Source: Lacinutrix sp. (lineage in GTDB: Bacteria; Bacteroidota; Bacteroidia; Flavobacteriales; Flavobacteriaceae). Taken from it: a stretch of DNA of 64,000 nucleotides. How positions within the stretch are numbered: the stretch's first letter is position 1; each line of letters begins with the position of its first letter. Below are positions 1-64,000 of this stretch, one piece after another. The DNA is taken from NCBI RefSeq assembly GCF_029238095.1, contig NZ_JAQWGS010000027.1, positions 1 through 64,000 on the forward strand. Reading direction: 5' to 3'. The position numbers and the translations under genes were made by a program. The notes below the pieces were generated by a model. It made no database searches, was not told the origin of the DNA, and was given only the letters and a program-made list of their open reading frames with translations.

Positions 1-587
1 GTAGCAATAATACCAACCATTATTAATAATGATATACCATTACCAATACCTTTGTCTGTAATCTTCTCACCTAACCACATTGCAAAAACACAACCTGTCA
101 CTAATATAACTATAGAAGAAAAGTAAAAAAGACCTCCGGTACCTAATAAAAAAGCACTTGAAGGGATTCCTAGACTAGGTAAGCTTACTAAGTAACCTGG
201 TGCTTGTACCAAACAAATACCAATAGTTAACCAGCGTGTAATTTGATTTATTTTTTTACGACCACTCTCTCCTTCTTTCTGTAGTTTTTGTAAATACGGA
301 ATAGCTATCCCCATTAACTGGACTACAATCGAAGCTGAGATATAAGGCATGATACCTAAAGCAAATACTGAAGCATTAGCAAAAGCACCACCAGTAAAAG
401 CATTCAATAATCCCAGAATACCACTACCTGTAGTTTCTTGGATTCCACCTAATTGAGTAGCATCAATACCTGGTAAAACTACTTGTGCTCCAAAACGATA
501 AACTAACAATAACCCAAGAGTTAATATTATTCTATCCTTGAGCTCTGTAATTTTCCAGACGTTTTTTAATGTATCTATTATTTTCAT
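1..587 (-). CDS. secY: Protein translocase subunit SecY (partial, runs off window start)
   Basis: Minus-strand translation from 587 reads MKIIDTLKNVWKITELKDRIILTLGLLLVYRFGAQVVLPGIDATQL, the SecY N-terminus; lies downstream of rplO as in spc operons. Confidence 0.95.
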   Translation of the reverse strand, partial: MKIIDTLKNVWKITELKDRIILTLGLLLVYRFGAQVVLPGIDATQLGGIQETTGSGILGLLNAFTGGAFANASVFALGIMPYISASIVVQLMGIAIPYLQKLQKEGESGRKKINQITRWLTIGICLVQAPGYLVSLPSLGIPSSAFLLGTGGLFYFSSIVILVTGCVFAMWLGEKITDKGIGNGISLLIMVGIIA

Positions 588-597
588 TCTATATATC

Positions 598-1050
598 TTA
601 TAAAGTTACAGCTTCACCACCAGCAGCTTCAATAGCAGCTTTTGCCGACGCAGTAAATTTATGAGCCTTTACTGTTAATTTTGTTTTTAATTCGCCTCTT
701 CCTAGAATTTTAACAAGCTCGTTTTTACCAGCTAATCCTAATTCTACTAGCGTTTCAAAATCTACAGTATTTTTAATTTTCTTTGTTTCTACTAACTCTT
801 GTAAGGTATCCAAGTTTACACCCTGGTACTCAACTCGATTGATATTAGTAAAACCAAACTTAGGTACACGACGTTGTAATGGCATTTGACCACCTTCGAA
901 TCCTAATTTCTTAGAATAACCAGAACGCGACTTAGCTCCTTTGTGACCACGTGTAGCAGTACCACCTTTACCAGAACCTTGACCACGACCAATGCGTTTC
1001 CCTTGTTTTTTTACTGAACCCTCTGCAGGTTTTAAATTACTTAAATCCAT
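598..1050 (-). CDS. rplO: 50S ribosomal protein L15
   Basis: [44 protein letters not shown]; start trimmed from ORF-track 1080 to the internal Met. Confidence 0.97.
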
Positions 1051-1066
1051 TGTTAAGTTATATTTT

Positions 1067-1246
1067 TTAAGCTTCCTCAACGGAAACTAAATGTTCGACT
1101 TTCTTAACCATACCAAGGATATTTGGTGTGGCATCATGCTCTACAACCTGTCCAATCTTTTTAAGACCTAGGGCTACTAATGTTAGCTTTTGTCTTTTTG
1201 TGCGGTTGATTGCACTTTTAACTTTTTTTACTTTAATCTTTGCCAT
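1067..1246 (-). CDS. rpmD: 50S ribosomal protein L30 (59 aa, absent from ORF track)
   Basis: Manual minus-strand translation [59 protein letters not shown]; between rpsE and rplO. Confidence 0.96.
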
Positions 1247-1258
1247 CTGTCCTAATGA

Positions 1259-1783
1259 TTATCCGTTAAATACTTTTTCAAGTGAAATACCTCTTTCTTT
1301 AGCGATAGAACCAGCATCTCTTAGTTGTAATAATGCGTCAAAAGTTGCTTTTACTACGTTGTGAGGGTTAGATGATCCTTGAGACTTAGATAATACATCG
1401 TGTACACCTACGGCTTCAAGAACTGTTCTTACAGCACCACCAGCAATAACACCGGTACCTGGAGCAGCAGGAATAATGTTTACTCTAGCTCCACCAAATT
1501 TACCTTTTTGTTCGTGTGGTAATGTTCCTTTGATAATAGGAATTCTAACTAAGTTTTTCTTAGCATCTTCAATTGCTTTAGCGATTGCTGTAGCCACGTC
1601 TTTTGACTTTCCTAAACCATGTCCTACAACACCATCTTCATCACCAACTACTACAATAGCAGAAAAACCAAATGCTCTACCACCTTTAGTTACTTTAGTA
1701 ACACGTTGTACGCCTACCAATCGATCTTTTAAATCTAAACCTCCTGGTTTTACAAGCTCTGCGTTTTTATATTTTTGATACAT
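1259..1783 (-). CDS. rpsE: 30S ribosomal protein S5
   Basis: S5 motifs, e.g. [24 protein letters not shown]; spc operon order. Confidence 0.97.
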
Positions 1784-1789
1784 AATGTC

Positions 1790-2146
1790 TTAAAATTTAA
1801 GTCCTGCTTCTCTAGCACCTTCTGCTAATGATTTTACTCTACCGTGGTATAAGTATCCACCTCTATCAAAGGAGATAGTCTCAATACCAGCTTTTAATGC
1901 TCTTTCAGCAATTGCTTTACCAACTAAAGCAGCAACTTCGGTTTTATTACCTTTTGCACCACTCACATCTTTATCTCTTGAAGATGCAGCAGCGATAGTT
2001 TTACCAGTCACGTCATCTACGATTTGAGCATAAATTTCTTTATTACTTCTAAAAACAGATAATCTTGGTCTAGCTTCAGTACCAGATACAATCTTACGTA
2101 TTCTGTTTTTTATCCTTTGTCTTCTTTCGTTCTTTGTTAATGCCAT
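1790..2146 (-). CDS. rplR: 50S ribosomal protein L18
   Basis: [20 protein letters not shown]...[26 protein letters not shown]. Confidence 0.97.
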
Positions 2147-2156
2147 AACCTATTTA

Positions 2157-2699
2157 TTAAGCTGATTTACCTGCTTTTCTTCTTATTTCTTCACCAACAA
2201 ACTTAACACCTTTACCTTTGTATGGCTCTGGCTTACGGAAACCGCGAATCTTAGCTGCTACTTGACCAACTAATTGCTTGTCGTGCGAGGTTAACTTTAC
2301 TATTGGGTTTTTACCTTTTTCAGAAATTGTTTCTACTTTAACTTCTGGAGCGATATCCAATACTATATTGTGTGAAAAACCTAGAGCTAAATCTAATTTT
2401 TGTCCTTGGTTAGAGGCTCTATAACCCACACCAACCAATTCTAATTCTTTAGTCCATCCTTTAGACACACCCTCAATCATATTAGCGATTAAGGCTCTAT
2501 ACAAGCCATGCTTTGATTTGACTTCTTTCTTTTCAGACTGACGCTCCAATGTAATAGTAGCGTCTTCTATTTTAATATCAATACCTGTGTATTCTTGAGT
2601 TAACTCGCCTAATTTACCTTTTGCAGTAATTACGCCGTTGTTCACTTCTACTGTTACACCTTCAGGAATTGAAACTGGATTTTTACCTATTCTTGACAT
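2157..2699 (-). CDS. rplF: 50S ribosomal protein L6
   Basis: MSRIGKNPVSIPEGV...PEPYKGKGVKFVGEEIRRKAGKSA. Confidence 0.97.
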   Translation of the reverse strand: MSRIGKNPVSIPEGVTVEVNNGVITAKGKLGELTQEYTGIDIKIEDATITLERQSEKKEVKSKHGLYRALIANMIEGVSKGWTKELELVGVGYRASNQGQKLDLALGFSHNIVLDIAPEVKVETISEKGKNPIVKLTSHDKQLVGQVAAKIRGFRKPEPYKGKGVKFVGEEIRRKAGKSA

Positions 2700-2711
2700 A
2701 TCTTCCTGTTT

Positions 2712-3110
2712 TTAGTATACGTAACATAATACTTCACCACCAACATTTTCTCTTTGCGCTTGTTTCCCTGTCATAACTCCATGAGAGGTAGAAACAATTG
2801 CAATACCTAAACCATTTAAGATTCTTGGCATTTCGTTGGCGCCAGCATACTTACGTAAACCTGGTGTACTAATTCTTTGAATTTTTTTGATGACAGACTC
2901 TTTTGTGTCTTTGTTGTACTTAAGAGCAATCTTGATTGTTCCTTGTACATTAGAATCGTCAAATTTGTAACTTAAAATATATCCTTGGTCGAATAATATT
3001 TTAGTCATCTCTTTCTTTAAGTTAGAAGCAGGAATCTCAACCACTCTGTGGTTAGCTTTTACTGCATTTCTAACTCGCGTAAGATAATCCGCTATTGGAT
3101 CTGAATACAT
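2712..3110 (-). CDS. rpsH: 30S ribosomal protein S8
   Basis: DPIADYLTRVRNAVKANH...ISTPGLRKY...GIAIVSTSHGVMT. Confidence 0.97.
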   Translation of the reverse strand: MYSDPIADYLTRVRNAVKANHRVVEIPASNLKKEMTKILFDQGYILSYKFDDSNVQGTIKIALKYNKDTKESVIKKIQRISTPGLRKYAGANEMPRILNGLGIAIVSTSHGVMTGKQAQRENVGGEVLCYVY

Positions 3111-3190
3111 ATTTATTAATTTACGGTATCGGTTTTTGGAAATAGAACTCTTCTACACCAAACCTAAAACCTATTTATAATTCTTTATTA

Positions 3191-3460
3191 TTACCAACTT
3201 GCCTTTTTGACACCTGGGATTAAGCCTTGATTAGCCATTTCTCTAAACATAACACGAGAAACACCAAATTGTCTCATATAACCTTTTGGTCTACCTGTAA
3301 GTTTACAACGGTTATGTTGACGAATTGGTGAAGCATTTTTTGGTAACTTCTGTAATGCTTCGTAGTCTCCAGCTTCTTTTAAAGCTTTACGTTTAGCAGC
3401 ATATTTAGCAACCGTTTTTGCACGCTTTACCTCACGGGCTTTCATTGATTCTTTTGCCAT
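3191..3460 (-). CDS. rpsN: 30S ribosomal protein S14 (zinc-independent type)
   Basis: 89 aa; [27 protein letters not shown]...GVKKASW; no CxxC pairs. Confidence 0.97.
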
Positions 3461-3462
3461 AA

Positions 3463-4014
3463 TTAGTTCTTTTTAAAAGGTAATCCTAGTTCTGTTAAAA
3501 GTGATTTTGCTTCTTTATCAGTATCAGCAGTTGTAACAAGTGTAATATCCATGCCAGAAATTCTGTTAATCTTATCGATATCAATCTCTGGGAAAATAAT
3601 TTGCTCTACAACACCTAGATTGTAGTTTCCACGACCATCAAAACCTGTAGCTTTGATACCGTTGAAATCTCTAACACGTGGTAATGCAGATGTGATTAAA
3701 CGATCTAAAAATTCAAACATTTGCTCACCTCTTAAAGTTACCATTGCGCCAATTGGCATACCTTTTCGTAACTTAAATGAAGCGACATCTTTCTTTGATA
3801 AAGTATGTATAGCTTTCTGACCAGATATTTTTGTTAATTCATCAACAGCGTGATCAACTAATTTTTTATCTGCCACAGCAGCACCAACACCTCTAGATAT
3901 TACTATCTTGGTGAGTTTAGGTACTTGCATTACATTCTTGTAACCAAATTCTTCTGTAAGAGCAGGAACAACTTTGTCCTTGTACTCTTGTTTTAATCTT
4001 GCAACGTAAGCCAT
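3463..4014 (-). CDS. rplE: 50S ribosomal protein L5
   Basis: L5 motifs [25 protein letters not shown]. Confidence 0.97.
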
Positions 4015-4016
4015 AA

Positions 4017-4328
4017 CTAAATTACTTCATTAGATTTTTTAGAAAATCTCAATTTATTATCTCCATCCATTTTGTAACCTACTCTAGTAGTTTCGCCTTT
4101 ACCATTTAATAATGATAAATTTGAAATATGGATAGCTGCTTCTTTCTCTACGATACCACCTTGAGGACTTTGTGCACTTGGTTTAGTGTGTTTCTTTACC
4201 ATGTTCACACCCTCTACGATGGCTTTGTTCTTTTCTATCAATACTTTAAGTACTTTACCTTCTGAACCTTTGTGGTCTCCAGCAATTACTTGAACAGTAT
4301 CTCCAGTTTTTATTTTAAGCTTTGTCAT
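4017..4328 (-). CDS. rplX: 50S ribosomal protein L24
   Basis: KOW motif [20 protein letters not shown]...[14 protein letters not shown]. Confidence 0.96.
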
Positions 4329-4342
4329 TTTTTCTTGATGTA

Positions 4343-4711
4343 TTAAAGCACTTCTGGTGCTATTGATACAATTTTCATGAATTGTTTATCACGAAGTTCT
4401 CTAGCAACAGGTCCAAATACACGTGTTCCTCTCATTTCACCCGTTGGGTTTAAAAGTACACAAGCATTATCATCGAATCTTATATAAGATCCATCCGGAC
4501 GTCTTACTTCTTTTTTAGTACGCACAACAACTGCTGTAGAGACTGCTTTTTTCTTAATGTTTCCATTAGGTGTTGCATCTTTAACAGAAACAACAACTTT
4601 GTCACCTACAGAAGCGTATCTTCTTTTAGTACCTCCTAAAACACGGATTACCAAAACTTCTTTTGCTCCAGTGTTATCTGCTACTTTTATTCTTGATTCT
4701 TGTTGTACCAT
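4343..4711 (-). CDS. rplN: 50S ribosomal protein L14
   Basis: [27 protein letters not shown]. Confidence 0.97.
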
Positions 4712-4713
4712 AA

Positions 4714-4971
4714 TTACTTCGCTCTTTCAATTATTTCAACTAATCTCCAACATTTTGATTTAGATAAAGGCCTTGTTTCCATGATCTTTACTGTATCACC
4801 AATGTTACAGTCGTTTGTTTCGTCGTGTGCTACGTATTTTTTCGTTTTTAAAACGAATTTTCCGTACATAGGATGTTTTACTTTTTTTACTTCGGCAACA
4901 ACTATTGATTTCATCATTTTGTTACTAGTAACTACACCTATACGTTCTTTTCTTAAGTTTCTTTTTTCCAT
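4714..4971 (-). CDS. rpsQ: 30S ribosomal protein S17
   Basis: [22 protein letters not shown]...[32 protein letters not shown]. Confidence 0.97.
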
Positions 4972-4983
4972 CTTTCAGCAGAA

Positions 4984-5175
4984 TTATTGTAATTCTCTTT
5001 TAGTTAATTCCGTTGCCAATCTTGCTACATCTCTTCTAACAGAACGTAATTGGATTGGGTTATCTAAAGGAGATATTGCATGTGCCATTTTAAGGTCTGA
5101 ATAACTCTTTTTTATCTCACCGAGTTTCTCTTGTAACTCAGTTACAGATAATTCTTTAATTTCTGATTGTTTCAT
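4984..5175 (-). CDS. rpmC: 50S ribosomal protein L29
   Basis: MKQSEIKELSVTELQEKLGE...RRDVARLATEL. Confidence 0.95.
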   Translation of the reverse strand: MKQSEIKELSVTELQEKLGEIKKSYSDLKMAHAISPLDNPIQLRSVRRDVARLATELTKRELQ

Positions 5176-5188
5176 AATATCAAATAAA

Positions 5189-5608
5189 TTATGCTTCGTA
5201 ATCTCTAGCGATTAAAAACTTTGTTTTTACAGGTAATTTTTGTGCTGCTAAACGTAGTGCTTCTTTTGCAACGTCCAGAGGCACTCCTCCTACTTCAAAA
5301 AGTATTCTACCTGGTTTAACAACTGCTGCCCAATATTCTACGGCACCTTTACCTTTACCCATACGTACTTCAAGAGGTTTCTTTGTGATAGGTTTATCTG
5401 GAAATATTTTTATCCAAAGTTGGCCTTCTCTTTTCATGTAACGAGTAGCTGCAATACGAGCTGCTTCTATTTGACGCGAAGTTAAAAAGTTCGAGTCTAG
5501 TGATTTTATCCCAAAAGTCCCGTTTGAAAGTAAGTGACCTCTACCTGAGTTTCCTTTCATACGTCCCTTTTGCATTTTACGAAATTTTGTTCTTTTAGGC
5601 TGTAACAT
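5189..5608 (-). CDS. rplP: 50S ribosomal protein L16
   Basis: [16 protein letters not shown]...[25 protein letters not shown]. Confidence 0.97.
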
Positions 5609-5628
5609 TTTTCTTGTTCTTTAAAAAA

Positions 5629-6351
5629 TTACTTTCTACGACGAGATTGATTCTTATTATCTCTTCCGCCTCTTGCACCTTTTCCTTGCTTCTTAGATAA
5701 TCCAACAAGCGGAGAAAGTTCTCTTTTACCATACACTTCACCTTTCATGATCCATACTTTAACACCTAATCTACCATATGTAGTATGCGCCTCAACTAAA
5801 GCGTAATCAATATCGGCTCTGAATGTAGATAATGGAATACGTCCCTCTTTGTAGTGTTCAGATCGCGCCATTTCAGCACCATTTAAACGTCCACTAATTT
5901 GGATTTTAATTCCTTCGGCATTCATACGCATTGTAGCAGCAATAGCCATCTTGATTGCACGTCTGTAAGAAATTCTATTTTCAATTTGACGAGCGACACT
6001 AGTTCCTACTAAAAACGCATCTAGTTCAGGTCTTTTAATTTCAAAAATATTAATCTGAACCTCTTTGCCAGTAATTTTCTTAAGCTCTTCTTTTAACTTG
6101 TCTACCTCTTGACCACCTTTTCCGATAATAATACCAGGTCTAGCAGTAGTGATAGTAACGGTTACAAGTTTTAAAGTTCTTTCAATAATTACTCTACTTA
6201 CACTTGCTTTAGATAAACGCGCGTGAACGTATTTTCTGATCTTATCGTCTTCGGCAAGTTTATCACCATAATCGTTTCCTCCGTACCAGTTAGACTCCCA
6301 TCCTCTGATAATTCCTAAGCGATTTCCGATTGGATTTGTCTTTTGTCCCAT
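5629..6351 (-). CDS. rpsC: 30S ribosomal protein S3
   Basis: [27 protein letters not shown] motif [15 protein letters not shown]; start trimmed from 6387. Confidence 0.96.
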
Positions 6352-6358
6352 ATCTATC

Positions 6359-6766
6359 TTAGCTTTGTGTATTATTATTAGCTCCAACTACGATTGTTAC
6401 GTGGTTTGAACGTTTTCTTATTCTGTGTGCACGACCTTGAGGTGCAGGACGTAATCTCTTTAACATAGATCCTCCGTCAACTCTAATTTCTTTAACAAAA
6501 AGTTCTGCTTCCTCAATTGATGCATCTTCGTTTTTAGATTGCCAGTTTGCAATAGCAGAAACTAACAACGTTTCTAAACGTTTTGATGCTTCTTTAGAAC
6601 TAAACTTTAATATGTTAAGTGCTTTTTCTACGCGTTCACCTCTTACTAAATCGGCTACTAAACGCATTTTTCTCGGTGATGTAGGACAGTTATTAAGTTT
6701 AGCAAAAGCAATTTGCTTTTTACCTTCCTTAATAGCGTCTGCCATTTGTTTTTTACGACTTCCCAT
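6359..6766 (-). CDS. rplV: 50S ribosomal protein L22
   Basis: [28 protein letters not shown]...[22 protein letters not shown]. Confidence 0.96.
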
Positions 6767-6772
6767 AGCTTA

Positions 6773-7051
6773 CTACTTTTTACCTTTGTTTTTAGCACCA
6801 GCATGACCTCTAAAAGATCTTGTTGGTGAAAATTCTCCTAATTTATGACCTACCATATTCTCAGTTACATATACTGGAACAAATTGACGTCCATTGTGTA
6901 CAGCTATTGTTTGTCCAACAAAGTCTGGAGTAATCATACTTGCTCTAGACCAAGTTTTGATAACAGTTTTCTTGTTAGTTTCAACGTTAGTTGCAACTTT
7001 TTTCTCTAGTTTGTAATGAACGTAAGGTCCTTTTTTTAATGATCTTGCCAT
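6773..7051 (-). CDS. rpsS: 30S ribosomal protein S19
   Basis: [15 protein letters not shown]...[44 protein letters not shown]. Confidence 0.97.
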
Positions 7052-7054
7052 GTC

Positions 7055-7879
7055 TTATTTTTTTCTACGTTCAACAATATATTTATTACTCGCTTTAGTT
7101 TTAGAACGTGTTCTAAATCCTTTAGCTGGAATACCATTTCTTGAACGAGGGTGTCCACCAGAAGATTTACCTTCACCACCACCCATTGGATGATCGACTG
7201 GATTCATTACTACTGGTCTAGTTCTTGGTCTTCTACCTAACCATCTAGATCTACCTGCTTTACCTGATACTAGTAGTTGGTGATCTGAATTAGATACTAC
7301 TCCGATTGTAGCCATACAAGTAACCAAAATTAATCTTGTTTCACCTGAAGGTAATTTTACGGTTGCAAATTTACCATCTCTTGCCATTAACTGAGCAAAC
7401 GCACCAGCACTACGAGCCATAACAGCTCCTTGACCTGGACGTAACTCTATACAAGAAATAATTGTACCTAATGGAATATTTGCTAAAGGCATTGCGTTTC
7501 CAATTTCTGGAGCAACATTTTCACCTGAAACAACAGTTTGACCTACTTGCATCCCATTTTGAGCGATGACATAAGTTTTCTCACCATCTTGGTAATTTAA
7601 TAATGCGATAAACGCTGTACGATTTGGATCGTATTGAATTGAGGCCACTTCAGCTGGAATACCTGCTTTAGTTCTCTTAAAATCCATAATACGATACCTT
7701 TTCTTATGACCACCACCTTTGTAGCGCATAGTCATACGACCTTGACTGTTTCTACCACCTGAACGTTTTTTCGGAGCTAATAAACTTTTCTCCGGCTTAT
7801 CAGTTGTAATGGCGTCAAATCCATTTACAACTCTAAATCGCTGTCCTGGTGTGATTGGTTTTAATTTTCTTACTGACAT
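7055..7879 (-). CDS. rplB: 50S ribosomal protein L2
   Basis: 274 aa; [22 protein letters not shown]...[17 protein letters not shown]. Confidence 0.98.
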
Positions 7880-7890
7880 TTGTCTTTTAA

Positions 7891-8181
7891 TTACATGTTA
7901 GTGTATAAATCAATTATCTCACCTTCCGCCAGTTGTACAATTGCTTTTTTCATTGCATTTGTTTTACCATGTTGAATACCTGTTTTTGTAAACTTGGTAC
8001 TTCTATCTGGACGGACATTAATAGTACGAACTTTTTCTACAGAAACTCCATAAGCAGCCTCAACCGCTTTTTTAATTTCTACCTTGTTCGCCTTTGTCTT
8101 CACGAAGAAGCTGAAACAATTGTTTGATTCACTGTTTGCTGTTGCTTTTTCTGTGATTATAGGTTTAATTAAGATACTCAT
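7891..8181 (-). CDS. rplW: 50S ribosomal protein L23
   Basis: [14 protein letters not shown]...[25 protein letters not shown]. Confidence 0.96.
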
Positions 8182-8189
8182 CTTGTTTC

Positions 8190-8819
8190 TTATTTACTTA
8201 AATTCGTTACAATTCCTTCTAAAGCGCTTTCTAAAAGTATAACTTGATTTGCATTCAAAATCTTATAAGTACTTAATTCTGAAGAAGTTACGACTTCTGA
8301 GCCTTTTAAATTGCGTGACGACAAATATACATTATTATTTGAAGCACCCAACACGAAGAGTGATTTTTTGTTTTGTAAGTCTAAAGCTTTCAAAATATTA
8401 GTGAAATTTTTAGTCTTTGGAGAGTCGAAACTGAAGTCTTCTAAAACAACAATTGCTTTCTCACTTGCTTTAATACTAAAGGCTGATTTACGTGCTAATC
8501 TCTTAAGTGTTTTGTTAAGTTTAAAACTGTAGTTTCTAGGTCTTGGACCGAACATGCGACCACCACCTCTAAAAACTCCAGACTTAATTGAACCTGCTCT
8601 AGCTGTACCTGTCCCTTTTTGCTTTTTAATCTTGCGTGTAGATCCAGTAATCTCAGCTCTTTCTTTAGATTTGTGAGTACCTTGTCTTTGGTTTGCTAAA
8701 TATTGTTTAACATCCAAGTACACTGCATGATTATTAGGCTCAATAGCAAAAACATCGCTAGAAAGGTCTGCCTTTCTGCCTGTTTCTTTTCCGTTTATAT
8801 CTAAAACTGCTACTTTCAT
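8190..8819 (-). CDS. rplD: 50S ribosomal protein L4
   Basis: [38 protein letters not shown]. Confidence 0.97.
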
Positions 8820-9436
8820 TATTTTCTAATAATTACATAAGCGTTTTTATGGCCAGGAACACATCCTTTAACCACAAGTAGATTCTTTTCAGCAACTACT
8901 TTTAAAACTCTTAAATTTTGAACTTTAATAGTGTCTCCACCCATTCTTCCTGCCATCTTCATTCCCTTGAAAACTCTTGCAGGATAAGATGCAGCTCCAA
9001 TAGATCCTGGCGCTCTTAAACGGTTATGCTGACCGTGTGTCGCTTGACCTACACCACCAAAACCATGACGTTTTACAACACCTTGAAATCCTTTTCCTTT
9101 TGATGTTCCTGAAACATCAACAAATTCGCCTTCTGCGAAGTGTTCTACAGTGATTGCATCACCTAATTTGTACTCCTCATCAAAACCTTGAAACTCGGCG
9201 ATTTTGCGTTTCACAGAAGTTCCTGCTTTTTTAGCGTGACCTAAGTCCGCTTTAGTAGCACTTTTTTCTGTCGCGTCATCGAAACCTAATTGAATAGCAT
9301 TGTAACCATCAATTTCTTCAGTTCTGACTTGGGTAACGATACATGGTCCAGCTTCGATTACTGTACAAGGAATATTTTTCCCGTTTTCGTCGAAAATGCT
9401 GGTCATACCGATTTTTTTTCCAATTAACCCAGACAT
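8819..9436 (-). CDS. rplC: 50S ribosomal protein L3
   Basis: [32 protein letters not shown]...[16 protein letters not shown]. Confidence 0.97.
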
Positions 9437-9475
9437 AATTATTATTTATTTATTATTATTTTTATTAAAAATATT

Positions 9476-9502
9476 CAAGGCTGAAAATACGTTTCAGCCT
9501 TG
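9476..9502 (-). promoter_or_regulatory. Strong intra-operon hairpin between rpsJ and rplC (attenuator, terminator or processing site candidate)
   Basis: Perfect 10-bp inverted repeat CAAGGCTGAA-aatacgt-TTCAGCCTTG; in the transcribed direction followed by T-rich AATATTTTTAAT. Confidence 0.6.
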
Positions 9503-9560
9503 AATTGTATTTTTATCCGTTTTTCCTTTGCGCGCAGCTTAGGACATGTAAAGTTTAAAA

Positions 9561-9866
9561 TTAAACTTTGATTTCTACTTCAACACCACTTGGCAACTCT
9601 AATTTCATAAGAGCATCAATTGTTTTAGAAGATGAAGAGTATATATCTAATAATCTCTTGTAAGAGCTTAATTGAAATTGTTCTCTAGACTTCTTGTTAA
9701 CGTGTGGTGAACGTAATACAGTGAAAATTTTCTTGTGTGTTGGTAGAGGAATTGGCCCAGTTACTACAGCACCAGTACTTTTTACTGTTTTTACAATCTT
9801 ATCAGCAGACTTGTCAACTAAATTGTGATCGTAAGACTTTAATTTTATTCTAATTTTTTGACTCAT
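9561..9866 (-). CDS. rpsJ: 30S ribosomal protein S10
   Basis: [64 protein letters not shown]. Confidence 0.98.
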
Positions 9867-9879
9867 TTTCTTTTTAGTT

Positions 9880-12006
9880 TTAAGCTTCTACGCCTTTAGC
9901 TGCTTTTATTACTTCTTCTGAAATATTAGAAGGAGTTTCAGCATAGTGTGAAAATTCCATTGTTGATGTTGCACGACCTGAAGATAATGTTCTTAATGTT
10001 GTAACATAACCGAACATTTCAGAAAGTGGCACGGTAGCTTTAACGGTTTTTGCACCAGCTCTATCACCCATACCTTCCATCATACCTCTTCTTCTATTTA
10101 AATCACCTACGATATCACCCATATTTTCTTCAGGAGTGATTACCTCAAGCTTCATAATAGGTTCCATAATTACTGCTTTCGCAGCTTTAGCACAGTTTTT
10201 AAATCCTAACTTAGCAGCTAATTCAAAAGATAATTGATCAGAATCCACATCGTGGTAAGACCCATCTCTCAAAGTCACTTTCATAGAATCGATTTCGTAA
10301 CCTGCTAATGGTCCATTTATCATTGCTTGCTTAAATCCTTTTTCAATTGAAGGAATAAATTCTTTAGGAACATTACCACCTTTAATTACAGATTCAAACT
10401 GTAAACCTACTACTCCTTCATCTGCAGGCTCTACCGTAAATACGATATCGGCAAATTTACCACGACCACCAGATTGTTTTTTATAAACCTCTCTATGATC
10501 TGCAGAAGCAGTAATAGCTTCTTTATATTCAACTTGAGGCTGACCTTGGTTAACCTCAACTTTAAATTCTCTTCTTAAACGATCAACAATTACATCTAAA
10601 TGTAACTCACCCATTCCAGAAATAATAGTCTGTCCTGAAGCTTCATCTGAACGCACAGTAAACGTAGGATCCTCTTCAGCTAACTTAGCTAAGCCAATAC
10701 CTAATTTATCAACATCTGCTTTAGTTTTAGGTTCAACCGCAATACCAATTACTGGATCAGGGAAGTCCATAGATTCTAAAATAATAGGATGCTTTTCATC
10801 TGTAAGTGTATCTCCTGTTTTTATAGATTTAAATCCAACAGCAGCTCCAATATCTCCAGCTTCTATGAAATCAATTGCGTTTTGCTTGTTAGCATGCATT
10901 TGATAAATACGTGAGATACGTTCTTTTTTTCCAGAACGGTTATTTAACACATAAGATCCTGCATCTAAACGGCCAGAATACGCTCTAAAAAATGCTAGAC
11001 GACCAACAAATGGATCTGTTGCAATTTTAAATGCTAATGCAGCGAAAGGTTCGTTTACACTTGGTTTACGCAATTCTTCTTTCTCAGTATCTGGATTCAT
11101 ACCTTTAATACCCTCTTTATCCATTGGAGAAGGTAAGTAGCGACAAACAGCATCTAATAAGAACTGAACACCTTTGTTTTTAAAAGCAGAACCACAAATC
11201 ATAGGAATAATTGCCATATCCATTACAGCAGCTCTAAGTGCAGCATGCACTTCTTCTTCTGTAATAGAATCTTCATCTTCCATAAATTTCTCTAAAAGAT
11301 TCTCATCGTAACTGGCTACTTCTTCAATTAAAAGTGCACGATACTTACGAGCTTCATCTTTCATATCCTCAGGGATTTCGATAACATCGAAAGTTGCTCC
11401 TTGAGTTTCATCATGCCATATAATGGCGCGATTCTTTACTAAATCTATAATACCTTTAAAATCTTCTTCGTCACCAATATTTAAAACGATTGGCACCGCG
11501 TTAGACTTTAACATATCTTTTACTTGTTGACAAACACCTAAAAAGTCTGATCCTTGACGGTCCATTTTATTAACGAAACCTATTCTAGGTACTTTATAGT
11601 TATCTGCTAATCTCCAGTTAGTTTCAGATTGTGGCTCAACACCATCTACTGCACTAAATAAAAACACCAAACCATCTAATACACGTAAAGATCTATTTAC
11701 TTCTACAGTAAAATCTACGTGTCCAGGAGTATCAATTATATTAAAATGATAATCCATTGTATCTGGAGTAGGCTCTGCGTTTTCTAGTGGAAATTTCCAT
11801 GTACAAGTTGTAGCAGCAGAGGTAATAGTAATACCACGTTCTTGCTCTTGCTCCATCCAGTCCATTGTTGCAGCACCATCATGCACTTCACCAATTTTAT
11901 GTGAAACTCCGGTATAATAAAGGACACGCTCTGTTGTTGTTGTTTTACCAGCATCAATATGAGCTGCGATTCCTATGTTTCTTGTGAATTTTAAATCTCT
12001 TGCCAT
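9880..12006 (-). CDS. fusA: Elongation factor G
   Basis: [34 protein letters not shown]-domain motifs DTPGHVDFT and NKMDR. Confidence 0.98.
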
Positions 12007-12012
12007 TTCTTA

Positions 12013-12489
12013 TTAAAATCTAAAGTGAGAGAATGCTTTATTTGCTTCAGCCATTTTGTGAGTATCAACTCTTTTCTTAACTGCAGCTCCTTCTTCTTTA
12101 GCTGCTGCTAAAACTTCTGATGCTAGACGTTGCGCCATAGATTTTTCGTTTCTCTTTCTTGAGTAACTAATAAGCCATTTCATTGCAGTAGAAACCTTAC
12201 GGTCTGCACGTATTGGGTTAGGAATTTGAAATGTTGCTCCACCAACTCTACGACTACGTACTTCAACGTGAGGCATAACGTTAGATAATGCATCTTTCCA
12301 TATCTCTAAAGCTGTTTTTTCTTCATCTGTTTTTTTTGACTCTACAATATCAATTGCATCGTAAAATACTTTGAAAGCTACTGACTTCTTTCCATCCCAC
12401 ATCATCATATTAACAAAACGTGTTACTAACTGGTCGTTAAATCGTGGATCTGGTAAAAGCGGTCTTTTTTTTGCTGCTCTTTTTCTCAT
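12013..12489 (-). CDS. rpsG: 30S ribosomal protein S7
   Basis: [38 protein letters not shown]. Confidence 0.97.
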
Positions 12490-12512
12490 GTCTTCTTCTT
12501 AAAGTTTTAAAA

Positions 12513-12887
12513 TTACTTCTTAGGGCGTTTTGCACCATACTTAGATCTACGTTGTGTACGACCATCGACACCTGCGGTATCTAATGCTCCACGAACAATG
12601 TGGTATCTAACTCCTGGTAAATCTTTTACCCTTCCACCTCTAACCAATACTATCGAGTGCTCTTGTAGATTGTGTCCTTCACCGCCAATGTATGCATTCA
12701 CCTCGTTACCATTAGTTAAACGAACCCTAGCAACCTTACGCATTGCTGAGTTTGGTTTTTTAGGTGTCGTTGTATAAACACGAGTACACACACCACGTCT
12801 TTGTGGACAAGAATCTAAAGCAGCCGATTTACTCTTCTTGGTTATTTTGGCTCTTCCTTTTCTTACTAATTGTGAAATTGTTGGCAT
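12513..12887 (-). CDS. rpsL: 30S ribosomal protein S12
   Basis: [12 protein letters not shown]...[31 protein letters not shown]. Confidence 0.98.
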
Positions 12888-12931
12888 ATATTTTAATATA
12901 TAAATTTAATTGACCTCTTTTAAGAGGGCTG

Positions 12932-12961
12932 CAAATGTAGAAATTAATTTTCTAAATCCAA
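12932..12961 (-). promoter_or_regulatory. Predicted Bacteroidota-type promoter of the str/S10/spc superoperon
   Basis: Minus strand TTG (12959-12961), 19 nt spacer, TACATTTG (12932-12939), matching TTG-N17-23-TAnnTTTG; about 45 nt upstream of the rpsL start. Confidence 0.65.
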
Positions 12962-13066
12962 ACCCTAATTCGTTAATTTTCAATAGTTTTTTAAATTTCT
13001 ATTTTAAACTATATTATATCTTTAGATTTTCCGTTAGATTTACACCTTATATAATACCTAAAATTC

Positions 13067-14767
13067 GTGTGTAAATACATATCCATTCTTTTATTAATAA
13101 CTTGTTTTTGTTCTTCTACATTGAGAGCGCAGAACACAAATTTAAATGTAATAGGTGCAAATGATGAAGAGACTAAAATTATAGAAACACATGAGTACAA
13201 AAAAAACCATACTGATTATAATTCTATCCAAAACGAAATTGATTCCTTACAACAGAAAATAATCAATTCTGGCTATATTGAAAGTGAAATAAACTCTACA
13301 AGAAAAATAAATGATAGTTCTTTTCAGGTTAAATTCAGCTTAAACAATAAATATGAAAGCATTGATATTAGTTATGATAATACTGAAATTGAAAAAAACT
13401 TAATTAAAACCATTACAGAAAAGAGCTCAAACAAACAATTCTCAGTTCCTTTAAACAAATTAGAAGAAACCTTAAAGTTTATAAACCTAAAAATAGTAAA
13501 CAACGGATTTCCTTTTACAAAAATTAAACTTTCAGAACTCAAAATAAAAGATAGTAAAACTTTGACAGCAAATCTTATTATTGTTAAAGATAAAAAAAAA
13601 CGCCGTTTAGACAAAGTTGTAATTAAAGGTTACGAAAAATTCCCAAAATCATTTTTAAATCGGTTTTTAAAAATAAAGCCAGAAAAAACTTTTAATATAG
13701 AATCAATTAAAAGAAAGATGGATAACTTAAATAATTTACGATTCGCAGAACAAACAAAAAATCCTGAAGTATTATTCAGCAAAGATTCCACTACATTATA
13801 CATATACCTTCAAAAATCCCAAAGTAATACTTTTGATGGTTTTTTAGGTTTTAGCACAAATGAAGAAACAAATAAGCTAGATTTTAACGGTTATTTAAAT
13901 TTAGAACTCAATAATAATTTTAATTATGGTGAATCTTTTAGGTTAATGTATAAGAGTGATGAAAGTGAACAAAAAAACTTTGAAGTTAACCTAAACCTTC
14001 CTTACATATTCTCTTCACCGATTGGTACAGAATTATCGTTAAATATTTTAAAAAGGGACAGCACATTCACAACTGTAAATCAAAAAGCTAGTGTTTTTTA
14101 TCAAATAAATTCAAAAAACAGGATTTATGTCGGAATTGAAAGTGTGGAATCTAATAACTTACTAGATGTTGAAATAAACTCCCTTTCTTTAGTTTCAGAT
14201 TACAAAAGCAATTTATACAACATAAAATATACCTATAACAATAGACAGAACTTTAAAACCATTTTTCAATTGAAAAGCAGTTTTAATTTGGAATATGGTT
14301 TAGGAGAAAGACAAACAAAAAATAATAAAGAAAAGCAAAACAGAATAAATCTAGATGCTTTTCATGTCTTTCAATTAAATAACAAAAACAGCTTTTACAC
14401 AAGAATAACTGGGTCGTTAATAAATTCTAGTTCATATTTAGACAACGAACTCTTTAGGTTTGGCGGCATTAACTCCATTAGAGGATTCCAAGAAAACAGT
14501 ATTGCGGCTAATCAGTACATTGTACTTAATACAGAATACAGATATCAATTAAGCAAAAGTATATATGCGCACTCAATAATAGATTTCGCTAATTTTGAAA
14601 ATAGAATAATTGAAACAAAAGAAAATCTCTACGGTTTTGGAGTTGGTTTTGGAATATTAACAAAGGCTGGTTTATTAAGATTTAACTTTGCAAATGGGAA
14701 AACAGAAGAGCAAAGTTTTAAGTTTTCAAACAGTAAAATTCACTTAAGTTTAGTATCTATTTTCTAA
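13067..14767 (+). CDS. Omp85/BamA-TamA-like outer membrane protein (POTRA-like N-terminal region plus surface-antigen beta-barrel)
   Basis: Signal peptide-like start; POTRA-like KVVIKGYEKFPKSFLNRFLKIKP; barrel signature LFRFGGINSIRGFQENS. Confidence 0.75.
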   Translation: MCKYISILLLITCFCSSTLRAQNTNLNVIGANDEETKIIETHEYKKNHTDYNSIQNEIDSLQQKIINSGYIESEINSTRKINDSSFQVKFSLNNKYESIDISYDNTEIEKNLIKTITEKSSNKQFSVPLNKLEETLKFINLKIVNNGFPFTKIKLSELKIKDSKTLTANLIIVKDKKKRRLDKVVIKGYEKFPKSFLNRFLKIKPEKTFNIESIKRKMDNLNNLRFAEQTKNPEVLFSKDSTTLYIYLQKSQSNTFDGFLGFSTNEETNKLDFNGYLNLELNNNFNYGESFRLMYKSDESEQKNFEVNLNLPYIFSSPIGTELSLNILKRDSTFTTVNQKASVFYQINSKNRIYVGIESVESNNLLDVEINSLSLVSDYKSNLYNIKYTYNNRQNFKTIFQLKSSFNLEYGLGERQTKNNKEKQNRINLDAFHVFQLNNKNSFYTRITGSLINSSSYLDNELFRFGGINSIRGFQENSIAANQYIVLNTEYRYQLSKSIYAHSIIDFANFENRIIETKENLYGFGVGFGILTKAGLLRFNFANGKTEEQSFKFSNSKIHLSLVSIF

Positions 14768-14886
14768 TTTTAAATAGTTCGAAAAAGTTTTTTTTTGAAA
14801 AAAAATTGAAATTTTAACCAAAATTTATTGTTTAATTAACTTTTTATTATGATTTTTGGCAAAGACTAATTCAAATAAAATATAAA

Positions 14887-17800
14887 ATGAAAACAAAGTT
14901 TAGTGGAATTTTAACGCTATTACTAGCGTTTGTTGTGCAACTCTCGTTCGCACAAGGAAAAACAATTTCAGGTACAATCTCCGATGGAGACAACTTACCG
15001 CTACCTGGAGTAAATGTAGTTGTTAAAGATACTAGTAATGGTACGACAACAGATTTTGACGGTAATTATTCAATTTCAGCGAAAACTGGAGATGTACTTG
15101 TCTTCTCTTACGTTGGTAACACTGTTGAAAAAACTGTTGGTGCGGAAAGCAACATTAGTTTTACAATGTTAGAGAACCAACTAGAAGAAGTTGTGATTAC
15201 AGCTCTTGGTATCAAGAGAAAGAAAGATGAAATTACAACAGTTTACCAAGAAGTAAAAACTGAAGAACTAGTTAAAGCTAACAACCCAAGTGTTGTTAAC
15301 AGTTTATCTGGTAAAGTTTCTGGTTTAACAATTACTGAAAACTCTAATGGTGTTTCTGGTGGAACTAGAATTGTACTTCGTGGTAACCGTTCTATCTCAG
15401 GTAACAACCAAGCATTGGTAGTTATAGATGGTGCAATTTCTACAACTGGAATATTAAATGCATTAGATCCAAATCAAATTGAAACAGTAAACGTTATTAA
15501 AGGTGCTGCAGGATCTGCATTGTATGGTTCACAAGGATCAAATGGTGTAATTGTTGTTACTACCAAAACGACTACTAAAGGAGAAAAGATGACTGTTCAA
15601 GTTAACTCTTCTCTAGACTTTGAAACTGTAGCATTCGTTCCAGAAAAACAAACAAGATACGGTCAAGGATGGGATTTAGGTAATGGATTTGAAAATGTAA
15701 TATATGAAAATGGTGGATGGGGACCAGAATTTGACGGACAAGTTGTTCCTGTTGGATTACCTCAAGCAGATGGCACTTTTATTACAGCACCTTACGAATC
15801 AAGAGGAGCAGATCACATGAAAGAATTCTTTCAAACAGGTTTAACAAAACAAAATTCTATTTCTGTTTCTTCTGGTGGTGCTGATGGTTACATTACGCTA
15901 GGAGCAAGAAATGTAAAAACTGAATTTGTTGTTAAAGATGACAAAAGAAAAAGAAATACTTTTACGTTAAGAGCAGGCAAAACTGCAGGAAACTGGACTG
16001 CAGGTGGTAATGTGGTTTATACTAACACTACAGTAGAGCGACATAATGGTGATTTATACACTCAATTATTACAATCTGCAACTAACATTCCTATCCAAAG
16101 CTTTGAAAACTCTGGAAACGAAGGACACTGGAATGCATATTATACTAATCCTTACTGGAATTTACAAAACCAAAGATCAAAAGGAGAAAACAATAACATT
16201 AGTTTACAAGGTGACTTAGGTTACAAAGTTAACGACAATATTTCATTTAAGTTATTAAGTAATGCTCGTGTTTTTGAAGGAAATTCTTTATCGTTCCAAA
16301 ATGCTTATGATGAGCCACAAAATATTATTGATGACACTGGAGCAAACAGATCTTTAATTTCTAACTTTAGTTTCCAGAACTTTAGACAGAGTACTTACTA
16401 TACAGATTTCTTTGTAAACTTAGACTACGATTTAACAGAAGATGTAACATTTGGAGCTAACATTGGTTTAAACAATCAATATTTCAAAAACAGTTCTACA
16501 ACAGTAGGTGGTCAAGATTTAACAGTTCCTGGGATATATACTGCAGGTAACTTAAATAATGGTGTTGATGATGCGTTTAGTGGAGATACAAGAGCAAGTT
16601 CTGCAACTATTTCTGCATTTGCTAACTTAGATTTTGGATATAAAGATTTCTTATTTGTAACAGTTACAGGTAGAAATGATTGGTCTTCAAGATTAGCGAA
16701 ATCTAAACAATCTTTCTTTTACCCAAGTGTGAGTGCTTCATTCTTACCAACAAAGGCTTTTGAAGGTATGAAGAGTGATGTATTAAATTACATGAAGTTA
16801 ACTGCAGCTTACGTAAAAGTAGGTAATGCTGGTGGAGTTGGAACATATGCTATTCAGCAATTTGTTAATACAGCAGGTGGGTTCCCATTTGGTGGTCAAA
16901 ACTCATTTGTAGTAGATCAAACTATTACAGATCCTTTAATTAATCCTGAATTCTTAACAACTTTTGAAGTTGGTGCTAATGTTGGAATGTTTAAAGATAG
17001 ATTAACAATCGATGCAAGTTACTCTTCATTTACAGGTACAGACCAAATTACAAGTGTTGCAGCTTCTGCAGCTTCTGGAATCTCTAGAGCTACTGTAAAC
17101 GTTGCTGAAACAACAGGTACAGCGTTTGAGGTTGATTTAGGTATTAAAGTAATTAAAACTGATGATATCCAATGGAATGTAAACGTAGGTTACTCTACTA
17201 CAAACAACGAAGTGACTAAAGTTACAGATCAAGCTGATCAAGTATCACTTGGTGGTTTTACAGGATATGCTGAAGTATTCGCAATTAAAGGTGAAGCTTT
17301 CCCAGTAATTCAGACTAACTACTACGAAAGAGATCCTCAAGGTCGTGTTTTAATTGACCCAACAAGTGGTAATCCAATTGAAGCTTCAGGTCTTAAAATC
17401 GCTGGTAGAACAACACCAAGACATACTGTAAACTTAAATACTGCTTTTAACTATAAAAACTGGTCTTTACAGGCGACTATGGATTATAGAACAGGACATG
17501 TATTTTATTCAGATACTAAATCTAACTTAACATGGTCAGGTCACGCTGTTGAAACAGCTCAAGGTGGTCGTGGTCAATTTATATTCCCTAACTCTGCTAT
17601 CGAAACTTCTCCAGGAGTATTTGAAGCTAACACTAGTGTGCCTTCAGCAGGACCAAACGCTGGTGCATACATTAACTTCTTTGGTAATTATAGAGGAGTT
17701 GGTGAAAACCACGTATTAGATGCAACTGCATTTAAGGTTAGAGAATTATCATTAAGTTATGACTTAAACAAAGACTATCTTAAAAATACTTTTATCTCAG

Positions 17801-17976
17801 GTTTAAGAATAAGTGCTACAGCTAGAAACCCTTTTGTGGTTTTACCAGCTGAAAATAGAGGGTACAATGATCCAGAATCAGGATTCTCTACAGGTAACGC
17901 ACAAGGTATTACTACGCAAGCTGGTAACTATCCTCCAACAAGAACATTTGGTTTAGGATTAAACTTAACTTTTTAA
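14887..17976 (+). CDS. SusC/RagA family TonB-linked outer membrane protein
   Basis: Signal peptide, carboxypeptidase-like regulatory domain GKTISGTISDGDNLPLPGVNVVVKDTSNGTTTDFDGNYSI, plug LYGSQGSNGVIVVTTK, C-terminal TRTFGLGLNLTF. Confidence 0.95.
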   Translation: MKTKFSGILTLLLAFVVQLSFAQGKTISGTISDGDNLPLPGVNVVVKDTSNGTTTDFDGNYSISAKTGDVLVFSYVGNTVEKTVGAESNISFTMLENQLEEVVITALGIKRKKDEITTVYQEVKTEELVKANNPSVVNSLSGKVSGLTITENSNGVSGGTRIVLRGNRSISGNNQALVVIDGAISTTGILNALDPNQIETVNVIKGAAGSALYGSQGSNGVIVVTTKTTTKGEKMTVQVNSSLDFETVAFVPEKQTRYGQGWDLGNGFENVIYENGGWGPEFDGQVVPVGLPQADGTFITAPYESRGADHMKEFFQTGLTKQNSISVSSGGADGYITLGARNVKTEFVVKDDKRKRNTFTLRAGKTAGNWTAGGNVVYTNTTVERHNGDLYTQLLQSATNIPIQSFENSGNEGHWNAYYTNPYWNLQNQRSKGENNNISLQGDLGYKVNDNISFKLLSNARVFEGNSLSFQNAYDEPQNIIDDTGANRSLISNFSFQNFRQSTYYTDFFVNLDYDLTEDVTFGANIGLNNQYFKNSSTTVGGQDLTVPGIYTAGNLNNGVDDAFSGDTRASSATISAFANLDFGYKDFLFVTVTGRNDWSSRLAKSKQSFFYPSVSASFLPTKAFEGMKSDVLNYMKLTAAYVKVGNAGGVGTYAIQQFVNTAGGFPFGGQNSFVVDQTITDPLINPEFLTTFEVGANVGMFKDRLTIDASYSSFTGTDQITSVAASAASGISRATVNVAETTGTAFEVDLGIKVIKTDDIQWNVNVGYSTTNNEVTKVTDQADQVSLGGFTGYAEVFAIKGEAFPVIQTNYYERDPQGRVLIDPTSGNPIEASGLKIAGRTTPRHTVNLNTAFNYKNWSLQATMDYRTGHVFYSDTKSNLTWSGHAVETAQGGRGQFIFPNSAIETSPGVFEANTSVPSAGPNAGAYINFFGNYRGVGENHVLDATAFKVRELSLSYDLNKDYLKNTFISGLRISATARNPFVVLPAENRGYNDPESGFSTGNAQGITTQAGNYPPTRTFGLGLNLTF

Positions 17977-17987
17977 AAAAAATAATT

Positions 17988-19517
17988 ATGAAAAAATATT
18001 TTAAAATAGGAATTGCATTGCTTTTTATAGGAGCAGCGTTTAATTCTTGTGAGAGTTCTTTAGATATCAACGAATCTGAAGTAAACTTTACAACAGACTT
18101 AGTAAGTCCAGATTTACTCTTAGCTGGAGCCATTCAGGCACCAAGAGCACAATTTGAAGTAACTACTAGTGAATTAGGTAGTATATTTATGAACCAATGG
18201 GCTGGTGATATTAATAATGTAACTGGTGGTTTTCAAGATGAATTCAGATTAAACATCACACAGAATTTTTATACATCAATTTGGCAAAACCTATACAGAG
18301 GTATGGGAACTTACCAAGCGATTATAGCTACTCCTGGTGATGAATATAGTAACCATAAAGCAATATCAAGAATATTGAAGTCTTACTACTTCCAATATAT
18401 AATTGATCTTTATGGAGATGCACCATACTCTCAAGCTTTACAAGGTGGAGAAGTATTAACACCAGCTTATGATGATGCTCAAACTGTATACAGAGCTTTA
18501 GTTGAAGATATCAACTTAGCATTAGATACTTTTGCTAACTCTGGTGATTATTTACCAGTTGGAACAGAAGATACTGTATTCCAAGGTGATTTAAATGGAT
18601 GGGCTCAAGTAGCAAATACATTAAAATTAAGAATCTTATTACGTCAATCTGAAATGGGAGGAGAAACAGCTACTTACTTAGCAACTGAATTCGCTTCTTT
18701 AGATAACAATTTTGTAACTACAGACGCTACTTTAAACCCAGGTTATGTAAACGAAGCTAATAGATTAAACCCTTTTTGGGCAAACTATGGTTTTGATGTA
18801 GCAGGAAATCCTACTTTTGATCGTGACTTTATTGTACCATCAGAGTATTTTGAAAAATTCTTAAAAGGTGATAACCAAACAGATGCAAATTTCAATGTAG
18901 GTTCTTTACCAGGAACAGGAGTTAACGATACTAGATTAGAGCGTTTCTTTGATCCTGCATCAGGAGTACCAGGAAATGGTGTTACAGGTGTAGTTCAAGG
19001 TGCTGAAAATAGTCAAGCTCCTACAGATCTTTCAGAGCCTGGACCAGGATTATTAAGAGGATTTGATCAAGACAGTTATATCTTTACAGCTTCTGAAAGT
19101 TTCTTCTTACAAGCGGAAGCTATTGAAAGAGGTTATATCTCAGGAGATGCTAAAGCTATGTTTGAAGCAGGAATTACTGCATCATTTAATTTACTAGGAA
19201 ATCCAGGTGATGCTGCAGCTTACATTTTAGCATCACAAAACGCAAATAGAATTGGATGGAATGGTTCTTCTAACAAAATTGAGGCTATCATGACTCAGAA
19301 ATGGATTGCACTTTGTGGTTTCAACGCTATTGAATCGTTTATCGATTACAACAGAACAGGATTCCCAGATGTACCATTATCTGTTATCGCTGAAAGACCA
19401 ACAAGACCAGTTAGATTACTTTACCCAGCATCAGAATTTTCAACTAACTCTGGAAACGTACCTTCACAGGCTACTTCAGATGCATTTAGTGACAAGATTT
19501 TCTGGGATGTTAATTAA
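17988..19517 (+). CDS. SusD/RagB family nutrient-binding outer membrane lipoprotein
   Basis: Lipobox FNSCESS; follows SusC by 11 nt; IIDLYGDAPYSQALQG...EALQTVYRALVEDI-type SusD motifs. Confidence 0.93.
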   Translation: MKKYFKIGIALLFIGAAFNSCESSLDINESEVNFTTDLVSPDLLLAGAIQAPRAQFEVTTSELGSIFMNQWAGDINNVTGGFQDEFRLNITQNFYTSIWQNLYRGMGTYQAIIATPGDEYSNHKAISRILKSYYFQYIIDLYGDAPYSQALQGGEVLTPAYDDAQTVYRALVEDINLALDTFANSGDYLPVGTEDTVFQGDLNGWAQVANTLKLRILLRQSEMGGETATYLATEFASLDNNFVTTDATLNPGYVNEANRLNPFWANYGFDVAGNPTFDRDFIVPSEYFEKFLKGDNQTDANFNVGSLPGTGVNDTRLERFFDPASGVPGNGVTGVVQGAENSQAPTDLSEPGPGLLRGFDQDSYIFTASESFFLQAEAIERGYISGDAKAMFEAGITASFNLLGNPGDAAAYILASQNANRIGWNGSSNKIEAIMTQKWIALCGFNAIESFIDYNRTGFPDVPLSVIAERPTRPVRLLYPASEFSTNSGNVPSQATSDAFSDKIFWDVN

Positions 19518-19543
19518 TAGAAAAATTGTTAAATTATAGAAAA

Positions 19544-20404
19544 ATGAAAAAAATGAAAAAATTAAAAATAGTATTATGCGCAGTAGCATTAGCTACTCTA
19601 AATTTCTCTTGTATAGTAGATGATTCTACTGGAGAGGATAATTTAAACGCTTTTGGTGAATCTAACTATCTAGTTGGATTTACAAACGGAACAGCTTTAT
19701 TGAGTTATTTCGAGGATGTTGGAGCAATTCAACAAGAATTCCCAATAAACTTCTTAGGAGGTTTTGATGGAAACTTAAACAGTGATTTAACTATTAACTA
19801 TAGTATCGATCCAGCATCATCTGCTGTTGAAGGTCAAGAATTTGATTTTGTAGATACTTCAGGTACAGTTACGATTCCTGCAGGTGGTAGTTTTGCACAA
19901 TTTCCACTATTAGTTAATACAGGAGGACTAGATCCAAACGTACCAACAGAATTAATTTTAAACTTAGATTCTGTAACAGGTGCTCCTGCTGTAATTTCTG
20001 CATTGGGTAACCAATTAAGAATAACTTTTGTTGGATGTCAATCTGCATTAAATAACTTTAATTATAATGTTGTTTCTGTAAGAGAAGATGGTGTGACTGT
20101 AAATCAAGGTGTTAAAGACCTTAGACTTGTAGCTCCAAACACATTAAAAACTAGAACTACTGGTCCTTGGGCTGATGGTCAATTACCTCCACCTGATCAT
20201 GGATTAACATTTACAGATGTTTGTGGAGACTTGAATATTGATGCTCAAAATTTAATGGAGTTTTATTCTAACCAAGTTACAGGAACAAATTTAGCAGGTC
20301 CTGATGGACAAGTAGATCCAGCTACAGGAAGTTTCACTTTATCGTATGAAATTACATTCTCTGCTGGTAACTTGGATCACGTAGATACTTATACAAAACT
20401 ATAA
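19544..20404 (+). CDS. Lipoprotein, Calx-beta/DUF4843-like, SusD-associated
   Basis: Lipoprotein signal LKIVLCAVALATLNFSCIVDD; AVEGQEFDFVDTSGTVTIPAGGSFAQFPLLV resembles Calx-beta-type repeats; start trimmed from 19526. Confidence 0.65.
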   Translation: MKKMKKLKIVLCAVALATLNFSCIVDDSTGEDNLNAFGESNYLVGFTNGTALLSYFEDVGAIQQEFPINFLGGFDGNLNSDLTINYSIDPASSAVEGQEFDFVDTSGTVTIPAGGSFAQFPLLVNTGGLDPNVPTELILNLDSVTGAPAVISALGNQLRITFVGCQSALNNFNYNVVSVREDGVTVNQGVKDLRLVAPNTLKTRTTGPWADGQLPPPDHGLTFTDVCGDLNIDAQNLMEFYSNQVTGTNLAGPDGQVDPATGSFTLSYEITFSAGNLDHVDTYTKL

Positions 20405-20417
20405 TACACAATAAATT

Positions 20418-21179
20418 ATGAAAAATACATATATTAAATTATTAGCTTTATTGTTTGTTGCTTCGGCTTCAGTATCGTGTGTAAACGATGATGAAACGTT
20501 TGGTACTAACGATAACAAAGCTATTGCAACAACTACAGTTACCTCGTTAACACTAAATGAAGGTGAAAGTGCTGTTATTCCTTTTACTTTAAATCGTGCG
20601 ATTAACAAAGCTTCTCAATTTAAAATTGAATTGATGAGTGGTAATGTTGAACAAGATGATATTGAAGCTGGTGATCAGTACATGGATGCTGATACTGGAA
20701 TCTATCAAGATGGATTCGAAATTACGGTTCCTCCTTATGTAACTAACTTTGAGATTCCTGTTTCTGCACTTCTTGATTCTTCTTGTGAAGCAAACGAAAG
20801 TATACAATTAAGAGTTTCAGCTGCTGGTGTAAGAACTGCATTAACTCCAAGTAGTGATGGATACATGATAGATTTAGATATTCTTAATACTCCTACTTGG
20901 ACAATTGAAGGTGTAGATACTTATGGTGATGGTTGGAATGGTGCATCAATCGACGTAACTGTTGATGGTGTTACAACAAGCTATACAGTAGATGCTGATG
21001 CTGCAACATTTGTTGTAGGTGTACCAGTAGGTTCTACTTACTCTTTCGAATTTGTAAGTGGAGATTGGGATGGTGAAATAGAATATACTATTACAGATGG
21101 TAATGGTAATGTATTTGCAGATGCTTACTATCCTGCTGTTGGTGTAATTACAAGTGGTACTGGTGTTGCATGTAACTAA
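20418..21179 (+). CDS. Lipoprotein with a C-terminal DTYGDGWNGA-type domain
   Basis: Lipobox SASVSCVND; C-terminal TPTWTIEGVDTYGDGWNGASIDVTVDG. Confidence 0.6.
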   Translation: MKNTYIKLLALLFVASASVSCVNDDETFGTNDNKAIATTTVTSLTLNEGESAVIPFTLNRAINKASQFKIELMSGNVEQDDIEAGDQYMDADTGIYQDGFEITVPPYVTNFEIPVSALLDSSCEANESIQLRVSAAGVRTALTPSSDGYMIDLDILNTPTWTIEGVDTYGDGWNGASIDVTVDGVTTSYTVDADAATFVVGVPVGSTYSFEFVSGDWDGEIEYTITDGNGNVFADAYYPAVGVITSGTGVACN

Positions 21180-21201
21180 GATTATTTAAAATAATTAACT
21201 A

Positions 21202-21230
21202 AAACCATCTCTTGCGAGGTGGTTTTTTTT
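21202..21230 (+). terminator. Rho-independent terminator of the SusCD operon
   Basis: AACCATCTC-TTGC-GAGGTGGTT followed by T8. Confidence 0.8.
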
Positions 21231-21250
21231 ATTTTTGTAATAAAAAAAAA

Positions 21251-22879
21251 ATGAGAACATTAATTTTATTCTTGTGTTGTTTTCTAACGACAACTTTAAT
21301 GCTTGGTCAAAATACAGTTGGAACATTAAGAAACGATTTGGGATCGTATGATGCTTATACCTTGTTATCTCCTATAAATTCTACAGAAACTTATTTATTA
21401 AATAATTGTGGACAAGTCGTACACCAATGGACAAGTACTTACACTCCAGGTGCCTCAGTTTACTTATTAGAAAATGGTAATTTACTCAGAACTGGTAAAA
21501 TAGCTAACAATAATTTTCAATTTGGTGGTGTTGGCGGAAAGATTGAACTTTTTGATTGGGATAATAATCTTATATGGGAATATACATATACAGATTCAAC
21601 ATATACACAACATCATGATATCTATCCACTACCTAACGGAAATATATTAATGATTGTAGCAACTGTAATGACAGAAGCAGAAGCATTACAGGCTGGTAGA
21701 AATCCAGCAAATTTAACTCAAGGTGAAGTATTTAATGAACAAATTTTAGAAATTCAACCTTTTGGAACCAATCAAGCTAATGTGGTTTGGGAATGGAATA
21801 TAAAAGATCACTTGGTTCAAGATTTTGATGCTACAAAAGATAACTTTGGTGTTGTAGCAGATAATCCTAATCGATTGGACTTTAACTACATTAACGCAAC
21901 TAATGCGACCGCTAACTGGTTACATTGCAATTCATTACAATACAATCCCGCTTTAGATCAACTTGTATTAAGTTCTAGAATTATGAGTGAGATATATATT
22001 ATTGATCATTCTACAACTACTGCTGAAGCAGCTACCAGTACTGGTGGAACCTATGGAAAAGGCGGTGATTTTTTATACCGTTGGGGAAATAAAGCAGCTT
22101 ATGATAAAGGCACCTCTTCTAATCAAACTTTATTTGGGCAACATTATCCACATTGGATAGCAGATGGATTGACTGATGCTGGTAAAATTATGATATTTAA
22201 TAATGGAGGAGCAAGAGCATATTCATCAATAGATATTATAGATCCAATGGTTACTACACCTGGAAATTATACTTACGACAATGTTAACGGTTATGGTCCT
22301 ACAAATGCAGAGTGGATTTATACTACTCCAACAAATACTGATTTTTTTACAGCAATTCTATCAAGTGGAGAGCGTTTACCAAATGGCAATACTTTAATTT
22401 GTGATGGAGATTCTGGATATTTCTTTGAGATTGACCCAGCAGAAAATATAGTATGGGAATACGTAAATCCGGATGCTACTAATGGTATTATTAACCAAGG
22501 AGATACTGCATCTTTTAACTTAGTCTTTAGAGCGCATAAGTTTTCATTTGATTATCCTGCTTTTACAGGTAAAAATCTTACACCAGGAGATCCTATTGAA
22601 ACAAATCCTGACATAAGTAATTGTAATTTGTTAAACGTTACAGAAAACGTTTTAGATGAAAATTCTATTAAACTTTTTCCTAATCCTGTTGTGGATTATT
22701 TAACTATTGAATACACTAAATCTATAAGTAGCATAGAAGTCTACACAATATTTGGTCAGCTTTTAAGTAAAGTAACAGATACAAAAACAATAAAGTTTGG
22801 TAATATGGCTTCTGGGTTTTACTTGATAAGAGTAAATTCTGAAGAAGGTTCGATAACAAAAAAGATTTTAAAACAATAA
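21251..22879 (+). CDS. Arylsulfotransferase (ASST)-like secreted protein with T9SS type A C-terminal sorting domain
   Basis: Internal motifs HQWTSTYTPGASVYLLENGNLLRTGK, TQHHDIYPLPNGNILMI, ERLPNGNTLICDGDSGYFFEIDPAENIVWEYV; C-terminus KLFPNPVVDYLTIEYTKSISSIEVYTIFGQLL...YLIRVNSEEGSITKKILKQ. Confidence 0.8.
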   Translation: MRTLILFLCCFLTTTLMLGQNTVGTLRNDLGSYDAYTLLSPINSTETYLLNNCGQVVHQWTSTYTPGASVYLLENGNLLRTGKIANNNFQFGGVGGKIELFDWDNNLIWEYTYTDSTYTQHHDIYPLPNGNILMIVATVMTEAEALQAGRNPANLTQGEVFNEQILEIQPFGTNQANVVWEWNIKDHLVQDFDATKDNFGVVADNPNRLDFNYINATNATANWLHCNSLQYNPALDQLVLSSRIMSEIYIIDHSTTTAEAATSTGGTYGKGGDFLYRWGNKAAYDKGTSSNQTLFGQHYPHWIADGLTDAGKIMIFNNGGARAYSSIDIIDPMVTTPGNYTYDNVNGYGPTNAEWIYTTPTNTDFFTAILSSGERLPNGNTLICDGDSGYFFEIDPAENIVWEYVNPDATNGIINQGDTASFNLVFRAHKFSFDYPAFTGKNLTPGDPIETNPDISNCNLLNVTENVLDENSIKLFPNPVVDYLTIEYTKSISSIEVYTIFGQLLSKVTDTKTIKFGNMASGFYLIRVNSEEGSITKKILKQ

Positions 22880-22893
22880 CCTTTTAATTCATT

Positions 22894-22930
22894 TAAAAAA
22901 AGAGCTTGAGTTGTTTCAAGCTCTTTTTTT
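22894..22930 (+). terminator. Rho-independent terminator downstream of the ASST-like gene
   Basis: AGAGCTTGA-gttgtt-TCAAGCTCT flanked by A and T tracts. Confidence 0.8.
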
Positions 22931-22944
22931 ATACCTTTACACAA

Positions 22945-23679
22945 ATGAAAGATAGCACACAAATATTTGGTTTAAGAGCAGTTATAGAAGCTATAAATGC
23001 AAACGAAACAATAGATAAGGTTTTTTTGCAAAAAGGACTTAAAGGCGAGTTATTTAATGAACTCGAAGCGCTTTTAAGACAAAAAGGCATAAACTCTTCT
23101 TATGTCCCAGTAGAAAAATTAAACCGCTTAACAAAAAATAACCATCAAGGTGTTGTTGCACAAATTTCTCCTATTTCTTTTTACGATCTAGATGAATTGG
23201 TTACAAAGACAATTGAAAGTGGTGCTACTCCACTATTCCTTTTATTAGATCAACTTAGTGATGTTAGAAATTTTGGTGCAATAATTAGAACTGCAGAATG
23301 TACTGGTGTTCATGGTATTATTATACAGAAAAAAGGTGGAGCTCCTGTTAATGGAGATACTATTAAAACAAGTGCTGGAGCTGTTTTTAAAGTACCTATT
23401 TGTAAAGTTGACCATATAAAAGACGCTATGTTTCACATGCAAGCAAGCGGTATAAAAGTTATAGCAGCAACTGAAAAAACAGAAAATACTGTTTTTGATG
23501 TATCTTTTGCAGGACCTTGTGCTATTATTATGGGAAGTGAAGGACGTGGTATTAATCCGTCTGTATTAAAATTGGTAGATACCAAAGCTAAGTTACCTTT
23601 GCTAGGTGATATAGAATCTCTTAATGTATCTGTAGCCTGTGGTGCTTTTTTATATGAAGCTTTAAGACAGCGACTTTAA
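22945..23679 (+). CDS. rlmB: 23S rRNA (guanosine-2'-O-)-methyltransferase RlmB (TrmH/SpoU family)
   Basis: IFGLRAVIEAI...LLDQLSDVRNFGAIIRTAECTGVHGIII...IMGSEGRGINPSVLKLVD...LNVSVACGAFLYE; start trimmed from 22906. Confidence 0.92.
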   Translation: MKDSTQIFGLRAVIEAINANETIDKVFLQKGLKGELFNELEALLRQKGINSSYVPVEKLNRLTKNNHQGVVAQISPISFYDLDELVTKTIESGATPLFLLLDQLSDVRNFGAIIRTAECTGVHGIIIQKKGGAPVNGDTIKTSAGAVFKVPICKVDHIKDAMFHMQASGIKVIAATEKTENTVFDVSFAGPCAIIMGSEGRGINPSVLKLVDTKAKLPLLGDIESLNVSVACGAFLYEALRQRL

Positions 23680-23716
23680 AAGTTTCTAATTAAAAAACAA
23701 TAATTAGTTTTTTATA

Positions 23717-24469
23717 CTACTCTTTGTGTTCTTTAAATATATAATTAATTTCCGAAATTTCCTTTGAAATTTCGTCAGTTTCAGTGAACCATTCATTGAC
23801 ATGTGGTAACTCGATAAAGTTTCCGTTTTCATCAAAATACTTTAAAAATTCATCTTCTTCTTCATTATAATTTGGATCTTCCCAAACATACTTTTTTGGC
23901 TTTGCAATAGTCTTTCTAAATAGTATTGCAAAAACTAATCCTGTTATTAAACCTGCAGTATGGCCTTCCCAAGAAATTTGTTCGTCTATAGGAAATGCAT
24001 ACATAAACAGACTTCCATATAGAAATACAACAACAAAGGACAAAGCTGTTAAACGATAGTTTTTAGAAAATAAACCAATAAAAAAATTGAAACTAAAAAG
24101 CACATAAATAAGTCCGCTAGCACCAATATGATAAGATGGTCTTCCTATTAACCATGTTATTAATCCAGAAAGTAAAATACCATATATAACAACTTTAAAG
24201 GCAATTGGTCTATAGAAATAAAATAATGCTGAAGACAATACAAATAAAGGAATAGTATTGGAATATAAATGTTTAATACCTGAATGAATTAGTGGACTAA
24301 ACAAAACACCTCTTAAACCTTTTATTGTTTGAGGATACACACCATACTTATTGAAACGATAACCAAATCTAATTTCAATAGCAAACACGAGCCAAATTAA
24401 TAACACGAATAGCAATGGATACAGTAATGTGTCTATTGAAAATGTAAAAGGTTGCTCTTGTTTATTCAT
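23717..24469 (-). CDS. Rhomboid family intramembrane serine protease
   Basis: Catalytic GASG motif HIGASGLIYVLFSFNF and WEGHTAGLITG His motif in a multi-TM protein. Confidence 0.88.
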   Translation of the reverse strand: MNKQEQPFTFSIDTLLYPLLFVLLIWLVFAIEIRFGYRFNKYGVYPQTIKGLRGVLFSPLIHSGIKHLYSNTIPLFVLSSALFYFYRPIAFKVVIYGILLSGLITWLIGRPSYHIGASGLIYVLFSFNFFIGLFSKNYRLTALSFVVVFLYGSLFMYAFPIDEQISWEGHTAGLITGLVFAILFRKTIAKPKKYVWEDPNYNEEEDEFLKYFDENGNFIELPHVNEWFTETDEISKEISEINYIFKEHKE

Positions 24470-24584
24470 ACTTTAATAAATATAGCAATTTGTAAACCAT
24501 AAATTGAAAAGTGATACAATGTCAGTTACCTAAGAATTGATAAAAGTCTCGATAATTACACAAAAAAATGTTTAATTTTACCTC

Positions 24585-25862
24585 ATGAATATTCCTTTAG
24601 CCGAAAGATTAAGACCTAAAACATTAGCAGATTATGTTAGCCAAGCACATTTGGTTGGTGAACAAGGCACGCTAACAAAACAAATTAATCAAGGCATGAT
24701 TGCTTCTATGATTTTTTGGGGACCTCCAGGAATTGGAAAAACAACACTTGCCAATATTATTGCTGAAACCTCTGGAAGACCTTTTTATACTTTAAGCGCT
24801 ATTAGCTCTGGAGTAAAAGATGTACGCGAAGTTATAGAAAAAGCAAAACAAAGTGGTGGGTTGTTTACCACTAAAAATCCTATTCTATTTATAGATGAAA
24901 TCCATAGGTTTAGTAAATCTCAACAAGATTCCCTTTTACAAGCTGTAGAAAAAGGTTGGGTGACTTTAATTGGCGCTACAACCGAAAACCCAAGTTTCGA
25001 GGTTATTCCTGCATTATTGTCACGCTGTCAGGTTTATATTTTAAATCCGTTTGAAAAAAAGGATTTAGAGGTGCTTTTAAAGCGTGCTATTGAAACTGAT
25101 GAGGAAATATCTAAAAAAAAGATAACACTTAAAGAAACCAGTGCGCTATTAAGACTTTCTGGAGGTGATGCAAGAAAATTACTTAATATTTTTGAGTTGA
25201 TTGTAAATTCTGAGGCTTCAAATACTATTACAATTACAAATGACATGGTTTTAGAAAAAGTGCAAAATAATACTGTACGCTACGATAAGACTGGTGAGCA
25301 ACATTACGATATAGTTTCTGCTTTTATTAAATCTATTCGAGGAAGCGACCCAAATGCTGCAGTGTATTATTTAGCACGAATGGTAGAAGGTGGAGAAGAT
25401 GTAAAATTTATTGCAAGACGCCTTCTAATTCTTGCAAGCGAAGATATTGGCAATGCTAATCCAACAGCTCTAGTACTAGCAAACACAACCTTTCAAGCTG
25501 TTTCAACCATAGGCTATCCAGAGTCTCGAATTATCTTAAGCCAATGTGCTACATACTTGGCCTGTTCGCCAAAAAGTAATGCTGCTTATATGGCTATTGG
25601 CAATGCACAGCAACTGGTAAAACAAACAGGTGATTTATCTGTGCCTTTAGCGATGCGAAATGCACCAACAAAGCTTATGAAAGAGATTGGTTATGGAGAA
25701 AACTATAAGTATTCGCATAATTACAACAACAATTTTGTGTTACAAGAATTTTTACCTAAAGAAATTGTAGACACCAAGCTTTACGATCCTGGAAATAATG
25801 CCAGAGAAAATGCACAACGCGACTTTTTAAAAGCGAGTTGGAAAGAAAAGTATGGTTATTAG
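24585..25862 (+). CDS. rarA: Replication-associated recombination protein A (AAA ATPase)
   Basis: [25 protein letters not shown]; Walker [31 protein letters not shown]. Confidence 0.93.
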
Positions 25863-26698
25863 AATTTAATTTCTAATGCTATAACTTTTAAATCGTTTCC
25901 ATTAGCTTCAGCAATAACCCAATTATTATTTAATTTATAAATTATTGCATCTCTATCTTTCACAATATATAAATCAGTTTTTCCAGAAAATAAAATACTA
26001 TAAACTTTATTACCATTACTATTTATTAAATTATAAGCAAAGGCACTATCTGGTATGGCTTCAGCACGAAGACGATAAGTAGAATCAGCTGTATTTTTTG
26101 AAGATTCTTCTTTTTTTATTTGTTGCTCTTTAACTTCTTCAACAACTACATTCTCATCCTTTGTAGCTTCTTTAAGTTGCTTTACTTCTGCTTTAAGTTT
26201 ATCTATTTCTTCTTGCTTCTCCTCGACTACTGCAATTTCTTGATTTAAAGTCATTTCATTTTTAGCATTATAATTGTAATTTTCAGATTCAAAACTTGTA
26301 AATGCTTGCCTTAAAGCTTCGTTATAAGCTACTTTTAAATTCTTATCTCTAGATTCTCCTTGAACACTTGTAAAAATCACTTCATTTTTACAATTTTTTA
26401 ATTGTACCAAAAGCTTGGTTTTAAAAAAGTTAGACTCTTTTAATACATCGGCTTTTAAAGCCAAACAATTGTTTTTAGCATAATCACTTGGCAAAACAAC
26501 ATCATCTGCCATTATAGGCTCAAAATTGTATTTTTCGAATAAATATTTAGTTAATGAATTTAATCTATATTGATCTGCTTCTTTTAAAAATTCGAACTTT
26601 TCTGGAACGATAATATATTTATAATCGTTAAGGCTTTGTTGAGCAAAAGTTGCTATAAAAGCAAAAAACGTGAGTAAAATTAAAACTGTTTTTTTCAT
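25859..26698 (-). CDS. Hypothetical secreted protein with a coiled-coil region
   Basis: Signal peptide-like N-terminus, Lys/Glu-rich coiled-coil segment; convergent 4-nt overlap with rarA. Confidence 0.6.
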   Translation of the reverse strand: MKKTVLILLTFFAFIATFAQQSLNDYKYIIVPEKFEFLKEADQYRLNSLTKYLFEKYNFEPIMADDVVLPSDYAKNNCLALKADVLKESNFFKTKLLVQLKNCKNEVIFTSVQGESRDKNLKVAYNEALRQAFTSFESENYNYNAKNEMTLNQEIAVVEEKQEEIDKLKAEVKQLKEATKDENVVVEEVKEQQIKKEESSKNTADSTYRLRAEAIPDSAFAYNLINSNGNKVYSILFSGKTDLYIVKDRDAIIYKLNNNWVIAEANGNDLKVIALEIKF

Positions 26699-26706
26699 AA
26701 TAATTG

Positions 26707-27393
26707 TTATAAGAATTCTTTTAAATCTAGTAAATGCTTAACTTCTTTAATATCCTTTTCTAGTGTTACATTATGGTAATTATAACAAATAGCATCTAAG
26801 CCAATGTTTAAAGCTCCAAGTATATCTGCTTCGTAATTATCACCAATCATTATACCATTTTCTTTTTTAATGTTTGCAAGCGATAATGCATGATGAAACA
26901 CTTTTGCATTTGGTTTTTTAACTCCTACAGCTTCAGAGCTTGTTACGGTTTCAAAGTAGTGCGAAATATTAGATTTTTCTAATTTTGTTTGCTGTACTTC
27001 AATAAAACCATTGGTAATAATATGCAATTTATATTTTGGTTTTAAATAGTCTAAAATTTCAATAGTACCATCAAAAACATGATTATAGGTTGTTAAATAA
27101 TCGATATAATCTATTGCTAATTGATGTATTACTTGGTCTTCAACTACAATATCTAAAGCATCAAAAGCCTCTTTAAGTCTGCCATAACGCAAATTACTTT
27201 TAGTTACTTTCTCTTCTCGATAGAGTTTCCAATATTTTAAATTTATAGGTTGATAAATTTCAGAAAAACGTTTCAAGTCTACATCAATAGTATTCTTTTT
27301 AAAAATTATTCCGAAGGTTAGTTCAGAATTTTTATCGAAATCCCAAAGCGTGTGGTCCAAATCGAAAAAGATATCTGTTATTTTATGCTTCAT
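26707..27393 (-). CDS. YjjG-family noncanonical pyrimidine nucleotidase / HAD hydrolase
   Basis: ITDIFFDLDHTLWDFDKNSE, HIITNGF, GVKKPNAKVFHHAL, MIGDNYEADILGA. Confidence 0.85.
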   Translation of the reverse strand: MKHKITDIFFDLDHTLWDFDKNSELTFGIIFKKNTIDVDLKRFSEIYQPINLKYWKLYREEKVTKSNLRYGRLKEAFDALDIVVEDQVIHQLAIDYIDYLTTYNHVFDGTIEILDYLKPKYKLHIITNGFIEVQQTKLEKSNISHYFETVTSSEAVGVKKPNAKVFHHALSLANIKKENGIMIGDNYEADILGALNIGLDAICYNYHNVTLEKDIKEVKHLLDLKEFL

Positions 27394-28684
27394 CTGTAGA
27401 ATCTAATATAATATTGAAAAGTTCTTTATAATCTTTCCATGTTTCTGTTGTGCCAAAGGTATAATTATGGAACACAGGAACAAACTCACCATTCACCTTT
27501 TTTACAGCATTAATAATTTGATTTAAATGCATTTTTTTATCTAAAGTCGACTGGTATTTTAGTAAAGCATAATCTAAAACATGGTAAGTATTAATGCGTA
27601 ACGGTGTTTGGATTTCGTAATCTAAGTCGTAAAAGAAAAAAGGTGTACAGGTTCCAGCTCTAAAACCAATTTGGTTTATATAACCCATAGTAAAATCTTC
27701 AGGTATTTCTAACTCTACAAGGTTTCTGTAAGATTCTGGTAAATTTAATTTAGAATAGGAATTTCTGGACGCATATAAATCTTGATTAATAATAGATTCC
27801 ATTCTTAGTTTTTCGGTTTTAAGAATTGCACTATCTGTAAGCGCAAAATAGGAAGCTTTAAGTCCAATTTTAGAATAGTCTCCTACTTCTTTTATTAGAG
27901 AAATAAACTTACTTTTTTGTGCGTTTATATTTTTATCGTAAGTAGAAAAATCGCCAATTAAAAAAAAGAATATAAATTTATCTTTTACTTGTTTCTGTTT
28001 ATTAATAATATATTTAAATGTATCGTAAGGATCGTTTCTAAACCCAAATAACACAGAATATCGAGTGTAAATGTTTTTTAGTTTAAAACGAAACAAATCG
28101 TTAAACGTACCACCAACACTTCGCATGATGCCTTTTAATTTATAACTGTAGGCTTTTGGAATATCTATAACTGGTGTAATTTTATACTGTCGCTCTGGAA
28201 ATGTAAAGTCTGGAAATTGTACTTCCAAAGTTTTTCTAAATTTTAAAGCCCAAATATCTACCACTGGTTGTCTTAAAAAACCATTATTAAAAGCTAGACT
28301 TTCTTTGGCAGTAAAACGTCCAAACTCGTCTTTTACATGTGGCATATATTCTTCATAACGACTCAGCAAATAAAAAGAAGCTGCAAAAATATCGAATGGT
28401 AAAGCACTTTGTTCTCCATTTGGGAAAAAGCATTTTGTGTCTTCCCAATCGCTAACCTTTATTTCGACATCGTTTAATCCTTGTTCAAAAAGCAACTCAT
28501 TAGAGCGAATAAAAAACTCTTTACCTAATGGCTGCCTTGTGTAAGACATTTTTAAATTGTCGTGCGCTATAAAATCTTCTATAGTAGTAGTAAAACTTAC
28601 AGGCACTCCTAAAATTCGCGTACAGATTTGTTTAAAAGTGTAGCGTAATCTTGGTGTAATTTTATGAGTGTATACTAATAACAT
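27383..28684 (-). CDS. Polysaccharide deacetylase family protein with an N-terminal extension
   Basis: Pattern LPFDIFAASFYLLSRYEEY...KFRKTLEVQFPDF and IGLKASYFALTD typical of the Bacteroidota family; start likely internal to ORF 28732. Confidence 0.6.
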   Translation of the reverse strand: MLLVYTHKITPRLRYTFKQICTRILGVPVSFTTTIEDFIAHDNLKMSYTRQPLGKEFFIRSNELLFEQGLNDVEIKVSDWEDTKCFFPNGEQSALPFDIFAASFYLLSRYEEYMPHVKDEFGRFTAKESLAFNNGFLRQPVVDIWALKFRKTLEVQFPDFTFPERQYKITPVIDIPKAYSYKLKGIMRSVGGTFNDLFRFKLKNIYTRYSVLFGFRNDPYDTFKYIINKQKQVKDKFIFFFLIGDFSTYDKNINAQKSKFISLIKEVGDYSKIGLKASYFALTDSAILKTEKLRMESIINQDLYASRNSYSKLNLPESYRNLVELEIPEDFTMGYINQIGFRAGTCTPFFFYDLDYEIQTPLRINTYHVLDYALLKYQSTLDKKMHLNQIINAVKKVNGEFVPVFHNYTFGTTETWKDYKELFNIILDSTDEA

Positions 28685-28781
28685 ATAGCTTTGGCAAATT
28701 CCAATCGCTAAAATACCAAATTCCAAGTACAATATGTTATTTCAAATCACACATCTAGTAAAAGTGTTTCTGACTTAGAAT

Positions 28782-29483
28782 TTAAGTAATTAAGTTTTCG
28801 TCTGCAAAACTAAAGTATGCGTTTTCTGTAATTATTAAATGATCAAGGACTTTAATGTCTAAACTCTGTCCTGCAGTTTTTAATTTTGTTGTTAAATCTT
28901 TATCGGCTTGACTTGGTTTTAAAGTTCCAGAAGGATGGTTATAAACTAGAATAATAGCTGTTGCACTAACTTCTAATGCTGTTTTTAGAGCCAAACGCAC
29001 ATCTACTAAAGTACCAGTAATACCTCCTTTGCTGAGCTGATTTTTCTGGATAACCTTATTAGAATTATTTAAATAAACAATCCAAAATTCTTCATGTGCT
29101 AAGTCTCCAATTACAGGTTGCATCAACTCAAAAACCGAAACGTTTGATGTAATTTTTTTGCGTTCTAAAGCATCAGCTCCTCTTCTTCGTCTTCCTAACT
29201 CTAATGCTGCAATAATAGATATGGCTTTGGCTTCACCAATCCCTTTAAATGCTGTAAGTTGTTTAATAGATAGTTTTCCTAATTCGCTTAAGTTATTATC
29301 TGTACTCGCTAAAATACGCTTAGATAACGCTACTGCACTTTCTGCCTTAGTTCCAGAACCTATTAAAATAGCTACAAGCTCAGCATCGCTTAAAGCGGCT
29401 TTGCCTTTATCTCTTAGTTTCTCTCTTGGCTGGTCGTGTTGCGACCAGTTTTTTATTGAAAATGAAGCGCCTTTTTCTGTCAT
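28782..29483 (-). CDS. radC: DNA repair protein RadC (JAB domain)
   Basis: DQPREKLRDKGKAALSDAELVAILIGSG...VYNHPSGTLKPSQADKDLT...DHLIIT. Confidence 0.93.
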   Translation of the reverse strand: MTEKGASFSIKNWSQHDQPREKLRDKGKAALSDAELVAILIGSGTKAESAVALSKRILASTDNNLSELGKLSIKQLTAFKGIGEAKAISIIAALELGRRRRGADALERKKITSNVSVFELMQPVIGDLAHEEFWIVYLNNSNKVIQKNQLSKGGITGTLVDVRLALKTALEVSATAIILVYNHPSGTLKPSQADKDLTTKLKTAGQSLDIKVLDHLIITENAYFSFADENLIT

Positions 29484-29534
29484 CTAGTAAATATAAAAAT
29501 TGTAAATTTATAAATCGTTAATCTAAATTAGTAA

Positions 29535-30134
29535 TTGCTTTTGAAATATCCACCAAAACACCATCAAGATAACGATAGAAATCACATAATAGAAGTGATT
29601 AAAACCTATCCTTTAGCAACTATAATATCGGTTAAAAATAATGAGCCTTTAATTACACATTTACCTTTAATTTTTAAAGATGATAAGCTTGTTGGACACA
29701 TAGACATCTACAATCCACAAACCCAATTACTAAAAGACAATAACAACATAACTATTCTATTTTATGGCCCACAATGTTATATTTCGCCAAGTATTTACAC
29801 AACTACACAGTTACCAACCTGGAACTATATTCGCGTGCATTTAAAAGGAAAAGTGAATGCAATAGAAAGTACAGAAGCTTTAAAGGCATCGCTAATAAGT
29901 ATGACCGAATTTTTAGAAGCACCAGACCACAAATACACTTTAGAGGCTAATAATCCTAGATTAGATGCTAACCTCAACTATATAAAACTTTTTGAAATTA
30001 CTATTGATACTTGGGAAGGTAAATTTAAACTCTCGCAAGACAAACACCCAAAAGACATAGAAAATGCGAGAGCCGAATTGGTTCGTGCTAACCAAGAAAA
30101 TGTTAAGGCATTTTTGGATGGTGTTTTTAGCTAA
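29535..30134 (+). CDS. FMN-binding negative transcriptional regulator (PaiB-like)
   Basis: MLLKYPPKHHQDNDRNHIIEVIKTYPLATIIS...LPTWNYIRVHLKGK; TTG start. Confidence 0.85.
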   Translation: MLLKYPPKHHQDNDRNHIIEVIKTYPLATIISVKNNEPLITHLPLIFKDDKLVGHIDIYNPQTQLLKDNNNITILFYGPQCYISPSIYTTTQLPTWNYIRVHLKGKVNAIESTEALKASLISMTEFLEAPDHKYTLEANNPRLDANLNYIKLFEITIDTWEGKFKLSQDKHPKDIENARAELVRANQENVKAFLDGVFS

Positions 30135-30160
30135 AACTTAGTTTGATTTTCTAAAAAAGA

Positions 30161-30393
30161 TTAAGAACTTAGTCTCAATGAATAAAATATTACTACAATT
30201 ATTAGAGCAAAAACCACAATAAATGTTAAAATCAGGTTGTAAAGTATTTGATTAAAACCTTCAGAAAAATATTTAGTTTTTTTAGGCTTCTCTCCTGTTA
30301 TCTTATAAATAATATAGAAGAATCCAAAACGTATTGCCATTCCAATAACAGATGAAATTATACTAAAAAAGGATTTCTTTGATTATTCAGCAT
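30161..30393 (-). pseudogene. Small membrane protein, frameshifted at a poly-T tract (intact form would be about 77 aa)
   Basis: ATG at 30393 reads MLNNQRNPFLV*; adding one T to the T6 run near 30365-30370 gives MLNNQRNPFFSIISSVIGMAIRFGFFYIIYKITGEKPKKTKYFSEGFNQILYNLILTFIVVFALIIVVIFYSLRLSS*. Confidence 0.6.
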
Positions 30394-30414
30394 TAATTAA
30401 TTTATAGATAAACC

Positions 30415-31770
30415 TTAACCAACCAACTTCTTCAAAGCCTCAAAATCCAAACCTCCATAATTTCCAGAACTCATCAACAACAAAGCTTTATCATCAAAAT
30501 TCTGAGAGAATAAAAAGTCTTTAAATGCTTCAGGATTGGTATAAATAATTAAATCGTCTCTCTGGAAAGCATTAGCAATTTGCTCGTGTGTTACTGCTTC
30601 CAATTTTTTAATTTCTACAGCATGAGGAGAATAAAAAACCACTGCAACGTCTGCTGCATCTAGTGCGCCTTTATATTCCTTTAAAAACTCAGCATTTAAA
30701 CTACTGTAAGTATGTAGTTCTAAACAAGCAACTAAAGTTCTATTTTGGTATTGTTCTTTTACAGCATTTGTAGTAGCTTCAACCTTACTTGGTGAATGTG
30801 CAAAATCTTTGTAAGCGACACTAGTTTTGCTTTCGGCTATTTTTTCTAAACGTTTACTTGCACCTTTAAAAGTTGAAATGGCCTCGTAAAAATCGTCTTC
30901 ATCAATTCCCATGTGTTGGCAAATCCATTTTGCGCCAGCCAAATTATTTAAATTGTGTTTCCCAAAAACTTCAATTGGCAAAGGTCCTTCTGGTGTTTCT
31001 AAAAGTGTTTCTCCATCTTCAACTGTATAGTCTGGAGTTTGGTATGCTAATTTTCTTATTGGGTTTTCGCTGGCTTCCACTACGCGTTTTACCTCATCAT
31101 CTTCTTCGTTATAATTAATGCTTCCACCTTGTACAACAGAGTCTACAAAAATACTAAACTGCTCTACATAGTTTTCGTAAGTAGGAAACACATTAATATG
31201 ATCCCAAGCAATGCCACTTAATAGGGCAATATTTGGTTTATAAAGGTGAAATTTTGGTCGTCTGTCTATTGGTGAACTTAAATACTCATCGCCTTCAAGC
31301 ACAATAAAGTCGTTCTCTTCCGTAAGTTTTACCATAACATCAAAACCTTCTAATTGTGCACCAACCATATAATCGACATCGCGATTGTGATAATGCATCA
31401 CGTGTAAAATCATAGACGTAATGGTTGTTTTTCCATGGCTTCCACCAATAACCACTCTCGTTTTATGTTTAGATTGTTCGTATAAAAACTCTGGATAGCT
31501 GTAAATTTTTAAGCCTAATTCTTGGGCTTTTAACAATTCTGGATTATCTGCTTTTGCATGCATACCTAAAACAATAGCATCTAAACTAGATGTTATTTTC
31601 TCTGGAAACCAACCAAAAGCTTTTGGTAATAATCCTTTTGCTTCTAATCTTGATTTTGAAGGCTCGAAAACTGTATCGTCGCTTCCTGTAACTTGGTAAC
31701 CTTTATTGTGTAAAGCTAAGGCAAGGTTGTGCATGGCACTACCACCAATCGCTATAAAATGTACATTCAT
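30415..31770 (-). CDS. mpl: Mur ligase family, UDP-N-acetylmuramate:L-alanyl-gamma-D-glutamyl-DAP ligase (Mpl)-like
   Basis: MNVHFIAIGGSAMHNLALALHNKGYQVTGSDD; ATP motif GGSHGKTTITSMILH; AWDHINVFPT; DFAHSPSK. Confidence 0.85.
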   Translation of the reverse strand: MNVHFIAIGGSAMHNLALALHNKGYQVTGSDDTVFEPSKSRLEAKGLLPKAFGWFPEKITSSLDAIVLGMHAKADNPELLKAQELGLKIYSYPEFLYEQSKHKTRVVIGGSHGKTTITSMILHVMHYHNRDVDYMVGAQLEGFDVMVKLTEENDFIVLEGDEYLSSPIDRRPKFHLYKPNIALLSGIAWDHINVFPTYENYVEQFSIFVDSVVQGGSINYNEEDDEVKRVVEASENPIRKLAYQTPDYTVEDGETLLETPEGPLPIEVFGKHNLNNLAGAKWICQHMGIDEDDFYEAISTFKGASKRLEKIAESKTSVAYKDFAHSPSKVEATTNAVKEQYQNRTLVACLELHTYSSLNAEFLKEYKGALDAADVAVVFYSPHAVEIKKLEAVTHEQIANAFQRDDLIIYTNPEAFKDFLFSQNFDDKALLLMSSGNYGGLDFEALKKLVG

Positions 31771-31791
31771 GTTTTAATGTTGAAGATGATT

Positions 31792-31799
31792 CAAAGATA
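31792..31799 (-). promoter_or_regulatory. -7 element TATCTTTG upstream of mpl
   Basis: TAnnTTTG 21 nt from the start codon; no clean -33 TTG. Confidence 0.4.
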
Positions 31800-31842
31800 G
31801 TTTTTTGGTACGAATTTTAGGAATATTCCCAGAGAAAAACAA

Positions 31843-32793
31843 TCAATGTAACGTTTCTTTAAATTCCTTAAAAACATCAATTTCTGGCAAATCAGTAATC
31901 GCTTTATCAATCCAAATTAACGCTTCATCTTTATCTTTTTTATGCTTATAAATTTGTGCTAATCTATAATAAGCCCAAGCTTTTGGAACACCATCTTGTG
32001 AGCTATAATTATCGATATAAACTTTTAAACAAAACTCACCTTTTTCTAGTTGTACATTGTAATCTGCACACACTTTTCCTATTTGGTAGTGCATGGCATT
32101 ACGTTTATGTTTTACATGTGCTGCTTCAAGATTAGAAATTGCTTTTATAGATTTTCCTTCTTTCTCGTAGAATTTAGTCAACTTATCGTAACAGGTTATG
32201 GAGCCTCCTTCCTTAATGGCTAGCTTGTAGAATTTTTCGGCTAATTCAGGTTCTTTATCGTATTCGTAAATATAACCTTTTGCCAAATAACCATCTACTT
32301 TAGACAATTTTTCAAGCTCGTTAGCATATTTAAAACTTTTACTTTTACTGCCACCAATAATACCTGGTAGTTGCATATATAATTCTACCAAAGCCCAACG
32401 TGTATCTACGTGGTTTGGGTCGAGTTGTGCAGCTTTTAAAAAGGCTTCTTTTACATCACCAATAATCCCTATCGCTCTAATTTTAGTCACATTTAATGCT
32501 TTCATTCCTAAAGCACCTCCATATTTGTAATGAAAATTAGCTTCAGTAGGTTTGGCTTCAACTAACAGCTTGTATTGTGTTATGGCTTCGTCCCATTTTT
32601 TTTGATATCCAAAAGCATCACCAAGTAATTCAGTTGCTTGAATATTATCAGGATTATTATTTACAAAAGGAATAAGCACTTTTTCTGCTTTATAAAATTG
32701 CTTACTTTCAATTAATTTTTGTGCTTCAGTAAGGCTTGTTTGCCCAATCAAAAAGAGCGGAAAAAACACTAAACCTAATACGATTTTTTTCAT
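31843..32793 (-). CDS. TPR-repeat secreted protein
   Basis: Signal peptide; repeated TPR-like units, e.g. NNPDNIQATELLGDAFGYQKKWDEAITQYKLLVEAKP. Confidence 0.75.
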   Translation of the reverse strand: MKKIVLGLVFFPLFLIGQTSLTEAQKLIESKQFYKAEKVLIPFVNNNPDNIQATELLGDAFGYQKKWDEAITQYKLLVEAKPTEANFHYKYGGALGMKALNVTKIRAIGIIGDVKEAFLKAAQLDPNHVDTRWALVELYMQLPGIIGGSKSKSFKYANELEKLSKVDGYLAKGYIYEYDKEPELAEKFYKLAIKEGGSITCYDKLTKFYEKEGKSIKAISNLEAAHVKHKRNAMHYQIGKVCADYNVQLEKGEFCLKVYIDNYSSQDGVPKAWAYYRLAQIYKHKKDKDEALIWIDKAITDLPEIDVFKEFKETLH

Positions 32794-32809
32794 AATTTAT
32801 AAGTTAATA

Positions 32810-32817
32810 CAAAAATA
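32810..32817 (-). promoter_or_regulatory. -7 element TATTTTTG upstream of the TPR protein gene
   Basis: TAnnTTTG 16 nt from the start codon; no clean -33 TTG. Confidence 0.35.
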
Positions 32818-33034
32818 ATAATCTATTTGTATTGTTTTTGATTTTGTATCAAAAAATGTTCCGCTAACATTTAAGTTAGCGTATCTTTAAAATGTTATTA
32901 CTTTAAAAAAAGGAAACTAAAATAAAAGGTTACTTTTAAAACTGCTTAGTTTACTCATTGAAACGACTACATTACGTATTTAGTGTTTTGTTGAACATAC
33001 TTTGCTATTAAATTGCTTCAAAAAATTGATTACA

Positions 33035-34159
33035 ATGAACAAATTAGCGACTATATTAATGATTATTCTCTTTGCCAACACTTCGCTTTCTCAAAACAAC
33101 AACTATTCCAAATTATGGAGTGACGTTGAAAATTTTGAAGTTGAAGGTCTACCAAAATCTGCTTTAAAAGTTTTAGAGAAAATAGAGACTATTGCAAAAG
33201 CCGAAAATAATGCACCACAGCTTATTAAAATAATGCTCTTTAAAAGTAAGTTTATGCTTACTCTAGAAGAGGATGCGCAGCTTAATATTATAAATGCGTT
33301 TAGAGCAGAAATTAAAGTAAGCCAAGCACCAACTAAAAACGTGTTAGAAAACATTCTAGCCACTTTATATTGGCAATATTTTCAGCAAAACCGATGGAAA
33401 TTTTATAATCGTACAAAAACTAACGAGAAAGTAGACACGGTAGATTTTAGAACTTGGGATTTAGAAACCTTATTTGAAGAAGTACACACGCATTATAAAA
33501 ATTCTCTAGACAACGGATTGATTTTACAGCAAACCAGTTTAGAAAATTTTGATGTTGTTATAGATAAACAAAAAGATTCTAGAATTTATAGACCAACACT
33601 TTTCGATTTTTTAGCACACAATGCGCTTATATTCTATAAACATCAAGAAAGTAAAATCACAAGACCTGCTTATAAGTTTAGTATCGATGATGCTGCTTAC
33701 CTCTCGCCTGCTAATGAATATGCTAGGTTAAAAATAAAATCTAAAGACACGTTATCTCTAGAGTTAAATGCTATAAAATTATATCAAGATTTAATTAAAT
33801 TCCATTTAAAAGACAAAGCGCCTTACGCACTGGCAGACGCTAATAAAGAACGCTTAGATTTTGTAAAACAACATGCTACATTTAAAGCTAAAGATTCGGT
33901 TTACATTGCTGCACTTGAAGCTGAAATAGAAAAACATAATAAACACGAAGTCTCTACTTTATATGCTTTTAAATTAGCTTCAATTTTAAAGACTCAAGGT
34001 ATTTCTTACAAAGCTGAAACCAATGCAGAAGTACGTTGGAAAATTAAAAAAGCGATTGCTATTTGCGATGCAGCTATTTCAAAATCCAGTATACTTATAG
34101 GTCACTTCTTCTGCGATACCAAAAACATTAGAACACAACCAAGGAATAAACGCATTTAA
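33035..34159 (+). pseudogene. Truncated N-terminal part of an alpha-2-macroglobulin family protein
   Basis: NNYSKLWSDVENFEVEGLPKSALKVLEKIETIAKAENNAPQLIKIMLFKSKF...ILATLYWQYFQQNRWKFYNRTKT...DFRTWDL resembles the N-terminus of very large flavobacterial A2M proteins; homology-like sequence ends near 34087, then 24 unrelated codons to stop. Confidence 0.75.
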
Positions 34160-34309
34160 TGCTTCAAATGGATATTTAAAAATTACATACCAATATGGAA
34201 ATGCTCCATTATTTTGAAAACATATAAATAGTATGAAATAGATAAAAAGAAATCTAAAACCTATTTTTTGAAATTTTGACCATTGAGGTGCTAAGTTTTC
34301 AATTTTCAT
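34079..34309 (-). pseudogene. Truncated N-terminal part of a DoxX-like membrane protein
   Basis: MKIENLAPQWSKFQKIGFRFLFIYFILFICFQNNGAFPYW... ends abruptly ...AEEVTYKYTGF* at the same junction as the opposite-strand truncated gene. Confidence 0.6.
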
Positions 34310-34449
34310 GTAAAGTTTAATATTTATTAAACCTAAAAATAATGAAAATATAATTATTTAGAATATTAAAATAACTGTTCGTGATTATTTTAGATTTTAA
34401 TATCTTTAACATATTGTATTTATTTTTAATTAAAAAAACGATTTAGAAT

Positions 34450-34899
34450 ATGTTACTTTATAAAAAAACACAATACGGAAAACTAGTTATAATAATATTA
34501 ACTGTTGTGGTAATTTCTATTCTAACACCTTTTATTCTACAATCTGGAGACAACCCAATATCATGGTTTTATTTAGCCTCTATTGTATTACTCTTACTTT
34601 TAGTTGCCTTAACATTTTACAAATTGACTATTACAATAGATCATGAAAAAATAGAAGCTAAATTTGGCATAGGTTTACTTAAACGTTCACTAAAAATTAA
34701 AGATATTAATTATGATTCTATAGAAAGCATTAAAGTACCTGCTCTTTATGGAATTGGTATTAGATTAACACCTCATGGCTGGTTATATAATGTAAGTATT
34801 GGAAATGCTATTAAAATAAAATCTAACAATAAAACGTTTTTTGTAGGTACGGAAGATTTTAAAACCATTCATTCAGTTTTACTGAAGCTTAAAAAATAA
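34450..34899 (+). CDS. Small membrane protein, bacterial PH-domain-like
   Basis: Two N-terminal TM segments, then FYKLTITIDHEKIEAKFGIGLLKRSLKIKDI...KTFFVGTEDFKTI. Confidence 0.55.
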   Translation: MLLYKKTQYGKLVIIILTVVVISILTPFILQSGDNPISWFYLASIVLLLLLVALTFYKLTITIDHEKIEAKFGIGLLKRSLKIKDINYDSIESIKVPALYGIGIRLTPHGWLYNVSIGNAIKIKSNNKTFFVGTEDFKTIHSVLLKLKK

Positions 34900-35013
34900 T
34901 CTTATCACTTTTAAGTATTCTATTTGTAAATCAATACATTAAATTACAAAATATAAGGTATTGAAGTAGACGTTCCAAAACGATATTCTCAAAATTTTAA
35001 AAAAAATAGAATT

Positions 35014-36009
35014 TTAATTTAAAGCTTCCCAAAGCAAATCTTTAAGTTCTACTAGTCCTTGTTGGGCAACACTTGAAATAAATAAATAAGGTATTGGTAA
35101 TTCGTTATCCAATTCTACTTTAAGCTCAGCTTGTAACTCATCATCTAACATATCGCATTTAGAGATGGCTACAAATCTATCTTTATCTAGCATTTCTGGA
35201 TTATAACGACGTAGTTCGTCTAATAATATATCGTACTGTTTTTTAATATCTGGAGCATCTGCAGGAATTAAAAATAATAAAATAGAGTTACGTTCTATAT
35301 GACGTAAAAAATAATATCCTAAACCTTTACCTTCTGCAGCACCTTCTATAATTCCAGGAATATCTGCCATTACAAAACTCTGGAATTCACGATGCTTTAC
35401 AATTCCTAAATTTGGTTTTAGTGTAGTAAACTCGTAATCTGCAATTTTTGGTTTTGCTGAAGTAACAACAGATAGCAATGTAGATTTTCCTGCATTTGGA
35501 AACCCAACCAATCCAACATCTGCTAATAATTTAAGTTCTAGAGTAATGTCCTTTTCTTCCATTGGAATTCCAGGCTGTGCATAACGTGGTGTTTGGTTTG
35601 TAGAACTTTTAAAATGCCAGTTTCCACGACCTCCTTTTCCGCCTTGCGCTACAATTCTCTCTTCTCCTTCTTCGGTAATCTCAAAAAGCGTCTCGTCGGT
35701 TTCTGTATCTTTAACTACAGTTCCTAAAGGCACCTCTACATACATGTCTTCACCATCTGCTCCTGTACTTCTACCACTACTTCCACTACCTCCATGTCCA
35801 GCACGAATGTGTCTTTTGTATTTTAAGTGTATTAATGTCCAAAGATTAGAGTTTCCTCTTAAAATCACGTGTCCTCCTCGTCCACCATCACCACCATCTG
35901 GTCCACCTTTTGCAAGATATTTCTCGCGATGTAAATGTGTAGAACCTTGACCTCCTTTTCCAGAGCTAACGTGCATTTTTACGTAATCAACAAAATTTCC
36001 TTCTGTCAT
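35014..36009 (-). CDS. obgE: GTPase ObgE/CgtA
   Basis: [69 protein letters not shown]. Confidence 0.95.
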
Positions 36010-36092
36010 TTTTCTAAGTTATAAGTTTAGAGTTATAAGTTAAAAGTTGTTCACTCTAGTACTTACTCAGTTTTTAGTTTCGTTATAAAAAA

Positions 36093-37202
36093 CTATAATT
36101 TATCGATAGCAGCACATAAACGTTCTGTAATGGCTTCAATACTACCAAAACCATCTACACCAAAATATTTATCTTGAGCAGAATAATAATCTTTTAAAAT
36201 AGCTGTTTTTGTATAATACTCTTTAATACGGTTTCTTATAATACTCTCATCTGCATCATCTGATCTTCCACTAGATTTTCCACGTTCAAGGAGTCTTTCA
36301 ACTAGAACTTCATCTTCAACTTCTAAAGCAATCATGGCATTAATTTGAGAGTCTTTACTTTCCATGAGTTTATCTAAAGCTTCTGCTTGTGTATTTGTTC
36401 TTGGAAAACCATCAAAAATAAACCCATTTGCATCAGTATTTTTTTCTACTTCAGCATTCAACATGTCTATGGTTACTTGGTCTGGCACTAACTCGCCTTT
36501 ATCCATATACGATTTAGCTAAAATTCCAAGGGCAGTTTCATTTTTTATATTAAATCTAAATACATCTCCTGTAGAAATATGTACAAGATTATATTTTTCT
36601 TTTAAAAAATTGGCTTGAGTACCTTTACCTGCTCCTGGAGGTCCAAATAATACTAAATTTGTCATGTGTTGCGTTGTTTTTATTTGATATACTTCTGGCA
36701 AGTCTCTTCCTAAACCATCATAATCTAAACCGTAACCAACTATAAATTTATTAGGAATTTCTATACCAACATAATGAATTTTAAAGTCTTTTTTATAAGC
36801 TTCTGGTTTGTAAAACAAGGTTGCTATAAGCAATTGTTTTACACCTTCGTTTTTAAATATTCTGTGAATTTCATGAAGCGTTTTACCTGTATCTATAATA
36901 TCTTCAAGAATAACTACAGTTCTTCCAGTCAAGTCTTGTGTTAAACCTATTAAACGCTGTATATCGTCTGAAGATTTTACACCTTCATAAGATGCTAATT
37001 TAATAAAAGTGACCTCACAAGGTTTTGGGTATTTCTTTACAAAATCGCTAACTACCATAAACGAACCGTTTAAAACACCAATAAACACTGGTATTTCGTC
37101 GCCTAAATCGTTTGCAAGTTCTTCTGCCATTTTAGACACAGCAGCGTCTATTTCTTTAGCAGAAATAAAAGGCTTAAAATATTTGTCGTGCAGCTTAATC
37201 AT
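36093..37202 (-). CDS. In-frame fusion: hypoxanthine phosphoribosyltransferase (N-term) plus adenylate kinase (C-term)
   Basis: PRPP motif TVVILEDIIDTGKTLHEI (HPRT) followed without a stop by MTNLVLFGPPGAGKGTQANFLKEKY...GFIFDGFPRTNTQAEAL (Adk). Confidence 0.93.
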   Translation of the reverse strand: MIKLHDKYFKPFISAKEIDAAVSKMAEELANDLGDEIPVFIGVLNGSFMVVSDFVKKYPKPCEVTFIKLASYEGVKSSDDIQRLIGLTQDLTGRTVVILEDIIDTGKTLHEIHRIFKNEGVKQLLIATLFYKPEAYKKDFKIHYVGIEIPNKFIVGYGLDYDGLGRDLPEVYQIKTTQHMTNLVLFGPPGAGKGTQANFLKEKYNLVHISTGDVFRFNIKNETALGILAKSYMDKGELVPDQVTIDMLNAEVEKNTDANGFIFDGFPRTNTQAEALDKLMESKDSQINAMIALEVEDEVLVERLLERGKSSGRSDDADESIIRNRIKEYYTKTAILKDYYSAQDKYFGVDGFGSIEAITERLCAAIDKL

Positions 37203-37224
37203 TATTTTACTTTAAGGAAAGTGG

Positions 37225-37232
37225 CAAAGATA
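37225..37232 (-). promoter_or_regulatory. -7 element TATCTTTG upstream of hpt-adk
   Basis: TAnnTTTG 22 nt from the start codon; no clean -33 TTG. Confidence 0.4.
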
Positions 37233-37362
37233 CGTATTTGTTAATCGAAATACGATTTTTGGTTTATCATTTTAGGGCTGATTTATTTTATAAAATGTAT
37301 TTTTGTGTTATATAATATTATTATTTAATAATTAAAAAGTTTACCACTTTTGTGGCAATACA

Positions 37363-38517
37363 ATGAACTATTTCTCTTCAGATTTTAAATTAGGTATTCT
37401 TGGTGGTGGCCAACTAGGCAAAATGATGCTTTACAGCACTAGAAAATTTGATATTCAAACCTATGTATTAGATCCAAATGATGAAGCGCCTTGCAAAATA
37501 GCTTGCAATACATTTATTCAAGGTGATTTAATGGATTTTGATACTGTTTACAACTTTGGTAAACAAGTAGATGTTTTAACTTTTGAAATTGAAAACGTAA
37601 ATGTTGATGCCCTAGAAAAACTTGAAAAAGATGGCATAAAAGTATTTCCTAGTTCAAAGAATTTAAGAGTAATACAGAATAAAGCAAAACAAAAATTATT
37701 TTATTTAGACCATAATTTACCTACTTCAGAGTTTTCTCGATTTGCCTACGCTTCAGAAATTGAAGATGCGGTTTTAAATGGTGGTTTACATTTTCCTTTT
37801 GTTTGGAAGAGTGCACAATTTGGTTACGATGGTAATGGCGTAAAAGTCGTACGCAATTTAAATGATTTAAAAGGATTACCAGCTGGCGAATGTATAGCTG
37901 AGGAACTTATAGATTTTAAAAACGAATTGGCTGTAATTGTTGCTAGAACTCCAGATGGCGATGTTAAAACATATCCTGTTGTAGAAATGGAATTTCATCC
38001 AGAAGCCAACCAAGTAGAATATGTAATTTGTCCTGCAAGAATTACAGATGATGTGGCTAAAAAAGCACAAGATATTGCCTTAAAAGTGTCTCAAGCTTTT
38101 AATCATGTTGGATTGTTGGCAGTAGAGATGTTTCAAACTAAAAATGACGACATTTTAATAAACGAAGTCGCACCAAGACCACATAATTCTGGTCACCAAA
38201 CTATTGAAGCCAGTTACACCTCTCAATTCGAACAGCATATTCGTGCTATTTTAAACTTACCTTTAGGCAAAACCGAAAGTAAAGTTGGTGGCATTATGGT
38301 AAATCTAGTTGGAGCAGAAGGATATACAGGTGATGTTTTATATGAAAACATTGCAGATATTATGAAAATGGAAGGCGTAACACCACATATTTATGGTAAA
38401 AAACAAACCAGACCTTTTCGTAAAATGGGACACGTAACTATAGTAAATGAAAATTTAAATACAGCACGTAAAATTGCTGAAGATGTAAAAAAGACGATTA
38501 AAGTAATAAGTAAATAA
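37363..38517 (+). CDS. purK: 5-(carboxyamino)imidazole ribonucleotide synthase
   Basis: KLGILGGGQLGKMM...NEVAPRPHNSGHQTIEASYTSQFEQHIRAI. Confidence 0.95.
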   Translation: MNYFSSDFKLGILGGGQLGKMMLYSTRKFDIQTYVLDPNDEAPCKIACNTFIQGDLMDFDTVYNFGKQVDVLTFEIENVNVDALEKLEKDGIKVFPSSKNLRVIQNKAKQKLFYLDHNLPTSEFSRFAYASEIEDAVLNGGLHFPFVWKSAQFGYDGNGVKVVRNLNDLKGLPAGECIAEELIDFKNELAVIVARTPDGDVKTYPVVEMEFHPEANQVEYVICPARITDDVAKKAQDIALKVSQAFNHVGLLAVEMFQTKNDDILINEVAPRPHNSGHQTIEASYTSQFEQHIRAILNLPLGKTESKVGGIMVNLVGAEGYTGDVLYENIADIMKMEGVTPHIYGKKQTRPFRKMGHVTIVNENLNTARKIAEDVKKTIKVISK

Positions 38518-38519
38518 TT

Positions 38520-39005
38520 ATGAGCAAAGTAAGCGTAATCATGGGAAGCGATAGCGACCTTCCAGTAATGCAAGAAGCAATAGATATATTAAAAGGTTTT
38601 GATATTGAAGTTGAAGTAGATATTGTATCGGCACATAGAACACCAGAAAAACTTTTCGATTATGGTAAAAATGCACACACACGTGGCATAAAAGTTATTA
38701 TAGCTGGTGCTGGTGGTGCTGCACATTTACCAGGAATGGTAGCTTCTTTATCGCCTTTACCTGTAATTGGTGTTCCTGTAAAAAGCAGGAATTCTATAGA
38801 TGGTTGGGATTCTATTCTATCTATTTTACAAATGCCAGGAGGTGTTCCTGTTGCAACAGTTGCTTTAAATGGTGCAAAAAATGCTGGGATTTTAGCTGCA
38901 CAAATAATTGGATCTAGCGACCAATGTGTTTTAGATAAAATAACAACCTATAAAGAAGGCTTAAAACTTAAAGTTGAAACAGCTTCTAAGAACTTAAATA
39001 TATAA
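38520..39005 (+). CDS. purE: 5-(carboxyamino)imidazole ribonucleotide mutase
   Basis: VSVIMGSDSDLPVMQEA...VSAHRTPEKLFDY...IAGAGGAAHLPGMVAS. Confidence 0.96.
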   Translation: MSKVSVIMGSDSDLPVMQEAIDILKGFDIEVEVDIVSAHRTPEKLFDYGKNAHTRGIKVIIAGAGGAAHLPGMVASLSPLPVIGVPVKSRNSIDGWDSILSILQMPGGVPVATVALNGAKNAGILAAQIIGSSDQCVLDKITTYKEGLKLKVETASKNLNI

Positions 39006-39011
39006 AAATAT

Positions 39012-39035
39012 AAAAGCCCAGTCTCCTGGGCTTTT
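39012..39035 (+). terminator. Rho-independent terminator after purKE
   Basis: AAAAGCCCA-gtctcc-TGGGCTTTT. Confidence 0.85.
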
Positions 39036-39212
39036 AATCGCTATTAATCTTTCTATCTATGAGTAAAACTCACATAAAAAAACTTATAGCAAAACTCTTA
39101 ATTTGCATTTAGTTGAAAGAAAACAGAAGTAATTCTTCAAGGTTTTTCGGTTATATACAAAAATAATCGATTAAAAGCGATTTATATTCTGGCTTTTATT
39201 TGAATTTGAGAC

Positions 39213-39245
39213 AAAAAAAAGCCTCAAATAAATTTGAGGCTTTTT
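39213..39245. terminator. Bidirectional terminator-like hairpin
   Basis: AAAAAAAAGCCTCAAA-taaa-TTTGAGGCTTTTT. Confidence 0.75.
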
Positions 39246-39374
39246 ATCGCTATTAATCAATAATTTTTAAGAGAGTAACCAGCTCTCAAGAAAAAATCTG
39301 ATGCAAATTTAAAAGATATTTTCAATTTTTTGCATCTTTTAACTAAATTTTATTAAAAAATTAATCATCACATC

Positions 39375-41408
39375 ATGAATATATTAACAAAAAAATTTTC
39401 TAATCCATATAATTCGGCTCCATTTACCCAAATTAACAATGAAAATTTTAAGCCAGCTATTATTGAGCTTATTGAAGAAACAAAACGAGAAATAGAAGCA
39501 ATTACAAATAACCAAGCCCTTCCTACTTTCGAAAATACTATAGAAGCGTTAGAATTTTCTGGACAGCAATTAGATCGAGTCACTAGCATTTTTTTTAATC
39601 TTAATTCTGCCGAAACGAGTGACGATATTCAAAAAATTGCGCAAGAAGTCTCTCCAATACTTTCAGAATTTGGTAATGATATTACTTTAAACGCAGCCTT
39701 ATTTAAGCGTGTAAAAGCTATTTACTACAAAAAAAACAATTTAAAACTAACTACAGAACAGCAAACCTTATTAGACAAAAAATACAAAAGCTTTTCTAGA
39801 AATGGCGCCAACTTAAATGAAGTTGATAAAGCTAGACTTCGAGAAATAGACAAAAAACTAGCAAAACTAAAACTACAATTTGGTGAAAATGTTTTAGCCG
39901 AAACCAATAAATATGAATTACACCTAACTAATGAAAACGATTTGTCTGGCTTACCTGAAGGTGCAAAAGAAGCTGCAAAACAATTAGCAGAAAGCAAACA
40001 AAAAGATGGTTGGCTAATAACTTTAGATTACCCAAGTTATATACCGTTTATGACTTATGCAGATAATAGAAATCTAAGACAAGAGCTTTCTAAAGCTGCA
40101 GGAAGTAAAGCCTTTAAAAACGACGATTTAGATAACCAAAACATTGTTTTAGAGATTGCTAATCTACGTTTTAAACGTGCTAATTTATTAGGTTATAAAA
40201 CACATGCGCACTTTGTTTTAGAAGAACGCATGGCAGAAACACCAAAAAAAGTTCTTGAGTTTCTAAACGAATTACTTGAGAAAGCAAAACCAGCTGCAGA
40301 AAACGAATATAAAAACCTTGAAAACTTTGCCAAAAAAACAGATAAGATAGATCGATTAGAAAAATGGGATTCTGCTTACTATTCTGAAAAATTAAAACAA
40401 GAATTATTCAGTTTAGACGATGAGCAGTTAAAACCATACTTTAAATTGGAAAATGTTATAGAAGGCGCATTTATAGTAGCTAAAAAATTGTTCGGTTTGC
40501 AATTTGAAAAAATAAACAACATCGATAAATATCATGGAGATGTATTAACCTATAAAGTAACAGACAATAATGGTGATTTAGTTTCTATTTTTTATGCAGA
40601 TTTCTTCCCAAGAAAAGGAAAAAGAAATGGTGCTTGGATGACGAGTTATAAACCACAATTTATAAAAGATGGAAAAGAGGAAAGACCTCATGTTTCTATT
40701 GTTTGCAATTTTACAAAACCTACAAAAAGCAAGCCTTCATTATTAACATTTAACGAGGTTACAACACTCTTTCACGAATTCGGCCATGCTTTACATGGTA
40801 TGCTTGCAAAAACAACTTATCCAAGTTTATCTGGCACAAGTGTTTACTGGGATTTTGTTGAGTTGCCTAGCCAAGTTATGGAAAACTGGTGCTACGAAAA
40901 AGAAGCTTTAGAGCTTTTTGCAAAGCATTACGAAACAGGAGAAATTATACCAATAGATTTGGTAAATAAAATTAAAGAGTCTGCCACTTTTCATGAAGGT
41001 TTGCAAACGTTAAGACAAATTAGTTTTGGCTTATTAGATATGGCTTGGCATGCAGGAGAGTCGCCAGAGACTATTAAAAATGTGAAGGCTTTTGAAAACG
41101 ACGCATTTAAAAACACCAACTTATTTCCTGATGTAAAAGAAAATTGTATGAGTACTGCATTTGCTCATATTTTTCAAGGTGGTTATAGTTCTGGATACTA
41201 CAGCTATAAATGGGCAGAAGTATTAGATGCAGATGCATTCGATTATTTTAAACAGGAAGGTATTTTTAATAAAAATATTGCAAACAAATTTAAAGAACAC
41301 GTATTGTCAAAAGGCGGAACAGAAAATCCAATGACATTATACAAGCGCTTTAGAGGTCAGGAACCAAAACCAGAAGCATTGCTAAAACGTGCAGGATTAA
41401 TAAAATAA
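39375..41408 (+). CDS. M3 family metallopeptidase (oligopeptidase / dipeptidyl carboxypeptidase-like)
   Basis: HExxH motif TLFHEFGHALHGMLAKTTYPSLSGTSVYWDFVELPSQVMENW. Confidence 0.93.
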   Translation: MNILTKKFSNPYNSAPFTQINNENFKPAIIELIEETKREIEAITNNQALPTFENTIEALEFSGQQLDRVTSIFFNLNSAETSDDIQKIAQEVSPILSEFGNDITLNAALFKRVKAIYYKKNNLKLTTEQQTLLDKKYKSFSRNGANLNEVDKARLREIDKKLAKLKLQFGENVLAETNKYELHLTNENDLSGLPEGAKEAAKQLAESKQKDGWLITLDYPSYIPFMTYADNRNLRQELSKAAGSKAFKNDDLDNQNIVLEIANLRFKRANLLGYKTHAHFVLEERMAETPKKVLEFLNELLEKAKPAAENEYKNLENFAKKTDKIDRLEKWDSAYYSEKLKQELFSLDDEQLKPYFKLENVIEGAFIVAKKLFGLQFEKINNIDKYHGDVLTYKVTDNNGDLVSIFYADFFPRKGKRNGAWMTSYKPQFIKDGKEERPHVSIVCNFTKPTKSKPSLLTFNEVTTLFHEFGHALHGMLAKTTYPSLSGTSVYWDFVELPSQVMENWCYEKEALELFAKHYETGEIIPIDLVNKIKESATFHEGLQTLRQISFGLLDMAWHAGESPETIKNVKAFENDAFKNTNLFPDVKENCMSTAFAHIFQGGYSSGYYSYKWAEVLDADAFDYFKQEGIFNKNIANKFKEHVLSKGGTENPMTLYKRFRGQEPKPEALLKRAGLIK

Positions 41409-41443
41409 TTTACTTTGCATTAAATTATAAAACAATCATTTTA

Positions 41444-41479
41444 AAAAGACGTTAAATTATATATAACGTCTTTTTTTTT
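41444..41479 (+). terminator. Rho-independent terminator after the M3 peptidase
   Basis: AAAGACGTTA-aattatata-TAACGTCTTT followed by a T tract. Confidence 0.8.
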
Positions 41480-41710
41480 ATGAAAATACTTAAAGTAATT
41501 TTTCACTTTCTACTAATCTTACTACTAACAATAGTAACACAAGCAAAACAAGCTCAAGTTTTCGAAATGAAAACCATCTTAAATTACGAAACTGAAGCTA
41601 TTTGTAATGAATTAAATATTACAGCGTCTAATCTATGGGTAATTATACACAGAGCACGAACTGCTATGGCTGGTTGTCTAGAAAAAAAATTGGTTTTAAA
41701 AAATGAGTAA
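41480..41710 (+). pseudogene. Chimeric remnant: foreign hydrophobic N-terminus fused to region 4 of a sigma-70 factor
   Basis: Residues 1-21 MKILKVIFHFLLILLLTIVTQ are TM/signal-like; residues 23 onward KQAQVFEMKTILNYETEAICNELNITASNLWVIIHRARTAM are a sigma region 4 helix-turn-helix; regions 1-3 absent. Confidence 0.75.
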
Positions 41711-41960
41711 TAAAATATTTCTAAGCTGTGAAGAGGCAAACCATACTTGCGATAAAACGCAGTATAACGATGCTACACTGTGGGAAAAAATTAAGCTTAC
41801 ACTACATTTAGCATACTGTGTCGCTTGTAGAAAATATACAAAAAACAACACAAAACTTACTCATTTAATTAAGCAGAAATCTGTAAAATTAGATATTAAA
41901 GAAAAAACTAAAATGCAATCTGTTTTAGATAAAGAATTAGCAAAGCAGAACAATAATTAA
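41703..41960 (+). CDS. Small Cys-rich protein, putative anti-sigma-type partner of the truncated sigma gene
   Basis: ANHTCDKTQYNDATLWEKIKLTLHLAYCVACRKYTKNNTKL; overlaps the sigma remnant as in sigma/anti-sigma pairs. Confidence 0.65.
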   Translation: MSNKIFLSCEEANHTCDKTQYNDATLWEKIKLTLHLAYCVACRKYTKNNTKLTHLIKQKSVKLDIKEKTKMQSVLDKELAKQNNN

Positions 41961-42767
41961 CCAAAATATTGGAATACTTTCTACCCAAAAGGAACTGTAG
42001 TAACGGTTCCTTTTTTTATTCGTAAAGACCAGAAATATAGCAGTAATAAATGTAATAATTGATGAACTAGTAATATTACAGTTGCTTAATTCATCTTTAA
42101 AAAATTCAGCAAAAAAGAAAACCATTAAAAATATTAATCCAAATAGCTTTGTAAGCTTTACTCCTATTTTTTGTGGTATTGTAGCTAATTTTAAACTATC
42201 GTACTTTAAGTCTCTAATCTCAAAAGGCAACATTAATACTATTACAAAAATAAAATATTGAAATGCAGTAATAAAAACATCTGCATTAAAGGTAAACTCG
42301 TTGTTAATTAGAGGTAAAAAAACAGTAACTCCTGTCCAAACAAAAGCAATAATATACACTTTAATTCCACTAACATCACGCAAGTTTTGCTGGTTATCTA
42401 AATAAAAATCTTTTGGGATAAATGGAAAGGCGTATAAAAAAGTAATTACTCCAAAAGCTAGAATATATATTAAAGATTTAAAGGGTAGTTGTAATGCATA
42501 ATAACATAAAAACGCAAAACAAATAAAAGAGAATATTTGTATGGCCTTTAATGATTGTGTTAAACTTCTGTGATGAAATTTTGCAATCCCAAAATATTTC
42601 ACAAAATTATAAGCAGTAATGGTAGCGTAAAAAATAAAATACAAGATGTTTTCATCGTATAAAATGTTGAATCTTTTTAACGTAATAAAACTCATAGCAT
42701 ACACGGCTAAAGCAACATGAACACTACTATTTAAATAAAAATCAAAAAACTGTTTAATTACTCGCAT
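41937..42767 (-). CDS. UbiA-like prenyltransferase-family membrane protein
   Basis: Multi-TM; AVYAMSFITLKRFNI...FVIVLMLPFEIRDLKYDSLKLATIPQKIGVKLTKLFG. Confidence 0.55.
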   Translation of the reverse strand: MRVIKQFFDFYLNSSVHVALAVYAMSFITLKRFNILYDENILYFIFYATITAYNFVKYFGIAKFHHRSLTQSLKAIQIFSFICFAFLCYYALQLPFKSLIYILAFGVITFLYAFPFIPKDFYLDNQQNLRDVSGIKVYIIAFVWTGVTVFLPLINNEFTFNADVFITAFQYFIFVIVLMLPFEIRDLKYDSLKLATIPQKIGVKLTKLFGLIFLMVFFFAEFFKDELSNCNITSSSIITFITAIFLVFTNKKRNRYYSSFWVESIPIFWLIIVLLC

Positions 42768-42853
42768 TAAACAAAGTTAAGCAAACTGTTAATAAAGGAG
42801 TTAAATGGTTAAAAACTTTCATTTATTTAAGAAATAATACCTTAAGTTTTCAT

Positions 42854-42861
42854 TATTTTTG
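42854..42861 (+). promoter_or_regulatory. -7 element TATTTTTG upstream of gcvP
   Basis: TAnnTTTG 26 nt from the start codon; no clean -33 TTG. Confidence 0.4.
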
Positions 42862-42887
42862 CATCACTAAATTTACACACAATTATA

Positions 42888-45737
42888 ATGGATACAAACG
42901 CTTTTGCACTTCGCCATATTGGACCAAGAGAAGACGATCAAAAATTAATGCTTGACGCTATTGGTGTTGAGACTATAGAGCAACTCATATCAGAAACCAT
43001 TCCTAATGACATTCGTTTAAAAGACGATTTAGACTTAGAATCAGCTATGAGTGAATTTGAGTATTCATCACATATTAATGAGCTTTCAAAACTTAACAAA
43101 GTATATAAAACATACATAGGCTTAGGGTATCACCCAACTATTTTACCAGCAGTTATTCAGCGTAACATTTTAGAAAATCCAGGTTGGTATACAGCCTACA
43201 CTCCATATCAAGCAGAAATTGCACAAGGCCGTTTAGAAGCATTGTTAAATTTTCAAACTATGATTATTGATTTAACAGGAATGGAAATTGCAAACGCATC
43301 GCTTTTAGACGAAAGTACTGCTGCTGCAGAAGCCATGGGACTTCTGTTTTCTGTTAGAGAACGTCACCAAAAGAAAGCTAATGTAAATAAGTTTTTTGTT
43401 TCAGATTTAGTATTACCTCAAACAATAGATTTATTAGAAACCAGAGCAAACCCAATTGGAATAGAATTGGTTATTGGTAATGAGTCTGAATACAACCTTT
43501 CTAATGAATATTTTGGTGCATTATTACAGTATCCAGGTAAAAATGGACAAATTACAGATATAAAATCTTTTATAGAAAAGGCAAATGCTGAAGAGATTAA
43601 AGTCGCTATTGCAGCAGATATTTTAAGTTTAGTAAAATTAGAAGCACCAGGTCATTTTGGAGCAGATGTTGTTGTAGGTACTACACAACGTTTTGGTATA
43701 CCAATGGGCTTTGGTGGACCTCATGCCGCTTTTTTTGCAACAAAAGAAGCTTATAAACGTGATATTCCTGGTAGAATAATTGGTGTAACAAAAGATGTTG
43801 ATGGCAACAGAGCCTTACGTATGGCCTTACAAACCAGAGAACAACATATAAAACGTGATAAAGCAACATCTAATATTTGCACAGCACAAGTGCTTTTAGC
43901 AGTAATGGCTGGCATGTATGGCGTTTACCATGGACCAAAAGGATTAACTTTTATCGCAGATAAAATTAAAAACTCAACTTCTACTTTAGCTAAAGCTTTA
44001 GAAAAACTAGATTTAGAACAAGCTAACTCTCATTATTTTGATACTATTCAAATTAAAGCTGATGCTGTAAAAACTAAATATGAAGCTGAAAAAAGAGAGG
44101 TAAACTTTCATTATCCTGATACAAATACTGTAACAATATCTATTAATGAAACAACTTCTATTTCAGATTTAAATGAAATTATTTCAATTTTTGAAAGCGT
44201 TACAGAACTTACTACAGACAAAATCAAATCGATTGAAATTAGCAATACCATTCCAGATCATTTAAAACGTCAATCAAGTTTTATGACCTTTGATGTTTTT
44301 AATTCGCACCATTCAGAAACAGAATTAATGCGATACATCAAAGGATTGGAGCGTAAAGATTTAGCACTAAATCACTCCATGATTTCTTTAGGATCATGTA
44401 CAATGAAATTAAATGCAGCAGCTGAAATGCTTCCGTTGAGTTCTACAAATTGGGGAAGTGTACATCCATTTGTACCAGTAGATCAACCAATAGGTTATAA
44501 ACTAATGCTTAATGCTTTAGAAAACCAATTAACTGAAATTACAGGTTTTGCTGCCACTTCATTACAACCAAATTCTGGAGCACAAGGAGAATTTGCTGGT
44601 TTAATGGTTATTAAGGCCTATCACGAATCTCGTGGTGATCACCACAGAAACATTTGTTTAATTCCATCGTCTGCTCATGGCACAAATCCAGCAAGTGCAG
44701 TTATGGCTGGAATGAAAGTAGTGGTTACCAAAGCATCAGAAAACGGAAATATAGATGTAGAAGATTTGCGTGAAAAAGCAGAATTACATAAAGATAATTT
44801 ATCTGCTTTAATGGTTACTTATCCCTCTACTCATGGTGTTTACGAATCTGCTATCAAAGATATTACTAAAATTATTCATGATAATGGAGGTCAAGTGTAT
44901 ATGGATGGCGCAAATATGAACGCTCAAGTTGGCTTAACTAATCCAGGAAATATTGGTGCAGATGTTTGTCATCTTAACTTACACAAGACCTTTGCAATTC
45001 CTCATGGTGGTGGTGGTCCTGGCGTAGGACCAATTTGTGTTGCAGAGCAATTGGTTCCTTTTTTACCTGGAAATCCAATTATTAAAACAGGTGGACATCA
45101 GTCTATCTCTGCAATTTCTGCTGCACCTTATGGCTCTGCATTAGCTTGCTTAATATCTTATGGTTACATAAAAATGTTAGGCTATAGAGGCTTAAAGAAA
45201 GCTACAGAAGTAGCCATATTAAATGCAAATTATATTAAAGAACGCTTAAAAGACCATTATCCTACATTATATTCTGGTGAAAAAGGAAGAGCTGCTCATG
45301 AAATGATTATTGATTGTCGTGATTTTAAAGCTAATGGCATTGAAGTTGTTGATATTGCAAAGCGTCTAATGGATTATGGATTTCATGCTCCAACAGTATC
45401 ATTTCCAGTTGCTGGAACCATGATGATTGAGCCTACAGAAAGTGAAAGTAAAGCTGAAATGGATCGTTTTTGTGACGCCATGATTTCTATAAGAAAAGAA
45501 ATTGCCGAAGCAAACAAAGACGACGACAATAATCCTTTAAAAAATGCACCTCATACCATGGATATGGTGACAAGTGACGAATGGCTTCTGCCTTACTCAC
45601 GCCAAAAAGCAGCTTTTCCACTAGATTATGTGCATAACACCAAGTTTTGGCCAAGTGTAAGACGTGTAGATGATGCTTATGGAGACCGAAATTTAATTTG
45701 TACTTGTGCTCCAATCGAAGCCTATATGGAAGTGTAG
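42888..45737 (+). CDS. gcvP: Glycine dehydrogenase (aminomethyl-transferring), P protein
   Basis: 949 aa; GYHPTILPAVIQRNILENPGWYTAYTPYQAEIAQGRLEALLNFQTM; PLP-site NLHKTFAIPHGGGGPGVGPI. Confidence 0.97.
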   Translation: MDTNAFALRHIGPREDDQKLMLDAIGVETIEQLISETIPNDIRLKDDLDLESAMSEFEYSSHINELSKLNKVYKTYIGLGYHPTILPAVIQRNILENPGWYTAYTPYQAEIAQGRLEALLNFQTMIIDLTGMEIANASLLDESTAAAEAMGLLFSVRERHQKKANVNKFFVSDLVLPQTIDLLETRANPIGIELVIGNESEYNLSNEYFGALLQYPGKNGQITDIKSFIEKANAEEIKVAIAADILSLVKLEAPGHFGADVVVGTTQRFGIPMGFGGPHAAFFATKEAYKRDIPGRIIGVTKDVDGNRALRMALQTREQHIKRDKATSNICTAQVLLAVMAGMYGVYHGPKGLTFIADKIKNSTSTLAKALEKLDLEQANSHYFDTIQIKADAVKTKYEAEKREVNFHYPDTNTVTISINETTSISDLNEIISIFESVTELTTDKIKSIEISNTIPDHLKRQSSFMTFDVFNSHHSETELMRYIKGLERKDLALNHSMISLGSCTMKLNAAAEMLPLSSTNWGSVHPFVPVDQPIGYKLMLNALENQLTEITGFAATSLQPNSGAQGEFAGLMVIKAYHESRGDHHRNICLIPSSAHGTNPASAVMAGMKVVVTKASENGNIDVEDLREKAELHKDNLSALMVTYPSTHGVYESAIKDITKIIHDNGGQVYMDGANMNAQVGLTNPGNIGADVCHLNLHKTFAIPHGGGGPGVGPICVAEQLVPFLPGNPIIKTGGHQSISAISAAPYGSALACLISYGYIKMLGYRGLKKATEVAILNANYIKERLKDHYPTLYSGEKGRAAHEMIIDCRDFKANGIEVVDIAKRLMDYGFHAPTVSFPVAGTMMIEPTESESKAEMDRFCDAMISIRKEIAEANKDDDNNPLKNAPHTMDMVTSDEWLLPYSRQKAAFPLDYVHNTKFWPSVRRVDDAYGDRNLICTCAPIEAYMEV

Positions 45738-45757
45738 TGGTTTTAAATACTTTAAAA

Positions 45758-45791
45758 AAAAGTCTTTACCTCTTTTTTGGTAAAGACTTTT
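45758..45791 (+). terminator. Rho-independent terminator after gcvP
   Basis: AAAAGTCTTTACC-tctttttt-GGTAAAGACTTTT. Confidence 0.85.
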
Positions 45792-45920
45792 GTTTTTTGT
45801 TATTTTTAAGTATCATATTTTAAGAAATAATCAAAAAAAGACAATTAATTTAAAAACACTCATTACTCTATTTTTATTTAATTAGATTAGTAAAATAATA
45901 ATGACTAATAGCTTTGCATT

Positions 45921-46979
45921 ATGCCTACAAAAATTACAGGAACAGGAAGTTTCATTCCAACTCAAATTGAAAAAAACGAGAGTTTCTTTAATCATGAATT
46001 TATAAATTCAGATGGTTCTACAATAAACAATACCAACGAGGTTATAGTTGAAAAATTTAAAGCTATTACTGGAATTGAAGAAAGACGATATATAAAACCC
46101 TCATTATTAAATTCTGACATCGCCTTTTTCGCATCAGAGAAAGCAATAAAGGATGCAAGAATTGATAAAGAAACTTTAGACTATATTATTGTTGCTCATA
46201 ATTATGGTGATGTAAAACATGATTCTGAACAAAGCGATACCGTGCCAAGTATAGCATCACGTATAAAACATTTATTAGGAATAAAAAATCCTAAATGTGT
46301 TGGTTACGATATTTTATTTGGTTGTCCTGGTTGGATAGAAGGTGTCATTCAAGCCAAAGCCTTTATTGCTTCTGGAATAGCTAAAAAATGTTTAGTGGTA
46401 GGCTCCGAAACTTTATCTCGCGTAGTAGACAAACATGATCGGGATTCAATGATTTATAGTGATGGTGCAGGAGCAGTAATTGTTGAAGCTACTGATGAAG
46501 AAGGCGGAATAAATGCTCATGAAACAGCAACTTTTGCATTAGACGAAGCACACTTTATTTACTTTGGAGAAACAAATAAGCCAGAAATTACAGATAAGCG
46601 TCGTTACATTAAAATGTATGGTCGTAAAATTTACGAGTTTGCCTTAACAAATGTACCACTAGCTTTAAAAGCTTGTCTAGAAAAAAGCGATTATAAAATT
46701 GAAGATGTAAAAAAAATATTGATACATCAGGCTAACGAGAAAATGGACGAGGCCATTGTAAAACGTTTTTATAAGCTACATAAAATGGAAATGCCAGAAG
46801 GTATAATGCCAATGAGCATTAATACACTAGGAAACTCTAGTGTTGCAACTGTACCAACTCTTTACGATTTAATATTAAAAGGACAACTTAAAGGTCATAA
46901 AATAAATAAAGGAGACGTTATTATTTTTGCTAGTGTAGGTGCAGGAATGAATATTAATGCCATAGTTTACAAACATTAA
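45921..46979 (+). CDS. 3-oxoacyl-ACP synthase III family protein (FabH-like ketosynthase)
   Basis: Catalytic Cys in FGCPGWIEGVIQAKAFI, HQAN and TLGNSSVAT motifs (Cys-His-Asn triad). Confidence 0.85.
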   Translation: MPTKITGTGSFIPTQIEKNESFFNHEFINSDGSTINNTNEVIVEKFKAITGIEERRYIKPSLLNSDIAFFASEKAIKDARIDKETLDYIIVAHNYGDVKHDSEQSDTVPSIASRIKHLLGIKNPKCVGYDILFGCPGWIEGVIQAKAFIASGIAKKCLVVGSETLSRVVDKHDRDSMIYSDGAGAVIVEATDEEGGINAHETATFALDEAHFIYFGETNKPEITDKRRYIKMYGRKIYEFALTNVPLALKACLEKSDYKIEDVKKILIHQANEKMDEAIVKRFYKLHKMEMPEGIMPMSINTLGNSSVATVPTLYDLILKGQLKGHKINKGDVIIFASVGAGMNINAIVYKH

Positions 46980-47034
46980 TTAGTATTATATTTAACACGT
47001 ATGCGTTGAGTATAAAACTTAAAAAAACAAAGCC

Positions 47035-47559
47035 TTGTACGAAGGAAAATTTCCACATAAAAGATACAAACTCACCTTTCAGTTTTTAAATAAACATATA
47101 CCTAAAGAAGAAAAAATCTTAGATTTAGGCGTATCGAATCCGTTTACAAAAGTAATGGAAAAAGGCGGCTTTACAGTTAAAAACACAATTGGTGAAGATT
47201 TAGATGAAGACACCTCAGCTATTGTAAAATCTGATGCTACAGTTGTAACAGCTTTCGAGATTTTTGAACATTTATTATCACCATACACTGTTTTAAAGTC
47301 TATAAAAGCCGACAAGCTAGTTGCAAGTATTCCATTACGATTATGGTTTGCTTCAGCTTATAGAAGTAAAACTGACAAATGGGACAGGCATTACCATGAA
47401 TTTGAAGATTGGCAATTTGACTGGCTTTTAGAAAAAGCAGGTTGGAAAATTATTGATCGAAGAAAATGGACTAACCCAACGAAAAAATTAGGCATACGCA
47501 CTATTTTACGCTATTTTACCAAAAGGTATTACATTGTTTATGCTGAAAAAATAAAATAA
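47035..47559 (+). CDS. Class I SAM-dependent methyltransferase-like protein (TTG start)
   Basis: EEKILDLGVSNPFTKVMEKGGFTVKNTIGEDLDED...VVTAFEIFEHLLSPYTVLKSI. Confidence 0.7.
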   Translation: MYEGKFPHKRYKLTFQFLNKHIPKEEKILDLGVSNPFTKVMEKGGFTVKNTIGEDLDEDTSAIVKSDATVVTAFEIFEHLLSPYTVLKSIKADKLVASIPLRLWFASAYRSKTDKWDRHYHEFEDWQFDWLLEKAGWKIIDRRKWTNPTKKLGIRTILRYFTKRYYIVYAEKIK

Positions 47560-47642
47560 CTAAGTACCTTTATTTAACTTCAAGGCATGGCTGTTTCATT
47601 ATAATTTCGGAAATTTAACACAGAAAAACACAACTATAAACC

Positions 47643-48494
47643 TTGAATATTTATATTGTCATTCCTACCCATAACGAAGAAAACTACATTGCATTAATGT
47701 TGGAGTCTTTAACAACACAGACATTGTTACCAAAAAAAGTTGTAGTTGTTAATGATAATTCTACAGACAAGACACAAGAATTAGTCGATGATTTTTCAAC
47801 TAAAAACAATTGGATTGAAAGCATTACAATTCAATCTTCTAAAGAGCACATTCCAGGTAGTAAAGTAATAAATGCATTCTATAAAGGTTTAGAAACATTA
47901 GACAGTAACTACGATATTATTTGTAAATTTGACGCAGATATTATTCTACCTAATAATTACCTAGAATGTATAGTAAATCTTTTTAAAAGCAGTGAAAAAA
48001 TTGGCATTGCAGGTGGTTTGGCCTATATTAAAAAAAACAATAAATGGATTTACGAAACCATCTCATCAAAAAATCATGTTAGAGGTCCATTTAAAGCCTA
48101 CAGAAAAGACTGTTTTAAAGCCATTGGTGGTTTAAAACAAAGTATTGGTTGGGACACTGTAGATGTTTTATTAGCACAATATTATGGTTGGAAAATAAAA
48201 ACAGATACGACTCTAAAAGTTAAGCATTTAAAACCAACTGGAAAATACTACAATCCAAAAAATCGCTTTTTACAAGGAGAAGCATTTTACAAAATGCGTT
48301 ATGGTTTTACAATTACACTAATTGCAGCAATAAAAAAAGGACTAACGAACTTAAGTTTTATATCTTTTGTAAACGATTTAAAAGGATTTTTTAAGGCTAA
48401 AACTAATAAAACCGAATATCTAGTTTCTGAAGCCGAAGGTAAATTTATTAGAAAATTACGTTGGAAAGGTATTAAAAGTAATATTTTAGGTTAA
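47643..48494 (+). CDS. Glycosyltransferase family 2 (tandem copy 1, TTG start)
   Basis: YIVIPTHNEENYIALMLESLTTQTLLPKKVVVVNDNSTDKT...CKFDADIILP. Confidence 0.88.
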   Translation: MNIYIVIPTHNEENYIALMLESLTTQTLLPKKVVVVNDNSTDKTQELVDDFSTKNNWIESITIQSSKEHIPGSKVINAFYKGLETLDSNYDIICKFDADIILPNNYLECIVNLFKSSEKIGIAGGLAYIKKNNKWIYETISSKNHVRGPFKAYRKDCFKAIGGLKQSIGWDTVDVLLAQYYGWKIKTDTTLKVKHLKPTGKYYNPKNRFLQGEAFYKMRYGFTITLIAAIKKGLTNLSFISFVNDLKGFFKAKTNKTEYLVSEAEGKFIRKLRWKGIKSNILG

Positions 48495-48517
48495 TTTTAT
48501 TCAGAACTCTTATTTTT

Positions 48518-49369
48518 TTGAAATTCTATATTGTTATACCTGCACACAATGAAGCATCCTATATTGGGCTAACGCTTCAGTCTCTAGCTTCGCAAACATT
48601 ATTACCTAAAAAGGTTATAGTAGTTAACGATAATTCTACTGATGAGACTAAAAACATTATTGATGAATTTGAGAAAAAACACCAATGGTTAACCGTATTA
48701 ACTATTACATCTTCAAACAAACATTTACCAGGTTCTAAAATTATTAATGCTTTTTATAAAGGTTTTAATAGTTTAGATGACGATTATGATGTGATTTGTA
48801 AGTTTGATGCCGATTTAATATTTCCAGATAACTATCTAGAAACATTAGCTAAACATTTTAACAAGGATAAAAAAATTGGTATGGCTTCTGGCTATTGTTA
48901 TGTTGAAAAAAACAATAAATGGGAAAGAGAAAAAATTACAGGAAAAAAACACATTAGAGGCGCATTAAAGGCTTATAGAAAAGATTGTTTTATAGAGATT
49001 GGTAAACTTAAAAACGATATGGGTTGGGATACAATTGATGAGTTATTAGCTAAATTTTACAATTGGGAGATTGTGCTTGATGATAATTTAATAGTAAAAC
49101 ACTTAAAACCAACTGGACAAAACTATGGAAAACAAGCAAGGTTTATGCATGGTGAAGCCATGTATAAAATGCGCTATGGTATTATACTTACTTTTATAGT
49201 AGGTGTTTTTAATGGTTTAAAAAGAAAGAGCTTTGCTACTTTTAACAATTTTGTTTATGGATATTTTAAAGCAAAAAGAGCAAAATTAGAACCTTTTATC
49301 ACAGAAAAACAAGGTCGTTTTGTAAGACAGGAACGCTGGAAAGATTTTAGAGACAAGATAGGTTTGTAA
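48518..49369 (+). CDS. Glycosyltransferase family 2 (tandem copy 2, TTG start)
   Basis: YIVIPAHNEASYIGLTLQSLASQTLLPKKVIVVNDNSTDET...CKFDADLIFP; same length (283 aa) as the previous gene. Confidence 0.88.
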   Translation: MKFYIVIPAHNEASYIGLTLQSLASQTLLPKKVIVVNDNSTDETKNIIDEFEKKHQWLTVLTITSSNKHLPGSKIINAFYKGFNSLDDDYDVICKFDADLIFPDNYLETLAKHFNKDKKIGMASGYCYVEKNNKWEREKITGKKHIRGALKAYRKDCFIEIGKLKNDMGWDTIDELLAKFYNWEIVLDDNLIVKHLKPTGQNYGKQARFMHGEAMYKMRYGIILTFIVGVFNGLKRKSFATFNNFVYGYFKAKRAKLEPFITEKQGRFVRQERWKDFRDKIGL

Positions 49370-49414
49370 ATGTTGAATTGATGAGGTTTCGCCTTCAATG
49401 AATTAGAAAAATAA

Positions 49415-50224
49415 TTAATTAAAACTCCAATTTTTATAATTGCTTGAAGCCTCTAATCTATTTTCTACTTCGTCGTCTAATTCATGAAAAAAATCGATTC
49501 CTGTTAGTGCTTCAACCTCATCTACAGATACTACAAATTTATAAAGTGGCTTGTTAGAATCTTCATGATCCATTAAAAAAGCCAACATTTTTGTGTCTCC
49601 AGAATTGTTATCGATTATTACCTTATAAAACTGATTTGGGACGGCTACTTTTTCGGTTCCAATGGTTTTCATCGTGCCTTTTAAAACACCACCAGAAACC
49701 ACAAAAACACCATCATACTTGCTTGCCCAATAGCGTGTTTTTTGTTCTAATCTATTCCAAACACCTGCATTGAAATCGTGTTTTTGAGGCGAAATATTAC
49801 TTGTTAAAAAAGTTTCATCATGTGCAGTTTGACTGTACTTTCTGTCTCCAGCAGGACATAAATGACCTTTATCATACCCAGATTTTTTGTAATTTCTCCA
49901 ATGGGCAGCTTTCGTTTTTACAGCTTCATCTATTTCAAAATACGGTCGCTTAAAATTGGTATTAGATAAATGCGATTTCTTAAGTTCATAAGCGACCCAT
50001 TCTGCTTGTTCATGTGGTTCGCTATAACTTAAACTATAGCCTTGATGATGTATAGTTTGTCCTGTAGTACTTGTAGGCAAAAAATATTCGTTGGTATTTG
50101 CTTTTACAGTAACACCGCCTGAAACAACTTTTATTTGCTCTTGATTACTTATGTAATCCTTAATTACTAAGGTTGCAATAATTACTATTGCTGTCAATAT
50201 GGAATATTTTGTTTTACTGTTCAA
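49415..50224 (-). CDS. DNA/RNA non-specific endonuclease
   Basis: YDKGHLCPAGDRKYSQTAHDETFLTSNISPQKHDFNAGVWNRLEQKTRYWA. Confidence 0.88.
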   Translation of the reverse strand: MNSKTKYSILTAIVIIATLVIKDYISNQEQIKVVSGGVTVKANTNEYFLPTSTTGQTIHHQGYSLSYSEPHEQAEWVAYELKKSHLSNTNFKRPYFEIDEAVKTKAAHWRNYKKSGYDKGHLCPAGDRKYSQTAHDETFLTSNISPQKHDFNAGVWNRLEQKTRYWASKYDGVFVVSGGVLKGTMKTIGTEKVAVPNQFYKVIIDNNSGDTKMLAFLMDHEDSNKPLYKFVVSVDEVEALTGIDFFHELDDEVENRLEASSNYKNWSFN

Positions 50225-50276
50225 TTTAAATTGTTTTTTTATTAATTAAACTAAACTCACAGAATTTAAGAAAAAT

Positions 50277-50300
50277 AAAACCTCGCAATTGCGAGGTTTT
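50277..50300. terminator. Bidirectional terminator
   Basis: AAAACCTCGCAATTGCGAGGTTTT palindrome between valS and the nuclease gene. Confidence 0.8.
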
Positions 50301-50319
50301 AACACTATGTTCTTAAGTT

Positions 50320-52956
50320 TTATTTTAAACTTTCTAAGCTACTTTTTAATGTTTCAATCTTGGCCAAAGCATCTGCTTCTTTTTTCTTTTCACTTGCAAC
50401 AACTTGCTCTGGTGCTCCTGCAACAAAACGCTCGTTGGAAAGTTTCTTTTGTACAGATTTAAGAAAACCTTCTGTGTAGTTTAATTCTTCTGTTAGTTTT
50501 GCAATTTCTGCTTCTACATCTATTGCGCCTTCCATTGGTATAAAGTACTCGTTAGATTTTACTCTGTAGGTTAAAGCACCTTCTACAGGTTCTTTAACGT
50601 ATTCTATAGCTTCTAAATTTCCTAATTTTGAAATAACATCGTCAAAAGTAGTATCAGAATTTTCGTTATTAATAACCGATAAACTTATAGCGTCTTTAAA
50701 TGCTATATTCTTTTCTTTTCTTACCGTTCTTATTCCAGAAATGACTTCTGAAGCAAATTCGAATTGAGAAATAATCTCACTATTAATTGGTTTTGCTTCT
50801 GGCCATTTGGCAATGATTAATGCTTCTTCTGGTGAACGCTCTGCAATATATTGCCATATATCTTCCGTTAAAAATGGCATAAAGGGATGTAATATTTTTA
50901 AATTATCTTCAAAAATGGCGATAATCGCCTTATAGGTAAGACTATCTATAGGCTTACCATAGGCAGGTTTTACTATCTCTAAAAGCCAACCACAAAAATC
51001 ATCATAAATTAATTTGTAGATTGCCATTAAAGCATCACTTAGTCTGTATTTACTAAAATGGTCTTCTATCTCTACTAAGGCTGTTTGAAACTTTGCTTCG
51101 TACCAATCTAAAGCTATTTTACTAGAATTTGGTTGTAGTATATTATCACTAACATCCCAAATATTAGTTAAGTTAAAAGCATTCCATATTTTATTTCCAA
51201 AGGCTTTTCCTTGTTGGCAAAGTGCTTCGTCGAACATTAAATCGTTTCCTGCAGCACTACTTAGCAGTAAACCTACACGAACACCTCCTGCTCCATAATC
51301 TTCAATTAATTTTAATGCGTCTGGAGAGTTACCTAGAGATTTTGACATTTTACGACGTTGCTTATCGCGAACAAGACCTGTTAAATAGACATTGTTAAAT
51401 GGTTTTTGGTCTTTATACTCGTAGCCAGCAATTATCATTCGTGCTACCCAAAAGAACAAAATATCTGGTCCTGTTACTAAATCGTTTGTAGGATAATAGT
51501 ATTTTATTTCTTCGTTTTCTGGATTACGAATACCATCGAACACACTCATTGGCCATAACCAAGAGGAAAACCATGTGTCTAAAGCATCTGTATCTTGTTT
51601 TAAATCTGAAGCTTTTAAATCTGCGTCTCCTGTTACTTTTCGAGCTTTCTCAACTGCTGACTCTATATTCTCTGCAACCACAAAATGGTCTTTTCCGTCG
51701 CCATAGAAATAAGCAGGAATTTGTTGTCCCCAAAGTAATTGACGTGAGATATTCCAATCGCGAATGTTCTCCATCCAGTGACGATAAGTGTTTTCAAATT
51801 TCTTAGGAAATAATTTAATCTCTGCATCTTCACCTAAAACAGCTTCAATAGCAGGTTTTACTAATTCTTCCATTTTTAAAAACCATTGGTCGCTTAACCT
51901 TGGTTCTATTACAGCTTTGGTACGTTCAGATGTTCCTACTTTATTAATATGTGTTTCAGTTTTTATTAAAACACCAGTTTCGTCTAATAGTTTCGCTACA
52001 TTTTTTCTTGCAACAAAACGATCTTGACCTTCAAATTGTAATCCAAAGCTATTTAACGAAGCATCTTCATTAAAAATATCAATGACTTCTAAATTATGCT
52101 TATCTCCTAAAACTTTATCATTTTCGTCGTGAGCAGGAGTTACTTTTAAACAACCAGTTCCAAACTCTATATCAACATATTCGTCTTCAATAATAGGAAT
52201 CACTCTTCCGCAAATAGGCACAACTGCCTTTTTTCCTTTTAAATGTGTAAAACGTTCATCTTCTGGGTTAATACAAATTGCAGTATCACCAAAAATAGTT
52301 TCTGGTCTTGTGGTTGCAATGGTTAATGTATCATTACTTCCTTCAATTTTATAATTTAGATAATACAGATTTCCTTGACGTTCTTCATGTATTACTTCTT
52401 CATCAGACAACGTTGTTTTTGCTTCAGGATCCCAATTTACCATTCGGTAACCTCTATAAATTAATCCTTTTTCATGCAAATCAACAAAAACTTTAATTAC
52501 AGCTTCAGACATGTCGTCGTCCATTGTGAATTTTGTACGTTCCCAATCGCAAGAGCAGCCTAACTTTTTAAGTTGCTCTAAAATTACACCTCCATATTCT
52601 TCGGTCCAATCCCAAGCATGCTTTAAAAAGGCTTCTCTTGTTAAGTCGTTTTTATCTATTCCTTGCTCTTTTAAACGTGCTACCACCTTAGCTTCTGTTG
52701 CAATAGAAGCGTGATCTGTACCAGGAACCCAACAAGCATTTTTCCCTTGTAAACGTGCACGACGAATAAGTACATCTTGAATTGTATTGTTTAGCATGTG
52801 TCCCATATGCAGTATTCCAGTAACGTTTGGAGGTGGAATTACAATGGTGTAAGGTTCTCTCTCGTCTGGTGTAGAATGAAAATAATCATGCTTCATCCAG
52901 TAACTGTACCATTTATTTTCTACTGCTTTTGCATCATATTTTGATGGAATGTTCAT
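50320..52956 (-). CDS. valS: Valine--tRNA ligase
   Basis: PPPNVTGILHMGHMLNNTIQDVLIRRARLQG; KMSKSLGNSPDAL; start trimmed from 52989. Confidence 0.97.
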   Translation of the reverse strand: MNIPSKYDAKAVENKWYSYWMKHDYFHSTPDEREPYTIVIPPPNVTGILHMGHMLNNTIQDVLIRRARLQGKNACWVPGTDHASIATEAKVVARLKEQGIDKNDLTREAFLKHAWDWTEEYGGVILEQLKKLGCSCDWERTKFTMDDDMSEAVIKVFVDLHEKGLIYRGYRMVNWDPEAKTTLSDEEVIHEERQGNLYYLNYKIEGSNDTLTIATTRPETIFGDTAICINPEDERFTHLKGKKAVVPICGRVIPIIEDEYVDIEFGTGCLKVTPAHDENDKVLGDKHNLEVIDIFNEDASLNSFGLQFEGQDRFVARKNVAKLLDETGVLIKTETHINKVGTSERTKAVIEPRLSDQWFLKMEELVKPAIEAVLGEDAEIKLFPKKFENTYRHWMENIRDWNISRQLLWGQQIPAYFYGDGKDHFVVAENIESAVEKARKVTGDADLKASDLKQDTDALDTWFSSWLWPMSVFDGIRNPENEEIKYYYPTNDLVTGPDILFFWVARMIIAGYEYKDQKPFNNVYLTGLVRDKQRRKMSKSLGNSPDALKLIEDYGAGGVRVGLLLSSAAGNDLMFDEALCQQGKAFGNKIWNAFNLTNIWDVSDNILQPNSSKIALDWYEAKFQTALVEIEDHFSKYRLSDALMAIYKLIYDDFCGWLLEIVKPAYGKPIDSLTYKAIIAIFEDNLKILHPFMPFLTEDIWQYIAERSPEEALIIAKWPEAKPINSEIISQFEFASEVISGIRTVRKEKNIAFKDAISLSVINNENSDTTFDDVISKLGNLEAIEYVKEPVEGALTYRVKSNEYFIPMEGAIDVEAEIAKLTEELNYTEGFLKSVQKKLSNERFVAGAPEQVVASEKKKEADALAKIETLKSSLESLK

Positions 52957-52986
52957 ACTTTGGAATAGTTTTTGAATATTGAATAG

Positions 52987-52994
52987 CAAAAATA
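52987..52994 (-). promoter_or_regulatory. -7 element TATTTTTG upstream of valS
   Basis: TAnnTTTG 30 nt from the start codon; no clean -33 TTG. Confidence 0.4.
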
Positions 52995-53136
52995 CTTATA
53001 TTTCTGTTTCTGCGAAATATTAACTTGTATTAATGTATTGATAAATATGCTGAATGTACATGTAAGATTGTATTATATCTAATAATTTTGCAGAACGCAT
53101 AAAAAGGAGTTAAATTTACAAACACTTAAAATAAAT

Positions 53137-53568
53137 ATGATGAAAAAATTAATAACATTATTATTTGTCGGATTAATTAGTTTCTCAATTAATGCCCAAG
53201 ATAAAGTAGCAAAAATTGAGTTTAAAGAAACAACGATTGATTATGGTACGATTGAAAAAGGAGCAAATGGCTTAAGAACTTTTGAGTTTACAAACACAGG
53301 TGATGCGCCATTAATTGTATCTAAAGTGAGTTCAAGTTGTGGATGTACTGTACCTAAAAAACCTGAAGCTCCTATAATGCCAGGGAAAACTGGTGAAATT
53401 GAGGTTAAATATGATACTAACCGTGTTATGCCAATTAGAAAAACAATTACAGTATTATCTAATGCCAATACACCAACTGTTACACTTAAAATTAAAGGAG
53501 AGGTTATTGATCCTTCTAAAGCAAGTGTTCTTGAAAAAACAAAAGGTAAAAGTGTAATGGAACAGTAG
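53137..53568 (+). CDS. DUF1573 domain-containing secreted protein
   Basis: Signal peptide; IDYGTIEKGANGLRTFEFTNTGDAPLIVSKVSSSCGCTVPKKPEAPIMPGKTGEIEVKYDT. Confidence 0.9.
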   Translation: MMKKLITLLFVGLISFSINAQDKVAKIEFKETTIDYGTIEKGANGLRTFEFTNTGDAPLIVSKVSSSCGCTVPKKPEAPIMPGKTGEIEVKYDTNRVMPIRKTITVLSNANTPTVTLKIKGEVIDPSKASVLEKTKGKSVMEQ

Positions 53569-53590
53569 TACACATTTTTATATTTACACA

Positions 53591-53620
53591 AAAAGCCTAA
53601 AACATATGTTTTAGGCTTTT
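53591..53620. terminator. Bidirectional terminator
   Basis: AAAAGCCTAAAACATATGTTTTAGGCTTTT palindrome between convergent genes. Confidence 0.85.
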
Positions 53621-54954
53621 TAGTTTATTAGGGACTCAAGACTAAAAGTAACTTTTATTCTTTTTCCAAATCTTTCAACTTCCATAGTTATACGCTTTCC
53701 TTCTTTATCATAAAACTTATAAATTAACTCTTGTAAAGTGTACTTTATGGTATCATTACCGTTAATTTTTAATATAACATCTCCTTTTTGAAGCCCAACA
53801 CGAGCTGCTGGAGAATTAGGTCTCACAAAAGAAATAGTATAGGCTTTCTTAACTACAAATTTTCTAGTATTGGTATAAACAGCTTGAACATTTATTGTAT
53901 TCGAACTCTTATTATCTTTACTTGTATTTGACATAGTATTAGGTTCATATTCTGTAACCAATCTTATACCTTCATTCTCTACTTCTAGCCCACTTTTATT
54001 ATAAATAAATTTGTTTTTAAAATTAGAGTTCCGTTTTAAAATAATTCTTGCGTTAGTGTAATCCATAATGATATTAAACCGTTTTAATATTTCGCCTCCA
54101 ATACTACCATTTCTACCTTTAATTTTTCTTAAAACAGATGTATATGTTGAGTCTGGATAAGCAACCAAAGGCTTTCGTAAAACAAAAGACTTTAAACTAA
54201 AAGCTTTTAGTTTAGAACGTTTACCATGAACACTACCACTTAAACCATAGCCTAAAAAATCGTCGAAATAATTATCTTTTATTACTATGCCTAAACTATC
54301 ATTTTCAAAAAGCCATAGTGCATCACTACTACCAGAATCTATTAATAATTTTACAGGAATGTTTTTATCTTTAATAGCAACTGAAACATTAAAATAAGGC
54401 TTATTATTATAAAACTCTAGCGCAAAAGTCTCACAAGCTTTACATGTTTTGTATTTATACTTTTCTGGAGAGATTAGTTTTATTTGCTTACTATTATAGT
54501 TAATATCTACCACTAAATCTCTAAATAAATCAAAACCTATAATACCATGAATTGGGATTCCTAATTTAGGTGCAAAATTTATTGTAGAATCAAAAATCAC
54601 GTAAAAATCTTGATTATAATTTGTAACATCTCCTATTTTAAAAGTATTTCCAGAAGATTTTAATGCAGGAACCTTCCCATTATTACCTAGCCCTTTTAAA
54701 TAAATAGTTTCAGCATTTAAAATCTCTAAAGAATCTGATGCCTTTAGAAAGTTAAACACAATTGGCTTACTAACTCCAGAATCTAGTAGAAAAGAAAGAG
54801 CGACACCATTAACTTCAACTGGAATGACTATAACATTATTAAGCAGTTTAAAACTAATTTTATCGACTCCTTTTTTATTATTTACAATATACTTGCCTTG
54901 TGCAACAGAAAGCAAAGACAAAAAGAGAAAAAATAATGTGATTTTTATTTTCAT
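53620..54954 (-). CDS. Retropepsin-like aspartyl protease with C-terminal PDZ domain
   Basis: Two D-S-G motifs (FLLDSGVSKPIV, LLIDSGSSDALWL); PDZ-like RPNSPAARVGLQKGDVILKINGNDT. Confidence 0.8.
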   Translation of the reverse strand: MKIKITLFFLFLSLLSVAQGKYIVNNKKGVDKISFKLLNNVIVIPVEVNGVALSFLLDSGVSKPIVFNFLKASDSLEILNAETIYLKGLGNNGKVPALKSSGNTFKIGDVTNYNQDFYVIFDSTINFAPKLGIPIHGIIGFDLFRDLVVDINYNSKQIKLISPEKYKYKTCKACETFALEFYNNKPYFNVSVAIKDKNIPVKLLIDSGSSDALWLFENDSLGIVIKDNYFDDFLGYGLSGSVHGKRSKLKAFSLKSFVLRKPLVAYPDSTYTSVLRKIKGRNGSIGGEILKRFNIIMDYTNARIILKRNSNFKNKFIYNKSGLEVENEGIRLVTEYEPNTMSNTSKDNKSSNTINVQAVYTNTRKFVVKKAYTISFVRPNSPAARVGLQKGDVILKINGNDTIKYTLQELIYKFYDKEGKRITMEVERFGKRIKVTFSLESLIN

Positions 54955-55029
54955 TGTTCATGAAGTTAAGAAATTTAATAACACAGATTAGACTTTTTTT
55001 TTGCAACTTTGTTATCTAAAATATATTTT

Positions 55030-56220
55030 ATGCCATCGATTTCTAAAAAAGGGCAATCTATGCCTCAATCGCCAATAAGAAAGCTAGTTCCGTTTGCTGA
55101 AAAAGCTTATAAACAAGGTAAAACAGTTTATCATTTAAACATTGGACAGCCAGATATAAAAACACCTCAAATAGCCTTAGATGCTGTAAAAATTCACTCT
55201 CTAGATATTTTAGCCTATACAAGATCTGAGGGTTCTGAACAATACAGACAAAAAATTGCTAAATATTATGCTAAAAATAACATCCATGTTAAGCATGACG
55301 ATATAATAGTAACTACAGGAGGAAGCGAAGCTTTATTATTTGCTTTTGGTAGTATTATGGATGTTGATGATGAGATTATTATTCCTGAGCCTTTTTACGC
55401 AAATTATAATGGTTTTTCAACTGCATCTGGTGTAAAAGTTGTACCAGTTATTTCTAAAATTGAAGATAATTTTGCATTACCTCCAATTGAAGAATTTGAA
55501 AAGTTAATTACACCAAAAACAAAAGGTATTTTAATATGTAATCCTGGAAACCCAACAGGTTATCTGTATTCAAAAGAAGAAATAAAAAAATTAGCTGCCA
55601 TTGTAAAAAAACACAATTTATTTTTAATTGCAGACGAAGTTTATAGAGAGTTTGCATACGATGGCGCCAAACATTACTCTATTTTACAAGAAGAAGGGTT
55701 AGAAGATTATGCTATTGTAATAGACTCTGTTTCTAAACGTTACAGCATGTGTGGCGCAAGAATTGGTTGTCTAGTTTCTAAAAATAAAGAAGTAATACAA
55801 ACCGCTTTAAAGTTTGCTCAAGCAAGATTAAGTCCACCAACACTAGCTCAAATTGCAAGTGAAGCAGCTTTAGATACACCGCAAAGTTATTTTGACGACG
55901 TTATAGAGGAATATGTAGAACGAAGAAATACTTTAATTTCAGAATTAAATAAAATAGAAGGCTTAAAAGTTGCAAATCCAAAGGGTGCCTTTTATTGTAT
56001 AGCCGAACTACCAGTTAAAAACAGTGATGCTTTTGCACAATGGCTTTTAGAAGATTTTGACGTCGATGGAGAAACAGTAATGGTTGCTCCAGCAGCAGGA
56101 TTTTACTCAACTCCTGGAGTAGGTTTAAATCAAATTAGAATTGCTTACGTACTAAACAAACAAAGTTTAATAAAATCTGTAAACATACTTAAAGAAGCTT
56201 TAAAAGTATATAAAGATTAG
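55030..56220 (+). CDS. Pyridoxal phosphate-dependent aminotransferase (class I/II)
   Basis: YHLNIGQPDIKTP...ICNPGNPTGYLYSKEEI...LIADEVYREFAYDG; SVSKRYSMCGARIG. Confidence 0.92.
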   Translation: MPSISKKGQSMPQSPIRKLVPFAEKAYKQGKTVYHLNIGQPDIKTPQIALDAVKIHSLDILAYTRSEGSEQYRQKIAKYYAKNNIHVKHDDIIVTTGGSEALLFAFGSIMDVDDEIIIPEPFYANYNGFSTASGVKVVPVISKIEDNFALPPIEEFEKLITPKTKGILICNPGNPTGYLYSKEEIKKLAAIVKKHNLFLIADEVYREFAYDGAKHYSILQEEGLEDYAIVIDSVSKRYSMCGARIGCLVSKNKEVIQTALKFAQARLSPPTLAQIASEAALDTPQSYFDDVIEEYVERRNTLISELNKIEGLKVANPKGAFYCIAELPVKNSDAFAQWLLEDFDVDGETVMVAPAAGFYSTPGVGLNQIRIAYVLNKQSLIKSVNILKEALKVYKD

Positions 56221-57233
56221 TGCTTATTCAACATAACATATCTCTAAAAAGCCACAATACTTTTGGTATCGATGTAAAAGCAAAACATTTTATTTCGGTT
56301 ACCACTTTAGACCAGTTAATAGAAGTCTTAAAGCTTAAAGACTATCCAAACAAATTAATTCTTGGAGGAGGAAGCAATATGCTTTTAACCAAGGATATTC
56401 AAGCACTAGTAATACATATTAACTTAAAAGGCGTTTCATTAATTAAAGCCAACGATAAAAACGTTATAGTTAAAGCAAATGCTGGAGAAAACTGGCACGA
56501 ATTTGTACTTTGGTGTATAGAAAACAACTATGGTGGCTTAGAAAACATGTCTTTAATACCTGGAAATGTTGGCACTTCTCCAATACAAAATATAGGAGCT
56601 TATGGTGTAGAGCTAAAAGACCACTTTGAGTCTTGTGAAGCATTAAATTTAGAGACTCTAAAGATTGAGGTTTTTAAAAATAAAGATTGTAATTTTGGAT
56701 ACAGACATTCCGTTTTTAAAAATGAATTAAAAGGCAAATACATAATTACAAGTGTTTCTTTTAAACTCTCAAAAACCAAGCATCAATTACACACCAATTA
56801 TGGAGCTATTGCTGCACAGCTTGAAACCATGGCCATAAGAGAACCTACTATTAAAGATGTTTCTCAAGCAGTTATAACCATAAGACAAAGTAAACTTCCA
56901 GACCCAAAAGAAATTGGTAATAGTGGGAGTTTCTTTAAAAATCCAGTAATTTCAATAGAAGCTTTCGAAAAATTAAAATTAAATTTTCCTGAAGCACCTA
57001 GCTATCTTGTGTCTCAAAAAGAAGTTAAAGTTCCTGCAGGCTGGCTTATTGAAACCGCAGGTTTTAAAGGTAAAACCTTTGGTAATTATGGTGTGCATAA
57101 GAAGCAAGCCCTTGTTTTAGTAAATTATGGTGGTGCTAAAGGTGAGGACATCTTGGCGCTTTCAAAATTAATTCAAAAAACAATTTATCGTATCTTTAAT
57201 ATTGAAATTGAAGCCGAAGTAAATATTCTTTAA
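56220..57233 (+). CDS. murB: UDP-N-acetylmuramate dehydrogenase (GTG start)
   Basis: HNTFGIDVKAKHF...LILGGGSNMLLT...NMSLIPGNVGTSPIQNIGAYGVELKD. Confidence 0.95.
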   Translation: MLIQHNISLKSHNTFGIDVKAKHFISVTTLDQLIEVLKLKDYPNKLILGGGSNMLLTKDIQALVIHINLKGVSLIKANDKNVIVKANAGENWHEFVLWCIENNYGGLENMSLIPGNVGTSPIQNIGAYGVELKDHFESCEALNLETLKIEVFKNKDCNFGYRHSVFKNELKGKYIITSVSFKLSKTKHQLHTNYGAIAAQLETMAIREPTIKDVSQAVITIRQSKLPDPKEIGNSGSFFKNPVISIEAFEKLKLNFPEAPSYLVSQKEVKVPAGWLIETAGFKGKTFGNYGVHKKQALVLVNYGGAKGEDILALSKLIQKTIYRIFNIEIEAEVNIL

Positions 57234-57285
57234 TACAATAAGTTTACATTCCAAAAGTTAACCTAACAAAAGACAATAACAAAAC

Positions 57286-57816
57286 TTGAGCACTTCAACA
57301 GAACAAGACATAATAACGTTACTACAAAATGGAGATAAAAAAGCCATTTCGCTTTTATACGAGCATTATTCTGGTGCGCTTTTAAGTGTCATTAAAAAAG
57401 TAATAAAAGATAACGATGTTGCACATGATGTGCTACAGGAAAGTTTTATAAAAGTCTGGAAAAAAGGAAAAACATACGACCCTTCTAAAGCCAAACTATT
57501 TACATGGTTGTATCGTATTTTTTATAATTCTGCAATAGACAAAGTACGCGCTTTAAAGAACAAAACTACTAAAGAAGTCCAAATTGAAGATTCTAACGTA
57601 TATAAACTAACAACCAATAGTTTAAATCAAGACACTTTAGACATAAAAAAGCACTTGAGTAGTTTAGAATTAAAATATCAGGTAGTTTTAAATGCGCTGT
57701 TTTTTGAAGGTATGACTCAACAGGAAGCTTGCGAAGCGTTAAATATTCCTTTAGGAACCATTAAATCTAGATTAAAAATAGGGTTGCGTGAACTAAAAAA
57801 AATTTACAATCCTTAA
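57286..57816 (+). CDS. RNA polymerase sigma factor, ECF type (TTG start)
   Basis: VAHDVLQESFIKVWKKGKTYDPSKAKLFTWLYRIFYNSAIDKVR...GMTQQEACEALNIPLGTIKSRLKIGLREL. Confidence 0.92.
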   Translation: MSTSTEQDIITLLQNGDKKAISLLYEHYSGALLSVIKKVIKDNDVAHDVLQESFIKVWKKGKTYDPSKAKLFTWLYRIFYNSAIDKVRALKNKTTKEVQIEDSNVYKLTTNSLNQDTLDIKKHLSSLELKYQVVLNALFFEGMTQQEACEALNIPLGTIKSRLKIGLRELKKIYNP

Positions 57817-57824
57817 CAACTAAT

Positions 57825-58625
57825 GTGATGACTGTTAATAAAGACACATTTTTAAAATCTGATTTGTTAGAAAGATATCTAACAGGTCTAACCAATTCTC
57901 AAGAAAACCTTGAGGTAGAACACTATATTAATACTTTTCCTGAAGTAAAAGAAGCCTACCATACACTTGAAAATAAATTAGAATTAGTTGCTTTTGCAAA
58001 TGCAGAAGAGGCTCCTATACATTTACTAGGTTCAATTTTAGAAACATTGGATAATAAACCAGTAATGACTCTAAAAACCAAACCAAACAAATCGTGGTTT
58101 ATTTTTGGTATTGCTGCTAGCATAGCGACATTAATTTTTGCTGGAAGTTCGCTCTACTTTTTTGTTCAAAATCAAGATTTATTAGATGAAAACCAAGTAA
58201 TTGTTGATGAACTCTATGATTTAAGAAGCGATATTGACGAAAACAACTTAAAACTTGAGGCATTATCTGAAGAATTTTCAAGATTAAATAATCCTGAAAC
58301 CGAAAAATACATTTTAAATGGTAATGGTCGAGCCAAAAATTTGAAGACTATAGCGTACATCAATCCTAAAGAAAAAACATCTTTAATAGATGTGGTTTCT
58401 TTACCAATTTTACCAAAAGATCAAGAGTATCAAATTTGGGCAGAGTTACAAGATAAGCAAGTTAATTTAGGAATATTAAGTCCTTCAGACAGACGATTGC
58501 AACAAATTCCTTATACCAAAGATGCACTTGGCTTAAGTATTACCATTGAACAGAAAGGCGTTAAACCTAACAAAAACACCACAGACACTCCTGTAGCAGA
58601 AATAGAGTTAAAAATTGGAGAATAA
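57825..58625 (+). CDS. Anti-sigma factor, RskA-like
   Basis: Single TM (FIFGIAASIATLIFAGSSLYFFV); C-terminal LPKDQEYQIWAELQDKQVNLGIL...PVAEIELKIGE; directly follows the ECF sigma gene. Confidence 0.85.
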   Translation: MMTVNKDTFLKSDLLERYLTGLTNSQENLEVEHYINTFPEVKEAYHTLENKLELVAFANAEEAPIHLLGSILETLDNKPVMTLKTKPNKSWFIFGIAASIATLIFAGSSLYFFVQNQDLLDENQVIVDELYDLRSDIDENNLKLEALSEEFSRLNNPETEKYILNGNGRAKNLKTIAYINPKEKTSLIDVVSLPILPKDQEYQIWAELQDKQVNLGILSPSDRRLQQIPYTKDALGLSITIEQKGVKPNKNTTDTPVAEIELKIGE

Positions 58626-58629
58626 AACT

Positions 58630-59058
58630 TTATTGAGAATAAAAAAAAGCGCCTACCATTCCAAAGTTTACACCGTAAACATTAGCATCGTAAAAATTAG
58701 TTGCAAAAGCACCTGGATAAGTCTCAATACCACTAAAACCTTTAGCACTACTTACAATTAAATACAATACTGCTGCGCCAACTGCTCCACCCAATACTTG
58801 AGCTATAATATATCCAGGCAATTCTTTACTATTAAATCGTCCTCCCATAAATAGTCCAATAGAAACTGCTGGATTAAAATGACCACCCGAAATATGGCCT
58901 AAAGCATAAGCTCCTGTAAGAACCGTAAGTCCAAATGCTAGTGAGACTCCTACAAGTCCAATACCTACATCTGCAACACCTGCAGCTAATACTGCACTAC
59001 CACAACCACCAAGTACTAACCAGAAAGTACCAATAAATTCTGCTAATAGTTTTTTCAT
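58630..59058 (-). pseudogene. Truncated aquaporin Z-like MIP channel (N-terminal half only)
   Basis: [27 protein letters not shown]...[20 protein letters not shown] contains the first NPA, but the protein ends at 142 aa ([10 protein letters not shown]) without the second NPA half. Confidence 0.75.
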
Positions 59059-59225
59059 AATAATAATTAATTTAAAGTTATGACTTCAATTTAATAAGAT
59101 TACTCTCTTTTTTAACAATTACACTATGATTAATTAACTAAAATTTCAATAAAATTGATTAAATGCAAAAAAATTAGTTAAATGGAATATAGATTACACA
59201 TTAAGCAACATTGATATAAAACTAT

Positions 59226-59233
59226 TATCTTTG
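59226..59233 (+). promoter_or_regulatory. -7 element TATCTTTG upstream of the 59260 ORF
   Basis: TAnnTTTG 26 nt from a GTG start; no TTG at 17-23 nt spacing. Confidence 0.35.
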
Positions 59234-59259
59234 TATTATAATATCTTAAACAAATTAAC

Positions 59260-59463
59260 GTGAAATTTTTTTTACTTACTTTAGCTTTGTTAGCTATAGC
59301 TGTTGGAGGAATTGCCATTAAAATATGGGCAAAAAAAGATGGTAAATTTGCTGGAACATGTGCAAGTCAGAATCCTATGTTAAATAAAGAAGGTGAATCT
59401 TGTGGTTTCTGCGGTAAAACTTCAGACCAGTTCGAGAACTGCAACGAAACACAACATTCATAA
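59260..59463 (+). CDS. Small Cys-containing membrane/secreted protein (GTG start)
   Basis: N-terminal TM; C-terminal TCASQNPMLNKEGESCGFCGKTSDQFENC. Confidence 0.65.
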   Translation: MKFFLLTLALLAIAVGGIAIKIWAKKDGKFAGTCASQNPMLNKEGESCGFCGKTSDQFENCNETQHS

Positions 59464-59469
59464 TATTTT

Positions 59470-60582
59470 ATGAATTTACTTGACGTTATTTTCTACAGCT
59501 TCGTGGTTGTAGTATTTATTCAAGTTATTTACTATGGAGTACTTTTTGGAAGTTTTGCATTTATAAAATTAGATAAGAAACCTTTTAAAAACCTTCCAGT
59601 ATCTGTATTAATCTGTGCAAAAAATGAAGCAGATAACCTAAAACAGTTTTTGCCTTCAATATTTAAACAAAACTATTCTAATTTTGAAGTTGTTTTAATA
59701 AATGATGCCTCAATAGACGAGACATTAGAGGTCATGGAATCATTTGCTGCAAAACACGCGAACACAAAAATTATTAATGTTAAAAACATTGAAGCTTTTT
59801 GGGCAAATAAAAAATACGCATTAACTTTAGGTATAAAAGCAGCAAAACACAACCACTTATTGTTTACAGATGCAGATTGCGAGCCTATTTCTAATCAATG
59901 GATTAGCGAAATGGTTGCTCGATTTACAAACGAAAAAACCATAGTCTTAGGTTATGGTGCTTACCATAAAATTAAAAACTCTTTCCTTAATAAGTTAATT
60001 CGCTACGAAACTTTATTAACTGCTATTCAATACTTTTCTTTAGCAAAATTAGGGATGCCTTTTATGGGAGTTGGAAGAAACCTAGCCTACAGTAGAGAAG
60101 AATTTTTTAAAACTAATGGATTTATTAAACATATAGATGTGCGTTCTGGTGATGACGATTTGTTTATTAACGAAGCTGCACATTCCGGAAATACAGCAAT
60201 TTGCTTTACAAAAGAAAGTTTTACAACTTCTAATCCTAAAACCACATATAATAAATGGTTTCGTCAAAAACGAAGACATGTCTCAACTGCCAATCGCTAT
60301 CAATTTAAACACAAATCCATTTTAGCTCTATTTTACATTACTCAAGTGTTATTTTGGGTGCTTTCAATTACTTTATTAATTTTCTTTTTTTACTGGCAAT
60401 TTGTAGCATCTCTAATCATTTTTAGATTAATTATTCAATATTTAGCAGTTGGCTTTTCAGCAAAAAAATTAAACGAAACCGATGTGCTTTATTTACTTCC
60501 TTTTCTCGAACTGTTTTTAATTGGTTTTCAATTAACTATATTTATAGCAAATCTTATTTCAAAACCAAACTATTGGAAGTAG
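59470..60582 (+). CDS. Glycosyltransferase family 2 membrane protein
   Basis: PVSVLICAKNEADNLKQFLPSIFKQNYSNFEVVLINDASIDET; QKRRHVST motif; C-terminal TMs. Confidence 0.88.
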   Translation: MNLLDVIFYSFVVVVFIQVIYYGVLFGSFAFIKLDKKPFKNLPVSVLICAKNEADNLKQFLPSIFKQNYSNFEVVLINDASIDETLEVMESFAAKHANTKIINVKNIEAFWANKKYALTLGIKAAKHNHLLFTDADCEPISNQWISEMVARFTNEKTIVLGYGAYHKIKNSFLNKLIRYETLLTAIQYFSLAKLGMPFMGVGRNLAYSREEFFKTNGFIKHIDVRSGDDDLFINEAAHSGNTAICFTKESFTTSNPKTTYNKWFRQKRRHVSTANRYQFKHKSILALFYITQVLFWVLSITLLIFFFYWQFVASLIIFRLIIQYLAVGFSAKKLNETDVLYLLPFLELFLIGFQLTIFIANLISKPNYWK

Positions 60583-61118
60583 AAGAAGCCATTGCAAAAG
60601 CAAAGAAAAATAACCAAAAAGCCTTCAATTTTTTATTGGACGAATTTTGGGATTATGTGTATGGCTATCAGTTAAAGCGTGTTACTAATGAATATGATGC
60701 TGAGGATATTACTATTCAAACCTTTTCTAAAGCCTTCGATAAAATTGATAAGTACGACGAAAAATATGCTTTTAAAACATGGCTAATTACCATATCTAAA
60801 AACATTCAAATAGATTTACATAGGAAAGAAAAAAGCTCTATTAATTCTAAAATAACAGATCATGAAGATGACAAAGTGTATCGTTTACTAGACGACTCTC
60901 CTTCACCTGAAGACAAATTAATTACAGAACAAAATTTAGCAAAGTTACTACGTGATATAAAAAAACTAAAACCAAATTATCAAGAGGTAATTAATTTACG
61001 TTATTTTCAAGAACTAAGCTATAACGAAATTAGTCAAGAGTTAAACGAACCCATGAATAATATAAAAGTAAAATTGCTTCGTGCTAAAAAATTATTAGCA
61101 GAAATTATTAAAAAGTAA
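60573..61118 (+). CDS. RNA polymerase sigma factor, ECF type (TTG start)
   Basis: YDAEDITIQTFSKAFDKIDKYDEKYAFKTWLITISKNIQIDLHRK...LSYNEISQELNEPMNNIKVKLLRAKKLL. Confidence 0.9.
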   Translation: MEVEEAIAKAKKNNQKAFNFLLDEFWDYVYGYQLKRVTNEYDAEDITIQTFSKAFDKIDKYDEKYAFKTWLITISKNIQIDLHRKEKSSINSKITDHEDDKVYRLLDDSPSPEDKLITEQNLAKLLRDIKKLKPNYQEVINLRYFQELSYNEISQELNEPMNNIKVKLLRAKKLLAEIIKK

Positions 61119-62329
61119 TGCTCTCATTAAAAAAACTCGGTCCTGGTTTATTATTTGCAGGTGCTGCAATTGGAGTATCGCATTTAGTTCAATCCACAAG
61201 AGCTGGAGCAGATTTTGGATTAAGTTTGCTTTGGGCTTTAGTTTTAGTTAACGTTTTTAAATATCCATTCTTTCAATATGGACCACGTTATGCATCTGCA
61301 ACTGGAGAAAGTCTTTTAGAAGGTTATAAAAGGTTAAGCAAAGGCGTACTTATTACTTATTTTGCACTCACATTTGCAACTATGTTTACTATTCAAACAG
61401 CAGTAACTATAGTAACGGCAGGTTTAGCTTCAACTTTATTTGGAGATTTTATTTCTATAAAGCTATGGACTATAATTATTCTTTTTATTTGTCTAGCCAT
61501 TCTATTTTTTGGTAAGTATAAACTTCTAGATCGATTAATGAAAACTATCATTGTTACACTAACTATAAGCACAATTCTAGCTGTTATTTTAGCTTTTACT
61601 AAAACGAATAATCATTTATCTCTTATTCAAATTTTACCAAAAGAAAGTCTAGAAATTGGGTTTTTAATTGCCTTTATGGGATGGATGCCAGCACCTTTAG
61701 ATATTTCTGTATGGCATTCACTTTGGACAGTAGAAAAAGAAAAAAACACTAAAAATATAACTCCCAAATTAGCACTCTTCGATTTTAACATTGGTTACAT
61801 TACAGCAATCTTTCTAGGCATTGGTTTCTTGCTTTTAGGTGCTTTAGTGATGTTTAATAGTGGTGAGATTTTTAGTAGTAAAGCTGGTGTGTTTTCAAAC
61901 CAACTAATTATAATGTATGCAAACAGTTTAGGAAATTGGTCTTATGTCATTATTGGTATTGCAGCTTTTACAACCATGTTTAGCACAACACTTACTACAC
62001 TTGATGCTTCACCAAGAGCAATGAATAGAACTTTAGAATTATTAACTAATAAAAAACAAAAACTTGGTTATGTCTTTTGGATTTTACTCTTAACCTTTGG
62101 TACAATTTTTATTTTTTTCTTTTTCGCATCAGAAATGGGTTTACTTATAAAAATAGCAACTATTCTTTCATTTATTACTGCTCCTTTTTATGCCATAATT
62201 AATTATGCTCTAGTTAGCAGTAAACACACTCCAGAAAGGTGGAGACCATCTAAACCACTACATTTACTTAGCATTTTAGGAATTATTTTTCTAGTTGGTT
62301 TTAGTGTCTGGTATCTTACTATTTTATAG
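61118..62329 (+). CDS. Nramp family transporter-like protein with atypical TM1/TM6 motifs
   Basis: LGPGLLFAGAAIGVSHLVQSTRAGADFG in TM1; FMGWMPAPLDISVWHSLW in the TM6 region; 403 aa, multi-TM. Confidence 0.8.
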   Translation: MLSLKKLGPGLLFAGAAIGVSHLVQSTRAGADFGLSLLWALVLVNVFKYPFFQYGPRYASATGESLLEGYKRLSKGVLITYFALTFATMFTIQTAVTIVTAGLASTLFGDFISIKLWTIIILFICLAILFFGKYKLLDRLMKTIIVTLTISTILAVILAFTKTNNHLSLIQILPKESLEIGFLIAFMGWMPAPLDISVWHSLWTVEKEKNTKNITPKLALFDFNIGYITAIFLGIGFLLLGALVMFNSGEIFSSKAGVFSNQLIIMYANSLGNWSYVIIGIAAFTTMFSTTLTTLDASPRAMNRTLELLTNKKQKLGYVFWILLLTFGTIFIFFFFASEMGLLIKIATILSFITAPFYAIINYALVSSKHTPERWRPSKPLHLLSILGIIFLVGFSVWYLTIL

Positions 62330-62338
62330 AATACTTCG

Positions 62339-62346
62339 TATCTTTG
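62339..62346 (+). promoter_or_regulatory. -7 element TATCTTTG upstream of lipA
   Basis: TAnnTTTG 19 nt from the ATG; no clean -33 TTG. Confidence 0.4.
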
Positions 62347-62365
62347 TAACTTGAAAGAAAAATTT

Positions 62366-63247
62366 ATGAATACGGAAACTCCTTCAGTATTATCAGTTAA
62401 AGAAAGACAGCCTAAACCAAAATGGTTGCGTGTAAAATTGCCTACAGGAAAAAAGTACACAGAACTTCGTGGCTTAGTGGACAAGTACAAATTAAATACC
62501 ATTTGCACCTCTGGAAGTTGCCCAAATATGGGTGAATGTTGGGGAGAAGGCACTGCTACTTTCATGATTTTAGGTAATGTTTGTACACGTTCATGTGGCT
62601 TTTGCGGTGTAAAAACTGGAAGACCAGAAACTGTAGATTGGGATGAGCCTGAAAAAGTTGCACGCTCTATAAAAATCATGAAAATTAAACATGCTGTATT
62701 AACTAGCGTTGATAGAGATGATTTAAAAGATATGGGAAGCATAATGTGGGCAGAAACTGTAAAATCGGTTCGCAGAATGAATCCTGAAACCACTCTTGAA
62801 ACCTTAATTCCAGATTTTCAAGGTATTGAAAAGCATATAGATAGAATTATAGAAGTAGCGCCAGAAGTAGTGTCTCATAATATAGAAACCGTTAAGCGAT
62901 TAACTAGAGAAGTAAGAATCCAAGCAAAATACGAGCGTAGTTTAGGTGTGTTAAAATACTTAAAACAACAAGGACAGCGCAGAACAAAATCTGGTATTAT
63001 GCTAGGTTTAGGCGAAACACGCGAAGAGGTTATAGAAACATTACAAGATTTACGTGCTAATAACGTAGACGTTGTTACTATTGGTCAATACCTTCAACCT
63101 AGTAAAAAACACTTACCTGTAAAACAATTTATTACTCCAGAGCAATTTAAAGAATACGAAACTATAGGTTTAGATTTAGGTTTCCGTCATGTAGAAAGTA
63201 GTGCACTAGTGCGTTCTTCTTACAAGGCTCAAAAACATATAAATTAA
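62366..63247 (+). CDS. lipA: Lipoyl synthase (radical SAM)
   Basis: [43 protein letters not shown]; start trimmed from 62351. Confidence 0.97.
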
Positions 63248-63248
63248 T

Positions 63249-64000
63249 ATGATTACTGTTGCTATAAACGGTTTTGGTCGTATTGGACGTCGTGTTTTTA
63301 GACTATTACAAGAACACAAAAACATTAAAGTTATAGCAATAAATGACCTAGCAGATGCAAAAACACTGAGTCATCTATTAAAGTACGATAGTATACATGG
63401 TGTTTTTAAGGGTAAAATATCTTATAAAGAAAATAGTATTCTTGTTAATAAAGATGAAATCACCCTTTTAAACGAAAAGCATCCTAAAACTATAAATTGG
63501 GAACCATTTACTCCAGATTTTGTTATTGAAGCGACAGGGAAATTTAAAACATCTAAAGATTTAGAGTTTCATATAAAAAATGGAGCAAAACGTGTTATTT
63601 TATCTGTTCCGCCTGAAGATGACGCGATTAAAACTATTGTTTTAGGAACAAACGAAGGTATATTAGATAGTAATGAAACTATAATCTCTAATGCATCATG
63701 TACTACTAATAATGCTGCACCAATGATTGCTATTATTAACAAACTTTGTGGAATCAATCAAGCTTACATAACAACAGTACATTCATACACAACAGATCAA
63801 AGTTTACACGATCAACCACACAGAGACTTACGTCGCGCTCGTGCTGCAGGACAATCTATAGTACCCACAACTACAGGAGCTGCAAAAGCTTTAACAAAAA
63901 TTTTTCCAGAATTAGTAAATGTTATTGGTGGATGTGGTATTCGCGTACCTGTTGCAAATGGCTCGTTAACAGATATTACGTTTAATGTAAAAAAACCTGC
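63249..64000 (+). CDS. gapA: Glyceraldehyde-3-phosphate dehydrogenase (partial, runs off window end)
   Basis: Manual translation MITVAINGFGRIGRRVFRLLQEHKNIKVIAINDLAD...IISNASCTTNNAAPMIAIIN...TTGAAKALTKIFPELV. Confidence 0.95.
   Translation, partial: MITVAINGFGRIGRRVFRLLQEHKNIKVIAINDLADAKTLSHLLKYDSIHGVFKGKISYKENSILVNKDEITLLNEKHPKTINWEPFTPDFVIEATGKFKTSKDLEFHIKNGAKRVILSVPPEDDAIKTIVLGTNEGILDSNETIISNASCTTNNAAPMIAIINKLCGINQAYITTVHSYTTDQSLHDQPHRDLRRARAAGQSIVPTTTGAAKALTKIFPELVNVIGGCGIRVPVANGSLTDITFNVKKP

Follow-up and report, generated by a model that had tools for sequence, protein, structure and literature searches.

The window is a 64,000-nucleotide stretch of DNA, the first 64 kb of contig C27 (299,581 bp) in the draft genome of a Lacinutrix species, hereafter G000, whose assembly comprises 2.32 Mb in 27 contigs and is 89% complete. 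Two convergent reading frames overlap in it by 81 bases: a forward-strand frame of 374 aa that opens with an ATG (33035–34159) and a reverse-strand frame of 76 aa (34309–34079). The forward frame starts as the 5′ remnant of an alpha-2-macroglobulin (A2M) gene (33035–34085, forward strand), corresponding to residues 1–350 of a large thioester-type A2M with a signal peptide and a helical, TPR-like N-terminal region, and then reads through 24 codons of unrelated sequence to a stop (34086–34159, forward strand), a segment that lies antisense to the second gene and for which no homologue was found in the genomes searched. The reverse frame (34079–34309, reverse strand) is the 5′ remnant of a gene for an integral-membrane protein, holding approximately 71 of 427 residues, and its last codons and stop are antisense A2M sequence. 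Comparison of both sides with the DNA of relatives places a putative deletion junction at 34084–34087. To its right, an intergenic stretch (34310–34449) takes the position occupied in two relatives, G004 and G005, by a DUF4136 lipoprotein gene that is absent in G000, and an intact neighbour of 149 aa (34450–34899, forward strand; 74–76% identity) anchors the right side of the scar, its neighbourhood being the same in G001, G004 and G005. An Rfam search of the window gave no match.

The forward frame finds matches in 18 of the 31 genomes searched, including all 13 of the genus. Its residues 1–350 align without gaps to residues 1–350 of the relatives, at 64–83% identity; the alignments end at query residue 350–361, and the relatives' frame continues to approximately 2,030–2,200 aa, their full-length proteins having 2,026–2,192 aa. 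Beyond the breakpoint the relatives read KFPxSKGAEQC.., from which the read-through codons of the window differ. The initial annotation, made from the letters of the window, had described an A2M N terminus up to approximately 34087 followed by 24 unrelated codons antisense to the reverse frame, and the alignments bear this out. The A2M gene is present in all 12 other Lacinutrix genomes and is full length wherever this can be judged: in G006 it is interrupted by a contig end, with its 3′ part located on another contig, and in G008 it is disrupted by frameshifts that are typical of that assembly. Across the Flavobacteriaceae, 72 of the 73 A2M loci whose downstream DNA suffices for a judgement are full length; the one exception is again the frameshifted G008 assembly. 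The sole short A2M among the relatives (L044, from L. neustonica) was considered as a second natural loss and rejected, because in that assembly radC, mpl and obg, too, are spread over different frames.

In a full-length orthologue, the MG2, bait-region, A2M and bMG10 domains (Pfam) all lie past residue 500, with the CNEQ thioester motif at residue 1584. Because all of these domains are downstream of residue 500, the stub matches no Pfam or NCBIfam profile, the MG, bait-region and A2M domains and the CxEQ motif being absent from it; its assignment to the A2M family rests on the full-length orthologues. Without macroglobulin domains, bait region or CxEQ thioester, the stub would be unable to trap proteases, and we infer that it is a remnant that has lost its function and not a working member of the family. 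An AlphaFold2 model of the forward frame is all-helical and TPR-like (mean pLDDT 79); confidence fades just after residue 350, and the read-through tail is disordered (pLDDT < 50). An intact Flavobacteriaceae A2M (L028:2753–9154) additionally contains a SusC/RagA-type module of CarboxypepD_reg and plug domains, at residues 1198–1322, between the bait-region and A2M domains; the length of this module differs among species.

The reverse frame aligns to approximately residues 8–71 of a 427-aa protein in G004, G005 and G018, at 44–48% identity, and to the corresponding part of a 654-aa form in G010. The second gene is full length, at 427 aa, in G005 and G018; in G004 the 427-aa gene (L125:1979–3262) is split into ORFs of 259 and 154 aa. 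The initial annotation was right that this frame breaks off at the same bases as the A2M gene, but its name for the frame, DoxX-like, does not hold: DoxX and related Pfam and NCBIfam models match neither the stub nor two 427-aa and two 654-aa relatives, the best hit being MauE at E = 2.1. As neither the stub nor its full-length relatives match these models, we refer to the second gene as encoding an uncharacterised membrane protein. For neither frame did a full-length homologue of its own size (374 aa and 76 aa) turn up. G000 lacks the DUF4136 gene that G004 and G005 carry next to the 427-aa gene; as the second gene keeps its promoter end, this loss would be a separate event. A single DUF4136 paralogue, 31% identical, is present in G000 on contig C15.

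At the junction, DNA comparison with relatives shows that the A2M side extends through 34085 (..TATTTCAAAAT). The A2M-side relatives all read ..GCxATTxxxAArTTyCC.., with which the window agrees to ..GCTATTTCAAAAT (34085) before diverging. The second-gene side begins at approximately 34084–34086 (CCAGTATAC.., reverse complement ..GTATACTGGAT), where the relatives diverge from the window: on the opposite strand their sequence is ..ACT AAT GGA AGT GGA.. and that of the window ..TAT ACT GGA T, after which the similarity is lost at the same position. Both homologies end at 34084–34087, leaving at most approximately 2 nt (AT, 34084–34085) that can be assigned to either side. We found no direct repeat around the junction and no insertion sequence at it, and a 27-mer spanning the junction is unique in the G000 genome. 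A deletion mediated by an insertion sequence or by repeats was considered and rejected, since the junction has no repeat and its sequence does not recur in the genome. These features would be compatible with illegitimate recombination or end joining.

The unbroken arrangement is preserved in G018, a member of the same family from another genus, in which the A2M gene and the second gene are both intact, convergent and 33 bp apart. In that genome, 6.6 kb separate the positions corresponding to the two breakpoints. Among the other Lacinutrix, an intact A2M gene never directly adjoins an intact 427-aa gene; in the Lacinutrix genome G010, an intact A2M gene and the 654-aa form of the second gene occur with other genes in between. 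The missing part of the A2M gene was not found elsewhere in the G000 assembly, where it matches SusC-type plug domains and a single distantly related A2M, and neither was the rest of the second gene, an absence that, at 89% completeness, is not proof. Taken together, the single end point, the intact pair in G018, the gene order described below and the absence of the missing parts support the earlier proposal that one deletion joined two convergent genes and broke both, and a loss of approximately 6.5–6.6 kb would agree with its expectation of several missing kilobases. We propose that an illegitimate deletion of this size, using short or no homology, would have joined codon 350 of the A2M gene to approximately codon 71 of the convergent membrane-protein gene, removing both 3′ ends and the shared terminator region and turning both genes into pseudogenes.

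A break in A2M could also have arisen if the obg block (34.1–49.4 kb) had been inserted beside it by translocation, and in G002, G005 and G007 the A2M gene and obg, with its block, do lie apart. However, the order of the entire window, mpl-tpr-A2M-...-hyp34450-obg-hpt/adk-purK-purE-M3 peptidase-ECF sigma-...-g50320-g55009, is complete in G001, and most of it is also found in G003, G009, G011 and G018, so that the separated order in the three genomes is the derived state. Since the wider gene order of the window is ancestral, a simple deletion explains the junction and a translocation, contradicted by the wider synteny, is unneeded; we regard it as scarcely credible. The homologues of both frames stop matching at one point, and the flanks are colinear with those of relatives.

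The age of the deletion was estimated from pairwise dN/dS together with lineage-unique changes. Over codons 1–349, the dN/dS of the stub against five relatives is 0.12–0.14, compared with 0.075–0.136 among those relatives. The stub carries 16 unique amino-acid changes, the highest number among eight genomes, and 14 unique silent changes, also the highest. The stub has not accumulated amino-acid changes in excess, and hence shows no sign of long relaxed evolution. A low dN/dS would follow from a recent deletion, from selection on the stub or from a gene that is intact in the cells, of which a recent deletion is the simplest; on these rates, the deletion is probably recent relative to the divergence of the species. 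Selection on the stub would mean that the remnant works as a short secreted protein consisting of the TPR-like N-terminal domain. Its frame is open, its N terminus resembles a signal peptide and its helical model is confident to residue 350, in addition to the low dN/dS. However, a recent deletion predicts low dN/dS equally, the 16 unique amino-acid changes count against this reading, no relative has a naturally short form, and the break interrupts the final helical repeat, after which comes the disordered 24-residue tail. A functional short protein is therefore very improbable, and we retain the reading of the stub as the product of a recent deletion.

The A2M scar is not the only broken gene on its contig. 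We compared C27 with matched stretches of G002, G007 and G011, in addition to shorter pieces of G001 and G005, applying an identical rule to each genome. Six of 159 C27 ORFs with orthologues are broken as opposed to none of 431 in three control genomes (G002, G007 and G011, after removal of three raw truncation hits that were ORFs antisense to longer genes; Fisher p = 0.0004), and counting deletions only there are four on C27 (p = 0.005), the p values being a guide only as the truncation rule was fixed after the first three scars had been seen. Besides the deletion of approximately 6.6 kb at the A2M gene, a second scar (41480–41710, forward strand) affects an ECF sigma factor with orthologues of 184–191 aa in G001, G005, G007 and G011: the start of another gene (MKILKVIFHFLLILLLTIVTQA..) runs in frame into the C-terminal 48 residues of the sigma factor, whose first 140 are lost. 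The third (58630–59058, reverse strand) lies in an aquaporin of the MIP family that is full length in G001, G002, G007 and G012; the last 96 residues or so are lost and approximately 350 bp are absent, at the convergent boundary with the gene at 57825–58625. The fourth, at C27:217243–217920, is a deletion of approximately 3.0 kb measured relative to G002, G007 and G011. The remaining two broken genes carry a nonsense codon (C27:213646–214104) and a frameshift (C27:242477–243531); the loci used for the further broken genes of C27 are L147/L148/L149/L150.

An artefact of library or assembly would leave the real genome intact, the junction having been created either by fragments that became chimeric, as can happen in whole-genome amplification, or by an assembler bridging strain variants. 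The assembly is a draft of 27 contigs at 89% completeness, the unrelaxed dN/dS of the stub is as expected of a gene intact in the cell, and the nonsense and frameshift cases on C27 could be sequence errors. Against this, the three further deletion junctions on C27 are likewise local and colinear, and the A2M junction lies inside a 300-kb contig, with no repeat of a length that would mislead an assembler. The two genes brought together sit side by side in G018, and their order and orientation at the junction are the expected ones, which a random chimera would not produce. With natural neighbours joined in their proper arrangement, well inside a long contig and with no repeat, a chimeric or minority-strain junction keeps only a small probability, and we infer that the junction exists in the cells themselves.

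The G000 assembly, at 2.3 Mb and 89% completeness, is smaller than the 3.0–4.6 Mb of relatives that are at least 99% complete, which, together with the excess of broken genes on C27, suggests that the lineage is losing genes. A single recent illegitimate deletion of approximately 6.5–6.6 kb, one of several gene-breaking mutations in a lineage that may be losing genes, is in our view highly probable as the account of the locus. In bacteria that are losing genes, pseudogenes can be formed by short-homology deletions. Like such pseudogenes, the scars of G000 are gene remnants fused by deletion, lacking insertion sequences and with next to no homology at the junction, and more than one occurs on a single contig; they show no difference in kind. 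In G000 the remnants are still unmutated, and the 3′ ends of a convergent pair have been removed. More tentatively, and with a little less than even confidence, the cluster could represent early gene erosion, in which short-homology deletions break genes far faster than in sister species and the remnants are still unmutated. If C27 is typical, its rate of approximately 4 deletions per 300 kb would extrapolate to possibly some 30 in the assembled 2.3 Mb.

The loss leaves G000 with a reduced set of A2M genes. A bMG10 domain search finds one copy in G000, as opposed to two or three in each of 12 other genomes. Every other Lacinutrix has at least two A2M genes, and G000 retains only the one linked to PBP1C (G000:C8:168106–173691; L140:107–5692), which is intact, encodes 1,861 aa and has a bMG10 match and a CVEQ motif. 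This gene belongs to the same family as the lost one but is a distant paralogue, with 23% identity over 213 residues, and not a copy of it. Type I bacterial A2Ms, such as those of Escherichia coli and Salmonella, carry a thioester with a CxEQ motif (PMC5764988, PMC4498604) and are thought to trap proteases entering the periplasm together with PBP1C (PMC5764988). The full-length Lacinutrix orthologues of the stub share with them the MG2, bait-region, A2M and bMG10 domains and a CNEQ motif, whereas the window copy stops before all of these domains. The intact Flavobacteriaceae gene also differs from the type I genes in adjoining mpl and the TPR gene, not PBP1C, and in its SusC-type CarboxypepD_reg/plug module. 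A literature search returned background on bacterial A2M types and nothing on this locus. The expected effect would be the loss of one protease trap, the additional, mpl-linked copy, with the system as such kept.

For annotation, 33035–34159 and 34079–34309 would be better described as pseudogenes than as short proteins. For the biology of the genus, the mpl-linked A2M, which is found in every other Lacinutrix genome searched, would appear to be dispensable when the PBP1C-linked A2M is kept. The event itself is routine gene loss, a fresh example of a well-known kind, and what makes it mildly interesting is that other recent scars cluster with it. If the excess of scars extends genome-wide, G000 would show genome reduction at its very beginning, its deletion junctions still fresh enough for the mechanism to be read from them.
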